A stretch of DNA of 64,000 nucleotides from Aureococcus anophagefferens (Eukaryota > Sar > Pelagophyceae > Pelagomonadales > Pelagomonadaceae), in contig NW_008705577.1 of assembly GCF_000186865.1 (NCBI RefSeq), positions 21,443-85,442 on the forward strand, given 5' to 3'. A model generated the notes under the pieces. It searched no databases, was not told the DNA's origin, and saw nothing but the letters and a program-made list of their open reading frames with translations. Positions within the stretch are counted from its first letter, which is position 1. Each line of letters opens with the position of its first letter. Positions 1 to 64,000 of the stretch are shown here, piece after piece. A program made the position numbers and the translations under genes.

Positions 1-92
1 CCCAGAGCCAAAATGGGCTGCTTCGGCTCGCAGAGCATGCCGAAATGCTCGAACTTCGCGCAGCGATTCCGGACGACGGCCAGGGTGTCCAT
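1..92 (-). CDS. possible 5' end of a gene cut by the window edge
   Basis: On the minus strand an ATG at 92 opens a frame that runs to the window edge without a stop. It begins MDTLAVVRNRCAKFEHFG and contains several Cys and Phe. It is short (about 30 codons) and no family is recognised. The plus strand also has a short frame here (from position 12), which ends at a stop after about 46 codons and looks less convincing. The assignment rests only on an open frame and a start codon. Confidence 0.25.
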   Translation of the reverse strand, partial: MDTLAVVRNRCAKFEHFGMLCEPKQPILAL

Positions 93-299
93 GGTCACGG
101 AGCACGGTTCCGAGCACACCAGAGGCACGTCTACCGCGATCCGTAGCCCGTGACCGTGGACAGCCGCGCGCGCGCGCGCCGGCAAATGCCAAAGAGAGGC
201 TCTCCCTGCTTCTCCCCTCATACCAAGTGATCTCACCAAGTGCGGCACCGGTACCGTGCTCTCCGCGTCGAGGCGCGCCTCGCGCCTGCCGCGCGCGCG

Positions 300-1289
300 A
301 TGGAGTGTCCGGCGTGCACCTTCGTCAATGCGCCCGGCGCGCCGGCCTGCGAGATGTGCTCGACGAAGCTGGAGACGGGCCGCGACGAGCCGCGCGTCTG
401 CGCCCACTGCACGCTCGAGAACGAGGCCTCGGCCGCGGCCTGCGTGGCGTGCGGAAGCTGGTGGTGCGACCGCTGCACGGCCTGCGTGCTCGCGTCGTCG
501 GCGACCTGCGACGTCTGCGGCTACCCGGACGAGCCCGCGGGCGACGACGCGGGAGACGCCGCCGCGGAGGGCGCCGCGGAGGACGGGGCGGCGCCGGGCC
601 CGCCGAACCTGCCGCCGTTCTCCGCGGCGGCCGTCGCCGACGGCTACCGACCGCGGCGCGTCGAGAAGGCGCTCGCCGCCGCGCCGCGGGCCGACGTCGC
701 GGCCATCGTCGACGACCCGGCGCGGTTCGTCGCGCTGTGCTGCGGCGAGGTGCCGCCGGAGCCCGAGCCCGAGCCCGAGCCGGAGCCCGAGCCCGAGCCG
801 CCCGTCGCCGCCGCCGAACCCAGCGGCGACGACGACGGCGCCGACAGCGGCGACGACGACTACGCGGAGGCGGACGCTTTGATCGCGATCGCGGGCCTCC
901 CGAGCACGAAGTGCCCCTGCTGCCTCGCGCCGCGATTCGCCACCGTCGCCCTCATGCGGGCGCACGTCGTCGCGAAGCACGTCTGGGACCAGAAGGCGCG
1001 GGCGAAGATCCGGGACGCGCGGCCGCCGCGGCCGAAGAAGAAGCGGAAGCGGTCGCCCCGGAAGGTCGTCGAGGTCCCGAGCGACGACGATGAGGTCCCG
1101 AGCGACGACGACGAGGACGAGGTCCCGAGCGACGACGACGACGACGACGACGACGAGGCGGGCGCCGACGTCTCCGGCGGCGCGCCCCGGCGGCGGTCGT
1201 CGCGCGCGCGGACGGCGGTCGTCGACGAGGCCGCGTGGGCCGAGGCCGTGGCCGCCGACAGCGACGACGCGGGCGACGAGGGGGATTAA
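300..1289 (+). CDS. RanBP2-type and C2H2-like zinc-finger protein with acidic tail
   Basis: A 329-residue protein. I chose the ATG at 300 because the protein then begins MECPACTF, directly at the first zinc finger; the frame is open upstream to 240 but that part is low-complexity. Residues about 3-23 and 32-70 carry repeated CxxC pairs of the RanBP2/Npl4 type (CPACTF, CEMC, CAHC, CVAC, CDRC, CDVC). Such fingers commonly bind ubiquitin or RNA. A short helical stretch follows, then a Glu-Pro dipeptide run (about 756-800). A C2H2-like finger comes next (CPCC ... H ... H), followed by a lysine-rich basic patch and a C-terminal tail with three VPSDDD repeats. Likely nuclear because of the basic patch (inference). 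The function cannot be named more closely. Confidence 0.75.
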   Translation: MECPACTFVNAPGAPACEMCSTKLETGRDEPRVCAHCTLENEASAAACVACGSWWCDRCTACVLASSATCDVCGYPDEPAGDDAGDAAAEGAAEDGAAPGPPNLPPFSAAAVADGYRPRRVEKALAAAPRADVAAIVDDPARFVALCCGEVPPEPEPEPEPEPEPEPPVAAAEPSGDDDGADSGDDDYAEADALIAIAGLPSTKCPCCLAPRFATVALMRAHVVAKHVWDQKARAKIRDARPPRPKKKRKRSPRKVVEVPSDDDEVPSDDDEDEVPSDDDDDDDDEAGADVSGGAPRRRSSRARTAVVDEAAWAEAVAADSDDAGDEGD

Positions 1290-1385
1290 AATTTAAGAGC
1301 CCCGTGAGCTTCCGGAACTTAGCCTGAGTTATCCATTGGCTAGGGATGTCGCGACCCAGACTCTAGTTTGCCAGTGCTAGTGGTC

Positions 1386-2567
1386 TTAGGGATCGTCGGA
1401 CTCCGGTTCAGCCTCGCTGCTGTCCGAGTCTCCGTCACCGACATCAGACCGCACATCTGATGGATAATAGCCGCTAGCGACTCCGAGAACCTCTGCGGCA
1501 TAGGCGACGGACTCGCTGGTGACCGTGAATTGTGCCACTGGTTTTGGAGGAAACGATGGCGGTGTTTCATCAACCAGATGCGCGGCCCAGGCAGATGCAA
1601 CGTTCTCAGCCATCGTCTCATCGTCCGTTTCGTTCACGCTCGAATAGTCGTCATCGTCGTCTGGAGGCAGATACGAGTGAGAGAAATCAGGTCCATGCAG
1701 AATGCAGATGTGTTTGAGAAGAGCTCCAATGGCGCCAACGCAGTAGCAGCAGACTATTTCCATCGCAGCCGCGGTAATGCCAATGACACCGGCTCGACGT
1801 GCAATGCGCCGCGCAATGCGCGCAAGCTCAGAGCTCGAGAATTCTGGGACAAGTTCGCTCAGAAGTGATTTACGAAGATGCCCATGCTTCAGCGGAAAGA
1901 AGCATTGATTAACCTGCTCAGATAAATGAGGCAAAGTTTCAGTGAAGAAATTATTGATGTAGAATTCCAACCGTTTTCTATCATATGAGCTTGTTCGAAG
2001 CATCACACCAAAATGCAGCTGAATATCTACTGCGCCCACGGTGCCACCGGCCTCCGACAGCGATGGTATTGAAAAATCGTCGTTCGCTTCGGGTGCTAAC
2101 GAGCGGTGCAACATGATAAGATTCGAACAGTCCAAAATTTCGCCCATCCACGTTTCCACGACCTCGCACAGAGCCAGGACGGCGCCGTCAGTGAAACGAG
2201 GTCGCGGATCGTCATTCAGGCAGCAGCGGTTATAGAGGGACTCGACGACCCGTCGCATTTTGACGGTGCCGAGGACGCTGCGAAAAGCCACTTCCGTGTT
2301 TTTTTGGAGGCGTCGCACCGCACGGATAGCGGGGAGTTCCAGGACGCCACGCCTGCCTGGTAATCTGGTCAGAATATTACAAGGAAGGAGAAGCGCGTCG
2401 CCGTAGCCGATGGGCTGAGGCTCCCAGAGCGCATCCTCGCCGAGCGCCTGACGCCACGCGACGCACACGAGCTCGCACCGCAGGAAGTCGGCGCCGTTGC
2501 GGACGTAGTGCAAGACTTCGCGCAACACATCGGGCGAGCGTAGCACCGTCGACGGCAACGCTGACAT
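1386..2567 (-). CDS. F-box protein fused to diverged histone H3-like and H4-like folds
   Basis: A 393-residue protein. Residues about 10-50 read as an F-box (LREVLHYV ... LVCVAWRQAL ... ALWE). Residues about 77-190 follow histone H3 in order. The alphaN helix has AIRAVRRLQKNTEVAFR against H3 LREIRRYQKSTELLIR. The alpha2 region has RFTDGAVLALCEVVE and SNLIMLH against RFQSSAVMALQEASE and TNLCAIH. The alpha3 start has VDIQL against KDIQL. Residues about 247-292 follow H4 (ARRIARRAGVIGITA against IRRLARRGGVKRISG). After an acidic insert, residues about 346-370 (FTVTSESVAYAAEVLG) match the H4 end KTVTAMDVVYALKRQG. Both histone-like parts lack tails and carry inserts before alpha3. The gene is visibly AT-richer than its neighbours. 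An F-box implies SCF ubiquitin-ligase membership (family knowledge). Whether the histone part binds histone chaperones or histones is inference. Confidence 0.75.
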   Translation of the reverse strand: MSALPSTVLRSPDVLREVLHYVRNGADFLRCELVCVAWRQALGEDALWEPQPIGYGDALLLPCNILTRLPGRRGVLELPAIRAVRRLQKNTEVAFRSVLGTVKMRRVVESLYNRCCLNDDPRPRFTDGAVLALCEVVETWMGEILDCSNLIMLHRSLAPEANDDFSIPSLSEAGGTVGAVDIQLHFGVMLRTSSYDRKRLEFYINNFFTETLPHLSEQVNQCFFPLKHGHLRKSLLSELVPEFSSSELARIARRIARRAGVIGITAAAMEIVCCYCVGAIGALLKHICILHGPDFSHSYLPPDDDDDYSSVNETDDETMAENVASAWAAHLVDETPPSFPPKPVAQFTVTSESVAYAAEVLGVASGYYPSDVRSDVGDGDSDSSEAEPESDDP

Positions 2568-3658
2568 CGCGGAAAGAGTGGGGAGCGGAGAGCGAGCGAC
2601 CGTGAGCTCGCGCTGATCGCCGAGGAGCTGTGCGCGCGACGGTGCCGCGGCGCGCTGCTCGTTGAGATGCTGTCGCGACGGTGCCGCGGCGCGTGTCTAG
2701 CCGCTATTTCGACGGCGAGGGCGCGCAGGGCAGAGGCTTTTGCGGGTCCCAGCTCTCAAAAGGAGTGCGGCAACATCCAACATATCAACAATTGATAACG
2801 CTGCCACCTTATGGGGCGGCCTTTGGGAGGCCCGCGGGAGTGCTTCTGCGCGACACCCGATAGTGACGCTCGCTGCGTCGGGCCGGGCGGGCGCTCATGA
2901 AGGGGCAGCCCGCTGCGCGCACCGGTTGGGCTGCGGGGCGCCGCGCGCGGGGACTTCCAGCCCTTGACCGTCGGCGCCGGCGTCGCCTGCGGGCTGGGCG
3001 GCTGCCGCGTGCGCTCACCTCGGTTGGAGACTTTCGGCGCGGGCCTCGGAGGGAGCTGAGGAGGTTGGCGCCGTCGGCGGTCTCGGTGTGCGGGCTTGGA
3101 TGTGCCAGGGTCCATTCGTTTCTTTGCCTCCTGCGCCTGCTCAGAGTGTTCTCCCACGTGCGTCTCCTCAGGTTCCGCTGCCGCCTCGGCCCCTGCTGCC
3201 GCTGCCGCTGTCGCCTCTATTGCCGCCGCCTCTGCTGCCTCTGCTGCCCGCCCCTGCCGCTGCCGCCGCCGCCGATGTCGCCTCTGCCTCTGCTTCTGCT
3301 TCTGCTGCCGCCTCTGCTCCCGCTCGCTGGCCGGCGAGCGTCCTCTTCGGCGTGCGCCCTCGGCTAGCCATTCGTGGTCCTGAGGTGAATCGGGTTGGTC
3401 CGCCCGGAGTTCCTGCCTGCCGGGTGCGGGTGCCCTCGTTCTCAACTTCCCCCGGTCCACGGCGAGTACGGTGGGTGTGGCCCTCGAGCCCACTCAGGAG
3501 CTGCCGCCCCGCGCCTGCTCGGTCTGATTCGCTCCGGGGGGGTCCCTCCGCGGACCTGCCTCCCCTCCCCCGGACGGACGCTTCCGGGCGCGCACCCCCT
3601 TCAATAACTTGGTCAACATCCCGCCAAGCAACTTGGTTACCCTCGACGTGCGCACGAA
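2568..3658. other. GC-rich low-complexity stretch without a supported gene
   Basis: About 1.1 kb between the two flanking minus-strand genes. Positions about 3170-3340 are a run of CTG, CCG and CCT triplets that translates to Ala/Glu- or Arg/Gln-rich sequence depending on frame. Both strands are open over several hundred bases (for example 2756-3493 minus and 3088-3675 plus), but their translations are low-complexity without a conserved motif. A real, rapidly evolving gene or a decayed element cannot be excluded. Confidence 0.5.
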
Positions 3659-5586
3659 TCACCGGCCGAGCCTGAGGTCGACGCCGAAGGCCGTGCAGTC
3701 GCAGTAGAGGCCCTCGCCGTTCGTCGGCGGCTCGGCCTTGGGCTTGTTCGCCGTGGAATACTCGAGGCGAGCATGCCCATGAAGATGGCCGGCTCGAGCT
3801 CCGCGGCCGCCGGCGCGTCGCCGCCGGCCTTCGGGAGCAGATCGGAGAGAAACCCCAAATTACGACGACAGCCCCCCCCGCACGCCGCCCGCGCGGCGGA
3901 AGGCGCCCGGCCCGACCATCTGGCCCGTGCCCGCGAGCTTGCCGCCGCCGGCGGAGCCGACGACGACGCCGACGGCCTTGCCCGCGAAGAGGCCGCCGCC
4001 GCGTCTTCCGGCGATCTGCTCGCGCGTCTTGGCGGCCTTCTTCGGCCCGCGCTTGGGCCCCTCCTTCTGCGTGCCGAGGTCGACGACGCCGCGGGCCCGG
4101 TGGCCCTTGCGGACCCTGGCCGTCGAGTACGTGTCGACGAAGACGTCGTTGTCGTCGCGGTACGCGTCCTGCGTGTCCGCGTCGACGCCTGGGCAGCACA
4201 AGAGTGATTCAACGTCGCTTCAACGTGAGTGTTCCGCGCGCGCGCGTTCCGGAAAAAGCATCCACGCTTCGAGACCGTTCCAAGAGATGATCGCTCGTCC
4301 AAAAATCAGCCAAAACGAGTGGAAAACGGCCGAGATATGAGCCTTTGAAGTTGGGAATTTCGCTCTCTTGTCCTGCCCTGGTCCACGCCCTGGCGGCGGA
4401 AGCGGGACGTCTTCGACTGGGCGTACTGGGGCGCGTAGCGCGTGATCTGCCGCTGGCGCATCTTCGCCTCGTCGACGACCTCGACCTTCTCCTCCTCGTG
4501 GACCGCGGCGGTCACGACGGCCGCGGCGTTGAGCGCGGCCGTGTTCTTGCGCACGCGGAAGCCCACGGCGGAGCCGCGCGCCGCCGACGACGCGCGGCGG
4601 CTGTCGCGGTCCGCGACGGACGCGGACCGCGCGCGCGACGCGCGCCGCGCGGCCGATCCCGCGGCGCGCGACGGCCGGCGGCCCGCGGAGCGCGCGGAGT
4701 CGTCGTCGTCGTCGTCGCCGCCGGCCTTGGGGCCCTCCTTGAGCGTGTTCGTGCCCCGGATGCGCTGGTGGTGCTCGAGCGCGTCCGCGACCTCGGCGCT
4801 CGACCGGCCGCCGCCCGGCCGGCCCGGCGACCCCGGGCCCCGCGGGGACGCCCGGCTCGGGCGGCTCGTGCGCCGGCCGCCCGGCGACTCGATGGCGACG
4901 ACGCCCTCGACCGTCTCGCGCTTCGGCGACGCCGCCGCCTGGTCCCCCGGCGCGCCGTAGTCCTCGTAGCAGCCCTGGAGCTTCTTCTTCCGCTGGTACG
5001 TGAGGGACCACAGCGGCACCGTGAGCATGGTGCTCCGCTTGTCGCCGGACCGCGCCGCGTCGAAGAAGCGCTGGCTCATCTCCGCGTCGAAGAGCAGCGT
5101 GATGAACTCGTCGCGGTCGAGCTCGCCGGAGCCGTCCTGGTCGATCTCGAGCATGACCCGGTCGATGTCGCGGCGGCTCGGGTTCATGCCGCAGAAGCGC
5201 AACGCGCTCTCGAGCTCGTCGGCGTCCACCGTGTCGTCGCCGCCGGCGAGGCACTCGAAGAACTCGTCCGCGTCCTTCAAATCGTTGAACGACAGCGACC
5301 GCCGGTCGACGCGGTTCGCGATGTACGCGTGGAGCTTCAGCCAGCGCTTGCGGTCGATCTCCCGCGTCTTCTTCGTCGCCGCGTCGCACATGGCCGGGGT
5401 CAAAGGCTTGACCTCGACGAGCGACGGCGCGATGGGCGTCGCGCAGAAGAACTCGCCGTCGCGGCCGCTGGCGCGGTCGACGAAGGACACCGTGCGGTCC
5501 GGCAGCGTCTTCGGCGTCGTCGACCGCAGATTCTGCCGGATGGCGTCGCAGATGCCCGACGACACGGGCCGCCGCGGGAAGGGCAT
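3659..5586 (-). CDS. EF-hand protein, three exons (5586-4389, 4188-3884, 3760-3659)
   Basis: The first exon encodes 399 residues with one clear calcium-binding EF-hand (DQDGSGELDRDEF, about residues 145-157) preceded by a partner loop (DDTVDADELESAL). A Ser/Arg/Gly-rich linker follows. The first intron is an introner (4189-4380 plus target duplication). Excision from 4388 to 4189 joins phase 1 to phase 1 and continues as VDADTQDAYRDDNDVF. The second intron (3883-3761, GT-AG) is inferred from frame: it joins AFRRAGG to YSTANKPKAEPP and the chain ends DLRLGR. The motif TYSTA/YSTAN occurs on both sides of the second junction. The total is about 534 residues. No specific family is recognised beyond calcium binding. 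The first junction is well supported by the target duplication; the second is less certain. Confidence 0.7.
3761..3883 (-). other. inferred spliceosomal intron (second intron of the EF-hand gene)
   Basis: The frame after AFRRAGG runs into a stop, while a frame ending DLRLGR resumes at 3760. A GTGCGG donor at 3883 and a CTCGAG acceptor at 3761 join the two in phase 0. The interval contains a run of eight C/G bases. No terminal inverted repeat was seen, so this looks like an ordinary short intron of 123 bases. The evidence is frame consistency only. Confidence 0.45.
4189..4380 (+). mobile_element. introner (MITE-like intron-forming element) in the EF-hand gene
   Basis: The element is 192 bp. 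Its ends are imperfect inverted repeats: left CTGGGCAGCACAAGAG, right (reverse complement) CAGGGCAGGACAAGAG. It is flanked by an 8-bp target duplication with one difference (GTCGACGC at 4181-4188, GTCCACGC at 4381-4388). The inside shares CTTCAACGTG and CGTCCAAAAATCAGCC with the elements at 9340 and 50319. It lies antisense to the host gene. Removing the element plus one duplication copy restores the reading frame. The splice would be GC-AG: donor GC at 4388 in the duplication, acceptor AG formed by the element end. Confidence 0.85.
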
Positions 5587-5717
5587 GGCGCTCGGCGTGC
5601 GCGGGCAGCCCGGCGCGGCGGGGAGAGCACGATCGAGAGTGGCGCGTTACTTGATATGCTTACGGCATCGTGCTGCGACGTTGACGCCCCCCGTGCAGTA
5701 AACTTGGACTCACTACC

Positions 5718-8700
5718 TTACGTCGCCAGCCCGTAGTGGCCCCGATGCCGTCCGGCAGGTTTCGGGTTGGACTTGGTCCAGGGCGGCTTCGTGAGCTTGC
5801 CGCCCGCGGGGCTGATGCTGCGGCCGAGGAAGCGCGCGTCGGCGACGTTGGGCCGCCGGCGCGCCGGCGCGCCCTGGCTGTCCTCGCGGAGGTCCGGGCT
5901 CCGCGGCGCGAGCGGCAGGGGCCGCCGGCGCGCGCGCTCGGCCTCCTCGTCCCGTTCCTCGAGCTGCGCGAGCACGTCCTCGTACTTGGTCTTCCAGGAC
6001 GCGGCCTGCTTCTTCGAGCGTTTCAGGGCGTCGCCGAGCGCCGGCGACGGCGCCGCGGGCTCCGGCGACGGCGGCGGCGGCGCCGCGGGCGCCGCGAAGG
6101 GCGCGTGGAGCACGAGCTGCCACCGCGCGGGCGCCGCCGACGGGCGCACGAGCAGGCTGTCGAGGCCCGTGGTCTGGCGGAGCGCGCGCACGTCCAGGAA
6201 GGCCGGCGGCGGCTTCGGCGCCTTCTTCAGCTTCGACCGTTTCTTCTTCCGCGCGGCGACGCGGTCCGGCGGCGGCAGCGCCTCCAGCGTGAAGAGCCCG
6301 TCGACGCCCGCGGGCTTCAGACGCCAGCGCGCGTGGGGGTCGTCCTTCTTCGGCACGACGCGCGCGGCCGTGCCGTCGGGCAGCGCCTCCTCCTTGGATT
6401 TGGCGGGCCGCGCGGCGAGGTAGCCGCCGCCGTCGCTCGCGCGCAGTCGGAACGTGCCGAGCGCGTCGAGGGGCTCGAGCGTCCAGTAGTCGCTCCACTG
6501 GGCCGCGTCGGCGCCCTCGCGGGCGAGCTCGCAGCGGCCGCCGCGGTGGTTGTCCGCGGGCGCCGCGAGGGCCCAGCGCCGGGCCGCGTGCGAGTCCGCC
6601 AATCGCAGCTTCACGCGGCTCCACATCCAGGCGCTGAGCTGCTGCGCCGCGAGCGTCGCCTTCTCGAGCTCGCGGTTCCGCGGCGTCGCCGGCCGCGGGC
6701 GCTGGCGGCCGAGCTTCCGCTCGATGCGCGCGACCGTGTCCTCGATGTTCGTGACGCGCCGCCGGACCTCCGTGTCGTGCGGCGCGGCCGGCGGTTTGAA
6801 GGGCGTCTTCGACTTGCGGTTGAGCAGCTTCTGGAGGACGACGCCGTGGGTGTCGTTGACCTTTTGGAGCGCGTCAATCTTGTCCGCCAGGCTCTTCACG
6901 GCCGCCGAGAGCTCCGGGTCCGCGGACGGCTTCGGCGCGCGCGGCACGCGGTAGGCCTTGCGGAGGCCGTCCATCTTCTCGCCGAGCTCCTGCTTCGCGT
7001 CCGCTAAAGCCGCGCGCGTCGCCTCGACGCGCTTCAGCACCTCCGCGGAGTCGTTCTTCGGCAGCTTCAGCTTCTGGCGCTTCTTGATCGCGCGGACGTC
7101 CTCGCCGGTCTCGTTGACGACCTTCTGGATCTCGTGGAGCCGGTGGTCCAGGTGCGCCGTGTTGCTCTTCGTGATGGTGCTCGGCGCCATCTTCGGCGCC
7201 GCCTTCTTCTTCGCGCGGGCCTCCTCGTCGACGGCCTTGAGCTTGCGCTCGACGACCGAGAGCCGGCCGTCGAAGTGGGACGTGCCGTTGCGGATCTGGT
7301 CCGACATGACGACGACGCGCTCCTTGACCGTCTTCGGCTCCTGTTTCGCGAGCGCGTCGATGGCCTTCTTGCATTCGCGGACCTGCTGCTCCAGGGCCCG
7401 GAGCACGGGGCCGTCGCTCTTCGGCGGCGGCCGCGGCCGCGGCTTCGCTTTCTCGGCGGGCCGCGCGCCGATGGCGACGACCTCGCGATAGATCTCGTCG
7501 AGCTTCGCGTCGCTGCTCTCGTGGCGTCGCACGGCCCGTCGGATGTCGACGAGCGTCTTCTGGACGGCCTTCAGCCGCGCGAGCTCCTCGCCGCTCGGCC
7601 GCTCGGGTCGCTTCGCGTGAGCGAGCGCGTCGACCTTGGCCTCGACGCGGTCCGCGCGCTCGTTCGTCGACGCCTCGGCGCCGGCGACGAGGTCGCCGAC
7701 CTTGCCCATGGCGTCCGTCAGCTGGCGCATGAGCTCCCGCGACTTCGCGTGGTTGTCGAGCACCTGGCCGACCTTGCCGTCCAGCTCCTTCAGCTCGACG
7801 CGTTCCCGCGCCTTGAGCTCGCGCAGCACGGCGCCGAGCTGCTCGTCCTGGGACGTGAAGCGCCGCGCGAATTCCGCGCGCAGCTTCTTGAGCGCCGCGG
7901 CGCCGTCCGGGGGCGCGCCGAGCTCTTTTTGCTTCGCGTGCAGATGGACGACGGAGCTCAGGATGTTCGACACGACGCGCTCCACGCGGGCGACGGACGG
8001 CGGCACCTTGGACGTGCGCGCCGCGACGGCCTTCAAGGCGTCGTTGATGGTCATGAGCTTGCTGTTCAGCGGGCCCTCGACGTCCATGAGACTCTGCCGG
8101 AGGACCTTCGTCTGCGAGTCCAGCAGCGACGTCACGTCGACGCCGCGGCCCGGCGCGGACGCGGCCGCGAGGCCCGACAGCGCCGCGTCGTCGACCTGCG
8201 TCGCGAAGCCGATGGACTGGGCGTGCCGCAGGGCCTCCTTGAGCTGCGCGTCGCCGTCCGCGGCCTGCAGCGCGTACAGCCGCTTCCGCAGCGGATCCGT
8301 CTCCTTCTTGGCGAGGTCCGCGAGGGTGCCGACGGTGTCCTTGACGTCTTTGAGCTCGTCGACGATGGCGGCCTTGTGCTCCGCCCAGGTCGCCGCCGCC
8401 GCGGCGTCGGCCCAGTCCGGCTTCTGGCCCATGAGCTTGACGTCGTCGGCGACGTGGCCGAGCGCGACGCGGATCTCCGAGACCTTGGACCTTAACCCCG
8501 CGACCTCCAGCGCGGGCCTTTTCGCGAGGTCGTCCTTCAGATTCTGGAGCACGTCCGACAGGGACCGCATGTCGCGGCGCACGGACGCCTCGAGCTCGCG
8601 GAGCCGCTTCTCGAGCTGGTCCTTCGAGAGGCCGGGCTTTATCTTCCGCACGTCCGCTCGCGTGCCGTCGACCTCGCGCTCGAGCTTGTCCATCTTCTCG

Positions 8701-11700
8701 AAGGCCCTGCGGATCTTGCCGGAGAAGTTCGGGGGCGCTTTTTGTTTCTTGAGCTCGTCCTGGACGTCGCGCAGCGCGTCGCCCATGGACCCGACGTCGC
8801 GGCGCACGGACGACTCGAGGCCCCGCCAGTCGCTCTGGAGGTGCTCCGTGTCCAGCGTCGGCTTCTCCAACAGGCTCTTGCTCGCGCGGTCCGACGTCCG
8901 CTTCAATTGATTCATGGCGTCCGTGAGCTCAAGGAACTTCGCGTCCATGGAGCCCTTGAGCTGCCTCAGGCGCTCGTCGACGTAGCTGGGGTTGTCGCCG
9001 CGCGGCGACGCGCGGCGCTCCTTGCCGAACTGGGACAGGATGTCGCGGTCGTTTCTATTGAGATCGGCGAATTTCGTGAACATGTCCTTGTCGTTGCGGT
9101 CCAGGCCCTTCTGGAGGCGCCGCATGTCGTCGGACAGGCCCTTGAACTTGGCATCGATGGCCGCCTGCATCTTTCTGAGCCGCGCGTCGACCTTGGGGTC
9201 CCCTGTCGCGTCGCCCGCGGGGGGCAGCTCGTCGCGCAGGGTGCGCACGTCGTCGCTCATGGCCCGGAGCTTGCGGTCCATGGCCTCGTGCATCTTCTTG
9301 AGCCGCGCGTCGACGTAGGGCGCGACCTCGTGGTACCGCCTGTGTGGAAATAAAATCTTCAACCCGACTTCAATGTGCGTGTAATCGAACGATTTGGACC
9401 AGACTCTCTCGCTGTGCTTCGAGAACACGACGGGAGCAATCGATCCGTCCAAAAATCAGCCGAATCGACTCCGATTTGATTGAGATAGAGAGTTCTGAAG
9501 TTTGGTGGGGACCCCCCAAACCAGTGGTTGATTTCCACACAGGGTACCGCGTCGTCCCGTGGGCCTCGTAGCCGTCGTGCTGTTCCGGCGCCACGGGCGC
9601 GCCGCCGGGGGTCTTGCCGCCCCGGAGCTTGCGGAGGATGGCGTCGAGCTTGCCGTCCATGTGCGCCATCTGCTCCGAGGCCTCGGGCGGCGGCGGCGCG
9701 CCGAGGAGCGCCGCGAGCATGACCTCGGCGTCGCCGGCGCCGTCGAGCGCGGCGCGCACCTCGCCGTCGCGCTCGAAGACGCGCCGCCGCAGCACGGCGA
9801 GTTCGACCTCCTTCGCGAGGTCGTCCTGGGCGCCTTTCTTGAGCGCCGCGGAGACGACCAAAGCCCCGAAGACCGCGACGGCGCGGATCTTCTGGGTCTG
9901 GACCTTGCCGCGCACCTCGTCGAGCGACGCCGTGAAGAGGTCGGCGAAGGCGCCGCCGCCGCCGCCGCGGAGCCAGTCGGCGACGTCCTCGCCCGCCGCG
10001 GCCTCGACCGCGGCGCCCGCGCCGGCCTTGACCTCCGCGACCTTCGCGTCGACCTCGGCGCAGGCGGCGTCGGCCAACGCTTTCGACTCGGCGGCCAGCG
10101 CCTTCTTCAGGCCGCCCAGGGACTGCTTGAGCGCCTTGCGCGCGTCGCTCGTCGCCGGCGGCGCGTCGTCGTCACCACCAAGGAGCCAAGCGGACGACGA
10201 CGCTCCGAAGCGCGCGAGCGCGTCGATGGCCGCGCCGGCGCGCGACGCGTCGCGCAGCGCGGCGACGCTCGGGTGCCGGAGCCACTCGAGGCCCGCGTCG
10301 CCCGGGGGCGCCTTCTTCTTCGAGGCGCCCCAACTCGACGGCTTCAGCCACGACGACTTCTTCGGCGGCCCCGCGCCGTCGGCCGCGCCGTCGGGCGCGA
10401 AGCCGCAGGTCTCGAGGGCCTTGAGGGCGTCGTCGAAGCCCGACGTCGCGTCGGCGACGGCGCCGAGCGTCGACCGCGCGGCCCGGACGAAGACGAGCGC
10501 CGCGAGCGCTTTCGTCGACGCGGCCTCGACCGCGTTCTTGGCGCCGCCCGTGGGGAAGAGGGTCCACTTCTTGGCGGCGGCCGCCGGCGCGAAGGCCGAG
10601 AAGTCGAGGGCCGCGACCTGGGCCCGCGCGCCGGAGAGGAGCGACGCGCGCAGCGCGTCCGCGAGCGCCGCGCGCCGCCCGTCGAGCTTCTCCACCAGAG
10701 CGGCCGTCCACCGCGCCTCGTCGCCGTCGCGCGGCTCGGCGTCGAAGGCGGCGTCGACGGTCGCCAGGTGCGCCGTCACATCATCATCGTCGGGCGCGTC
10801 GCCGTCGTCGTCGTCCTCGAACTCCTCGAAGAAGGGGCCGTCTGGTTCGCACGCGCCGTCGAGCGCCTCGAGAAGCGCGCTCTCGAAGCTGCCGACGGCG
10901 TCGTCGACGTCGCTCCGCATGCCCTCGAGGGCCGCCGCCGCGCGCCGCTTCGCGTCGGCGTCGCCGCCGGCCGCGACGGCGGCGACCGCGGCGGCCTGGG
11001 CGCACCACGCGAGCGTCGCCGACGCCTTCCGAAACGCGGCGACGGCCGCGCGCGTCGCTGCGCGCGCGTCGAGGAAGGCGCTCCGCCTCGCCGCCGCGGT
11101 CCGCGCGATGAGGCGCCGGGCCCGCGCCTTCGGGACGCCGGGCAGCGCCTGCTCGAGCGCCGCGCGGCGGCCCCGCGTGAGGCGGCTCAGCGCGCGGAGC
11201 TCCGCCGCGTTCGCCGCTAAAGTCGCAAAGGCGGGCGCGAGGCATGCCTTCAATGTCGAATCCGCGTCCTCGGCCAGCCGCTCCGCGAGCCCGCCGCCCG
11301 CCTCCAGGATCTTCGCCACGCCGAGGCCGACGAGCCGCTCCGGGAGCGCCGCGCCGTCGCCGGCGCCCGCCGCGGCCTCGAGGAGCGCCTCCGCTGACCC
11401 CAGCACCCCGTCGAGCTGCGCGACGGCGTCGCGCGCCTCGACGGCCTCGGCGACGACCGCGGCGCAGGCCCCGGCGGCGGCGGCGGACCCGGCCTCCAGC
11501 GCCTCGTCGACGGCCCGGCCCGCGTCTGCTACCAAACGCCGGAGCCGCGCCTCCGCCGCGTGGCCCGCCTTGTCCGCCGCGACGGCGACGAGGCCCGACA
11601 CTCTATCAGCAAAAGCGCCGAAGGACGCGTCGTCGCTCGCCAGGAAGGACGTCGCCGCGTCGCTCAGGTCCGTGAGTAAGGACGCGCCGTGGCTCCCCGG

Positions 11701-13161
11701 CGCGTCCTCGAGCGCGGACGCGTCGCCCTCGATCCACCGCAGGTCGCCCTCGAGGCGGTACCACGTGAAGGGCTGGCCCGGCCTGCGTTCGCGCGCCACG
11801 CAGCGCACGGCGTCGCCGCGCCCGAAGGCCGCGCGCGGCAGGCCGTCCGCGTCGTCGAAGTCGGCCGACGGCTCCTCGTGCGTCGCGACCTCTAAATCCC
11901 GCGTCGGCTTCACGACGAGGCACGGCGGCGGTTGCGCGCCGAAATCCAAGAAACTCGACAGACCCGGCACGTCCGCGTCGCCGCGCCAGAGGAGGGCCCG
12001 CGCGCCCGACGACGCGTCAGACCGCGCCATGAGCTGCGCGGCGTGCCAGCAGTAGGCCGCGGCGACTTCCCAGCGCGCCTCCCTGGAGAGGTAGGACCTC
12101 TTCGCCGCGGCGAGGTCGCGCGCGAGGGCGCGCACCTTGGTGGGATCTAACGCCGTCCAGCGCCAGGTCTTGGGCCGCGCGGCGGAGAACGTCGCGTCCA
12201 AAGCTTGGAGCTGCGACGACAGCCGCGCCGCGTTCAGCGCCTCGACCTTCTTGGCGCCGGCGGACGCGATGGCGCCCACGGAGGACCCGATGGCCTTCAA
12301 GTCCAGCTTCTGGAACACGAGGCCGCTCACGAGCTCCTTGCCGACGTTCAACAATTCCTTAACGACCTTGCCGGCGATGCGCACGGGCAGCGACCGGACC
12401 GCGACGTCCAGCGACGCGACCTCGAGGCCGAGCACGGCCGCGGCGCCGCCTCGGCGGCCCTTGGACGCCGCGCGCAGGTCGCCCAGGGTCGCCAGCCAGG
12501 CCGCCTTCGTCTCCTCGCGCGCCTTCTCGGAGCCTCGGAGCCACGCGCCGCCGTCGTCGCCGTGGCCGCCGAGGCGCACGAGCCGGTGCGCGGCCTGGAG
12601 CGCGCGCGTGGCGTCGATCGTCGCCTCCCCGCCGCGGCTCAGCAGGCCCGCCGCGGCGCCGAGCAGGTCGGGCACCGCCTCTCGCAGCAGCCCGTCCTTC
12701 GCGTCCGCGAATTGCGCCGCCTCCGCGCCGTCGAGGTCGAGGCCGCTGTGGACGAGGACGATGGCGTGCGTCGCGCGCGACCGCGCGTCGTCGCCGGCCT
12801 CGGCGTCGTAGCGCTGGATCGACGCGCAGGCCGCGCGCACGTCGCCGAGCTTGAGCGAGGACTTCGCGGCGCCCGAGCCCGCCTCGGCCGCGCGGAGGCA
12901 GAGCTCCTGGAGCCACGCGTGCGGGCCGTCGGACGCGAGGGACCGCGTCAGCGGCAGGCGACCCTCGTCGACGTCGCAGGCGGCGCAGATCTCGTCGGCC
13001 AGCGCGCGGGCGTCGAGCGCCTGCGCGTGGTCCCGCAGCCAGGGGAAGGACAGCGGGTCGACGAGCTTGCTCGCGATCCGCCGCGTCCGCGCCGGCGAGT
13101 CGTCGACGAGCGCCGCGTCGCCCTCGTCGGCGCTGAGCCGCATGCGCTCGAAGATCGGCAT
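5718..13161 (-). CDS. giant coiled-coil protein, two exons joined by an introner
   Basis: Exon 1 starts at 13161 and exon 2 ends at the stop at 5718; they are joined across the introner at 9340-9542. With a GT donor at 9547 the coding length is 7236 bases, 2411 residues; with a GC donor at 9550 it is one residue shorter. Both keep the frame, so this is one gene. The N-terminal half is Ala/Asp-rich helical sequence without a recognised domain. The middle has at least three copies of a coiled-coil motif of the type VDARLRKMQAAIDAKFKGL, each about 85-110 residues apart, followed by long heptad-like helices. The last 400 residues contain a Trp-rich, beta-trefoil-looking region (WALAAPADNH, YWTLEPLDALGTFRLRAS). 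A cytoskeletal or scaffold role is plausible but is inference. Confidence 0.75.
9340..9542 (+). mobile_element. introner with perfect 12-bp terminal inverted repeats
   Basis: The ends are an exact inverted repeat: CTGTGTGGAAAT at 9340-9351 and ATTTCCACACAG at 9531-9542. They are flanked by an exact 8-bp duplication GGTACCGC (9332-9339 and 9543-9550). The element is 203 bp and antisense to the host gene. It contains ACTTCAATGTG and CGTCCAAAAATCAGCC, shared with the other introners of this window. On the host strand its end supplies the acceptor AG, and the duplication supplies either a GT (9547) or a GC (9550) donor. The internal sequence has no coding capacity, so it is non-autonomous. Confidence 0.92.
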
Positions 13162-13387
13162 CGGCGCTTCGTCGTCTCGGGCACGCAGAGCCTCTCGTCG
13201 AGCGACAGCTACTGGAACCTCGACTTCGACAACTGCGTTCCGGCCATGATCATCGTTGTGGGGGCAGCGCCGTTAAAGTAAAGGTCGGACGTTGATGCAG
13301 ACTTGAACTCGACGCGAGTTCACTTGCGATCGCCGCCTTCGCCGACCGTCACCCGCCCGCGTTACTCGCGCGGCCGCCTCTCTCCTC

Positions 13388-14536
13388 TCAGCACTGGTTC
13401 TGCATGATCTTCACGAGCATGTTGCGGCGGTTGCGCGCGGCGATGAAGCTCTCCGCGCGCGCGTCGGGCGAGTAGCTCGCCGCGGCCTGGTAGCCGCCGC
13501 CGTCGCCGTGCGTCGCGACGCGCAGGGACCCGAGGGCCGGCCGCTGCTCGAGCATGCGCTTCTCGTGGGCCCGGAGCGTGCGCGGCGGCTCCGGGTGGAG
13601 GAGCCGCGGGCTCGGCGACCGCCGCCGCTCCGGCGTCGCCGCGCGGCGCTTCGACGACCGCTTCGCGGGCGCGCGGGGCTTGGGGCGCTTCACGGAGGGC
13701 AGGCGGTTCGGCGCGGGCTGCGGCGGGCTGCGGTCGCGCGCCGCGGCGGCCGCGCGGTCCACGGCGCGGCCCGGGAGCGGCGCGATCCGCGCGTGCTTCG
13801 CCGGGGGCCCCGCGTCGTCCGCGCGCTTCAGCGCCTCGATCTCCGCCTCCAGGGCGCGGTGTTCGGCCCGCTCGCGCTCGACGGCGGCCTCGTAGGCCGC
13901 GAGGTCGTCGTGGGCCTCGAGGTCGTCGCCGCCGCCGTCGAGGGGCGGCGCGCCGGGCGTCGCCGGGCGCCGCCGCGCGACCGTCGCCGTCGCGTCGTCG
14001 CCCCGCTCCCGCACCTCCGCGGGCGTCGGGATGTTCAGGCCCACGCGCAGCGTCCCGCGCGGCTTCGCCGCGACGCGGTCCGGCAGGGGCGCGACCTGGC
14101 GCGGCGGGAAGCTCGTCGGCGCGTCCTCGTCGACGGCGAACGGCGGCGGCCCCCGGTGCTGGTTCCGCGCGGCCCGCGGCTTCGCCGGCAAGGGCTCCAG
14201 GCGGTCGGCCCGGCCCTCGCGGGGGCTCGACGTCGCGCTCGCGCGCGCGCCGGGACCGCGCGTCCGCCGCTTCGGCGCGGGCCGCGCGTCCGTGTCCCAG
14301 TTCCACCAGTCGTCGCCCGCCGCCGCCGCCGGGTCCGCGGCGGGCGGCAGGCGCCGGCCGTGCATGCGCTGCGGGTGGTGCGTCTTGAAGGACACGGGCG
14401 GCGCCGGCTTCTGGCCGGGGCTCAGCTTGAAGATGGACCGCGTCGAGCCCTCGGCGGGGCCGTCGCAGACCCAGTTCAGCGTCGTGCCCGTCGAGTGGAG
14501 GCCGGGGATGTTCAGGCCCTGGCGCAGCTTCTCCAT
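13388..14536 (-). CDS. unrecognised basic, Pro/Ala/Arg-rich protein
   Basis: A 382-residue protein starting MEKLRQGLNIPG. The motif LR(Q/V)GLNIP occurs twice, at residue about 4 and again mid-protein, suggesting a short repeated docking element. The middle is rich in Arg, Pro and Ala and probably disordered, with one short acidic helical stretch (YEAAVERERAEHRALEAEIE). The end is more conserved-looking (SFIAARNRRNMLVKIMQNQC). Arginine-rich patches would fit a nuclear or microtubule-associated protein, but no family is recognised. It is transcribed toward the giant coiled-coil gene, with about 230 bases between. Confidence 0.6.
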   Translation of the reverse strand: MEKLRQGLNIPGLHSTGTTLNWVCDGPAEGSTRSIFKLSPGQKPAPPVSFKTHHPQRMHGRRLPPAADPAAAAGDDWWNWDTDARPAPKRRTRGPGARASATSSPREGRADRLEPLPAKPRAARNQHRGPPPFAVDEDAPTSFPPRQVAPLPDRVAAKPRGTLRVGLNIPTPAEVRERGDDATATVARRRPATPGAPPLDGGGDDLEAHDDLAAYEAAVERERAEHRALEAEIEALKRADDAGPPAKHARIAPLPGRAVDRAAAAARDRSPPQPAPNRLPSVKRPKPRAPAKRSSKRRAATPERRRSPSPRLLHPEPPRTLRAHEKRMLEQRPALGSLRVATHGDGGGYQAAASYSPDARAESFIAARNRRNMLVKIMQNQC

Positions 14537-14774
14537 ATCGCTGGCGTGTTTTTTTGGACTCGTCTACCAGTTCAGGTAGCACTCAAGGCACACAGGCCTG
14601 CCGAAGCATCTCCCCATCGTTATCGATGCATGCGCGGATTTGCAATGTTCAACGATGCCGCGCGATCTACTTTTGACACGCATTAGCGAGTTTTTCGTAT
14701 TTCGACTGAATCCCTGTCAGCCACAGCCGCCGCAGCCGACGCTTAATCCCTCCCGGGTCCCGCCGCCAGCAGCC

Positions 14775-16304
14775 ATGGCCGACGACCCGGCGTGGGCCAA
14801 GGAGGAGGGCACGACGGAGAGCCCCATCACGGCGGAGAAGAAGACCCTCGAGGAGACCAAGGACGCCGACGCGCCCATGTCGCTCCTCGAGCAGAAGCGC
14901 TCCATGAAGGCCATCGACCACCCGCCGGAGATCGACCGCAACCCGCTCAAGTTCCCGGACCTGGCCTTCGGCATCGCCTGGATCGTCAGCGTCGTCGGCA
15001 TGATCTACGTCGCCATCGCCTACGGCGCGCAGGACGTGTCCGACAAGGCCGAGGAGTACGACGACGACGAGAAGCAGGCGGCGCTCGAGCACCTCACGAA
15101 GATCCTCATCCTCGTCTTCCTCTTCGCCCTGTTCTGCGCCCAGATGTCCATGTCCGTCATGATGCGCTGCGGCGGCTTCATGATCCACGTCGGCCTCATC
15201 GGGATCAACGCGTTTTTGATCGTCTCGGGCGTGATCTTCATCGAGTACACGTACTGGTACTGCGGCGTCTTCCTGATCCTGGTGGGTCTGTGCGGCTGCC
15301 TCTTCCACTTCTACATCCGCGCGAACATCGCCTTCGCGAGCGCGTGCCTCCACGTCGGCTGCGAGGTGGTCATGGACTTCCCGCTCCTCGAGGTCGCGGC
15401 CTTCGCCGTGAGCGTGCTGGGCGTGCTCTTCTTCTTCACCTTCGGCGTCGCCTGCTACGGCTACTACAACTACCAGCAGGACAAGGAGGACGACGACGAG
15501 GACGAGCAGGCGCGGCTCACGATCGTCATCTTCGTCTTCCTCTTCATCTTCTTCTGGACGCAGCAGGTCTTCAAGTACATCATCACGGCGATGACGGCGG
15601 ACACGGCCCAGACCTGGTGGTACGGCCTCGAGCACACGGGCCACCCGGCGCTGAACGCGCTCGGCCGCACGACGACGTACCATTTGGGGAGCATCGCGTT
15701 CGGCGCGTTCTTCGTCGCGCTCATCGAGACCATCGTCGCCATCATCAACTACCTGCGCCGCGAGGCCGAGAAGTGCCCCGGCGGCTGCTGCGTGTCCTGC
15801 GTGCTCTGGTTCGTGACGTGCTGCCTCAAGTGCTGCGAGTCGATCCTCGACTACATGAACAAGTACGCGTTCATCTACGTGGGCATCCACGGCTACTCCT
15901 ACCTCTACGCGGGCAAGCAGGTCTGCGCCCTCTTCGCGACCCAGGGCATGACGGCCGTCGCCTCCGACTTCTTCATCGAGATGATCTTCTTCTTCTTCTC
16001 CGTCGGCATCGGCCTCGCGTCCGCGGCGCTCGGCGTCGCCATCGTCGAGTACGGGCCCGACGACTGGTCCGAGGGCATCAACCAGGCCGAGGTCGTCGTC
16101 GGCCTCCTCTGCGGCGTCGGCGGCTACTTCGTCGCGCACACGGTCTACGCGCTCGTCGAGGCGGCGAACAAGAGCGCGTTCATCCTCTTCGTCGAGAACC
16201 CCCACATCCTCGAGCACACGCACGAGGACGACTTCAACCGCCTCAGCCGCGTCTGGCACATGCTCGGCAAGGAGGTCAAGGACGAGGACAAGTCCCCGGC
16301 CTAG
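14775..16304 (+). CDS. choline transporter-like protein (CTL/SLC44 family)
   Basis: A 509-residue polytopic membrane protein. I chose the ATG at 14775 (GCAGCCATGG context) so that the protein begins MADDPAWAKEEG; a frame is open upstream but lacks sense. After a soluble N-terminus there are about ten hydrophobic segments. The C-terminal part is typical of the CTL/SLC44 family: a Cys-rich stretch (CCVSCVLWFVTCCLKCCES) followed by LDYMNKYAFIYVGIHGYSY. Family members transport choline or ethanolamine across plasma or organelle membranes. Residues about 140-210 differ from typical family members in being rich in short Asp/Glu loops. The family call is good; the substrate is not shown by the sequence. 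Confidence 0.85.
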   Translation: MADDPAWAKEEGTTESPITAEKKTLEETKDADAPMSLLEQKRSMKAIDHPPEIDRNPLKFPDLAFGIAWIVSVVGMIYVAIAYGAQDVSDKAEEYDDDEKQAALEHLTKILILVFLFALFCAQMSMSVMMRCGGFMIHVGLIGINAFLIVSGVIFIEYTYWYCGVFLILVGLCGCLFHFYIRANIAFASACLHVGCEVVMDFPLLEVAAFAVSVLGVLFFFTFGVACYGYYNYQQDKEDDDEDEQARLTIVIFVFLFIFFWTQQVFKYIITAMTADTAQTWWYGLEHTGHPALNALGRTTTYHLGSIAFGAFFVALIETIVAIINYLRREAEKCPGGCCVSCVLWFVTCCLKCCESILDYMNKYAFIYVGIHGYSYLYAGKQVCALFATQGMTAVASDFFIEMIFFFFSVGIGLASAALGVAIVEYGPDDWSEGINQAEVVVGLLCGVGGYFVAHTVYALVEAANKSAFILFVENPHILEHTHEDDFNRLSRVWHMLGKEVKDEDKSPA

Positions 16305-16586
16305 GACGAGCCGCGGCCCGCGCCGACCCCCGCACCCCCCCCCGGCCGAGCCGCCCCCGCCCGTCGACGGCGAGTTGGGCCGCCGCCCCCGCACCGATAC
16401 CCCTGTTTTAATGCCATCAACCCCCGCATCAGCGCGAAGCCGATAGGCGCAACATAGCATCAACGAGCACTTCAACCACCACTTCGAGATCGCGTCGACG
16501 TCGCGCGACGACAGATCAAGCTCTTGTGCGCCAGTCGCGTTGACAGCGCCGCCGCTCCGACTGGGAACGACCTCGTTGCAACGACC

Positions 16587-18929
16587 ATGGGCCTCGCGAC
16601 GCCCTACCTCGTGCTCTACAACGCGTGCTGCCTCGCGGGCTGGTGCTTCGCGCTCGTCGCGGGGATCAAGACCGTCGCCGCGGGCGACGGCGCGCTCGCG
16701 GCGCGCCTCGGCGCGGTCTGGGCCGAGGTCGGCGACGTCGTCTTCTACGTGCAGTTCGCCATGGCGCTCGAGATCGGCCACGCGGCGCTGGGCCTCGTGC
16801 GGTCGCCGCTCGTCACGACGGCGATGCAGGTCACGAGCCGGCTCTGGATCGTGCTCGTGCCCTACGTCGACGCGCCCTGCCGCATCGGCGAGCAGTGGAG
16901 CGTCGGGCTCATGGTGCTCTCCTGGGCCTGCGTCGAGTGCATCCGCTACGCGTTCTACCTCAGCGCGCTCCTCCTGCCCAAGGTGCCGTACCCCGTCTTC
17001 TGGGCCCGCTACAGCGCGTTCGCGCTGCTCTACCCCACGGGCATCACGGGCGAGCTGCTCACGGCCTACTGGGGCCTCCACTGCGGCCAGCTGACGCCCT
17101 GGCACACGCTCATGCAGTGCATCGTCGCGCTGTACGTGCCGGGGTCGCCGTTCATGTACCTGAACATGGTCGGCAACCGCAAGTCGGCCTTCAAGAAGCG
17201 CTTCGCGCCGCCGCCGAAGCCCGCGCGGGGCTGCGCCTTCCCCCTGGACGCCAAGGGCGCGCGGTCGACGACGGCGCCGAACCGGACGGCCGTCGCGGTC
17301 GCCATCGAGGCGTGCGGCTCGCCGAATTCCGCGGCCGCGGCGCAGAAGTGCGCGCGCGAGAAGGCCTACCGCTTCGGCTACGCGGGCCACGTGCGCTCCT
17401 TGGTCATCGAGGGCGCCTGGTCTGCGGCGGGCGCCGTCGAGTCGGCCCGCGCGGGCCTGAACTGGCTCTACGGCCACTTCCAGTTCGTCTCCAAGGACGA
17501 CGAATCGTGCGCCTTTGGTGTTGCTGTCGCGCCGGACTCGAAGGCGACGGTGTCCGGCCGCTCGCTCAAGTCGGTGATCGTCCCCGGCGGCAAGAAGGGC
17601 AAGACCCTGGCCTACAGCGTGCCCTACGACGGCGGCTGGCACCCGACGCGGCCCAAGGCGCCCGCGGGGGCGCTGTCGGGCGTCGCGCTCCAGGACCAGT
17701 GCGACCTCTGGGTCGAGAACGGCCACATCGAGCGCGACGCGTCGCACGCCATCTCCTGGACGGCGGACTACTTCAAGTCCGGCGGCTCGCTCTCGGGCTG
17801 CCACTTCGTGCTCATCGGCGCGGGCTCCGCGATGGGGCCCTGCGCGAAGCTGCTGGAGATGGGCGCGAACGTCGTCGCCGTCGACATCCCCGGCGTCTGG
17901 GGCAAGGGCGGCAAGCGGCCCGCGTCGGGCCTCTGGAAGCGCCTCTTCGGCCTCGCGAAGGCGTCGCCCGGCGGGTCGCTCACGGTGCCCGTGTCTTCCG
18001 ACTTCAAGGGCGGCGCGGGCGACCTCGACGCGCTGGCCGAGGCCGCGGGCTGCGACCTCATGATGGAGCCCAAGGAGATCGGCGACTGGCTCGAGGCCTG
18101 GATCAAGACGCTGCCCACGTCCGCGCGCGTCTGCATCGGCAACTACACGTACCTCGACGGCGAGCTCCACGTCAAGCTAGCTCTGTGCGCGGACTCGCTC
18201 ATCGACAAGGTCCTGCGCGCGTCGACGCGCCTCGCGCGGCCCGCGGCCTGCGCCTTCCTCTGCACGCCGACGGACGCGCACCTCGTGCCGAAAGACGCGC
18301 GCGACGCCGCCGTCGCCGCCTACGGCTCGGGCCTCCGCAACTTCGGCGCCGAGAAGCTCTTCAACGTGCTCACGGGCGGCGCCAAGCTCCGCGCCAACTT
18401 CGAGGCGCCCATCAAGACCAAGTCGGGCACGGACGCCTACATGGTCGACGGCCTGTCGGTGGCGCAGGGCCCGAACTACGCGCTGGCGAAGCGCATGCAG
18501 CACTGGCGCGCGGTCCTCGCCTACGACGGCGGCCACGTCGCCTCGACGATGATCGCGCCGTCGACGGCGACCATCTCCGTGATCCACAACAAGACCTTCG
18601 CCTGGGCCTACGGCGGCATGCCGTCCTTCGGCTACGAGATCTTCAAGCAGGAGACGACGAACGCGGTCATGACGGCCGTGCTCCTCCACGACGTCCTCAA
18701 CGACGACGGCCCGAAGAACCCGGCGAACAAGGCCAAGTTCGGCGTCGACAACCCCCTCAAGCTCTTCTCCTCGGAGTCCGTCCACGGCGGCCTCTGGCGG
18801 TCGCCCTACGCCGTCGACTCCCTCGGCGAGGCGTCCGCGCTCATCTACTTCGCGGGCCTCGCGCAGCCCTACGCCATCGGCTGCGCCGTCGTCGCCATGG
18901 CGGCCTACTACAAGACCCTCCTCGCGTGA
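16587..18929 (+). CDS. 3-hydroxyacyl-CoA dehydratase (HACD/PHS1) fused to a Rossmann-like domain
   Basis: A 780-residue protein starting MGLATPYLVLYN at 16587. Residues 1-175 are a PTPLA/HACD domain that removes water from 3-hydroxyacyl-CoA in very-long-chain fatty acid elongation in the ER. The blocks LEIGHAALGLVRS, ECIRYAFY and LLYPTGITGELL are present. The Tyr and Glu of YPTGITGE fall at residues 149 and 156, the same numbers as the catalytic pair of yeast Phs1. The remaining 600 residues are a separate region with a dinucleotide-binding-like loop VLIGAGSAMGPCAKLLEMG, then a beta-strand ending VVAVDIP. That suggests an NAD(P)-dependent reductase or a related fold. A hydrophobic C-terminus may anchor the protein. 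The fusion could couple ketoreduction and dehydration, but this is inference. Confidence 0.8.
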   Translation: MGLATPYLVLYNACCLAGWCFALVAGIKTVAAGDGALAARLGAVWAEVGDVVFYVQFAMALEIGHAALGLVRSPLVTTAMQVTSRLWIVLVPYVDAPCRIGEQWSVGLMVLSWACVECIRYAFYLSALLLPKVPYPVFWARYSAFALLYPTGITGELLTAYWGLHCGQLTPWHTLMQCIVALYVPGSPFMYLNMVGNRKSAFKKRFAPPPKPARGCAFPLDAKGARSTTAPNRTAVAVAIEACGSPNSAAAAQKCAREKAYRFGYAGHVRSLVIEGAWSAAGAVESARAGLNWLYGHFQFVSKDDESCAFGVAVAPDSKATVSGRSLKSVIVPGGKKGKTLAYSVPYDGGWHPTRPKAPAGALSGVALQDQCDLWVENGHIERDASHAISWTADYFKSGGSLSGCHFVLIGAGSAMGPCAKLLEMGANVVAVDIPGVWGKGGKRPASGLWKRLFGLAKASPGGSLTVPVSSDFKGGAGDLDALAEAAGCDLMMEPKEIGDWLEAWIKTLPTSARVCIGNYTYLDGELHVKLALCADSLIDKVLRASTRLARPAACAFLCTPTDAHLVPKDARDAAVAAYGSGLRNFGAEKLFNVLTGGAKLRANFEAPIKTKSGTDAYMVDGLSVAQGPNYALAKRMQHWRAVLAYDGGHVASTMIAPSTATISVIHNKTFAWAYGGMPSFGYEIFKQETTNAVMTAVLLHDVLNDDGPKNPANKAKFGVDNPLKLFSSESVHGGLWRSPYAVDSLGEASALIYFAGLAQPYAIGCAVVAMAAYYKTLLA

Positions 18930-18945
18930 AGACCGGCGCGCGACC

Positions 18946-19082
18946 GGACATCCCCGCACGACTAACTGAAGACTCGCGGGCTCGAAGCGAACCCGGACAT
19001 CCCCGCGCGACGAAAGACTCGCGAGGTCGAAGCGAACCCGGCCATCCCCGCGCGACGAAAGACTCGCGGGGTCGAAGCGAAC
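18946..19082. repeat. 45-bp tandem repeat, about three copies
   Basis: Unit GACTCGCGGGCTCGAAGCGA and the following 25 bases repeat at 18971, 19016 and 19061 (last copy partial), with a degenerate partial copy upstream. Copies differ at a few positions. It sits between the converging ends of the HACD fusion gene and the small gene at 19108. Confidence 0.8.
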
Positions 19083-19107
19083 GGTCCGTTACGGGTCCCA
19101 CCGCGCG

Positions 19108-19536
19108 CTAGCCCTCCGCGCGCCACTCGTCGCCGACGCGCTTGAACTCGACCTCGCGGTCGCAGTTCGGGATGAGCGGGTGCGGGAAGTAGAAGACGCA
19201 CTTCTTGCCGTTCTCCTCGACCTTGACGACGCCCTCGCCGCTGCAGATTGTCTCGATCTCCGCGGCCAGGTTCTCCCAGGCGCCCTCGGCCTCCTCGCCC
19301 GTCGTCAGGTCGCCGAGGTACGTGTTCAGCTCCGCGTCGCTCAGGTCCAGGGGCACGAAGGCCCGCACGAAGGCCTCGCGCTCGTCGCGCGCCGCGAAGG
19401 TGAAGAGCTCGTCGAGCTTCGCCTGGAGGGCCGGGTTCGACGTGCGCTTGCCGGTGTCGGCGCGCGGCGGCGTCGAGTCCACGGGCTCGGGGAGCTCCGC
19501 CTCGGCCTTGCGCTTGCCCTTGACCAGCTCGGACAT
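19108..19536 (-). CDS. small acidic protein, possibly NTF2/SnoaL-like
   Basis: A 142-residue protein; I chose the ATG at 19536 (MSELVKGKRKAEAEL). An N-terminal basic patch (KGKRK) could be a nuclear signal. The body has an alpha-helical first half (LQAKLDELFTFAARDEREAF) and a beta-rich end (KKCVFYFPHPLIPNCD, then EVEFKRVGDEWRAEG). The order of helices followed by strands, ending with a Trp-containing strand, resembles NTF2/SnoaL-like folds, but this is a weak similarity. It is divergent from the Aha1_N-LRR gene with only about 150 bases between the starts, so the two may share a promoter region. Confidence 0.6.
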   Translation of the reverse strand: MSELVKGKRKAEAELPEPVDSTPPRADTGKRTSNPALQAKLDELFTFAARDEREAFVRAFVPLDLSDAELNTYLGDLTTGEEAEGAWENLAAEIETICSGEGVVKVEENGKKCVFYFPHPLIPNCDREVEFKRVGDEWRAEG

Positions 19537-19683
19537 GCTTGCGGAGCTGCGGACGGCCCAGACTGCGCTTCGGAGAGCTCGCCAAGCCGATGCGGCACGG
19601 CTCGTGTCGTAAACGCTGCCCAACAGCCCTCCAGCGCTCGCGCCGCCAGCCCGACGCGGTTTAGCCGCAGCGCTTCGACGACC

Positions 19684-20829
19684 ATGGCCGCGCTCGACAC
19701 GCTGGGCGACGAATCCCCGAACATCATGGAGGCCAAGGACATCGTCGAGGACGACGAGGCGCGCGCGAACCGCGACCGCTACCACTGGAGCGAGGTGGAC
19801 CTGGGCAGCCCCGGGGGCTGGCTCAAGGAGTGGATGGAGCTCAACCTGGACCAGCAGGTGCTCTACGAGGCCGAGGACTACAAGGTGCGGCTCCTCAACA
19901 CCTACAAGGACACGGGCGAGTGCCTGCTCCACGCGCGCAAGGGCAAGGTCTTCGCGACGTACAATTTGGACCTCGTCGTGAAATGGTACGCGGTGCACCG
20001 CCTCGACGGCCGCGTCGTCGGCGAGGCGCGCGGGCGGTTTCGCGTGGCGGAGTTCGGCTCCGAGCGCGTCACGCCCGAGGGCGAGGCGCGCGAGGGCGTC
20101 GACGCGGCGACGGGCGACTTTTCGGTGGAGGGCGACTGGGACTTCAAGAAGCCGAACATCTCGGGGCAGGGCGCGGACCAGATGAAGGAGCAGAACCCGG
20201 CGCTCCAGGAGAAGGAGAATCTCGACGTGTCCGATGCGGAGAAGCACCTGAAGGAGGTCGTGGGGCGCCTGGCGACGGAGCCGCTCCGCGCGCGGCTCGC
20301 GGAGCTCCACCGGCATCTCGCGAAACTGGCCGCGGCGCGGCAGGCGGCCCAGGACAAGGGCCAGAGCTGCCCCGTCGCGGACCCGGAGAAGGTGCCCGAG
20401 ACGTCCTTCGACGCGAAGCTGCGCGCGGACCGGGCGACGCAGCAGATGGTCAAGGACATCAAGGCGTCGATGCGAAACCCGAAATTTCTCCCGGTGGTCG
20501 ACGCGATCAAGAACAGGGTCGTCAAGAACGCGGAGCTCCGGTGCATGTCCCTGAGCGACGACGACGTGAAACTCGTCGTCGAGGCGCTGCCGCCGCGCGG
20601 CGACGACGGCGGGGACGCGCCGCTGGAGATCCTCGATCTGTCGTACAACGAGATCACGGACGTCGGCGTCCAGGAGCTCATGTTCGCCCTCGCGGCGGGC
20701 AAGGCGCCGACGCTCAAGACCTTCAATCTCCGGAACACGAAGCTCACGGACGTCGGGCGGCGCCAGCTGGGGGGGCTGAAGATGATCCGCAAGACCCTCA
20801 CGGTCGAGCTCGACGACGCGTCGGAGTAA
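19684..20829 (+). CDS. Aha1_N domain protein with C-terminal leucine-rich repeats
   Basis: A 381-residue protein with the start in a good context (ACCATGG at 19684). Residues about 30-155 match the N-terminal domain of the Hsp90 co-chaperone Aha1: YHWSEVDLG near the start, then GECLLHARKGKVFATYNLDL and KWYAVHRLDGRVVGEARGRF. In known Aha1 this domain binds the Hsp90 middle domain and stimulates its ATPase. The Aha1 C-terminal domain is absent. Instead there is a helical linker (residues 165-270), then leucine-rich repeats of the ribonuclease-inhibitor type (LEILDLSYNEITDVGVQEL, LKTFNLRNTKLTDVG). The combination suggests an Hsp90-linked adaptor for particular clients (inference). Confidence 0.8.
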   Translation: MAALDTLGDESPNIMEAKDIVEDDEARANRDRYHWSEVDLGSPGGWLKEWMELNLDQQVLYEAEDYKVRLLNTYKDTGECLLHARKGKVFATYNLDLVVKWYAVHRLDGRVVGEARGRFRVAEFGSERVTPEGEAREGVDAATGDFSVEGDWDFKKPNISGQGADQMKEQNPALQEKENLDVSDAEKHLKEVVGRLATEPLRARLAELHRHLAKLAAARQAAQDKGQSCPVADPEKVPETSFDAKLRADRATQQMVKDIKASMRNPKFLPVVDAIKNRVVKNAELRCMSLSDDDVKLVVEALPPRGDDGGDAPLEILDLSYNEITDVGVQELMFALAAGKAPTLKTFNLRNTKLTDVGRRQLGGLKMIRKTLTVELDDASE

Positions 20830-20834
20830 GAGCG

Positions 20835-22250
20835 TTACACGGCGAGCCACTGGCCCGAGGGCGCCGCCCGCGCCGCGTCGAAGCCGGCGGCCTCGCGCGC
20901 CGCGCGCCGCACGAGCGTCTCGTAGGCGTCGTGGGGCAGGTCGTCGGCCGCGTAGAGGGCCCGGTGCGCGTCCGCGGCGATCGCGGCCTGCATGCGCGCG
21001 ACGTCGGCCCGGGGCACGCGCGCGAGGTAGTCGAAGAGGTCGACGGTCCCGTCGACGTAGGCGGCCTCGGGGATGTAGACGCGCGAGGCGTTGCGCCAGG
21101 GGCCCCAGTGCCACGGCGCCGTCAGCTCCGCGTAGAGGCTAAAGACCACCGGGATGCAGCCGACGGCCAGGTCGTCCCAGAGCGACTTGCGGTAGGGCGA
21201 GTCGCCGCCGGGCTCCAAACAAAAGACGCTCCTCGCCTTGACGGTCTTGAGCATATTCGGGTGCCAGACGCCGCCGCGCTCGGGCGTCGCGGCGCACGCC
21301 GCGTCGCCGCCGCCGCCGTTGAGCAGGCACCGCGCGTCGCGGCGGCAGTCGACCGCGAGCTTCTCGCGCGCCCGGCGCCCGAACTTGCCGTGGGAGTCGC
21401 GGCCCACGTAGGACGCGAGGAAGGGCCGCGCGCGGCCCGCGGCCCAGGCCGCGCCCGCCGCGCCCGCCGACGGGTGCAGCGACGACGGGTAGGGTATGGA
21501 GACGAGGTTCGGCCGCGTCGCCCGCCGCGCGAGCGCGTCCGCGTCGAAGACCGCCGCGAGGTCCAGCGGCCCGTAGGAGCTCGCGTCGCCCGGCGGCGCC
21601 GCGGCGTACGCGAAGCGCTGCGCGTACTTGAGTAGAGTCGTCGGCCGCGCGAACCAGTCGCAGCGGTTCGCGTGGCCCTTGCCGACGACGATGAGGTGGC
21701 GGTGCGCCGTGGCGCCGTCGAGGAAGGGCAGCTCGGCGACGAGCGCGGCCTCGCCGCGCGACGCGCCGTCGCCGCACCACCGCGACTTCGGCGCGGGCAG
21801 CGCGGGCACGAGGAACAGGTCCGCGGCCGCCGGGTCGAAGGTCCGCGGGCACCGCCGCGACGTCGCCGCGCGGTAGAGCAGGAGCTCCGCCGCGCTCCAC
21901 TGGTTGCTGTGGTGCGCGGGCCAGACGTCGTCCGGGAACCCGTCGCACGCGGCCGCGCGCATCTGGAACGCGCCGTGGTACGCCTTGCGCGCCGCGACGT
22001 CGAAGGGCGCCTCGCAGGACTCGGCGGCCGCGGGCCGCCAGGCGAGGTCGTAGTACGTGCTCGACAAATTCGCGTAGATGTAGACTTTCGGGCAGTCGCT
22101 GCGAGCCGCGGCGCCGCAGCGCGTGCGCCGGCCGATGCGCTCGAGCGCGCAGTACGTGTGCTTGCATTTTTGCCATGGGGTGGCGGCTTGGAGCAGTGTT
22201 GCGAGGACCAGCGCGCGGAGAAGTGTTACGAGCAGCAGCGCGCGGATCAT
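20835..22250 (-). CDS. exostosin-family glycosyltransferase (GT47)
   Basis: A 471-residue protein. I chose the ATG at 22250 because it begins directly with a hydrophobic leader (MIRALLLVTLLRALVLATLL), a signal peptide or type II anchor. The body has the exostosin pattern: CPKVYIYANL near the start, then AADLFLVPAL, the central block HLIVVGKGHANRC, and late blocks ARSVFCLEPGGDSPYRKSLW and GCIPVVFSLYAELTAPW. This last region is the nucleotide-sugar site typical of GT47 enzymes. Those act in the Golgi on cell-wall or extracellular polysaccharides. The acceptor is not predictable. Its 3' end lies only a few bases from the end of the convergent Aha1_N-LRR gene. Confidence 0.82.
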   Translation of the reverse strand: MIRALLLVTLLRALVLATLLQAATPWQKCKHTYCALERIGRRTRCGAAARSDCPKVYIYANLSSTYYDLAWRPAAAESCEAPFDVAARKAYHGAFQMRAAACDGFPDDVWPAHHSNQWSAAELLLYRAATSRRCPRTFDPAAADLFLVPALPAPKSRWCGDGASRGEAALVAELPFLDGATAHRHLIVVGKGHANRCDWFARPTTLLKYAQRFAYAAAPPGDASSYGPLDLAAVFDADALARRATRPNLVSIPYPSSLHPSAGAAGAAWAAGRARPFLASYVGRDSHGKFGRRAREKLAVDCRRDARCLLNGGGGDAACAATPERGGVWHPNMLKTVKARSVFCLEPGGDSPYRKSLWDDLAVGCIPVVFSLYAELTAPWHWGPWRNASRVYIPEAAYVDGTVDLFDYLARVPRADVARMQAAIAADAHRALYAADDLPHDAYETLVRRAAREAAGFDAARAAPSGQWLAV

Positions 22251-22895
22251 TGGGCTACAAAAGGGCAGCCCATCATCAGCCCATCTTATGCGGCAGCCCG
22301 GCACCGTCAGCTTCGGGGTCCCCTCGGGCTGCGTCTCACCTGATCACCGAGGTGTAGCTAGCCACTGGTCTGACCTGATCAATCAGATCGATGGTTGGGA
22401 CCCCACAGACACCTTTACCCTCAGACCTCGAAGCTTCAAGCTTCACTTCCGACTCACTGACTCTCACGTGTTCTAACGCGACTTCTTCCGACTCACTTCC
22501 GACTCGTTGACCGACATTCATTCCGTTGAGAACTCCACGAATCTCACACGGCAGCATCGTCCCGCGGGGCAGCATTCAACAATCAGGCCGTCCGCATTCA
22601 CAACCGCAAACCTACAGAGCGGCACGGCATTCAACATTATCGTCAACGGGATCTTCACGAGATCTCGTCAACTGAATAAGGGTGAAGGTGGACAAGTAAA
22701 ATGGCGGTTTTCTTGGGGCACCCGCGGAGGGGCCTTTCTTTTTTGCCAAATCTGCCTGGGTGACTTACCCCAGGCACGTTTCGAAGGGGAGATCACCCGG
22801 GCCGCGCCGCGCGGCAGGCCGTGGGATCTCCGGAGTCGCACAGCAAGATCGAACAAGGGGCTGCGTTACGTCGGGGGCAGAGATTGCGGCCGCCC
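22251..22895. other. intergenic region, locally AT-richer
   Basis: About 645 bases between the exostosin start and the end of the ubiquitin-system gene. It is less GC-rich than its neighbours. The motif CTTCCGACTC occurs three times within about 65 bases near 22445-22510, and a short hairpin (TGCCTGGG ... CCCAGGCA) lies near 22757-22780. The short frames here do not look coding. The left part presumably holds the exostosin promoter. Confidence 0.5.
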
Positions 22896-24676
22896 CTACT
22901 GCTCCTGCATGGAGCGTCGGATGGCCTCCTGGATCGCCTCCTCCTCCGTCATGGGCGTGCCGTCCTCGTTCACGTTCGGCGGCGGCGCCGCGGCCGCGCC
23001 CGGCGCGGCGCCGCTCGGCGGCGCGCCGCCGTTCAGGGCCGCGAGGGCCGCGGCGAGGTCCGGCGGCGGCGCGCCGGGCTGGCCCGGGAGCGCCCCCGGG
23101 AGCGCGCCCGGCGGGAGCGAGCCGAGGAGCTGGCGCGCCATCTCCGGATTCCGCTGCAGCTCGCCGAGCGTCTGCTGCATCTGCTGCTGGAGCTGGGGGT
23201 TGTTCTGGACGAGCTGCATGACGCGCTGCATCTGCGCCGCGTCCGGCGCGCCGCCGCCGAGGCCGCCGAGGCCGCCGAGGCCGCCCAAACCGCCGAGGCC
23301 GCCCGGCGCGCCGCCGCCGCCGCCGCCGGGCATGCCGCCGAGGCCGGCCATCTGCTGCTGGAGCATCTGGGCCATGGCCGGATTGCGCTGCACGGTCTCC
23401 ATGGCGCGCTGCATCGCCGCCGGGTCCGCCATCATCGCGTTGACCTGCTCCATGAGCGCCGGGTTCGACCGGAGCGCCTGCATCATGCCGCCGAGGCCGC
23501 CCGGCGGCGGCGCGCCGCCGAGGCCCAGGCCCGCGAGGCCCCCCGGGGGGAAGCCCGCCGCCGCGACCGGCGGCGGCGCGGCCGCGGCCTCGATGGCGTC
23601 GAGGCGCGCGGACAGTGCGCGCTCCGCGGCCGAGAGCGGGCCCCACGCGGACGCCGACGGCGTGATCTGCAGCATGGCGTCGGCCTCGCGGAAGCCCGCC
23701 TCCTTGAGGACGTCGAGCGCCCCGTCGTGGCCCACGCACTTGCGCTGGAAGGCCGCGTTGCTCAGCTTGAGCTTCTGGTACTTTTCCTCCGTCGGGTGGT
23801 GCACGACGTTCGACAGGATCTTGTGCAGCGTCTTCAGCACCTCCGTGCCGCCGGACGCCTCGGCGCGGGCGACGGCGCGCGACAGGGGCGTCGCGGCGGG
23901 CACAGGGATGGTCGGGATGACGTGCGCGGCGACGGGCGTCGCGACCGGCGGCGGCGGCGCGGGCGCGGGCGCGGACGACGCCTTCGCGCCGACGAGCAGC
24001 ACGGTCAGCCCGTCCTTCGTGACGCCGTAGTCGCTCAGGGGCTTGGCGTCGTCGGCGAGCAGCTTGCCCATGAAGACGAAGCGGGGCTTCGCGTCGACGT
24101 TGACGGCCGCGCGGAGCGCGCCGACGGTCGCCGTCTTCGGCAGCGTCACGGACGTCGGCGCCGCGGAGCCCGACGCCGCCTTGACCGTGAGCGTCATGGT
24201 CTCGCCCTTGGGCCCGACGAGGCCCCCGTTCTTCTCGAGGGACCCGTTGAGCGCGTCCTGCACGTTGCCGAGGATCGGCCCGAGCAATTTGCCGAGCGGC
24301 GTCGCGAGCATCTCCCCCGGCAGGCTCAGGATCCACGCGGGCACGCCGCGGCCGCAGAGGAAGTTGAGCACGACGTCGCTGAAGTTGTTGCAGTTCTTCG
24401 TCCAGAGGTCGTAGGACTCGGCCGTCCAGCTCGCCGCGATCGAGCACAGGAACTCGTCGAGCTCGTCCTCGGTCTTCGAGGTCTCGCCCATGGCCTCGAC
24501 GCGCACGGGGCCGTGGCCCATGGCCTCGACGACCTGGGTCGGGTCCTGGGCAGCTCCACCGTCTTGTTGTCGAGGAGCGCGCCCATGGACGCGCTCATCT
24601 CTTTGGCCGCGCCCCCTGAAAGGTCGTATATGGCGAGCTCGACGGGCGCCATGTGCTCGTTGCGGCGGTGTGCCAC
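22896..24676 (-). CDS. PPPDE (DeSI-type) peptidase-like protein with UBL, PUB, STI1 and UIM domains; frame interrupted
   Basis: The N-terminus (MAPVELAIYDLSGG, ATG at 24676 or 24652) and the stretch ESYDLWTKNCNNFSDVVLNF are the two ends of a PPPDE/DeSI deSUMOylating or deubiquitinating peptidase, with the catalytic Cys in NCNNF. The part between, which should carry the catalytic His (WHT-like motif), is missing. The frame changes at 24546-24559, where removing 14 bases (GTGGAG...CCCAG) restores it. Downstream follow a ubiquitin-like domain (about residues 154-226), a PUB domain (about 265-345; EVLKTLHKILSNVVHHP), two ubiquilin-like STI1 regions with Gly/Pro-rich linkers, and a UIM-like end (EEEAIQEAIRRSMQEQ). 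The whole suggests a ubiquitin/p97-linked shuttle. Whether it is catalytically active is doubtful as assembled. Confidence 0.72.
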
Positions 24677-25567
24677 GCGCGAAGGACACTGCCGCGCGTC
24701 TAAAGTTTTTTGTGCCGAGGACGGCGTCGAAGCCGGCCGACGCGCAGCAGCGCTGGCTCTCCGAAGCGACCGCGCCCGGGGGTCTATGGCGTCCGCGGCG
24801 CGCGCGCGCGCCGCCAGCGCTGGAGCACGCCGTCCCCCTTCTACGAAGAATTCCGCGTCGGCCGCGGCGACGAGTCAAGTGTACTCGAGGAGCTCGGCTC
24901 CATTGCCTACTAGTAGCTCATGTGTCTGCTAACCGGTGACCGAGACTCGGCGGCCGCCCGCATCAAGTCGGAGCTGGAGGAAGGCACAGAACCCGTGCCA
25001 GGTGTGGAAGCAGCACCGCACCCATTACTAGTGGCGCAGGAGCGCACGTGATGCAGATAGTAAAGAGAGTGCTCGGAACGGCGCTGTCCAAGCTCCGAGT
25101 AGGCGTCCGAGTCGCCCACGCCCGGCCAGGCCTCCGCCGGCGGCCGGCGCCGCGGCCGGGACTGCTACTCCCTCTACGCAGCCTTTGGACGGGAGGCCGA
25201 GGCTTCATTTTTATATAGGTGCGGAGAGTGAGTTCGAACATACTGTGAGAAACACTCGAGGAGAGTGGAAACGCGCGCCGCCGCCGCCGCCGCCGCCGCG
25301 GCCGCCGGAGGCCGTCGTGCCGAAGGGGGCGACCGTCGCGCAGCCCGTGCTGCCCGTGCCGCCCGTGTCGCCGCCCGTGTCGCCGCCCGTGTCGCCGCCC
25401 GTGTCGCCGCATGTCCGTCGCGTCGACGCCGCCTCCGACGCTAGGACTCCAGCGTCAGGAACGGCGCGGGAACGCGCGCGCGGACGGCCTCGTGCAACAA
25501 AAACAAGAGCCGCGTTGAAGCTCATCAGATCAGCCTCGACGGCCCGCGGCGCCACCGGCGACGAAAG
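24677..25567. other. intergenic region upstream of two divergent genes
   Basis: About 890 bases without a convincing gene, between the starts of the ubiquitin-system gene (minus) and the TPR gene (plus). A TATA-like TTTTATATAGG lies at about 25208-25218. Short frames on both strands across 25211-25555 are driven by simple repeats and are not supported. Confidence 0.5.
25362..25409. repeat. 12-bp tandem repeat, four perfect copies
   Basis: CCCGTGTCGCCG repeats four times exactly, preceded by two degenerate 9-bp units. It lies in the spacer upstream of the TPR gene; on either strand it gives Pro-Val-Ser or Gly-Asp-Thr repeats if translated, but no gene is supported. Confidence 0.85.
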
Positions 25568-27496
25568 ATGAGCCGCAACGGGATCAGCTGGCGGGCCATG
25601 GCCGCCCTCCTGGCCCTCGCGGGGCTCGCCGCGACCCTCCGGCCGACGCCCATCCGATTAAGCACCCCGAGACGAAAACACCACGCCGTGACGATGAAGT
25701 TGTCGACGCCCGCGACGCAAACGACGGACCCCTTCTTCGGGGAGCCGCCCCGCGAGCCCCCGAAGCTGCCGGGCCTCAAGCCCGACGAGAACTTCAGCGT
25801 CGACGAGGCGCGGGCCGCCGCGGGGAAGATGCGGCGGGACGCGTACGCGGCGGAGAAGGCGGGCCGCGCGGCCGACGCCGTGCGGCTGCTCCGCCGCGCG
25901 ACCGCGCTGCGCCCCCACGACAGCGCGCGGGCCTGGAGCCGCCTCGCGCGGCTCCACCGCCTCGCCAAGGACTGGCCGTCCATGCGCGCGGCCCTGCGCC
26001 GCGGCGTCGCGGCGATGCCCGGCGAGGCCGCGCTGTGGCGCGAGCTCGCCGAGGCGAGCCGGACCGCGGGCGACGGCGCGGCGGCGAAGCTCCACTATCG
26101 CCGCGCCGTCGAGGCCGAGCCGACGCTCGTGGCCGCCTGGGACGCCTGGGCGCGCCTCGAGCTGCGGGGCGGCGACGCCGCGGCGGCCGCGCGGCTCGCG
26201 CGGCGGGGCTTGGAGGCGTGCGGCGCCGTGGCCGGCGAGGCCGGCGCGAAGGTCCAGCCCGACGCCGCGCGCCTCTGGCACGCCTACGGCCTCGCCCTGG
26301 GCCGGGGCGGCGGCGCGCGCGCGGGCGCGGCGAACGCGACGCGCTTGGCCGAGGCGGCGCTTCGAAGGGGCCTCCGCGACTTCCCGCGGCACGCGCACCT
26401 CCGCCACGCGCTCGGCGTCGAGCTCGCGGGCCGCGGCGACGACGCCGGCGCTAGGCGCGAGCTGCGCCTCGCCGTCGTCTGCGGCCACGACGAGGCGCTC
26501 CTGTCGCTGGCGAGGTTGGAGGAGACGGCGGGCGACCTGCCGGCGGCGCGGCGCGCGTACCGCCGCGCGTGCGGCCTCGAGCGGGCCCCCGGACTCCTGG
26601 GCAACGCGACGCGCGAGGACCGCGTGGCGGGCACGGGCGAGCACATCGCGTCCTGGCTCGCCTTCGCGCGCTTCGAGGCGCTCTCGGCGAAAGACGCCGG
26701 GTCCGCGGCCGCGCTGTACCGGCGCGCGTCCGTGCGGTTCCCGCGCGACGCGGAGCTCTACGTCCAGTGGGCGCGGCTCGAGCGCGACGCGGACCGGTCG
26801 CGCGAGATCCTGGCGGTCGCGCTGAGCCACCGGCCGCGGTCGACGCGCGTCTGGCACGCGCTCGGCGACCTGGAGGCGACGACGGCCGCGCGCGACGGCG
26901 GCGACCGCGCCGAGGCGTCGCTCCACGCGGCGCGGCGCTCCTTCTACCGCGGCGCGCGCGCGTCCAACGGCGGCGCGGACCTCGTGGCGCTCGTGCACGC
27001 CTGGGCCCACGCGGAGTGGGCGCTCGCGCGGGCCCGGGGGGAATCGGACGGCCAGCCCGTGAGTCGGTCGGGCGCGAACCGGACGCGGCGCCTCTTCGAC
27101 TGGGCCTTGCGCCTCGCAGCGCGGGGCCACCCGGACGCCCTGCCCTGGGTCGCCTGCGGCCGCGCGCGCTTCGAGGCCTTCGTCGCGGACTGCCCCGAGG
27201 TCGGCGACCGCGAAGTCGCCGCGCGCTTCGCGCGCGAGGCCATCGAGCACGCGGACGAGGTCGACGACTTCGAGACGGCGGCGACGGCCTGGCGCGTGCT
27301 CGCGCGCTTGGACCGCGACGCCAAGCCCGCGCGCGCGACGGCCTTCGCCGCGCGCGCGGCGCGCGCGGACGCGCGCCACGAGTCGACGGCGGGCGCCGCG
27401 CACCCGCTCGGCCGGTCCTGGACGACGAAGCCGCCGCCCCTCGAGGAGCGCTTCGGCTGCTGCCCGCGCCTCCACCTCGACGACTACGCGCCCTGA
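25568..27496 (+). CDS. TPR/HAT-repeat protein with organelle-targeting leader (HCF107/Mbb1-like?)
   Basis: A 642-residue protein. The N-terminus (MAALLALAGLAATLRP after a second Met at 25598) is a hydrophobic leader compatible with a heterokont plastid or ER signal. Residues about 85-590 are a chain of helical repeats of 34-36 residues with the TPR/HAT pattern, for example AAEKAGRAADAVRLLRRATA and WDAWARLELRGGDAAAAARL. Trp and aromatic residues at regular places fit the HAT subclass. Chloroplast HAT proteins such as HCF107 and Mbb1 bind and protect plastid mRNA ends. The resemblance here is in architecture, so that role is inference. The end (LGRSWTTKPPPLEERFGCCP) is conserved-looking. An ordinary TPR adaptor remains possible. 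Confidence 0.7.
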   Translation: MSRNGISWRAMAALLALAGLAATLRPTPIRLSTPRRKHHAVTMKLSTPATQTTDPFFGEPPREPPKLPGLKPDENFSVDEARAAAGKMRRDAYAAEKAGRAADAVRLLRRATALRPHDSARAWSRLARLHRLAKDWPSMRAALRRGVAAMPGEAALWRELAEASRTAGDGAAAKLHYRRAVEAEPTLVAAWDAWARLELRGGDAAAAARLARRGLEACGAVAGEAGAKVQPDAARLWHAYGLALGRGGGARAGAANATRLAEAALRRGLRDFPRHAHLRHALGVELAGRGDDAGARRELRLAVVCGHDEALLSLARLEETAGDLPAARRAYRRACGLERAPGLLGNATREDRVAGTGEHIASWLAFARFEALSAKDAGSAAALYRRASVRFPRDAELYVQWARLERDADRSREILAVALSHRPRSTRVWHALGDLEATTAARDGGDRAEASLHAARRSFYRGARASNGGADLVALVHAWAHAEWALARARGESDGQPVSRSGANRTRRLFDWALRLAARGHPDALPWVACGRARFEAFVADCPEVGDREVAARFAREAIEHADEVDDFETAATAWRVLARLDRDAKPARATAFAARAARADARHESTAGAAHPLGRSWTTKPPPLEERFGCCPRLHLDDYAP

Positions 27497-27618
27497 ACGC
27501 GCCCCCGGGGCCCCTTGCACACTCCGCCCGCCCCCCCGCCCCCCTGTCTTTTATACCCGCGCGCGCTTAACGAGACGCAGCCCGCGATTGACCCGCCGCA
27601 CTCTTTTATGCCCGCGTC

Positions 27619-28965
27619 CTAGGGGTCGGGCCCCTTGTAGTCGCCGAAGGGCGGCGGCGCCTTGAGGATCTTGACGGACTTGATGATGTCGCCCTCCTCG
27701 ACGGCGCCGAGGAAGTCGGAGCCCGCGATGGTGTAGCCGAAGCACGAGTAGCGGCCGTCGAGGAGGTTCTTGCCCGCGGGCGTGAGGTCGCTGTCGAAGA
27801 GGAGGAAGAAGAACTGGGACGACGCCGAGTCGGCCTCGTACTCGTCGCGCGCCATGCCGAGCGCGCCGTAGGCCTGGAAGGGCAGCACGGTCTGCGCCGA
27901 GCCGCGCTGGCCGTCCTCCGTCGTCTCGCCGTAGGTCGGCGCCTTGTCGCCGTCGACGAAGAGCTCGAGCGGCACGCGCCGCGGCTCCTTCTTCGGATCG
28001 CCGTCCTGCCCGTAGCCGATCAAGGGGCCGTCGGGCCCGTCGGGGTCGCCGGTCTGGACGACGAAGCCGTCGGCGCGCTGGATGGCCATGCCGTTGTAGA
28101 AGCCCTTGGACACGAGGTCGAGGAAGTTGCCGGAGGTGAGAGGCGTCGTATAGCCGTCGAGGATCATCTCCATCTTCGCCTCCTTGTAGAGGATGCCATC
28201 AACAGCAAAAGTGCCGCCCTTGTCCTTCTTGACCATGGTCCACTCGACGCGCGCGCGGCCGTCGAGGCGCGGCACGTTCTTGAACTCGGGCGGCGCGTTC
28301 GCGTACTTGAGCCCCGCGGGGACCAAGCGCGCCTCGACCTTGCTCACGAGGTCCGCGGCCGTCGCCTGGGCGGCGAAGGCCTTGTCGAGGGAGTCGCGCT
28401 CCTGGGGCGAGCCCGCGGCGCCCGTGTCCGCGAGGATGGCCGCGATGGGGTCGAGCGCGGCCTTGAGCTCGCCGAGCAAGGCCTCGACCTCGTCCTTGAC
28501 GGGCCCGGGCGCGCCCGCGGCGATCTTCGACCCGTCGCCCAGCAGCGTCTGCGCCTTGACGACGTCGGAGCCGGCGGCGCGGATGCGCTTCGCGCGCAGG
28601 TCGTCCTTGATGGCCTCGACGGCCTGCTGCACCTTGCGCGCCTCGGCCTTTTTCGTCGCGGACCCGATCGCGCCGCCGATGGGCAGGCCGTTGCGCAGCA
28701 GCGACTCCGGGTCCTTGTTCACGCGGCTCCCCGCCGACGTGGCGGCATCGCTGGGCTTCGCCGCGAGGGCCGCCTCGGGCAGCGCGACGAGCGGGGCGCC
28801 GAGGGCGCTGAAGGCGACGGCGGCGCTCGCGACGCGCTTCAGGAGCGGCGCGGCGGCGTTGCGGCGCGGCTGCGCTGTCGGCGCGTGCGGTACTTTGAGC
28901 GCTGCGGCGGTTGCCAGGAATAGGAGCGTTGCCGCTCGGCGCGCGATCGCGTAATTGAAGCCCAT
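27619..28965 (-). CDS. thylakoid-lumen cyclophilin, CYP38/TLP40 type
   Basis: A 448-residue protein; I chose the ATG at 28965 (MGFNYAIARRAATLLFLATAAALKVP). It starts with a signal peptide and a transit-like stretch, then a second hydrophobic segment ending in ALAA, a lumenal processing site. An N-terminal helical domain (about residues 65-220) is followed by a cyclophilin domain (about 245-440). That domain matches plant CYP38 closely: MILDGYTTPLTSGNFLDLV, GFYNGMAIQRADGFVVQTGD and LLDGRYSCFGY. In plants the protein assists photosystem II assembly and repair in the lumen; the isomerase residues are degenerate in the family. This gene is good evidence for a photosynthetic host. Its end is about 120 bases from the end of the convergent TPR gene. 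Confidence 0.88.
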   Translation of the reverse strand: MGFNYAIARRAATLLFLATAAALKVPHAPTAQPRRNAAAPLLKRVASAAVAFSALGAPLVALPEAALAAKPSDAATSAGSRVNKDPESLLRNGLPIGGAIGSATKKAEARKVQQAVEAIKDDLRAKRIRAAGSDVVKAQTLLGDGSKIAAGAPGPVKDEVEALLGELKAALDPIAAILADTGAAGSPQERDSLDKAFAAQATAADLVSKVEARLVPAGLKYANAPPEFKNVPRLDGRARVEWTMVKKDKGGTFAVDGILYKEAKMEMILDGYTTPLTSGNFLDLVSKGFYNGMAIQRADGFVVQTGDPDGPDGPLIGYGQDGDPKKEPRRVPLELFVDGDKAPTYGETTEDGQRGSAQTVLPFQAYGALGMARDEYEADSASSQFFFLLFDSDLTPAGKNLLDGRYSCFGYTIAGSDFLGAVEEGDIIKSVKILKAPPPFGDYKGPDP

Positions 28966-29083
28966 CACGGGCGCCGCTGACTCCGAGCCGTCAAAGATCG
29001 AGCTCTTGACGCCATCGCCGGCTCGTTGCCCCTCGGGCTTCGGGAGCACTACTTGGAGCACTTTCGGGAGCACTCGAGGACAC

Positions 29084-32000
29084 TTAGTAGCGCCGCGAGC
29101 TCCGGGGGCTGCGGCGGGGGCTGCGGTCTCCCGAGCGCTTCGAGCGGGACGAGGGCAGGATGGCCTTGAGGAAGTCGCGGTACTTGAGGCGGCCCTCGCG
29201 GCGGCCGGGGAACTGCGCCATGGTCTTGCGGACCTCGCGGCTCGAGAGCGACACGCCGAGCTTCTTCATGGCCTTGGCGAACTCGCGCTCGTCGATGGTG
29301 CCGTCGCCGTCGAGGTCGAAGTGGGCGAAGATGTCGTCGGGCGACAGGCCGTCGTCGACGGCGTCGCGGACGAGGCTCCGGAGCCGCTTGAGCGCGTCGT
29401 CGTCGTCGTCCTCGTCGCCGTCGCCGTCGCCGTCGGCGTAGCGCGCGAGGTCGCGCCAGGCGACGGCGCCGCCGCGGTCGAAGCGGTCCGCGACGCGCCG
29501 CGCGTCGGACGACGAGAGCTCGAAGCCGAGGGTCGCGAACGCGCGGTCCAAATCGGCCCGCGACACCGCGCCGTCGCCCGCGTAGTCGTAGGCCTCGAAG
29601 GCGCGCGCGTAGTTGGGCCGCTTGCCCCGCCGGTCCCGCGACCGCTTCGCCTCCTTCCGTAAAGCCCGGAGCGCGCCCGCGGCGCGCTCGCGGCTCTTGG
29701 ACGACGCGCGCGGCGACCGCGACCCGCGGTCCGAGCCGCGGCGGCTCGCCGGCGCGACGGCCTTGACGAAGTCGCGGTACCGCACGCGGCCGCGGCGCCC
29801 GCCGGGGAAGCGGTCCATGACCTTGCGGACCTCGTAGGCCGTCATCTCGACGCCCAGCTTCTTCATGCCCTTGGTGAACTCCCGCTCGTCGACGTCGCCG
29901 CTCCCGTCGCGGTCGAAGTGCTCGAAGCAGTCCGCGGGACTCAGGCCGTCCTGCACGGCGTCGCGCACCAACCCGCGCAGGCGGCCCATGACCTCGTCGA
30001 CGGCGTCGTCCGAGTCCTCGGGCCGCGACCCGGCGCCCTCCGCGAACTTCAAGAACTCGCGCAGCGACACGGTGCCGTCGCCGTCGCGGTCCAGGCGCTC
30101 CACGACGCGGTCGAACTCGCCGCCGTCGAACTCGAAGCCGAGCTTCTCGAGCCCGCGCCGGAACTCGCGCCGCTCGAGGCGCCCCGACCCGTCCGCGTCG
30201 AGATCCCGGAAGGCCCGCCGGTAGTCCGGCGGCCCGCCGGACCGCCGCGCGAGGCGCTCGAGCTCCGCGCGGAGCGGCTCCAGCGCGCCGCGCGGCTCCC
30301 GGCTCCGCGACCGCGACGGCTTGACGGCCTCGAGGAAGTCGTCGTACTTGACGCGGCCGCGGCGGCCGGGGAAGCGGTCCATGGCCTTGCGCACCTCGTA
30401 GGCCGTCAGCTCCGCGCCGAGCTTCCGCAGCCCCCGCGCGAACTCGTCCTCGTCGACGGTGCCGTCGCCGTCGCGGTCCAGGCGCTCGAAGACGGCCCGG
30501 GGCGACGACCCGCCGTCGAGGCGGTCGCGGCACGCGTCGCGCAGCAGCTTCAAGACGTCGTCCTGGTCCTCCTCGCGCGCGCCCGCGCCGGCGCCCCGGT
30601 CGCACCAGCCCACGAACTCGGCGTAGGACACCTTGCCGTCGCCGTCGACGTCGAAGCGGTCCACGAGGCCGTCGACGTCGTCCGCGGACAATTCGAAGCC
30701 GAGCCGCTCGAGCGCGCGGCGGAACTCGCGCTTGTTGATCTTGCCCGAGTCGTTGTCGTCGAATTCCAAAAAGGCGTCGCGGAGCCGGTTGCGCCGGCCC
30801 CGGGCCAGGCGCCGCACCTCCTTGAAGACCGCGCGCTCCAGTCGCGTCGTCCGGTCGTCGCCCGAAGCGTCCGCGAACTTCAGGAACTCCCGCAGCGACA
30901 CGCGGCCGTCGCCGTCGACGTCGAGCCGGTCGACGACGGCCCTTAAATCCTCCGACGACAGCTCCTCGAAGCCGAGCTTCTCCAGGCCCCGCCGGAACTC
31001 GCGCGGCTCCAGGTAGCCCGACCCGTCGCGGTCCAACGCGCGGAAGACGCGCTTGTAGTCCGGCGGCCCCTCGGACCGCTGGCCCAGGCGCCGGATCTCG
31101 CTGCGCAGCAGGCGGAAGCCCGCGGGCTCCTCCTTCTTGCCGGCACCCGCCGCGGACTCGAGCAGTTTCGCGACGTCCGCCACCGGCGCGCCGTCGCGGC
31201 CGCCGACGGCCTCCAGCACGTCCGCGGCCTCGTCGCGCGTGATCTCGATGTCCATGGCCTCGAGGGACCGCCGCAGGTCCCGCGCGCTGTCGATGACCCT
31301 GGCGTCCGTCGACTTGCGGAGCTCGCGCGAGAAGTCGGGCGGGCCGTCGCGGCTCTTCGCGAGGCGCTTGACCTCGCGCTTCACCGCCGCGACGCCCGGC
31401 GGGTCGCGCGCGTCGCCCTCGCCCACGGCGTCGTAGAAGTCGCGGAGCCGCACGGTGCCGTCGCGCCCCGGGAAGCGCGCGAAGACCTTTTTCGTCTCGT
31501 ACGCGCTCAGGGACACGCCGAGCTTCTTCATGCCCTTTTGGAACTCGCGCTCGTCGACGTCGCCGCTGCCGTCGCGGTCGAAGGCGTCGAAGCAGTCCGC
31601 TACTTCTAAACCGTCGCGCTTCGCGTCGGCGACGGCGTTCTTCAGCCTGTCGAGGACGTCGTCGACGTCGCCCTCGAGCAGCGCGGCGCCGCCGCCGTCG
31701 GCGAAGGCGACGAACTCCTTCCAGGACACCTTCCCGTCGCCGTCGCGGTCGAAGCGCGCCATCAGCGCGTCGACGTCGGCCCGGTCGAGGCGGAAGCCCA
31801 GGTCGTCGAGCGCGCGGCCGAGCTCGCGGCGGCTGAGCTTCCCCGAGCCGTTCGCGTCCATGTCCTCGAAGGCCCGCCGCAGCTTCTTCGACCCGCCGAG
31901 GCGCTCGAGCTCCTTGCGCAGGGCGCGCTCGACCCTGTTCGTCCGCTCCTCGTCCTCGCGCCCGCCGCCCGTGGCGAAGGCCACGAACTCGCGGAAGTCG

Positions 32001-35000
32001 ACTTTGCCGTCGCCGTCGCCGTCGAAGGCCGCGACGGCGTCCCGGACGTCGTCGGCGCCGAGGTCCTCGAAGCCCAAAGCTTTCAGCGCCCGCTTGAACT
32101 CGCGGGGCTCGAGCTTGCCCGAGCCGTCGGCGTCGAAGTCGTCGAAGACGCGCGCGTAGTCCGGCGCGCGGCCTCGGCGCTCCGCGAGGCGGTCGATGGC
32201 GCTCCGCAGGGCCCGGAGGCCCGGGGGCGCGTCGGCCGCGCCGCCGGCCTCGCTGTCGCCCTTGAGGAACCGCAGGAACCGCCCGCCGTCGACGTTGCCG
32301 TCCTCCGACGGGTCGAAGCGCGCCGCGAGCCGCGCGCGCTCCGACGCCGCGAGGTCCACGCCGAGGCGGTCGAGGACGACCCCAAAGTCGCGCGCGCCGA
32401 TGAGCCCGGACCCGTTGCCGTCGACGTCCGCGAGCGCGTCGGCGGCGTCGCGGGGCGTGAGCTTGCGCTTGTGGCTCAGGTAGCGCACCTTCTGCTCCAG
32501 GAACGCGTGGCACGGGTCCTTGACGAAGACCAGGAACTCCGGGTACTCGACCCAGCCGTCGCCGTCCAGGTCCATGGCCGCGAACAAGTCCCGCTCCTGC
32601 TCGCCGGAGAGCTTGAGCTTTAACGCTCGCAGACCGTCCGCGAGGTCCGCGGCGTCGACCCGCCCGCGCCGCTTCGTGTCGAAGTGCTTGAAGGCCCGGC
32701 GCAGGCGCCCCGGCTGCCACCACTCGAAGCGGCGCTTGATCATGGCCCGCAGCTTCTCCTCGACGCGCCAGGCCTCGCCGGCCTCGGGCCGCACGGGCAG
32801 CACGCCGTTGAGCAGCTCGACGTAGTGCACGCCGCCGCGCGTCGCCGCGCGGTAGCGGTTCTCCAGCGCGTCGAGATCCGAAGCGTCGAGGCGGCAGCCG
32901 AGGGCGCGGAGCACGCGCGCGAAGGCGTCGCGCGTCAGCACGCCCGAGTACGCGCCGTCCTCCTTCTCGAACGCCGCGCGGTAGTCGACGCCCGCGCGCA
33001 CCTGCGCCTTGAGCGCGTCCCGCAGCACGTCGCCGGCGTCGGCGCGCGTCTGGCGGTGCGGCGCCGGCGCCGCGGGCTCGCCGTCGCCGCCGTCCGCCGC
33101 GGCCTCGACGGACGCGACGAAGTCGCGGTACACGACGTCGCCCCGCGGGTCCAGGAAGTGCGTCACCACGAAATCGAGGTCGTCGTCCCGCATGTCGCTG
33201 CGTAGATCCTCGACGAGAGCGCGCTTGAAGGCCTTGGGCGCCAGGCGCCCGCTGTCGTCGCGGTCGAGGCCGTCGAAGACGCCGCGCGCCCAGGCCCGCG
33301 TCGTCAGCACGTCGTCGCCGAGCTTTCTCAGGAGCCCGTCGAGCTTCTGCTTCGCGTCGTCGACGTCCGGCGTCGCCGCCCAGGCGAGGAAGCGCTTCCA
33401 GGCCGCGCCGCGGACCGTCGCCAGCGCCGGGTCGACGGCGAAGCGGTCCCCGAGCGCCACGAGGTCGGCCTCGGACAGGCAGAGCCCCGCCCTCTTGCCC
33501 GCGCTCGCGAAGACGCGCGGGTCCAGCACGTCGGCGCCGCGCCAGTCGTAGCGCGCGAACTGGGCCTTGACGACGGCGGCGTTGCGGTTCGCGCCGAGGC
33601 GCTCGTCGGCCTCGGCGAGCGCCGCGCGGCACCGGCTCCGCAGGTGCGCCCAGTCCGGCGGTCCGCCCGGCGGCGGCAGCGACGGCGGCAGGCGCGCGTA
33701 CTCGACCAGGGCGTCGTAGGCGACGCCGGCGCTGCCCGGGTCGACGACGGCCGCGAGGCCCCGGATCTCGGGCCGCCCCGCCGCGGGCGCGCCCAAGACG
33801 CTGTCGACGAGCGCCTCGAAGTCGTCGCGCTCGAGGGCCGCGCGGCCCCGCGTGTCCGCGCGCCGGAACGCCTCGCGCAGCGTGCCCGCCTCGAGCAGCG
33901 TGCCCAGCGCCTCCCGGAGCCGCNNNNNNNNNNNNNNNNNNNNNNNNNNNNNNNNNNNNNNNNNNNNNNNNNNAAGAGGCGCGCGACGCAGCGCAGCTCG
34001 TCGGCCGCGAGGTCCACGCCGAGGCCCGCGAGCGCGTCGCGGAACGCGTCCGCGGGCAACGACCCGTCGCGGCGCGCGTCCGCGGCCCGGAGCCGCGCGA
34101 GCGCGCCGTCGTGGAATACGATCCGCGCCGCCGCGCGCGCCGCGGCGGACGGCGGCGCCGGCGCCGTCTCGAGGAAGGTCAGGAAGGCCCCGTAGTCGAA
34201 GAGGTCGCCGCGCGAAAAGTGGTCGAGCACCGCGGCCAAGAGCTCGGGCGCGAGCGGGTACTCGCGCGCGCGGCGCCGCAACACCGCCGCGGCGTCGTCG
34301 CGGCGCACGGTGCCGGCGCCGGCGGCGTCGCAGTCGACGAAGGCCGGCCGCAGGTCCGGGGGCGCGGCGACGCCCTCGAGGCGCCGCCGCGCGGCGTCGA
34401 GCGCGTCCTCCGCGGCGAGGATGGGCGCGCCGGACGTCGGCGGCCGCGCCTCGGGCAGCCGCACGCCCGCCGTGACGTCCGCCGTGATGTAGTGGCTCGC
34501 GGCCTCGGGCGAGCCCGGCGCGGACGCCTCGCGGCGCGGCGACGCGCGCCGCGGCGGCGTCATCGCGTCCGCGGCGACCGCGGCCGCGCCGTGGGTCCGG
34601 TCCGGGTAGGCGTCGCCGCCGTCGCGGCCGACGGCGACGGCGTCGCCGGCGACCTCCGGCGCGGCCGCGGGCGGCTCCGCGAAGTCGAAGAGGCCGCCCG
34701 GCTCGTCGCCCGCGTCCCGCGGCGGCGCCTCCGCGCGCGCCGCGGCCAGGATGCGCTCCCGCTCCTCGCGCGCGTCGCGCACGCGGTCGTGGAACTCGCG
34801 CTGCTTCCGCGCCGCGTCGTCCTCGGCGGCGCTCGGCGCCGCGTCGACGTCGCGCAAAATGTCGTCCGTCGACCGCGGATCGTCCTCGTAGGGCTCGTCC
34901 TCGATGACGGACCCGAGCCGCCGCTCGACGGCCTGGCGCCGGGCGATGTCCACGGCCGGCTCCTCGCCGCGCCGCGGCGCCTCGTCGACGAGCTCGAGGC

Positions 35001-38000
35001 CCAGGTGCGTGAGCGCCTGCTTGAAGTGGGGCCGCGGCAGCCGCCCCGCGCGCGCCGCGTCCAGGTCCTCGAAGGGCCCCGCGAGGGGGCGCCCCAGACG
35101 CCGGAGCTTGGCGACGTGGGCGCGGAGCTTCGACCGCACGTTGGCCTCCACGGGCTTCTGCGCCCCGCAGGCCGCGATGAGCTCCTCCGTGCCGAAGCGC
35201 CCCGACGTCGCCTTGCGCTCGTGGCGTAAGAACGCGCAGAGCTCGTCGCGCGGCGCGCCCACGGTCATGCCCGCCAGCGCGTCGGCGAAGTCGTCCTCGC
35301 CCATGGTCTCGACGTCGAGGTGGCCGAACAGGTCCCGCGCGTCGCGGTCCTGCGCGACGCGGCACCGCTCGACGAACGCGCGCAACTTCGACCGCGCGGA
35401 CGCGACCGCCGGCGACGCGTCGAGCTCGTGGAGGAAGCCGAGGTAGTCGACCTGGCCGTCCTTGCGCGGCGAGAAGGTCGCCAGGATCCAGTCGAGCTCC
35501 TCGTCCGTCAGCGTCGCGCCCGACGTCGTCCGGGCCGTCTTGAAGTCGAACTTCCACCGCGCGGCGACGCGGAGCGTGCCCGCGTCGCGCCCCGTGTCCG
35601 ACTGGAGGGGCAGCGTCGCGAAGACGCTCTCGCCGTCGGCCAGAGCGCCGAGCGAGACCTCGACGGACCCGACGAGCGCGTCGTCCGCGCCCGCGCCGCC
35701 GTCGCCCTCGTCCACAAAGTCGAGCACCGTGAACGCCAGCCGCTCCGTGCGGAGCAGCGCGAGCGCCTGGGCCGTCGTCGCGAGCGGGAAGGAGAGCACG
35801 TGCTCGAAGGTCGGGTCCGCCGTCGCGCGCTGCACGGGCGTGAAGCTGTCGGCGAACTGGAGGAGCTGGTAGTGGACGTAGGGCGACGGCTTCGCGTCGT
35901 CCGCGCGACCCCTTAGACCCGACGCGGAGTGGACGACGATCTCGACCTCGTTGACGAGCTTGCCCGCCGCGTCGTCGTTGGATTCGTCGGGCGACGCGTC
36001 GGCGCCGAGCTGCGCGAGCATGACCTTCTCGATGGCCTGGCGCTCCGCCGGGTGGCGGTCGAGGAAGAGCTGGTAGAGTTCGGTGACGGGCAACGCGAGG
36101 CGGACCTCGACGTGGGCCGTGCCGCACTTCCGCCCGGACCGCGCGGCGATCAAAGGGCACCGCTCCACCACCAACGTCGGCCGCGAGTCCAGCAGCGGCG
36201 CCAGGGGCACCGCGCACTTGGCGACGAGCTCGTAGTCGGCCTGCTGCGCCTCGCAGACCTCCACGTCGAGGCTCTCCGTCGCCAGGTAGCGCAGGAAGAG
36301 GTCGTCGACGGAGACCTTGTAGGACGTCGCGAAGTCGAACTCGGGTTTCGTGCCCGGCAGCCACTGCGTCGCCTGGGACTCGAAGTTTAGGAAGTCGACG
36401 ACGGCGAACGTCGACGAGCCCGGCGACACGAGGCCGTCGTCGAGGTCCATGCCGACGATCCAGACCTCGACCAAATTCTCGTCGGCCGCGAGCTCGCCGC
36501 TCTTGAGCTCCATGAGGAGCGCGTTGCCCGCCGTCGACTCCGAGGCCACGGACGCCGCGTCGTCCTCGAGGCCCCGGGGCGCGCGCGGCGGCCCTCCGCC
36601 GCCGCGCTTCGTCGTCGCGTAGCGCGCCTGGCGGAGCTGCGCCTCCAACACGTTGATGCGCTGGAGCCGCTTCACGTTGAGCGCCTCGTAGTCCTCGAGC
36701 TTGACGATGAGGTCGCGCTTCTCGCCGCCCTGCTTCGCGCCCTTGTCCTCGAGCTCGAGGTGCAGGTCGCGGTTGATGGACATCTGGACCTTGAGCATCT
36801 TCTCGGACCGCTCGAGCTCGTACTGGAGCTGGAGGTGGTCCTCGCGGAGCTTGTCGAGCTTCCGCTTGAGGTCCGGCGCCTTGAGGTCGTCCGTGACCTC
36901 CGGGTCGACCTTCTCCAAAAAGTCGAACTGGTCGGGCTCGCGCGCGAGCTCGCGGCGCTTCACGATGGTCAGCGCGCGCTCGAGCTCCTCCATGTCGACG
37001 CCCTCGTCGCCCATGTAGAGCTTCATCTTGTCCTGCAGCAGCTCGTTGCCCGCCTCCGTCTCCTTGAAGCGCAGCCGCAGCTCCGTGAGCTGGTGCTCCG
37101 CGTGCTCCTTCTCGCCGCGGAGCGCCTCCACCTTCTCCCGGAGCTTCTTGAGGCTCGCGTCGTAGGCGCGCGCGCCCTCCTGGAGGTGCTCGATGTGGGC
37201 CTTGGCGTCGCGGTCGTTGCGCTCGAGCTCGCTCAGCCGGTTCGCGCGGTCCTGCTTGTCGTACGCCTCGGAGATGAACGGCGCCTCGCAGAGCTTCGTC
37301 AGCTCGTCCTCGAGGCGCCGGTTCATGCCCTGGAGGTCGCCGACGCGCTCCTGGAGCTCGTCGACGCGCGACGCCTTGCGCTCCGCGTCCTCCTTGTCCG
37401 CCTGCGCGTCCTGGAGCGCGCGGCGCAAATCGCGGATCCGCCGGTTGTACTCGTCCAACTGGTCGAACTGCGACTTCTGGATGTCGCGCTGCGCCTTCGC
37501 CTTCGACTCCAGCGTGTCGTAGCGCATCTGGAGGAGCTGCACCTCGGCCTTGGCCTCGCGCAGCTCGCGCTCGAGCTTCTCCGTCTCGAGGCCCTCGAGG
37601 AACTTGGACGAGCCGCCGCCGGCCTTCTTCGGCGAGCTCGCCGCGCTCTCGCGGACCTCCGCGACGGACGGCGCGTGGACGACGAGGGGCCGGCCGCTGC
37701 GCTTCGCCGCGTCCCGCAGGTCCCGGTTCTCCACGCGCAGGCTCTCGAGCTGCTCCTCCGCGTCCTCGACGCGGAGCTTGAACCGCTGCACGAGCTCGGC
37801 GAGCTTGCCCTGCGACAGGCTCCGCGCGTCGTCGCCCTTGGGCCCGCTCGCGGCGGCGGCGGCGGCGTTGCCCGCGCGGCCCCGGGCCGCGCGCTTGAGC
37901 ACGGCGACCTCGCGCTTGCGCTTCTCCAGCGCCTCGGCCATCGCGCGGCCCTTGCGCTCGAGCTCGCCGTTGCGGCGCTCGAGGCGCGCCTTGTCCTGGT

Positions 38001-38229
38001 AGAGGCCCTTGATGATGGTCTCGTGCTCGCCCCGGAGCGCCGCGCTGCTCGGCGCGCCGCCGCCGCCGCCGCCGGACGCGTCGAGGCGCTCCTTCGTGCG
38101 CATCAAGTTCTCGATCTTCGACAGCTGCACGTTCGTGCGCTTCAGCTCCTCGGTGCGCTCGTGGTACTGGCGCTGGAGCTCGCTGTGCTGGCTCCGCAGG
38201 GCGTGGTACGCCTCCTTGTAGTCCGTCAT
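29084..38229 (-). CDS. RPGRIP1-like coiled-coil/C2 protein extended by a long EF-hand array (contains N gap)
   Basis: The start is the ATG at 38229 (MTDYKEAYHALRSQHSELQ). The first 560 residues are coiled coil like that of RPGRIP1/RPGRIP1L, cilium transition-zone proteins. A C2 domain follows (ENLVEVWIVGMDLDDG ... FAVVDFLNFESQATQWLPG), then a second C2 (VNEVEIVVHSASGLRGRADD). After an acidic linker come degenerate helical EF-hand-like segments up to the 50-base N gap (33924-33973). Beyond the gap the frame shifts and the protein goes on for about 1610 residues. That part has at least 16 canonical EF-hand loops (for example DADGSGKLEPREF, DRDGDGTVSLREF) in repeating modules, ending in an Arg/Ser-rich tail (RSPRRSPRSSRRY). 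The total is over 3000 residues. A ciliary calcium scaffold is inferred. The gap length is unknown, so continuity across it is likely but unproven. Confidence 0.78.
33924..33973. other. assembly gap (50 N)
   Basis: Fifty N bases inside the RPGRIP1-like/EF-hand gene. The reading frame on the two sides differs, so the true gap length is not 50, or the number is a placeholder. Confidence 0.98.
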
Positions 38230-38435
38230 GGCCGACGGGCTCGCGGTGGCGCGACCAAACCGCGCGCCGGAGAGCGGGCAGCCTCACCCGTTTGCTGAAT
38301 TTGAGCGGGTAAATGAATGGGTTGAGTTTCAACTTGCACATCGTCACCCCGTATTGAAGCAGGTCGATGAGCCTTCCTAATGGAAGCCCATCGAACCTGA
38401 CTTCGGTGCACACCGGGAGCAATCTCGCGCTAGGC

Positions 38436-39323
38436 ATGCGCGTGCTAGGCATGCGCGCGCTGGCGGCGCTGGCCAGCGCCCAGCTCGCATCCGCGCTCTC
38501 GACATCTACCGAGGATTTCCGAGCCGGCATCTCTCGAGGATTTCCGAGCCGACGCGCCGCTGGCGCTCCCGTCGCTGCTGCCTCGGAAACGTCTCAAACA
38601 GACGACATCGTGCGCGAGTCCGGGAGCTGGCACCTGCAGATCGACGAGGACTGGGCGGGCCTGCGGCGGGTCTCGGACGCGCCGCGCGTCTACTACGTCG
38701 AGGGCCTGCTGTCGGCCGCGGAGTGCGACGCGTTGATCGCGAAGGCGACGCCGGAGCGCCTGACCTGGGGCGGCGACTCCACGGGCCGCGCGGATCGGCG
38801 GACGTCGCGCGAGTGCCGGCTCGGCTACGACGAGGTCGCCGGCCTCCAGCGGCGCTTCGCGAAACTTCTACGGACAAAAACGTCGCACTTCGAGCCGCTC
38901 AAGCTCACGCGCTACGGGCCCGGCGCCTACTTTTCCTACCACCACGACGCGCTCGCCTACGGGGGCTACCCGGGCGGCGCTCGCGACTGCGCGACGGCCC
39001 ACTGCAACCGCGTCGCGACGATCATCCTGTACCTCAACGACTGCGCCGGCGGCGAGACGCGCTTCACGCACCTCGACTTGGCCTTCCCGCCGAGGCGCGG
39101 CGACGCGGTCGTCCACTTCCCCGCGTTCACGGCGGAGCGCCGCGTGCCGCGGGAGCTCCGCGGCGTCTACGACGCCCGCGTCGGCCACGAGGGCGCGCCC
39201 GTGGCGGACGGCGAGGAGAAGTTCATCTGCCAGCAGTGGGCCTGGACCGGCGCGCTCGATAGGTACGCCGCGCCGCCCGCGTACCGGCCCGACGGGCGCT
39301 GGGACGGGAAGGGCCCGCTGTAG
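38436..39323 (+). CDS. prolyl 4-hydroxylase (2OG-Fe(II) oxygenase), ER/secretory
   Basis: A 295-residue protein; I chose the ATG at 38436 because it begins a hydrophobic leader (MRVLGMRALAALASAQLASA). The catalytic domain runs from about residue 80. YYVEGLLSAAECDALIAKA is the usual P4H start. The Fe ligands are HxD in YFSYHHDAL, with a distal His in the VGHEGAP region, and the 2-oxoglutarate-binding Lys follows in EEKFICQQW. TIILYLNDCAGGETRF is the strand typical of the family. Such enzymes hydroxylate proline in secreted glycoproteins. It is divergent from the RPGRIP1-like gene, with about 200 bases between the starts. Confidence 0.85.
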   Translation: MRVLGMRALAALASAQLASALSTSTEDFRAGISRGFPSRRAAGAPVAAASETSQTDDIVRESGSWHLQIDEDWAGLRRVSDAPRVYYVEGLLSAAECDALIAKATPERLTWGGDSTGRADRRTSRECRLGYDEVAGLQRRFAKLLRTKTSHFEPLKLTRYGPGAYFSYHHDALAYGGYPGGARDCATAHCNRVATIILYLNDCAGGETRFTHLDLAFPPRRGDAVVHFPAFTAERRVPRELRGVYDARVGHEGAPVADGEEKFICQQWAWTGALDRYAAPPAYRPDGRWDGKGPL

Positions 39324-39328
39324 CGACG

Positions 39329-42191
39329 TCATCGGTAGTTAAACGTCGGCGCGGCCGCGGCGACGTCGCGGTCGTCGTCGTCGTCGAAGGCGACGGCCTT
39401 TGGGACGCTGTCGTCGTCGTCGTCGAAGGAGACGCCGGAGTGGTGGCCCGAGTGGTGGTGGTGGTGCACCGCGGCGTCGTCGTAGACGCGGAGCGCGTCG
39501 TCGTCGTCGGCGGCCCGCGGCGCGAGCGTCGCGTTCGGCACGCCGTCGTTGGGCGCGTGGTCGTGGTGGAGGTGGTACTCCGCGTCCCTCTTCGCCAGCG
39601 TCATGCGCGTCAGCAGCGTGATGACCAACACGGCGATGGCGACGGCCTCGACGATGGACAGCGCGCGCTTGTTCGGCTCCTTCTTCGGCGCGCGGCGCAG
39701 GTGCGACGGCACGGAGTTGCCCTCGCGGCGGTGCATGAAGGCGTTGGAGATGTGCTCGTTCTCCAGGCGGAAGAAGCCCCAGACGCAGCGCCGCGCGAGC
39801 TCCGCGAGCGCGAGCACCGGCGTGAGGTAGTCCGGCAGGAACTCGTGGATGGACGACCCGAAGGCCGTCGGCGGCACCAACGTCGCGAGCCAGACGAAGC
39901 GCCCGAAGACGTCGAAGGCCGCCGCGAAGCGGTACCAGGAACTACGCGGGTACATGCGCGTCGGCCGCGACAGCGGCGCGCAGCCGCCCTCGTGCTTCCG
40001 GGACCGCCGGCAGACCACCAAACCCCAGTCCACGGTCACGTCCCAGACCCAGGAGTAGGCCGAACTCAACAGGAAGAAGAAGACCCAGCCCGGCTCGAGC
40101 TTGGCCGTGGGCGAGCGGCCCGCGAGCGCGGACCACAAAGTGACGACCAAGACTCAGCGCGTACTTGCCCGCGTTCCAGAAGTGGACCCAGCGCGCCGCC
40201 GAGTCGCCGACGTCCCGGTATTTCCGTAAACACTGCGCGAAGCGGAACCAGACCGGCAGCACGCACACCGCGGGCGCGAGGACCATCTGGAACGGCGCGG
40301 ACGACGTCCACGCGTGCACCGCGTCCAATTGATCTACGTCGGAGCCCCGCGCGACGCAGGCGCCGCTCCCGAGAAACGCCGACACCCACAATACATCCAA
40401 CCAGACCTTGGCCATGGACGTGAGCACGTCCGCGACGTACGTGTCCACGAATCTCACCTCGCAGAACGGCGCGCGGACGATGCGCGCGAGGCAGCCCCAC
40501 ATGGGCCGCCGCCGCTGCCAGGGGAAGACGAGGCGGCTCGTCACAAAGACGATGAGCAGCAGCGGCGCGACGACGGGCAACAAACGGCTCGGGCTCTGGT
40601 CGTGGAGGAACTTCGGGAGGCCGCCGCGGTACGTCGACTTGTAGTAGACTAATAACAACCCCAGCAGCACGTTCGTCTCCAGGATGCATTCGTCGAAGAC
40701 GTCCGACGCCGTCGGCGCCGGCTGGCGCGGCGTGTCGACGACGTCGAAGAGGAACTGCGCGTTCACGCGGAACCGGCTCCAGACGTGGAGAGAAACGCCC
40801 CAGAGCCAGTGCCACGCCAATAACACCCCGCAGACGCGGAACACGGGCCAGGCGGCCTTCGCGGCGACGGAGTCGTGGGACGTGTGCTTGTGGACGCTGT
40901 CGACGACCTCGACGCAGTCCCACATGACCCAGACCGCCAGCGTCGCCGCGACGCCCGCGCGGTACCCAAACCTCAGCGCCGCGATGGGCGACCGGCCCCC
41001 ATATAAGCCCTGGTCGTCCATGCCCCGCGTCGTCTCCCGCAGCTCCAGCTGCGCCTCCGTCGCGTCGCCGTCCGTGAAGAGCTCCGCGTAGCGCGCGTGG
41101 ACGTCCGCGAGGAGCGACCGCGCGGACGCCGCGGCCCAGCAGTCGCGCTCGCGGACGACGGCGCAGAAGCGCTCGCGGATGGGCCGCTCGTGCTTGAACT
41201 TCTTGTCGCGCTTCTTCGTGATCTTCGTGAACGCCGTGAAGTTCCAGACCGTGAAGTCGACGAGCTCGCGCGCGTCCGCGTCCAACTGCGCGAGCGACCT
41301 GCGCGGAACATCGCTCACGTCGCGATGCTCGAGCTCGATCCGGCCGATGTTTGGACGAGTCGTGCTCGCTCATCGAGCCCTCGAAGATTCTGACTGTACT
41401 TTCACGTTGAAGTCGGCTCGAAGATTCGACGTCCGCGCGGCGAGCGACCGCTTGAGCGACGCGACCTCGGCCGCGTCCGGCGCGCGCGCGCTCTTGCGCG
41501 GCGACGGCATGCGCCGCCGCCGCGCGCCGGGCGCCGGGCCGCCCACGTCCACGGCGCTGTAGTCCGAGCCGCCCTTGCGCGGCGGCGTCGTCGCGACGCC
41601 CTCGCTGGCGAAGCCCTCGCCGTCGGACGGGGCCGCGTCGTCGTCGTCGGCGAGGGAATCCTGCCAGCGGCTCTCGAGCACGTCGAGCTCGCGGGCGTAG
41701 AGCGCCTCGACCTTGGCGAGCTCGGCGACGAGCGCGACGTCGAAGCCGTGGACGAGCAGCGGGTACGACTCGGGCATCTTCGAGGAGAACAGCCACCGCG
41801 TCCAGTGCCACGACTCGTCGTCGGCGGCGCCGGGCGACGCGGCGCCGCCGAGGAGGCTCAGGTTGTTGAGCGACGCGGGCCGCGGCACCCGGGGCCGCGC
41901 GCCGCCGCGGTTCTTGAGCCAGAGCGTCGCGAGCGCTTTACGCTCCGTCGGCGACAGCGACGCGTCGAGCGACCCGGGCGGCGGGCCGCCGTCGCCGCCC
42001 GCGGCCTTGGCGAGCAGGCCGACGTCGCCGCCGCCGGCGTCGCCGTAGTTGGAGACGTGCGCCGTCGACGGCGCGCGCTCGTGGGCCTTCGTCGCGAGGG
42101 CGAGGAGCAGCTTGAGCCGCTCGTAGTCCGCGTTGTGCCGCTGCCAGCGCCCTTTCTGCGCCGACTCGAAGCGCTTGCCGAACTGGACCAT
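39329..42191 (-). CDS. SPX-EXS protein (XPR1/PHO1-type phosphate exporter), two exons, one frame break
   Basis: Exon 1 (from 42191) starts MVQFGKRFESAQKG, a typical SPX N-terminus. A short intron (proposed 41430-41299) leads to LVDFTVWNFTAFTKITKKRDKKF, the conserved last SPX helix. The EXS part has about eight membrane segments with TDDD-free loops such as SRFRVNAQFLFDVV and RRPMWGCLARIVRAPFCEVRF. At about 40150 the frame changes within WNAGKYALSL; deleting one base continues as VVTLWSALAG and then AYSWVWDVTVDWG, a hallmark of EXS. The total is about 909 residues. The end is His/Asp-rich. SPX domains sense inositol pyrophosphates and XPR1/PHO1 proteins export phosphate. The frame break is probably a sequencing error, since both sides are well conserved. 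Confidence 0.82.
41299..41430 (-). mobile_element. probable diverged introner in the SPX-EXS gene
   Basis: The intron joining the two SPX halves contains, on the minus strand, ACTTCAACGTG and then CTCGTCCAAACATCGGCCG, the internal marks of the three other introners, but in the opposite orientation (sense to the host). The proposed splice, GT donor at 41430 and AG acceptor at 41299, keeps the frame (phase 2); an acceptor at 41314 would also keep it. Clear terminal repeats and target duplication were not found, so the borders are approximate. Confidence 0.5.
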
Positions 42192-42529
42192 GGTTTTAGA
42201 GCTCTCGCGGGTTTGCTACGGCGCCGTCACGAGGTTGAATCTCGAGGACACCATCCCACAAATCACAATCCGATGGGTTGAACAGCGATTGAACCAAATG
42301 GTGCCGTGTTGAATGTGCATTCATTCGAGTGCTCTCGCAGCCCGACGCGACATGGCACCTGCTGCTGCCCAGTTCGTCGGCCGCGATAGGTGAGCGCGAT
42401 CAGAAGCATTGGAGTTCGCCGGCCGTGTCCAGTAAGCAGGTCGCCGGCCGTGTGAGAAAAAGTGAGGCGCCTCCTGCCGCCCGGTTCGCCGGCCGGGTTG
42501 CGTGATCTCTGATACAAGACATTGACAGG
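42192..42529. promoter_or_regulatory. divergent promoter region with four TCGYCGGCCG motifs
   Basis: The 338-base spacer separates the divergent SPX-EXS and CRAL-TRIO genes. The 10-mer TCG(T/C)CGGCCG occurs at 42374-42383, 42416-42425, 42441-42450 and 42486-42495, all on the plus strand and close to the CRAL-TRIO start. The core GGCCG is GC-rich, so chance copies are possible, but four exact copies within 122 bases are notable. It may be a binding site for a transcription factor (inference). Confidence 0.4.
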
Positions 42530-43624
42530 ATGCTCTCCGGCTGCGGCATCTTCTGCGAGGAGGCGAGCCGCCACGTCGACGACGACTTCGCGGAGTACGA
42601 GGAGGACACCTTCGACGAGGTCGAGGGCTTCGACGGCGCGGGCCGCTTCGAGTACATGTTCGTGAGCAACGACGAGCCCGGCGAGGCCAAGGAGGAGCCG
42701 CGCGCCGCGCCGGCGGCCGATGTGCCGCGGCGGTCGTCGCGCTTCTGCTGCGCGCGGCCGCGGCCGGCGCCGGCGCCGGCGGCGGCGGCCGACGAGTTCG
42801 ACGAGCCGCCGCCGGGCCCGCGCGCGTCGCCCCGCCGCGGCGACGGCGTCCAGGAGTGGCTCGACGCGCTGCCCGGCGGGGACCGGCGCGCGGCGTCGGC
42901 CGTCGCGTCCGAGGCCGAGCGCCGGGGCCTGGGGCGGCCGAACCCGCTCTGCGCGCTGCGCTGGGCGCGGAACCACGGCCTCGACGCGTCCCGGGCCGCC
43001 GCGGCCTACGGCGACCACTGCGCGTGGCGCAAGGCCGAGGCCGTCGACGGCCTCGAGCGCGAGCACGCGTCGCTGCCGCCCATGCGGCGGCGCACGCTCG
43101 AGCGGCTCTACTTCTACGACCCGCCGCACTCCGAGCAGCTCCACGACCGCAAAGGCCGGCCCATCAAGGTCTTCGCCACCGCTCGCCTCGACAAGGCTGG
43201 CATGCGCGCCGCGGACGTCGACACGGCCGCGCTCGCGCGCTACCACCTGCTCCACATGGAGCGCCTGCGGCGGGGCCGCGAGGACCGGCGGCCCGTCCTC
43301 GGCGACCCGTCGCTCGGCATCCTCGAGATCTTCGACGTCAAGGACGCGACGATCTCGCTCTTCCGCCGGTCCTTCGACGAGATCATCGCGTGCGCGCGCA
43401 TCAACGAGAGCCGCTACCCGGGCCTCGTCGGCATCACCTTGATCGTCAACGCGCCGTCGACCTTCGGCTACTGCTACGCCTTCGTCAGGCCCTTCCTGTC
43501 CTACGAGACGCAGCGGCGCATCGAGGTCGTCCCCGGCGACCCGCGGAAGCGCATCGGCGAGCTCGTCGACGACGCCAACATCCCCCGCGAGGCCTACCGC
43601 CTCTCGCCCGACGGCCGCCCGTAA
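42530..43624 (+). CDS. CRAL-TRIO (SEC14-like) lipid-transfer protein
   Basis: A 364-residue protein. The first 100 residues are acidic and low-complexity. The CRAL-TRIO N-terminal helices follow (LCALRWARNHGLDASRAAAAY), then the lipid-binding domain: KGRPIKVFATARLD, GILEIFDVKDATISLFRRS and YPGLVGITLIVNAPSTFGY. The last is the characteristic gate strand (YPE/L..I.NAP..F). SEC14-like proteins carry phosphatidylinositol or other lipids between membranes. The C-terminus (RRIEVVPGDPRKRIGELVDDANIPREAY) matches the usual end of the domain. The ligand is not predictable. Confidence 0.85.
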   Translation: MLSGCGIFCEEASRHVDDDFAEYEEDTFDEVEGFDGAGRFEYMFVSNDEPGEAKEEPRAAPAADVPRRSSRFCCARPRPAPAPAAAADEFDEPPPGPRASPRRGDGVQEWLDALPGGDRRAASAVASEAERRGLGRPNPLCALRWARNHGLDASRAAAAYGDHCAWRKAEAVDGLEREHASLPPMRRRTLERLYFYDPPHSEQLHDRKGRPIKVFATARLDKAGMRAADVDTAALARYHLLHMERLRRGREDRRPVLGDPSLGILEIFDVKDATISLFRRSFDEIIACARINESRYPGLVGITLIVNAPSTFGYCYAFVRPFLSYETQRRIEVVPGDPRKRIGELVDDANIPREAYRLSPDGRP

Positions 43625-43633
43625 CGTTTCTTA

Positions 43634-44602
43634 TTATCGCGCCTTGATGTTCGCGCAGGGTACGTCATAATCAACTTCTCCGGTCTCCTCGTAGAAGACG
43701 ACGCAGCCGCCGCCCGTCGCGAGGCGACCCCGCAGCACGACGCCCCGGTCCCACTCGTCCTCGCCGACGCCCTCGATGGGCCAGAAGCCGAAGCGCGTCC
43801 AGACGACGTCGTCCCTTTTGAAGGGCGACGCCGGGTCCTCCGCCTCCAGAGCCGCGGATTTGACGCCCCCGAGGCCGTCCCTGACGTAGAGCGAGAACGC
43901 GTAGCCCTTCCCCGTCGACCAGCTCGTCGGGTACGTGTCGCCGCGCGTCGTGCAGGGCAGCGGCGAGTACGGGCAGGGCGCCGCCGCGCGCCACAGGAAT
44001 TCCATCGGGTGGTAGCAGACGACGCGGCAGCCGTCCGCGGCGTACAGCAGCACGCGCTCGCAGAGCGCCGCGTGGATCGACGGCGGGAAGCACGTCTGGA
44101 GCACCAGGACGCCCGCGGCGGCGACGTCGCCGCGCCAGCGGTCGTCGAGCAGGTCGCCCGCGTGGCACCGGAGCTTTCGGCCGCCGCGGCGCAGCGTGAA
44201 CGTCGCCTCGGCGTCCCACCGCGACTCGTCGAAGTCGAAGCCGGGCCGCGTCGCGGCGAGCCGCCGCCAGGCCCGGCGGCAGGCGTCGCAGCGGTCCCGC
44301 GACAGCTCGACGGCGAGCACGTCGACGAGGCCCGCGTGGCGGAGGAAGACGTAGAGCGCCTGCTTGCCCGTGCCGCTGCCCAGCTCGCAGAGCCGCGCGC
44401 AGCGCGCCACGTCGAGGGCCGCGGCGATGCGCTCCATGCCCGCGGGCAGCACCTCGCCGTACTGCATGTCCGAGCCCGACGACGCGAAGGCGGCGATGTC
44501 GCGCGCGGAGAGCTGCCTGTTGCCGGCCATGAAGAAGCCCACCTCGTCGCCGACGAGCTCGTAGGCGTGGCGCACGCACGCCGTGGTCTCGAGTTCGTCC
44601 AT
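43634..44602 (-). CDS. DOT1-like SAM-dependent methyltransferase
   Basis: A 322-residue protein with the ATG at 44602 (MDELETTACVRHAYEL). The block MQYGEVLPAGMERIAAAL followed by LCELGSGTGKQALYVFL and VDVLAVELSRDRC is the SAM-binding core as found in DOT1 enzymes (YGE...P, DLGSGTGK, GVE). DOT1 family members methylate histone H3 Lys79, but this class also includes proteins with other substrates, and the target here is unknown. The second half has a beta-rich region with Trp-rich motifs. Its 5' end lies in a 70-bp tandem duplication that also creates a short upstream frame. The 3' end nearly abuts the CRAL-TRIO gene. Confidence 0.72.
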   Translation of the reverse strand: MDELETTACVRHAYELVGDEVGFFMAGNRQLSARDIAAFASSGSDMQYGEVLPAGMERIAAALDVARCARLCELGSGTGKQALYVFLRHAGLVDVLAVELSRDRCDACRRAWRRLAATRPGFDFDESRWDAEATFTLRRGGRKLRCHAGDLLDDRWRGDVAAAGVLVLQTCFPPSIHAALCERVLLYAADGCRVVCYHPMEFLWRAAAPCPYSPLPCTTRGDTYPTSWSTGKGYAFSLYVRDGLGGVKSAALEAEDPASPFKRDDVVWTRFGFWPIEGVGEDEWDRGVVLRGRLATGGGCVVFYEETGEVDYDVPCANIKAR

Positions 44603-44696
44603 AGGTCGAAGGCTGGCTGCTAGCAGAGCTCGTAAGCGTGGCGCACGCACGCCGTGGTCTGGTTTTCGTCCATAGGTCGAAGGCTGGCTGCTAGCA
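44556..44696. repeat. 70-bp tandem duplication covering the start of the DOT1-like gene
   Basis: Two copies of about 70 bases (44556-44625 and 44626-44696) are nearly identical, including TAGGTCGAAGGCTGGCTGCT and the region around the ATG. The copy next to the gene carries the used start (44602). The outer copy carries a second ATG (44673), so the duplication spans the translation start. Confidence 0.85.
44620..44673 (-). other. upstream ORF of 17 codons made by the duplication
   Basis: The outer repeat copy encodes MDENQTTACVRHAYELC and then a stop, ending 17 bases before the main ATG. It mirrors the true start MDELETTACVRHAYEL, so it is a broken copy of the gene's first codons. If transcribed it could reduce translation of the main frame. 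Confidence 0.6.
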
Positions 44697-44813
44697 CGGG
44701 AGCTCCATGCCAAGGCCTCGCCTGGTTGAGGCCGTCGAAGCAGGGCAAGATCACTGCAATAGTCACAAAACAGCCATCGAAAAAGCTCGGCAGCCCACAC
44801 ACACGTGCTGATC

Positions 44814-45917
44814 ATGCGCGCCGCAATCCTGCTCCTCCTCGCCGCGGCGCGGGCCGCGCCGCCGTCGGCGGTCTACATCATGCGCCACTGCGCGAGGTCC
44901 ACGTACTTACCGGACCTCGAGGACGAGAAGACCTACCCGTACCTCGCGAACTACTCCGACGGCGGCGAGCTGGCGGACTGGGGCGTCGCGCCGACGCTCT
45001 GCACCGCGCGGGGGCGCAAAATCGTGAAAGGTGAGGGCGCGTTCATGAAGAACGAGTTCGCGCGATACGATTCGCTCAAGGTCTTCCACGACTCCGGGTC
45101 GCAGCGCGACACGACGACGGCGGCGGACTTCCTCGCGGGCCTGGGCTCATCCGTCGAGTCCGTGGCCGCGCCCGAGGTCTTCAATCCCATGAAGGCCAAG
45201 TTCTGCCCCTACCTGACGGAGTCGGAGTCGGCCGCCGCCGTCGCCGCGCAGCTGGCGCGCGTGCCCGAGCCGGACGCGCTCGCCGCGCGCGTCGAGGTCC
45301 TGCAGGAGGTCCTGGGCGCGGGCGTCGCGCCGGCGATGCAGAACATCTCGTCCGAGGTCGCGGACGGCAGGTGGCGCGGCGGCGCGGCCATCGCGGCGGC
45401 GTGGATCGAGGCCATGCTCCTCCAGCTCGGGGCCGGCATCCCGCCCGCGTACGGCCGCGCGGACGCGGCGGACGTCTACGCGCTCTTGGACATCCACGTC
45501 TACGCGAGGGCCATCAACGACCGGCCCTGGGCCATCGAGCGGCGCGGCGGGGCGAACATGCTCGCGCACGCGCGGAGGGACCTCGTCGAGGGCTCGGGCG
45601 CGACGCTGTACGTGGGCCACGACACGACGCTGGACCAGATGGGCGTCCTGCTGAATTTGACCTGGGCCGACATGCCCCCGTATCCCACCAATACGCCGGC
45701 GCCCGGGTCGATATTGAAGTTGGAGGCGGCCGACGACGCGGACGGCGGCCGCAGCGTGACGGCGACCTACTTCTACGTCGAAGACTTCGAAAACGACGAC
45801 GGCGCATTAGGCATCGCGGGCGCGACGACGTTCGCCGGCGGCGCGACGTCCATGCCCCTCGAGGAATTCGCCGCGCGCGCGAACGCCACGATCGACTACG
45901 CCTGCGTCCGCTTCTAG
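44814..45917 (+). CDS. secreted histidine (acid) phosphatase-like protein
   Basis: A 367-residue protein; I chose the ATG at 44814 so that it starts with a signal peptide (MRAAILLLLAAARAAPPSA). The mature part begins YIMRHCARSTYLPD, a variant of the phosphatase RHGxR motif with Cys for Gly. The second catalytic part is present as LYVGHDTTLDQMG (HD or HxT pair). The length and order fit the histidine phosphatase clan 2 (acid phosphatases, phytases). Several N-glycosylation-type sites occur. A role in scavenging organic phosphate outside the cell is plausible (inference) and would fit the nearby phosphate exporter, though no co-regulation is shown. The RHC variant may change activity. Confidence 0.75.
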   Translation: MRAAILLLLAAARAAPPSAVYIMRHCARSTYLPDLEDEKTYPYLANYSDGGELADWGVAPTLCTARGRKIVKGEGAFMKNEFARYDSLKVFHDSGSQRDTTTAADFLAGLGSSVESVAAPEVFNPMKAKFCPYLTESESAAAVAAQLARVPEPDALAARVEVLQEVLGAGVAPAMQNISSEVADGRWRGGAAIAAAWIEAMLLQLGAGIPPAYGRADAADVYALLDIHVYARAINDRPWAIERRGGANMLAHARRDLVEGSGATLYVGHDTTLDQMGVLLNLTWADMPPYPTNTPAPGSILKLEAADDADGGRSVTATYFYVEDFENDDGALGIAGATTFAGGATSMPLEEFAARANATIDYACVRF

Positions 45918-45926
45918 ATTGCACGT

Positions 45927-46997
45927 TTAGATCCATCTAAGGCGAGACAGCAGGCTTCGGAATTCGGGAAAGGCGCCGTCTATGCGGCCGCTGATGTCCG
46001 CTTCTTCGTCTGCGTGCATCTCCGAGTCGCCTTGGGCAAAGCCACGTCGGTGCCTTTCCAGTTTCTCCGCCTCCTCTGGCGTCCAATGTGCGGCACTCAG
46101 AGCAAATTCCGCGACGAAACCGGTGGGATTGTCGACCCTTGAGAGTGACACGATGAACTCGATCTGGAGTCGCCATGGATTGTAGTAGAATGCGGGACAT
46201 GAAAACGCGCGTTCGTAATATGTGTGGAAAATCTGATATGGATCATTCAAATCACTAGAGCAGAACTGGGTGTGAATATCCCTATCTAGAACCTCCTCCA
46301 TGGTGACGAGCTTGGCGGCGCGGCCGTCCGGCCTTTCAAACATCCACGTAATCCGAAAGTCGGGCGTTTGCTTGGCGTACCGGTCATTCACTCCTCCAGT
46401 GTAAGCGGCGGCGAATTCATTTGCGACCTCGGGGATCACCTGATCCGGACCCAAAGGACGGAAACTTTCGATGTCGTGCTCACTCTCCACGGAGCGTCGC
46501 AACGAGAGCATGTTCTCTTCATAACCTTCGTCGTTTCTACTCGGCGTGTAAGGAAATCGCGCCAGGAATACCACCTCTTCAGCCTGCGTGACAGTGACAA
46601 CCACGGTCAGTTCACAGTCGATATCTTCGTCCTCGACCAGGTTTTGTAAATTCATATCCAACTCGCGCTCGAGCGTCATCGCGCGTTCGAAACGCTCCCG
46701 CCCGGTCCCGCGGAGCGCGAGCCAGAGCCGGGGCGGCGCCCGCGCGGCGAACACGTTCCATAGGCCATCATGACGCGACGCGGAGTTGAGAGCCTTCGAG
46801 GTCCGCGCCGGGGCCGCCGTCTCGCCGGGCTGGAGGAATTGGAAGACTTCCTGCCAGACGTCCTCGCTCACCGTCCCCACCAATCGCCCCGCCGCTTGCT
46901 TCTGCTCGACACGGCGGGCGAGGCGTGGCAACATACGAATGAATAGAGGTGCGGCTTGGCGGAGTTCGCGCGGCGAATTCGCGCCCAATTTTGCCAC
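45927..46997 (-). CDS. F-box protein in a low-GC block
   Basis: A 356-residue protein. Residues about 40-90 resemble an F-box (VGTVSEDVWQEVFQFLQPGE ... RTSKALNSASRHDGLWNVF). The remainder (about 100-340) has long beta-rich and helical stretches (DIDCELTVVVTVTQAEEVVF, WRLQIEFIVSLSRVDN) and is not recognised as a known substrate-binding domain. The gene is markedly AT-richer than its neighbours, like the F-box/histone gene at 1386-2567. No H3 or H4 motifs are present here. An SCF substrate receptor is the likely role. The start codon is not certain: an internal Met at residue 21 would also leave the F-box intact. Confidence 0.6.
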   Translation of the reverse strand: MAKLGANSPRELRQAAPLFIRMLPRLARRVEQKQAAGRLVGTVSEDVWQEVFQFLQPGETAAPARTSKALNSASRHDGLWNVFAARAPPRLWLALRGTGRERFERAMTLERELDMNLQNLVEDEDIDCELTVVVTVTQAEEVVFLARFPYTPSRNDEGYEENMLSLRRSVESEHDIESFRPLGPDQVIPEVANEFAAAYTGGVNDRYAKQTPDFRITWMFERPDGRAAKLVTMEEVLDRDIHTQFCSSDLNDPYQIFHTYYERAFSCPAFYYNPWRLQIEFIVSLSRVDNPTGFVAEFALSAAHWTPEEAEKLERHRRGFAQGDSEMHADEEADISGRIDGAFPEFRSLLSRLRWI

Positions 46998-47191
46998 TGT
47001 GTGAGTGGGTCGCTAACCCACTGCAGTGCACTGGCACCACAGTCTGTCAGTCACTGGCACCGGACGGGATGCTGACTGGAGCCTGACTGGCTGCGGACGC
47101 CTCCGCGGTCGGTCGACTTTGCAGGCCCCGGAGGAGTGATTATCCATGCCCAGTAGGTTCCTCTGGATATTAGGCATCTCACTAGCGATGG

Positions 47192-50100
47192 TTAAAGCGC
47201 CTTGGCCATCTGCGTGTCGTCGGACACGGCCCGGGGCCGGCTCTGGTGGCGCCGCCAGAAGGCCAGGGCCGCGACGACGGCGGCGAGCGCCGCGGCGACG
47301 ACGCCCCGCCACGTCGTCGTCGCGCGGTGGATCGCGTGGCGGCGCAGGAGCGACACGCAGTCTGGCGACGGCGGCGCCGCGCGCCGCTCCGCGACGTCGT
47401 CCGCGGCGCAGTCGTAGAGCGCCATCCACCGCGCGCAGTGGTCGGGCGTGCCGTCGCGCTTCCCGCCCGGGTACCCCGGCTCGACCACCCAAGGGTGCGC
47501 GTCGCAGCGCGCGAGGATGCCCGCGTGGAGCGGGCTACCGGCACCGCCGTCGCGGAGGAAGTCGCGGTAGTCGTCGGGCTTCGGGCCGTGGAAGTGGAGC
47601 AGCGACGCGCGGCCGGGCGCGTAGGGCCAGTAGGGCCGCCAGTTGAACGCGGGCCAGTTCGCGACGTCGAAGCGGCCCCGGTAGAAGGACGCGTAGGCGC
47701 CCTGGTCGCCCGGCCCGTAGTCGCCGAAGTGGAGCCCGCGGTCCACGTTCTCCGGCGAGAAGATCCAATCGAGAAACGCCGCGTAGGTCCGCCGGAGGCC
47801 GGCCAAATTCAGGAGCATGACGCCCGCGTTGCCGTAGTTCGGCGCGCGCGGCGTCTCCGCGCCCAGGGAGAAGAACTCGGGGGCCGCGGCCCCGAAGGCG
47901 ACGCCGTCGAGGAAGAGCACGTCCGTGTCCGCGTAGAGCACGACGTCGCCGTGGACCGCCGGGTCGAGGAGCAGGGGCACGTCCACGCGCAGGAACGTCG
48001 ACGCGAGGCTCCGCGGCGACGCGTAGAGCGGGCTGAACTTGACGTTGCGCCTCCCCGCGGTCGTGTTGAGCGCGCGCTCGAGGAGCGGCAGCCAGAGCGG
48101 CGCGTGGTGCACGACCTCGACGCCGCGCGCCGCGAGCCAGAGGGCGAGGGGCGCCGACCGCGGGCCCCAGAAGACGCAGACGGGCTTGAGCGACGTCCGC
48201 TCGAGCGCGGACACGACCGCGCGCTTCGTCATGGCGACCCAGGCCGGGGACGCGTCTCCCGTCGCTAGGAACACCCACGTCGCCACCGGGGCGCGCCGCC
48301 GCGGCGCCGCCGAGGACATCGCGGGCCGCGGGTCGACGATTGGCCGGTCCGTCGACGCGACGTCGGCCCGGAACGCGGCCGCGGCGAAGTGGAGCGCGAC
48401 GTCGCCAAACTGGGGGCCCGCGGCCGCCGCGTAGTCGAACCACGCGTCCCCAAAGGCCGCCGCCGCGTCGCAGGTCCGCCGGAGCACGAACGCGCCGTCG
48501 AACGCCGTCGACGGCGGCGAGTTGCCCCGCTTCGCGAGCTCGCGGAGCTTCGCGGCCACAAAGGCCTGGGCCTTGGCGACGGCCTCGGCGTCCGGCGGGT
48601 CGTCGGAGAGCCGCGCCTCCTCGACGAGCCCCGAGGCGAGCTCGCCGCCGGCCACTCGCCCGAGCACGCGCCGCGGCCGCAGGCCGATCGCGGGCCGCTC
48701 GAGGTTCGCGTAGACCGCGGCGACGGCCGCGTCGACGTCGACGCCGCGCGCGGCCGCGTCCACGTAGAGCGAGACGTCGTAGCCGTGGAGCGCGGGCTCC
48801 CGGTGGGGCATGGCCTGGAGCGCGAGCGCGTGCAGCCGCCGCGAGTTCCACGTGGACCGCCAGTCCATGCGCGTCGCCGCCCAGCCGCGCGGCGGCTTCG
48901 CGAGGACGTCGGTGTCGTCCGTGAAGAGCCGCCGGTCGACGACGTAGCCCCGGGCCGCCTCGCCGCGCTTCGGCAGCGCGAGGCCGTCGAAGCGCCGCGG
49001 GCCGCCCGCGGCGCCCGCGGCGTCGACGGCGTAGACGACCAAACGCGTCGCGACCGCGGGCACGTCGTCGACGACGCCCAGGAGCGGCAGCCACGCGCGC
49101 TCCATGTAGTGGCCCGCCTCGAGCGAGTCGCCCGCCGCGAGCTCGCGCGCGAGCGCCTCGTAGGTCGCCTTGGGCCGCCGTCGGAGCGCGTGTCGGCCCG
49201 CGGCGAAGAGGCCCCCGAGGCACGTCGGGAAGGGGTCGCCGCCGCCGCCGCCGAGGTGCGCGTCGATCCACGCGCCGACGGGCCGCGTCGCCGCGCGCGC
49301 GTAGGCCTCGTCCGCGTAGCAGTTGCCGAAGCGCGCGCACTGCTCCGACTTGTACGTCGGGAGCTCGAAGGCGCGGGCCTCGCGGCCCTGGCGCCGCGCG
49401 CAGAAGGCCTCGAGGTTTCGGGGAGCGCCGCGGCGAAGGTCAGCACGTTCGCCATGGCCCCGAGGTGGTCGTGCCACACCGTCGTGTCCTTGAGGAAGAA
49501 CGTCGCGTTCGCGAGGTCGTCGTAGGTCCGAGCGACGTGCGCCAGATAGGTGTGGTCGCAGCGGCCGACGTTGGGCAGCTGCTCGGTGAAGATCTGCACG
49601 CGCCGGCCGCCGCGGTCGCCCGCGAGCCTGCGCAAAGCGGCCGCGTCGCCCGCGGCGCAGCCGCCGGCGCGCTTGCAGTAGGAGAAGACGCGCACGTGGA
49701 CCGCGCGGTAGGGCAGCGCGCGGAGCAGACTGGCGACCATGGGCGCCGCGGGCCGGTCGTAGGCGGCGACGACGACGTCGACGGTCTCGGGCGGCCGCGG
49801 CGTCGCCCGGTGGCTCATCGCGCCCTCAAAGGCCGGCGCGGGCGCCGGGCCCCGGAGGTCGCAGGGCGCGCCCGCGCCGCAGGTTGCGCCGTAGGGCATC
49901 TCCAAACCCCAGCCGGGCAGCACGCCCCGGGCTTTGGGGTCCGCGCACTCGCCCGACGCGGCGTCGCACGCGCAGCCGCACGCGCAGCCGTCCAGGACGC
50001 CGTCGTCGCCCCGGCGCCGCGCGGCGCAGAGCGCCCGCTTGTAGCGCTTCGCGGGCTGCTCCCGCGCGAGTAGCGCGGCCCAGGTGCGCTCCATGAGCGC

Positions 50101-51582
50101 GTTCGACGACCGCTCGTGCGTGTAGAGCGTCCGCTCGAGCGTGCGCCACGTCGCGCGCGCGATCTTGGCCACGCGGCTCCGGTGCACGCCGAAGATGCCG
50201 CCGTAGCACACGGCGACGACGACGCGGTCCAGGAGCGGCGCGAGCAGCGTCTGCGTCTGGAGCCAGGCCCGCAAGGGCAGCGCCTCGTGGCGCGCGGGCG
50301 CGTGCGTGCCGTTGTGGCCTGGGGAGGAACCGGGGTGATGCAACGTCGCTTCAACGTGCGTGTGCCGCGCGCGCGCGTTCCCAAAACTGCATTCCGAGGG
50401 ATGACCGCTCGTCCAAACATCAGCCGAAACGAGTGGAACACGGCCGAAGAGGAGCCTTGGAAGTTCGCGCCCTTGTTTCCCGCCCCGGTCGCGGCCCGGG
50501 TCGAAGTCCGCGAGCTCGTTCATCATGTGGAGCGCGCTGCCGCCGGCCGCGGGCCGCCGGCCGCAGCCGAAGCCCACGTGGCCCAGGGCCGCGTGGGCCG
50601 TCGCGCAGACCGGGGCCGCGAGCTTCCGGAGCTCCGGTGCTAGATCCTCGTCTTTGAAGAAGAGGACGACCTGGTGGAGCGGCGCGCCGGAGCTCACGCG
50701 CCGGAAGAGGTGGTGCGCGTAGGTGTGGTGCTCGCCGCCGACGTTGCTCAACCGCTCCACGCGCGCGTCGGGCAGCTTGCGCCGCGCGCCCTCGGCGTCG
50801 CCGCATTTCGAATAGACGTAGACGTCGCGGACGTCGACGCCGCAGTCCCGGAGCTCCGCCGCGACGAAGTTGACCCAGCCCACGTTGCCCGCGCAGTGGG
50901 CCACCACCAGCTCCGCCGTCGCGCGGCTGTCGTTGCGCGCCGGCCGCGCGGTGAGCGGCGCCCACTGCGCGTCGGAGCATTCCGCGCACGCGGTCCGGCC
51001 CGCGAGCGCCGCCGCGGGCCGCAGGCCGCTGCGGCAGGCGCCGGCGCCCGTCGCGTTGGCGCAGAAGGGGCGGCCGTCGGCGGGGCGGCAGTCCGGCGGG
51101 CAGTGCCACTCGTCGTCGCCGCGGCAGACGTCGCCGTGGTCGACCTCGTCGTGGGCCTCCAAATTCGGGCAGAGGCCCCGCAGGCCCGTGCGGCACGGCG
51201 CGCCCGTGAAGGGGTGCGCGCAGTCGTCGCGGCCCCGGGGGACGCAGTCCGACGGGCAGCCAATCTTTCGCTTTTTCCGGCAGACGTCGCCGCGGTCGCG
51301 GCGCGCGGCGAAGACGGGCCGCCCGCCGCCGCCGCAGGTCGGCGCGTCGCGCCGCGCCGCGCTCCGGCAGGGCGCGCCGTGGCCGTTGACGCAGTAGGGC
51401 GCCTCGCGGCCCTCCGCGGGCGCGCAGTCCGCCGGGCAGGACCAGCTCGACCGGTCGCGGACGGACCGGCAGACGTCGCCGTGGTCCAGCTCCTCGTGGA
51501 CCTCGAGCAGCGCGTCGCCGCCGCAGGCCTCGCCGCCGACGCGGCCGAGCGCCAGGAGGAGCGCGAGGGCCGCGACGCGCAT
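47192..51582 (-). CDS. trimodular glycosyltransferase: Cys-rich repeats, two DUF3431-like modules, GT8-like domain
   Basis: The start at 51582 gives a signal peptide (MRVAALALLLALGRVGG). Three Cys-rich repeats follow (GDVCR ... CP.DC.P ... CR, about residues 30-210). Then come two DUF3431-like modules: AELVVAHCAGNVGWVNFVA ... LSNVGGEHHTYAHHL, and VDVVVAAYDRPAAPMVASL ... LPNVGRCDHTYLAHV. The last part is a nucleotide-sugar transferase domain with VVLYADTDVLF as the DxD motif and a C-terminal membrane helix. An introner lies within the first DUF3431 module. A single-base frame break at about 49425 in a CCCC run (one C apparently missing) separates this frame; correcting it gives about 1404 residues. 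If the break is real, these would be two genes. A Golgi enzyme is likely. Confidence 0.75.
50319..50487 (+). mobile_element. introner in the glycosyltransferase gene
   Basis: A 169-bp element with imperfect ends CTGGGGAGGAAC and (reverse complement of the right end) CGGGGCGGGAAAC. Flanking 8-mers GTTGTGGC (50311-50318) and GTCGCGGC (50488-50495) agree at six of eight positions. The inside shares CGTCGCTTCAACGTG, a GCGCGCGCGCGTTCC stretch and CGTCCAAACATCAGCC with the element at 4189. Splicing out 50495-50319 (GC donor, AG acceptor) joins DFDPG to HNGTHAP in phase. The intron is 177 bases, a multiple of three with no stop, so unspliced RNA would also read through. Confidence 0.82.
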
Positions 51583-51797
51583 CACGCGGGAACGGCGTGT
51601 CAAAGGGCTGCTCTGGGCATCATCGTCTGCGATGATGACAAAAACTGTGCACGTTCCCCGCAACGGCAATATGTTGCCTGCGACTAGCGCTCAGGTTGGC
51701 CACTTGACTTGCCACTTGGTTGGCCCGCACTTCCGAGTCGCTCGGAGTAAGTCGAGCAAGTGACCGAGCTCAAGTCCGAGCTCTCTCGAGAATGATT

Positions 51798-53273
51798 TTA
51801 GCGGACGTCGCGGAAGGACGACTTCGGCGGCTCGGCGAGGACGACCTTGCGGGCGGTCTCGAGGGAGAGCACGCTCGCGGCGAAGTGGAGCCAGGCGTCG
51901 AGCTCCGGCCGGCGCCGGAAGAGCAGGTCCGGGATGAGCGGCTCGCGGTCGCCTCCGTCGTCCGGGTCCTGGCGGAGCGCCGCGCAGACCGCCTCGGCGA
52001 TGACGACGAGGTTCGCGTCGCGCGACAGGGTCACGTGGCGGCCGTCCGCGCGGGCGACGCGGATCGCGTGGGCCGCGCGCTTCAGCAGGCCCCGCGACGC
52101 GTCGTCCGAGTGCGCGCACTCGCCCGTCCGGAAGAGGAGCGCGTCGAGCACCGCCGCGGCGTCCGCGCGCCGCGGCTCGTCGGCGAGGACCGCGAGCACC
52201 GCCGCCGTGACGGCGTTGTGGAGCATGGTGCACGCCGGCAGGTCGAAGAAGCGGTCGACGTAGAAGTTGAGCGCGTCCGGCGCGGCGAGCGCGTCCGCCA
52301 CGCCCGCGCACCGAGCCGCGGCCCTCAGAAGCCGCGCGCGCGCGAGCAGGTCCGCGCCGACCTCGCCCCGCGGCGCGTCCGGCCGCAGGAGCAGCGCCGT
52401 CCGCCGCGGCGCGACGGCGCCGGCGACGACCCTCCGCAGGGACCGGTCGTCGGCGACGGCGGCGACCAAAGCGGACAGGACGTCGCAGGCCTCGGCCGTC
52501 GCCTCCGCGGCCGCGACGAGCGCCGCGAGCGTCTCCGGGTCGCCCGCGAGCGCCGCGGCGCACCGCCCGCGCGCCGCGGCGTCCGCGAGCGCGCCGAGGA
52601 ACATGGTCCGCCCGTTGCGCGCGCCGCGGCCGTCGCCGAGCGCCGCCGCCGAGGCCCGGAGGAACGGCGGCGGCGCCGCGCACGCGACGAGCTTGCCGCC
52701 GAAGGCATCTCTCAACATCATCGCGCCGACCTGGCCCGCCGCCCAGGACGACGCCAGCCGCTTCGGCAGCCCTTGCAGAAAATCCGCGCGGCCGAGCGCG
52801 TTCGTCGTCGCGAATCTCCCGGACCGCAGCAGCGCGGCCAGGACGCGCTCCCAGCGGTTCGCGCGCATGGGCGTCGCGTCGTCGTCGTCGTCGTCGTCGA
52901 GGAACGCGGCGAGCCGGCCCCAGCAGCCGTCGCAGGCCGCGCAGGCCTCGGCGACGGACGAGCACGCGCCGTCCTCTCCGGTCAGCACCTCGGCCGCGAC
53001 GCCGCCGCGCCGGTCCCGCCGCGTCGGCTTGTCGGGCTCGAGCGTCTCCGTGTCGCCGGACTGGCCCTCGCCGTCGCGGACGAGCGCGCAGGCGACGACG
53101 GCCTCGGGGTGGTCCCGGAAGAAGGTCACGAGGTCCGCATTGGCGCGCAGCTCTTGGAGCAGGTCCTCCTCGTCGAGGAGCTCTATTACGCCGTCTTCTG
53201 CTGCGAGCGTGCCGTTTTCGACCTGTTCGAGGATCTCGGCGACGCGGTTGTCCTCGAAGTCGAGGAAGTCCAT
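51798..53273 (-). CDS. SAPS-like regulatory subunit of protein phosphatase 6
   Basis: A 491-residue protein; I chose the ATG at 53273 (MDFLDFEDNRVAEILEQVE). The start resembles SIT4-associated (SAPS) proteins, in which LLEDEDLLQELR-type motifs come early: here VIELLDEEDLLQELRANADLVTFF. The rest is alpha-helical in HEAT-like pattern and includes LPACTMLHNAVTAAVLAVL, similar to the SAPS core. SAPS proteins are regulatory subunits of PP6 (Sit4) phosphatase. An Asp run (LDDDDDDDATP) and Ala-rich helices are lineage features. The family call rests on the N-terminus and the general helical pattern, so it is moderate. Confidence 0.62.
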   Translation of the reverse strand: MDFLDFEDNRVAEILEQVENGTLAAEDGVIELLDEEDLLQELRANADLVTFFRDHPEAVVACALVRDGEGQSGDTETLEPDKPTRRDRRGGVAAEVLTGEDGACSSVAEACAACDGCWGRLAAFLDDDDDDDATPMRANRWERVLAALLRSGRFATTNALGRADFLQGLPKRLASSWAAGQVGAMMLRDAFGGKLVACAAPPPFLRASAAALGDGRGARNGRTMFLGALADAAARGRCAAALAGDPETLAALVAAAEATAEACDVLSALVAAVADDRSLRRVVAGAVAPRRTALLLRPDAPRGEVGADLLARARLLRAAARCAGVADALAAPDALNFYVDRFFDLPACTMLHNAVTAAVLAVLADEPRRADAAAVLDALLFRTGECAHSDDASRGLLKRAAHAIRVARADGRHVTLSRDANLVVIAEAVCAALRQDPDDGGDREPLIPDLLFRRRPELDAWLHFAASVLSLETARKVVLAEPPKSSFRDVR

Positions 53274-53590
53274 CGCTGGCTGGACGCCCGCCGCGGCCGA
53301 CGAGACGCGGCGGACGGCACCTCTTGTGCTCGCAAAATCCTTGCCACAGCATCCACAGCTCGATCTCAGAGCGCGCGCCATCTGGATCCGCGCCAGCCGC
53401 ACATTCGGGTCTCGTCGCGTCGACAGCGCGCCGCCGGCGTCCAATCCTGACAGCATACGCTCCACAACAACCCCTCCGACGCCCGCGGTTTCAAATTCGA
53501 CCACGGACAAGAGCGACCGCCGTCGCGCGCGCGAAGAACAATCGAAAAAGGCTTCCCGTTCGAAACCCAACGCCGCGCCGCAGGCAAACC
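53274..53590. other. divergent 5' region between SAPS-like gene and small plastid protein
   Basis: About 317 bases. The minus frame of the SAPS-like gene remains open upstream to 53570, but that part lacks family similarity and is read here as leader. Nothing else is supported. Confidence 0.5.
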
Positions 53591-53938
53591 ATGTACAAGC
53601 TCGTCCTCCTGCTCCTGAACCTCTCCCTTGCTTCGGGCTTTGGGCCGAAGGGCGGCGGCTTCACGGGCGGCTTCGGCGGCAGCATCGGGCCGGGCGGCGA
53701 GGAGGGCGCGCTCTTCTTCCTGCTGCCCAAGAAGAAGTACAGCGCCGCGCCGTCGCACAAGCTCTCCGCCGAGGACGAGGCGAAGAACGCCAAGCTCAAG
53801 AAGGTCGACGCCGACAAGCTCAAGAAGCCGCGATTCGGCGTCGCCATCAAGAACTTCTCCTTCCGATCGCTCTTCTCCTTCGCGCCACCCACGAAGGAGA
53901 GCACGACGTTCGCGAAGAGCCTCGCGACGAGCGCCTAG
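53591..53938 (+). CDS. small protein with heterokont plastid-targeting leader
   Basis: A 115-residue protein with the start at 53591 (AACCATGT context). It begins MYKLVLLLLNLSLASGFGP, a signal peptide followed by an A-S-G-F-G-P stretch resembling the heterokont 'ASAFAP' plastid-import motif with its key Phe. A Gly-rich segment (GGGFTGGFGGSIGPGG) follows, then a lysine-rich helix and a short end (PRFGVAIKNFSFRSLFSF). No enzyme family is recognised. Import to the plastid is inferred from the leader only. Confidence 0.6.
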   Translation: MYKLVLLLLNLSLASGFGPKGGGFTGGFGGSIGPGGEEGALFFLLPKKKYSAAPSHKLSAEDEAKNAKLKKVDADKLKKPRFGVAIKNFSFRSLFSFAPPTKESTTFAKSLATSA

Positions 53939-54051
53939 GCGCCGGGGCCTAAGAATGCCGAAGCAGTGTGCGGGCGAAGTCGCAGCGTCCGCGGCCGCGC
54001 CGACGCGCGTCCACTAGACGCGTCCACTACGCTACTTCGAGTACTAGCATG

Positions 54052-54666
54052 TTAGGGCGGACAGAAGGACGCGTCGATGGAGCCCGCCCGGCTCGTTGGC
54101 GGCGTGATGGCGACGTAGAAGCCGAAGCCGTCGTCGAGGAGCTCGGACCCGTCCGGGTAGTCGCGCTCGTCGAGCGTGTCGTCGAGCGTGTCGTCGAGGT
54201 CGACGACGTTGAGCGACGAGCTCAGGCGCGTGAAGGTCGTCGCGACGCGCCGGAGGCCGACGACGTGGGCGATGCCGATGATGGAAACGATGAGCGGGTT
54301 CTGCCGGAAGCGGCCGAGCCAGTCGACGGGGTCCGGCGCGTCGCGCCGCGAGAACTGCTTGCGGCGGTGGCGCCGCAGGGGGAGGCTGTGGCAGCTCTCG
54401 TCGCTCCCGCCGGCGAGGGCCAGGCTGCTCCGCGACTCGGAGCCGCAGCTCGACGCCATGGAGCTACACGACTCGAAACTGTCGAGGCGGTCCAGCTCGG
54501 GCTGCGAGTCGCACGCAGCCCCGAGGCGATGCATGGTCCGGGTGCGTGGGGGGGTTCGCGGCGCGGCGGTCGGGATTCGTGTCGCGCTCCTAGGAAGCCT
54601 CCACAAGCCCGGCACGGGGCGAGGCGACGCACGCTTCCGGCGTCGGAAGTCGGGAATACTCGTCAC
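54052..54666 (-). CDS. unrecognised 204-residue protein with one hydrophobic segment
   Basis: The N-terminal 40 residues are Arg/Pro-rich; a Ser/Glu-rich middle follows (SFESCSSMASSCGSESRSSL). Residues about 120-140 form one hydrophobic helix (NPLIVSIIGIAHVVGL) that could be a membrane anchor. The remainder is acidic (DLDDTLDDTLDERDYPD) and ends CPP. No family is recognised. It is probably real because the composition is protein-like and the antisense frames are less so, but it could be an artefact. Confidence 0.45.
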   Translation of the reverse strand: MTSIPDFRRRKRASPRPVPGLWRLPRSATRIPTAAPRTPPRTRTMHRLGAACDSQPELDRLDSFESCSSMASSCGSESRSSLALAGGSDESCHSLPLRRHRRKQFSRRDAPDPVDWLGRFRQNPLIVSIIGIAHVVGLRRVATTFTRLSSSLNVVDLDDTLDDTLDERDYPDGSELLDDGFGFYVAITPPTSRAGSIDASFCPP

Positions 54667-54713
54667 GCTTCAAGCAAACGCATCGCGTTGAAGCCTGCTC
54701 TCATTGGCCAGTT

Positions 54714-55874
54714 TTAAGGCGGCGGCGGCGGCGGCCGCGCGCCCGCGAGGTCCGCCTCGCGCCGGAGCCAGCCGGCGATGGCCGCGCCGATGGGCTCGCC
54801 GTGCGGCTCCCGGCAGAGGTTGTGGAAGAGGGGCAGGTCGAGGACGGCCCGCGGGAACAGGTCGTCCGAGACCGCGCCGGCCTCCCTGAGGAGCCCCGGC
54901 TCCGCGCCGCCGAGGCCCTTGAGGACCACGAGGGTCCTGCGCGCCGCGCCGGCGCGTTCGAAGAGGGCCTCGGACCCGGCCAGCGAGCACATGGCGTCCG
55001 CGCGCGAGTGGAGCACGAGCAAAGCGCGGCAGCCTAGATCTTCCAAGCCGCCGTCGTCCATGAACCCGGCCATGGCCGCGGCGCAGGCGTAGAGCGTCCC
55101 CGCCAGCATGGGGCCGTGGTAGAACGTGGGCTCCGTCAACGCTTCCCGCGCGTGGCTCGGGATGGCGTTCTCCGCCGTGTGGAACGTCTCGCCCGCCGGT
55201 CCGAGCAGCTTCTTCGCGGCGGCGAGCGCGTACAAAGCCACCGTCCGCGAGAACGACGAGGGGAAGTCGTCGAGGTAGAGCATGGGCGAGTGGAAGACGA
55301 TGCCGTCGAATTTCCCGCCGAGCTTCGCGCAGCGCGCGGCGATGGCGCCGCCCATCGACGATCCGACGAGGAACCGCGGCAGCGTCGGGTACTCGGCCGC
55401 GGCGGCGGCCGCGAGCTGCAGCGCGTCGCGCGCGAGGTCGTCGAGCGACTCCACGCAGGGCCCCACGTCGCCGTAGAGTCCCTCGGAGTCGCCGTGGCTC
55501 TGGTGGTCGAGCATGAAGACGGAGACGTCGCTCGCCGCGAGCCGCTCGGGTAGGCTCCCGGCCCATTTCTCGTGCGGCCCGCCCTCGGCCGTCGCGCAGA
55601 GCCACTCGTAGCGCGCGCAGACGCGGTAGCCGTGCGCCAGCACGACAAAGGCCACGGGATTCGCCGCGCGCACGCAGTAGGTGGCGATGCGCAGCCCCTG
55701 GGCGTTGACGAGGCTGCCCTTGTCGAGCTCGCCGGGGGCCGTGCCGTCGCGCAGCGGCCACGCGGTGGTTTTGGGCGCTGCCTCAGTGCTCCCGGCAGCC
55801 TCGCCGCCGCTCGCCGCTGCCCCGAGATCGTCGGCCACCGAGTCACCCGCCGCCGCCCCGCGATCGTCGGCCAT
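54714..55874 (-). CDS. alpha/beta-hydrolase, monoacylglycerol lipase-like
   Basis: A 386-residue protein. After a 45-residue low-complexity start, the fold begins AFVVLAHGYRVCARYEW (oxyanion strand HGY). The nucleophile elbow is GSSMGG, and the lid-side motif is MLDHQSHGDSEG, similar to MGL-type lipases. An acid Asp in HSRADAMCSLAGS and a His in LPLFHNLCREPHGE complete the triad. Such enzymes hydrolyse monoacylglycerols or related esters. No signal peptide is obvious. The C-terminus is a proline run. The neighbour is the RING gene on the same strand, 47 bases upstream. Confidence 0.75.
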   Translation of the reverse strand: MADDRGAAAGDSVADDLGAAASGGEAAGSTEAAPKTTAWPLRDGTAPGELDKGSLVNAQGLRIATYCVRAANPVAFVVLAHGYRVCARYEWLCATAEGGPHEKWAGSLPERLAASDVSVFMLDHQSHGDSEGLYGDVGPCVESLDDLARDALQLAAAAAAEYPTLPRFLVGSSMGGAIAARCAKLGGKFDGIVFHSPMLYLDDFPSSFSRTVALYALAAAKKLLGPAGETFHTAENAIPSHAREALTEPTFYHGPMLAGTLYACAAAMAGFMDDGGLEDLGCRALLVLHSRADAMCSLAGSEALFERAGAARRTLVVLKGLGGAEPGLLREAGAVSDDLFPRAVLDLPLFHNLCREPHGEPIGAAIAGWLRREADLAGARPPPPPP

Positions 55875-55921
55875 CGCGCGGCGGCTTCAAATCTTCAATG
55901 AGACGTCAACAAAAGTGTTAC

Positions 55922-57328
55922 CTAGGTCGTGTAGACCTTGACGACGTGCTCGATGGTCGCGCGGCAGATGGGGCACTTGTCCTGCTGGCGGTGGAGGCGC
56001 GTCGCGCAGCGGAAGCAGGCGCACATGTGGCCGCAGGGCGCGAGGACCGCGTCTTTCCGGTGCACGAGGCACACGGCGCACTCCGAGGACTCGACGGGCT
56101 TCGCGGGCCGCGCGCTCTCGTTGGCGAAGGCCGCCAGCAGGCTCGCGTTCGCCGCCTCGACGGCGCGCTTCAGCGCCGCCGAGTCGGCGAACTTGTCGCC
56201 GAAGCTCAGGTCGACGTCGAGGCAGCGGCGCACGAAATCCGCGGTCTCCGGCTGCTTGCCGCCGAAGGCGTTCAGCGACAGCCGCAACCCGTACTCGCGC
56301 CGCGCCCCCACGCGCGCCGCCGCGCGGATGACGCCCGGCAGCGGCGCGCCGTGGATGCGATTCGCGGACGCGAGCGTCGCGAGTAGGTCGTCTGGCGTCG
56401 CCTCCTGGGGGCGCGCCACCGCCAGATGGTGCGCGCCGTGCTCCGTCACCGCCAGCGCGTCGACGTTCTCGAAGGCGACGCACAGGTCGAAGGTCATGAC
56501 CCCGAACAAATTCCGCCGCTTGATCGACACGACCTCGGTGGTGGTGTCGAACGTCGTTGTTTCTAAGGCCGGCCGCGCCATGGCGCACGCCAACAACACC
56601 AGACACAGAAAAACCAACACCTCGTCGGCGCCCGAGTCGTCGAAGCGCAGCGCCAGGGACACGGGCGCGCCCGTGTCGCGCGCGGACGCGCCTAGATAGG
56701 CCTGGACGGCCTCGAGCGCGTCCGCGGCGCGCGCCGCGTCGTCGAAGACGTGGACGACGTGCTCGCCGCCGGACTCGTCGCTGACGACGACGGCGATGAG
56801 CGACGGCGCCGCGCCGCGCCAGGCCGCCTCCGGGTCGAATTTAGCGCGGTTCGCGGGCCGCGGCGGCGCGCGCGGCGCGCGCTGCGGCGGCCCGCGGCCC
56901 TTCTTCGCGGGCACGCCGCCGGCCTCGATGTCGCGCGCCATGGCCGCGACGACCTCGCGCACGGCGTCGGCGTCGCTGGAGTTGCACCGCCGCCGGAGCG
57001 TCCGCGTGCGCAGCGCGTTCGACATTTCGAGCCGCAGCTCCGCGCCCGCGATCTCGAAGGACGAGCGCCGCCGCTTCTCGAAGAGCCGGTCGACGCCGCG
57101 CGGTGTCTCCGTGAGCACGCAGTCGTTGTCCTCGAGGCGCTTGGACCGCGACGCGTGGCGCGTGCACCGCAGCACCTCGCGATGGTGCCTCCCGTCGGCC
57201 GCGGCCGCGCAGGCCGCCGCGATGAGCGCGAGGAGCGCGAGGACGAAGGTCGTCGCCTTCAGGAAGCGGATGCGCACGACGCTGTTCGGTTCGATGGTCA
57301 GCGCCGGGCCGCGCAGGGTCCGGCGCAT
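55922..57328 (-). CDS. RING-type E3 ubiquitin ligase-like membrane protein
   Basis: A 468-residue protein. Residues about 25-45 form a hydrophobic segment (ATTFVLALLALIAAACAA) and a second one is at about 235-250 (VLVFLCLVLLACAMA). The C-terminus carries a clear C3HC4 RING (CAVCLVHRKDAVLAPCGHMCACFRC ... CPICRATI), which in this family recruits E2 enzymes. The region between the membrane segments is basic and may be lumenal or cytosolic. RING-HC proteins with this arrangement act at ER, Golgi or endosome membranes. The substrate is unknown. Confidence 0.75.
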   Translation of the reverse strand: MRRTLRGPALTIEPNSVVRIRFLKATTFVLALLALIAAACAAAADGRHHREVLRCTRHASRSKRLEDNDCVLTETPRGVDRLFEKRRRSSFEIAGAELRLEMSNALRTRTLRRRCNSSDADAVREVVAAMARDIEAGGVPAKKGRGPPQRAPRAPPRPANRAKFDPEAAWRGAAPSLIAVVVSDESGGEHVVHVFDDAARAADALEAVQAYLGASARDTGAPVSLALRFDDSGADEVLVFLCLVLLACAMARPALETTTFDTTTEVVSIKRRNLFGVMTFDLCVAFENVDALAVTEHGAHHLAVARPQEATPDDLLATLASANRIHGAPLPGVIRAAARVGARREYGLRLSLNAFGGKQPETADFVRRCLDVDLSFGDKFADSAALKRAVEAANASLLAAFANESARPAKPVESSECAVCLVHRKDAVLAPCGHMCACFRCATRLHRQQDKCPICRATIEHVVKVYTT

Positions 57329-58118
57329 GGCGCCTGTTCTGTTGCTGTGTTCGCGCGTCGCGGCGCGCCGAAACGAGTCGGCGCGGCTCGACGAGGAGGT
57401 CGCGGGTGTGGTCTGTTTTGAGCGCGCGTCGGAAGCTGCGCGGAGGACGCCGAGGACGCCGAACCCGTCGTCAGACGGCAGGGCGCTCTCCCATACGGGA
57501 GCTCGATCGCACCGGTCGCCACCGCCAGGGGGGGGGTTGCTCCGCCAGTGGCGCCCCGGCCGACCCCTCTAGCGCAGCGACGCTGTACTCGAAAGTCACG
57601 ATCTTGAGCGCGATCGAACCTTCATAGTACCGTCGATTAGGAAACCAAGGGGCATGTCCAACGCCATCGATGGTGGCGAGATCGACTGTGCCGGATTTGT
57701 CCGTAGGAGCGCGGTGGACGAACGAGGCCCGTAGGGTGGATTTTGGACCAACACCGAAACTGCGTCTCCGGCACTGACCAACCGTCCAGGGCGACGCCAG
57801 GGGTCATGGGGCGTCGCCCCGACCACAAAAAGCGACCGTTCTGCGCCTATACGCAGCGCATGGCTGGCGCGTATACGCGCGTATTCGTACGTAGGCGGTC
57901 CTTTTTCGAGCATATTTCAGTGATTTCGTCGAGTTAGAAAGAGCTTGCTTCACGCGGGCGTAGCTCGCCGGGACGTCTAGGACCATGCAAAAAAGAGTGA
58001 CTTTAGACGCCGCCGTCGCGCGACGGCGCCGACCTTGCCGGAGCAAACCCCCCCATCACATCTCCATCACCGCCGCCGCCGAGTGCCTCGCCGCAGTGCG
58101 GCTGCACTGCGCGCCGCC
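57329..58118. other. intergenic region, partly AT-richer, with a hairpin
   Basis: No supported gene in about 790 bases between the divergent starts of the RING gene and the gene at 58119. A 10-bp perfect inverted repeat GGGCGACGCC (57789-57798) and GGCGTCGCCC (57810-57819) with an 11-base loop may form a hairpin. Around 57860-57890 there is a run of CG/TA-rich palindromic sequence (GCGTATACGC). Short frames in both strands here do not look coding. Confidence 0.5.
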
Positions 58119-59264
58119 ATGTGGCGCAGCCTGCCCGGCGCGCAGGAGCGCGTCGACGAGTTGTTGGCGCTCGTCGCCGAGGACAAGCCCGCGAGCGAGC
58201 GGCCGCCGATGCACGTGCTGAAGCGGCTCATCGACGAGCGGCTCGAGGACGAGGACAAGTGGGTGCAGATCACGGCGGGCTGCGTGAGCCGCGAGCTCGG
58301 CATCCCCTGCGAGTCCTTCGAGCGGGAGATCGAGGACACGTTCGTGAGCAAGGTCCGCGCGGCCTACGCGGAGCGCGAGTCGGACCCGCCGCCGCAGCCC
58401 GAGTGGACGTACGGCGACACGATCCACGACTGGTTCGACGCGCGCGACCTGCCGGGCATCTTGGACGAGGAGCTCTTCAAGCCCGAGGGGCCGCCGCAGG
58501 TCAAGCACTGCGGCGTCCGCGCGGACGCGCCGAAGGTGAACCTGCTGAGGAAGCCCGACGCGTCGCTCGGCGGCGGCCGCGGCCGCGGCGCGGGCGGCCG
58601 GGGCGGCGCGCAGAAGCGGGACCTGTCGCCGCGCTACCAGGCGGGGCTCGCCGGCGCGCCGCCGCGGAGCGAGCCGGCGGCGATCCCCGCGCCGCGGCCG
58701 AGGAAGGAGGCCGCGAAGCGGAGGAAGATCGTCATGCTCGACGAGGCGCCGCCGAAGCAGGAGAAGCAGGTCGTCTCGTCGTCGTCCAAGGACCCGCTCA
58801 AGGCGGCGCTCGCGCCCGCGAAGCGCGCCGCGCCGGCGCCGGACCCGCTCAAAGCCGCGCTCGCCGCGCCCGCCGCGCCGGCCCCGGCGGCCCGCCGCGC
58901 CGCGCCGGCCCCGCCCCGTCCGCTGGCGCCGCCGCCGCGGCCCGCACCGCCCGCACCGCCCAAACGCGCGCCCGCGCCGCCCGCCGCGCCGCCCGCGCCG
59001 GCGCCGGCGCCCGCGCCGGCGGCCGGCGAAAAGCTCGACGCGCTCCTCGGCGACGACTGCAACCTCGCGACGGCGGACGTGCGCGCGCTCTTCCAGGCCT
59101 TCCTCGAGAAGCGGCCCAAGCCCGCGAACGCGGCGGACAAGGTCAAGATCCACGAGGAGACGAAGCCCGACGACAAGGGCGTCAACATGAAGTCGTCCAT
59201 CTTCCTCGTCCTCGACTGGGCCGCCTACACCTACAAGCGCACGCGGAAGCGGAAGCCCGCGTAA
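58119..59264 (+). CDS. unrecognised protein with Ala/Pro-rich middle
   Basis: A 381-residue protein; I chose the ATG at 58119 (MWRSLPGAQERVDELLALV). The first 110 residues are helical and look conserved (DKWVQITAGCVSRELGIPCE, WTYGDTIHDWFDARDLPGI). The middle (about 145-300) is Ala/Pro/Arg-rich and probably disordered, with a lysine-rich patch (KEAAKRRKIVML) that could be a nuclear signal. The end is again helical (NLATADVRALFQAFLEKRPK ... DWAAYTYKRTRKRKPA). No family is recognised. A nuclear role is only suggested by the basic patches. Confidence 0.6.
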   Translation: MWRSLPGAQERVDELLALVAEDKPASERPPMHVLKRLIDERLEDEDKWVQITAGCVSRELGIPCESFEREIEDTFVSKVRAAYAERESDPPPQPEWTYGDTIHDWFDARDLPGILDEELFKPEGPPQVKHCGVRADAPKVNLLRKPDASLGGGRGRGAGGRGGAQKRDLSPRYQAGLAGAPPRSEPAAIPAPRPRKEAAKRRKIVMLDEAPPKQEKQVVSSSSKDPLKAALAPAKRAAPAPDPLKAALAAPAAPAPAARRAAPAPPRPLAPPPRPAPPAPPKRAPAPPAAPPAPAPAPAPAAGEKLDALLGDDCNLATADVRALFQAFLEKRPKPANAADKVKIHEETKPDDKGVNMKSSIFLVLDWAAYTYKRTRKRKPA

Positions 59265-59266
59265 CA

Positions 59267-59669
59267 TTAGTCGTGGACCCACCTCAGGGATGCGCGCGGG
59301 CGAGCCGCGCCGCCGCGCGCGTAGCCGAAGAACCAGGGGTACCGTCGGCGCGAGGACGACGAAGAAGAAGAGGCCGGCGGCGACGCCGTACGCGAGCCAC
59401 GCGGCGAGGGCTCGTCGTACACGGACGTCGAAGCTGTGCCCCCGGGAGAGCGCGTAGACGAGCAGCGCGACCGCGATGAACGTCTTCCGATCGCAGACGT
59501 AGCACGCGCCGCCGTCGAGAAACGACGCGCAGTCGCACCACGGGCAGTGGGGCGCGGCCGGGTCGTGGATGTTGCAATCGCGCCAGCCTCTGTTCCAGTC
59601 GAACGCAAAGACGCAGCCGCACTGGAACATGGTGCCGCAGAAGGGGTTGTGGACCAGGTAGTCGAACAC
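59267..59669 (-). CDS. small Cys-rich single-pass membrane protein with a frame break
   Basis: The frame from 59669 (MFDYLVHNPFCGTMFQCGCV) is Cys-rich, then has a membrane helix (KTFIAVALLVYALS) and a second one (AYGVAAGLFFFVVLAPTVP). At about 59339 a CCCC run makes the frame change; removing one C continues as WFFGYARGGAARPRASLRWVHD and gives 133 residues. Both sides look coherent, so this is probably a sequencing error. The gene ends three bases from the convergent gene at 59264. The CxxC pairs could bind metal; no family is recognised. Confidence 0.5.
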
Positions 59670-59976
59670 CTGAGTGAATTAGGCTGCCCATGACTTCCTT
59701 GAGACGCGCTGAAACACGCACCCAGATGATCGAAAACGCGCCGACGAACTGCCAGAAGGACTTTGCGGTACTCTCCTTGACTCGTAGGAGGGGCGTCCTG
59801 GGGACGGCGCGGCTCGAAGACGAGCTGCTCGTGAGCTCCATGTCGCGCTCTCCCAGTTCAACATGCACGAAGCAAACATCACGATCCGATGAGATCCGGC
59901 AGTTCACGGGCTGCCTCGCCCAGCAAACGCTCTCCGGTGTGTTCCGCGAACACCAAACACACGCTCTCCTGACACC
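59670..59976. other. divergent 5' region
   Basis: About 307 bases between the starts of the small membrane protein (minus) and the stathmin-like gene (plus). Moderately AT-richer. No coding frame or recognised element is supported. Confidence 0.45.
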
Positions 59977-61179
59977 ATGGCCGCCATCGCCCCGCCCCTG
60001 CTCATCGACCTCACGTCGGAGCCCGCCGTCGACCCCAGCGCCTTCCTCGCCAAGCTCACGCCGACGAAGTCGTCCATCAAGAAGACCTGGGACGAGCGCG
60101 TCGCCGCCGCCGAGGAGGCGCGCAAGTACTTCCTCGCCGGCCGCACGATCCGCGCCGCCTGCCTCTCGAAGCGCAAGCGCGCCGTCCCGGAGACGCCGAG
60201 CGCCGAGCTCCTGAAGAAGATCGTCGAGAAGCTCCGCGAGGCGGAGATCCGCCGCGACATCGAGCAGGAGGCCGTCAAGTTCAAGGCCGCCGCGTGCCGC
60301 CGCGCGTCGCCGTTGAAGTTCAAGCAGGCCCAGCACGCCGCCCGGGCCATCAAGCTCCGCGTCAAGCTCGTCGAGGCGACGCAGCGCCGCAACGAGCACC
60401 TCGAGGCCGTGCGTTCGAAGGCGACGCGGTCGCCGCCGCGGTCGCCCGAGAAGCGCGAGCGCGCCGCCCAGACCTTCGACCTCGGCGACGTCTGCAAGAA
60501 GCTCGCCGACGCCGGCGACCGCCGCGACGCCATCCTCGCCGCCAAGGTCGAGAAGGCGAAGAAGCTCGCGGAGAAGCGCCGCGCCGCCGACGGGCAGGCG
60601 GCGCCGTCGACGGTCGACGCGCTCGCGTCCAAGCTCGGCGCCGCGGAGCAGCGCCGCGGCGCGATCCTCGCCGGCAAGGTGGAGAAGGCCAAGGCCCTCG
60701 GCTCGCCGGCCAAGCCCTGCGCGCCGCCGCCCCCTCCGACGGACAAGGAGGCGAAGCGCGCCGCGGCCGCCGAGCGCCGCGCCGCGTACCTCCGCCGCGT
60801 CGCGGCCAAGGCCAAGGCCAAGGACGTCGTCGCGCCCGAGGAGGACGTCGCGGCGCTCCGGGCGACGCTCGCGGCGAAGCTCGCCGGCGCCGCGGCGCGC
60901 GCGGGCTCCGCGGCGTCGCGCCGCTCGAAGCGCGGCGCCGCGCTCGGCACGGACGCGGTCCTCGCGGCCGCCGTGCGCGCCCTGCGCGTCACGGCCAAGG
61001 CCGCCGAGCTCGCCAAGGCCCTCGACGCGAAGCACGGCGCCGCGGCCGCGCGCCGCGCCGCGGCCGCGCGCGCGGCCGAGGCCAAGGCGGCGGCCCGCGG
61101 CCGCGCGCGCGAGGCCGCCCGCTTCCGCAAGACCCAGTCCCTCTACGTCATCGTCGACAAGCCCGCCGCTGAGGTCTGA
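59977..61179 (+). CDS. Lys/Ala-rich helical protein with stathmin-like repeats
   Basis: A 400-residue protein starting MAAIAPPLLIDLTSEP. From about residue 40 it is one long helical region. Several segments share the pattern KL..AE.RR.AIL..KVEKAK (for example LASKLGAAEQRRGAILAGKV and LADAGDRRDAILAAKVEKAK). Stathmin-family proteins bind tubulin with such helical repeats, so microtubule regulation is a reasonable guess. The high Ala/Lys/Arg content makes coincidental resemblance possible. There is no membrane segment or signal peptide. Confidence 0.6.
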   Translation: MAAIAPPLLIDLTSEPAVDPSAFLAKLTPTKSSIKKTWDERVAAAEEARKYFLAGRTIRAACLSKRKRAVPETPSAELLKKIVEKLREAEIRRDIEQEAVKFKAAACRRASPLKFKQAQHAARAIKLRVKLVEATQRRNEHLEAVRSKATRSPPRSPEKRERAAQTFDLGDVCKKLADAGDRRDAILAAKVEKAKKLAEKRRAADGQAAPSTVDALASKLGAAEQRRGAILAGKVEKAKALGSPAKPCAPPPPPTDKEAKRAAAAERRAAYLRRVAAKAKAKDVVAPEEDVAALRATLAAKLAGAAARAGSAASRRSKRGAALGTDAVLAAAVRALRVTAKAAELAKALDAKHGAAAARRAAAARAAEAKAAARGRAREAARFRKTQSLYVIVDKPAAEV

Positions 61180-61613
61180 GTGCTCCTCCCCGCGGTCGAG
61201 CGCGCGCCTCCCCCCGGCGCGACTCCCGCTGACGACTCTCTAAGAGGTCCTTTCTGCGTACAATTGCCCCTCTCAGCGCGCCGGCTCCACGAGCTCGGGA
61301 ACACGACCAAGGCCAAGGCGAAGTCGATCCGGGTCGTCCAGTTGCTGGGCGTCGGCGCGGACGTCATCATCGCGGCGCCGAATAAGAACGGCACCAGGGC
61401 CTCCGCCGTCACGCCGGTCCGCCGCCGGGCCGTGAGCATCGTGACCGTGACGCCGACGACCGCGGCCGCGACGTAGTTGAGCAGCTTGAGGCGCTTGGCC
61501 GCGGGGATCGCGGTGACGAAGTCATCGGCGTCGAGGAGCAACTGGCCGACGGCCATCGTCTTGGCCTTTGTGACGAAGCCCGCGGCGAAGCCGGCTGGGC
61601 ACCAATGGCTCAT
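61143..61613 (-). CDS. possible two-helix membrane protein, overlapping the neighbouring 3' end
   Basis: The frame from 61613 (MSHWCPAGFAAGFVTKAKTM) has two hydrophobic segments (NYVAAAVVGVTVTMLTA and ALVPFLFGAAMMTSA). Its last 12 codons overlap the end of the stathmin-like gene on the other strand. The last part is low-complexity, so the real gene may end earlier or be spliced. A frame upstream (61866-61614) could be an additional exon, but no splice site was established. Confidence 0.4.
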   Translation of the reverse strand: MSHWCPAGFAAGFVTKAKTMAVGQLLLDADDFVTAIPAAKRLKLLNYVAAAVVGVTVTMLTARRRTGVTAEALVPFLFGAAMMTSAPTPSNWTTRIDFALALVVFPSSWSRRAERGNCTQKGPLRESSAGVAPGGGARSTAGRSTQTSAAGLSTMT

Positions 61614-62068
61614 GTCTTTGCCCCTGCGGCGCCCGGAGCTGCGGGGCCCTGCTCGACCTCAAGCTCTCGGCCTCCATGCTGGGCCGCAGGGTCTGCGACG
61701 TGCCGTCCTCCTTCTCCGCGCCGTCGCTCAGCGGCTTCGTCGTGGCGCTCCAGGCTTGCCAGTGTCGCGTCGTCACGTGCGGTCGCCGCGGCCGCGGCGG
61801 CTGGTGGCCGGGCGACGCAGGAGTCTTCCGCGGAGCTCGCGGCACGCCGGCCGCGGCCGCGGACATCGACTAAACGCGCGCTGCGCGCATTAACTACGCC
61901 TAGCGGAGCGCTCCACGCCGCGGAACCGGCGCGGCGCGTTCGAGGGCCCTGGGCATCCGCTCGCCGGGGGTAGGAATTCCTAGTCGAGGGGGGCGCGCCG
62001 ACCGCAATCGCTAGCGCTCGCTCACGCCGCCCGCCTCGTCGTCGTCCACCGCAAAAAACACAGCAACC
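61614..62068. other. intergenic/leader region upstream of ribosomal protein P0
   Basis: About 455 bases. Minus-strand frames are open but low-complexity. The sequence just before the P0 start (CACAGCAACCATGG) is a good eukaryotic initiation context. Nothing else supported. Confidence 0.45.
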
Positions 62069-62914
62069 ATGGGCCTCTCGCGCGAGCGCAAGCAGGAGTA
62101 CTTCGAGAAGATGGAGGGCCTCCTCGACGACTACTCGAAGATCTTCATCGTCCACTGCGACAACGTCGGGTCGAAGCAGTTCCAGCAGATCCGCATCGCG
62201 CTGCGCGGCAAGGCCGTGGTGCTCATGGGGAAGAACACGATGATGCGCAAGGTGCTCAACGCCTACCTCGCCAAGAACCCGGGCCACCCCTACGAGATGC
62301 TCCTGCCCAAGGTCCTCGGCAACGTCGGCTTTGTGTTCACGAACGAGGACCTCGCGGACGTCCGCGAGCTCATCGAGGCGAACCGCGTGCCCGCGCCGGC
62401 GCGCGTCGGCGCGACGGCGCCCATCGACGTCATCGTGCCCCCGGGCCCGACGGACTGCGACCCCGGCCAGACGAACTTCTTCCAGACGCTCCAGATCGCG
62501 ACGAAGATCGTCAAGGGCCGCATCGAGATCACGAACCCCGTGAACCTCCTCAGGAAGGGCGACCGCGTGGGCAACTCCGAGGCCGTGCTCCTCCAGAAGC
62601 TCCACATCAACCCCTTCGACTACGGCCTGGTCATCACGGACGTCTACGACAACGGGTCGATGTTCGACGTCAAGGTCCTCGACCTCACGGACGCGGACCT
62701 CTCCTGCAAGTTCGGCGAAGCGCTCAACGCCATGTCGTCGCTCTGCCTCGAGGTCAACTACCCGACGCTCGCCTCCGTGCCCCACTGCGTCGCGAACGCG
62801 TTCAAGTGCCTCGTCGCGATCGCCGTCGAGACCGAGTACACGTTCGAGAAGGCCCAGCCCTTCAAGGACTACCTCGAGAAGAACCCGCCGGCGCCCAAGG
62901 AGGCCGAGGCCTGA
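62069..62914 (+). CDS. RPLP0: 60S acidic ribosomal protein P0 (uL10), C-terminal tail absent
   Basis: A 281-residue protein matching eukaryotic P0 throughout: [20 protein letters not shown], the rRNA-binding block [16 protein letters not shown], then [11 protein letters not shown] and [18 protein letters not shown], and the P1/P2-binding end [27 protein letters not shown]0 anchors the P-stalk of the large subunit and recruits translation GTPases. The usual Ala-rich hinge and the final acidic peptide (SDDDMGFGLFD type) are missing: the chain ends [17 protein letters not shown]. No exon encoding such a tail is visible in the next 250 bases. Confidence 0.93.
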
Positions 62915-63165
62915 GGTCCTTCCCGAGGCGCGAGCCCCCGGCGCCTGCCGACCGGGGCCGCCGCCCGAACCGGGGACCGCGCGCGCGCGCCTAACGGACG
63001 GGCGCGCCCGAGCTTCTCGAGAACGGGCGTGTGGCACTTCGTGCGCGCGCGAGATTCTACTGCCGCACGTCCTCACAAGCAATTTCTTAACACACATGAG
63101 TTCGTGGTCCGCGCGGCGGCGTCCGAAGAGACGCGACTGGGGCCGCGCCGCTCGCGACCTCCTCT

Positions 63166-63969
63166 CTAGTAGATCGTGCCCGTGCGGTCCCTGAAGCCCG
63201 CGGACAGGCGGTACTGGCAGCTGACGCGGCCGCGGTAGCACCAGGGCGGCAGGCCCGGCGGCGCCGTGTTGGCCCGCGTGCCCATGTTGCCGTGCGCGAC
63301 TTGCGTCGCCGGGTCGCCGAAGAAGAGCACGCAGTCGCCCGACGCGAGGACGATCTCGCGGCACGTCGGGCACGGCACGGAATGCCAGTCCTTCCATTTC
63401 TTGCCCGCGGTGCCGTTGCCGCCGCCCGTCCAGCACCGCTTGCAGTCCGGCGCGTGGTCGACGACGAAGGACGACGAGTCGCCGAGCGACATGAGCGCGA
63501 CCCAGCGCGTGCCCGGCTTGTCGACGTGGACGTGCATTTTGTCTCCGCGCGCCGCCGCCGTCTTCCCCGCGCGGAACCGTAGTATCTGCGCCTCGCCCGT
63601 GATGAGCTCGCCCGCCCGCTCGCCGCGGCGCAGCGAGAGCGTCGGCCGCCCCGGCGCCGCGGCGGCGTTGACGGCGGCCATCGTCGCGTCCAGAATCGGC
63701 TGGAGCAGCTCGAAGGTCTGGTCGTCGGCGAACATCCTAAGAGGATAGAGCTTCGTGTAGTTGTCCTGGCAGTTGTTGCCCTGGGCCGCCGCGCACTTGG
63801 CCATGGTGCCCGCGCCGCTCGGCGGGTGCAGCACGTCCAGGCCGAAGCACTTCTCCAGGTTCGCCGCGAGCGTCGCGCCGCGGGCCCCGTCGAAGTTGCG
63901 CAGCACGTAGACGGCCTCGCGCCGCGGGCCGAGCTCGACGGTCTCGACGCGGCCCGCGAAGGGCGGCAT
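63166..63969 (-). CDS. 2OG-Fe(II) oxygenase (AlkB/P4H-like), possibly truncated at the window edge
   Basis: The frame from an ATG at 63969 (MPPFAGRVETVELGP) gives 267 residues. The Fe(II) ligands are HxD in MHVHVDKPGTRWVALMSLG and a distal His in VAHGNMGTR; RVSCQYRLS supplies the 2-oxoglutarate-binding Arg. The spacing and the ASGDCVLFFGD strand are typical of the AlkB-like subgroup. A Cys-rich insert (CKRCWTGGG ... CPTCREI) may bind zinc. The frame stays open upstream of the ATG to the window edge (SAAYERFS), so the true start may lie outside. The substrate (protein or nucleic acid) is unknown. Confidence 0.75.
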   Translation of the reverse strand: MPPFAGRVETVELGPRREAVYVLRNFDGARGATLAANLEKCFGLDVLHPPSGAGTMAKCAAAQGNNCQDNYTKLYPLRMFADDQTFELLQPILDATMAAVNAAAAPGRPTLSLRRGERAGELITGEAQILRFRAGKTAAARGDKMHVHVDKPGTRWVALMSLGDSSSFVVDHAPDCKRCWTGGGNGTAGKKWKDWHSVPCPTCREIVLASGDCVLFFGDPATQVAHGNMGTRANTAPPGLPPWCYRGRVSCQYRLSAGFRDRTGTIY

Positions 63970-64000
63970 GGAGAACCGCTCGTAGGCGGCGGACCGAGCG

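Follow-up and report, generated by a model that had tools for sequence, protein, structure and literature searches.

A putative F-box protein of Aureococcus anophagefferens with H3-like and H4-like histone folds in one chain

Known proteins with double histone folds

Double histone folds have been reviewed for archaeal, viral and bacterial proteins, for Son of Sevenless (SOS), ABTB2 and SPT3, and for animal forms of high identity, in an article of 2026 (PMC13088155). In the main text of that review the words F-box and ubiquitin are absent, and the excerpts of an article on F-box domain captures (PMC12062965) mention histone twice, both times on other matters. Among the matches listed in the openly licensed literature, there was no fusion of an F-box with a histone fold.

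The nearest analogue of the protein described here is ABTB2/Cca3 of animals, in which a double histone fold is joined to a domain of the cullin-ligase-adaptor type, namely BTB, the adaptor of CUL3. ABTB2, however, combines BTB with ankyrin repeats, whereas our protein has an F-box; a Pfam scan of the latter up to E 10 returned the F-box alone, the ankyrin repeats and BTB of ABTB2 being absent. Moreover, the folds of Cca3S resemble H2B and H2A (PMC13088155), while those of our protein resemble H3 and H4.

The other known systems are more distant. The histone domain of SOS lacks an F-box and shows limited sequence likeness to histones (PMC13088155); the doublets of Marseillevirus and Melbournevirus, also without F-box, package DNA in virions (PMC13088155), and the Melbournevirus doublet has the order H4-H3 (PMC12297534), whereas our protein has H3-H4. 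SPT3, a subunit of the SAGA transcription coactivator, has no F-box either. Canonical H3 and H4 have fold-core sequence in common with our protein, but they are separate chains with basic tails, whereas here the folds are fused, tail-less, acidic and interrupted by inserts in their L2 loops. As precedents for the function proposed below, ASB9-CUL5 has been tied to histone ubiquitylation (PMC12914668), and SCF-Dia2 acts in silencing, in an article that also names the chaperone Rtt106 (PMC3405993).

Gene organization and domain architecture

The gene lies on the minus strand of the window, by which we mean the whole 64,000-nucleotide stretch analyzed; this belongs to contig C17 of a genome (49 Mb, 86 contigs) that is referred to below as the own genome and whose genes for core histones, cullins and ASF1 mark it as eukaryotic. 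A sequence-only reading had proposed an open frame at 1386-2567 with F-box-like, H3 and H4 patterns in that order, and Pfam, phmmer and hhalign confirmed it. The following features were recognized, helices and strands being those of the AlphaFold model.

1386..2567, minus strand: whole gene, one exon; single open frame with ATG and stop, 393 aa, with relatives over nearly the full length
2424..2534, minus strand: F-box-like domain, residues 12-48 (Pfam PF12937, E 3.4e-5)
1995..2339, minus strand: H3-like histone fold, residues 77-191 (hhalign to H3, phmmer against PDB, AlphaFold), with αN 77-91 (low confidence), α1 101-115, L1 strand 124-125, α2 127-157, L2 strand 177-178 and α3 179-191
2049..2099, minus strand: L2 insert of the H3-like fold, residues 157-173 (alignment to H3, net charge, low pLDDT)
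1836..1994, minus strand: helical linker between the folds, residues 192-244 (helices in the AlphaFold model)
1695..1835, minus strand: α1-L1-α2 of the H4-like fold, residues 245-291, with the motif RRIARRAGVIGIT (hhalign to H4, PDB matches, AlphaFold); helices 245-258 and 266-290, strand 263-264
1539..1694, minus strand: acidic L2 insert of the H4-like fold, residues 292-343 (hhalign, net charge, low pLDDT)
1464..1538, minus strand: L2 strand, α3 and YY end of the H4-like fold, residues 344-368, FTVTSESVAYAAEVL (collinear H4 match, AlphaFold); strand 348-349, helix 351-361
1389..1463, minus strand: acidic C-terminal tail, residues 369-393 (net charge -9 over 367-393)

The presence of an F-box, an H3-like and an H4-like fold in one chain is very probable. 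The L2 inserts that interrupt both histone folds (residues 157-173 and 292-343) had escaped the sequence-only reading.

PF12937 matches 8 of the 9 members of the main family alignment, the one without a match, P0009, being presumably a fragment that misses the N-terminus. The cut-off of 24.3 bits is passed by P0003 (26.1 bits), P0005 (28.5) and the own-genome copy L003 (28.2), while P0008 (18.2) and the distant copy P0012 (21.4) remain below it; the curated profile thus identifies F-box proteins in this family, with the window copy at 24.0 bits, 0.3 bits short of the cut-off. The two helices of the domain (12-22 and 28-42) are modeled at pLDDT of about 30-41, i.e., with very low confidence. 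Cullin genes and ASF1 were found in the own genome; SKP1 was not found there with two Pfam models in six-frame searches, possibly because of exon splitting. P0004 and P0011 open with the same MYND/HIT-type finger sequence ahead of the F-box.

Two further genes were noted in the window. At 300-1286 on the plus strand a convergent neighbor matches a double zinc ribbon (PF12773) and a RanBP2-type finger (PF00641); at 22899-24521 on the minus strand a PPPDE peptidase (PF05903) is followed by a PUB domain (PF09409), an arrangement of ubiquitin-pathway type.

Histone type of the two folds

The relatives form a main and a distant subfamily, and it is in the former that the histone type of each fold can be read. 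The H3 core pattern was borne out by three kinds of comparison. By phmmer, 142 PDB sequences were matched at E 10 or lower, the best of them at E 0.029 over residues 79-156 of the window protein; among the best 60, all at about residues 79-157, 59 are named H3, and the other, a "histone domain-containing protein", aligns with letters typical of H3. The Smith-Waterman score against the H3 core of the own genome was 79 (z 12.4, none of 300 shuffles as high), and all seven tested members of the main subfamily scored above shuffles, with z between 3.4 and 12.4 and no more than 3 of 300 shuffles reaching the score. Finally, when the H3-like core without its L2 insert was aligned by hhalign to a profile built from three H3 sequences, the alignment spanned 84 columns, from αN to α3, and scored 40.7 (E 5.7e-7), against at most 13.4 for H4, H2A and H2B and at most 19.7 for 60 column shuffles; when the insert was retained, the score was 41.1 (E 7.1e-6). 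The profile of the whole family, searched against PDB, reached H3 at E 0.062 only.

The H4 core pattern, also claimed at first sight, proved clear with the relatives and weak in the window protein alone, since its Smith-Waterman score of 38 against the own-genome H4 core (z 2.7) was reached by 6 of 300 shuffles. By the same measure all seven main-subfamily members tested lay above shuffles, with z between 2.7 and 8.3 and no more than 6 of 300 shuffles reaching the score. The H4-like core without the acidic loop aligned to one H4 sequence with an hhalign score of 29.8 (E 3.2e-5), compared with 13.6 for H3, 11.5 for H2B, 8.2 for H2A and at most 18.4 for 60 shuffles. With the loop retained, there are two collinear matches instead of one, scoring 26.6 (E 0.0015) and 13.0, the second of which is by itself at the level of shuffles (highest 19.3 among the six per histone listed, of 20). 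A PDB search with the H4-like core of six members gave 86 matches up to E 10 (best E 0.0035), and the best 60 of them all bear H4 names, one being also labeled H2A.

As to the other two histones, the window protein gave z 1.0 against the own-genome H2A core (49 of 300 shuffles as high) and z 1.9 against that of H2B (21 of 300), and for neither histone did any of the seven tested members score above shuffles, z staying at or below 1.2 for H2A and 1.9 for H2B. The fold cores of the main subfamily are therefore specifically of H3 and H4 type.

The AlphaFold model agrees, predicting two helix-strand-helix-strand-helix folds in one chain, i.e., a double histone fold, as expected from the first reading. 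The structures matched by the model are single-chain histone pairs, the Melbournevirus doublet, SOS and the M. kandleri histone, and a low-confidence model of the distant subfamily gave the same kind of match. Together, profile alignments and predicted fold support the combination of an F-box with a tail-less H3-H4 pair that had been suggested.

Could the likeness to histones have arisen by chance in the helical C-terminal domain of an F-box protein? The Pfam core histone family PF00125 does not match the window protein and misses 8 of the 9 members, reaching in the remaining one 17.1 bits against a cut-off of 26.4, and in the distant subfamily neither H3 nor H4 is significant by sequence alone. 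Nevertheless, such a coincidence is extremely improbable, given the structure matches to double histone folds and type-specific profile scores far above 60 shuffles for each half.

A weightier alternative, which we consider a serious though minority possibility, is that the double histone fold is a stable scaffold or generic protein-binding module, as in SOS, directed to a target unrelated to chromatin; in SOS it makes intramolecular or signaling contacts. Against this speaks the retention of type-specific H3 and H4 sequence in both halves of the main subfamily, including the H3 αN and the Arg-rich H4 α1, since a scaffold need not retain type.

Inserts, charge and conserved residues

The insert of the H3-like fold is 16-18 residues long in main-subfamily members and 21-23 in those of the distant subfamily; in the window protein it has a net charge of -4 over 157-176, and pLDDT is below 50 at 158-173. 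The insert of the H4-like fold is longer, at 50-65 residues in main-subfamily members, and its LPP-DDDDYSS-ET-DD core is conserved; in the window protein the net charge is -12 over 292-345 and pLDDT is below 50 at 294-343. Histone tails are absent, the F-box standing in the tail's place, and the basic tails and positive charge of H3 and H4 are replaced by a net charge of -21 and a pI of 4.86. Among 15 sequences, fragments included, 12 have charges between -27 and -16, the others having -11, -9 and +1, the last being an N-terminal fragment.

Residue correspondences were derived from ungapped blocks set by hand, in which the end of the H4 α2 is two residues shorter and uncertain. In these blocks the H3 residues Arg83, His113, Asp123 and Leu126 and the H4 residues Arg35, Arg36, Arg39 and Arg40 are retained, His154 and Asp181 of the window protein occupying the places of H3 His113 and Asp123. 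When ten sequences from both subfamilies are aligned, all rows share Arg155 and Asp181, and at least 90% of the rows have His154. Conversely, H3 Arg129, which we take to be an ASF1 contact, is replaced by Gly and Cys110 by Ile, while the window copy has Ile and Gly for H4 Lys44 and Arg45, presumably DNA contacts; in the relative P0004, Arg stands at the position of Arg45.

Part of this pattern would suit a chromatin protein whose pseudodimer becomes part of nucleosome-like or tetrasome-like particles and carries a ligase to sites on DNA: the retained H3 Arg83, His113 and Asp123 and the four H4 arginines fit such a role, and viral doublets do build nucleosome particles (PMC13088155). We judge it improbable, however, in view of the loss of H4 Lys44 and Arg45 in the window copy, the acidic inserts in both L2 loops, the lack of tails and the charge of -21.

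Copies and evolution

Eight records were obtained by a protein search, and a profile search brought the number to 10; seven of these extend over 91-100% of the query, with 41-98% identity, and the other three are fragments. The own genome contains two further close copies, L002 and L003 (58% and 50%), and a distant one, L004 (P0012), with the same layout and 27% identity over the best-matching stretch; three records belonging to the latter bring the total to 13. Several of these nearly duplicate own-genome genes, namely P0002 (98%), P0013 (100%), and P0003 and P0007, which are joined to L002 and L003 by very short branches. The longest contig of the records measures 0.8-3.6 kb in 11 of the 13 and 5.7 and 19.7 kb in the other two. 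A C-terminal motif of L004, approximately SVL-ANL--GMTANEMI-FF, recurs in L027 and L030, otherwise different proteins of the own genome.

The three close own-genome copies are under constraint over the whole gene (dN 0.36-0.43, dS 0.64-0.77, dN/dS 0.49-0.58), with dN 0.09-0.11 and dS 0.29-0.34 in the F-box and dN 0.19-0.28 and dS 0.57-1.07 in the H4 α1-α2; for the window copy and L002, dN and dS are 0.09 and 0.29 in the former and 0.19 and 0.89 in the latter. The linker is the least conserved part, with 10-30% identity over residues 193-235. The H4 α3 of the window copy shows little constraint in both pairs (dN 0.32 and 0.45, dS 0.31 and 0.51), and none in the comparison with L002 (dN 0.32, dS 0.31, 23 codons). 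In the comparisons with L002 and L003, dS is low both in window 2400-2567, which holds the F-box, and in the H4 α3 (0.31-0.51), and exceeds 1 in the linker; conversion or recombination between copies is a possible cause of the low-dS stretches.

The base composition of the four own-genome copies is unusual. Their GC3 is 0.60-0.69, whereas five histone genes of the own genome have 0.90-0.98 and five window genes with Pfam support have 0.96-0.98; a Pfam scan of four window frames of comparably low GC3 gave no match over a cut-off. Each copy forms a single-exon GC dip between high-GC3 frames, the neighbors in this comparison being frames of GC3 >0.88 unvalidated as genes, in flanking DNA that is partly masked. 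These features are compatible with a foreign origin, or with retroposition and weak codon selection. They would thus accord with acquisition from a virus or other lower-GC donor and a role in host-virus conflict, for instance in disabling viral or host histones. This we regard as about as improbable as a chromatin role: three pattern scans of IMG/VR viral contigs, which can miss distant relatives, revealed none, a viral structure library yielded 0 of 49 matches at E 0.001, with H2B/H2A doublets as the best two, and the domain order is opposite to that named for Melbournevirus (PMC12297534).

Proposed function

Computation shows a single conserved chain of F-box, H3-like fold and H4-like fold, the loss of histone tails, and acidic L2 inserts and an acidic C-terminal tail. 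On this basis we tentatively propose, at somewhat less than an even chance, an F-box substrate receptor that has an intramolecular H3-H4 pseudodimer as recognition module. The F-box would bind SKP1, and hence a cullin-RING ligase, while the two histone-like folds would pair by the usual handshake, leaving the α2-α3 surface of the H3-like fold (His154, Asp181) and the end surface of the H4-like fold free for docking. The docked proteins may be those whose usual role is to hold an H3-H4 dimer or to associate with it, i.e., free histones or chaperones like ASF1, although binding of ASF1 in particular is doubtful because of the changes at H3 Arg129 and Cys110. The acidic inserts, which would occupy the place of DNA, could prevent the module from contacting DNA or could serve to bind basic histones, and ubiquitylation of the docked protein by the ligase would amount to quality control of soluble histones or their carriers.

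These features suggest that histones, or proteins carrying them, may be tagged via a fake histone partner. In a more specific and rather doubtful version, the receptor poses as the natural partner of its target and the decoy complex is ubiquitylated; the pseudodimer would join a real H3-H4 dimer through the retained residues of the H3-H3 bundle, or replace it on a chaperone.

The architecture indicates that not only generic histone folds but H3 and H4 themselves can be brought into one chain and put to use away from the nucleosome. If the proposed receptor is real, it would be a eukaryotic double histone fold of H3-H4 type serving as a reader of degradation substrates, a genetically separable handle on the policing of free histones or chaperones, and a natural design in which partner mimicry directs a ligase to histone complexes.

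Other histone genes

Further histone genes were encountered in the searches. A viral contig (L046, 1205-2477) encodes an H2B-H2A-H3 chain in one frame. On contig C50, a truncated copy of H3 lies close to a copy of H4 altered at normally fixed positions (L009, L043), and both look like decaying histone copies. On contig C16, an H3 variant (L015/L016) is distinct in its tail and includes an additional in-frame segment, perhaps an intron; it is possibly the centromeric H3.
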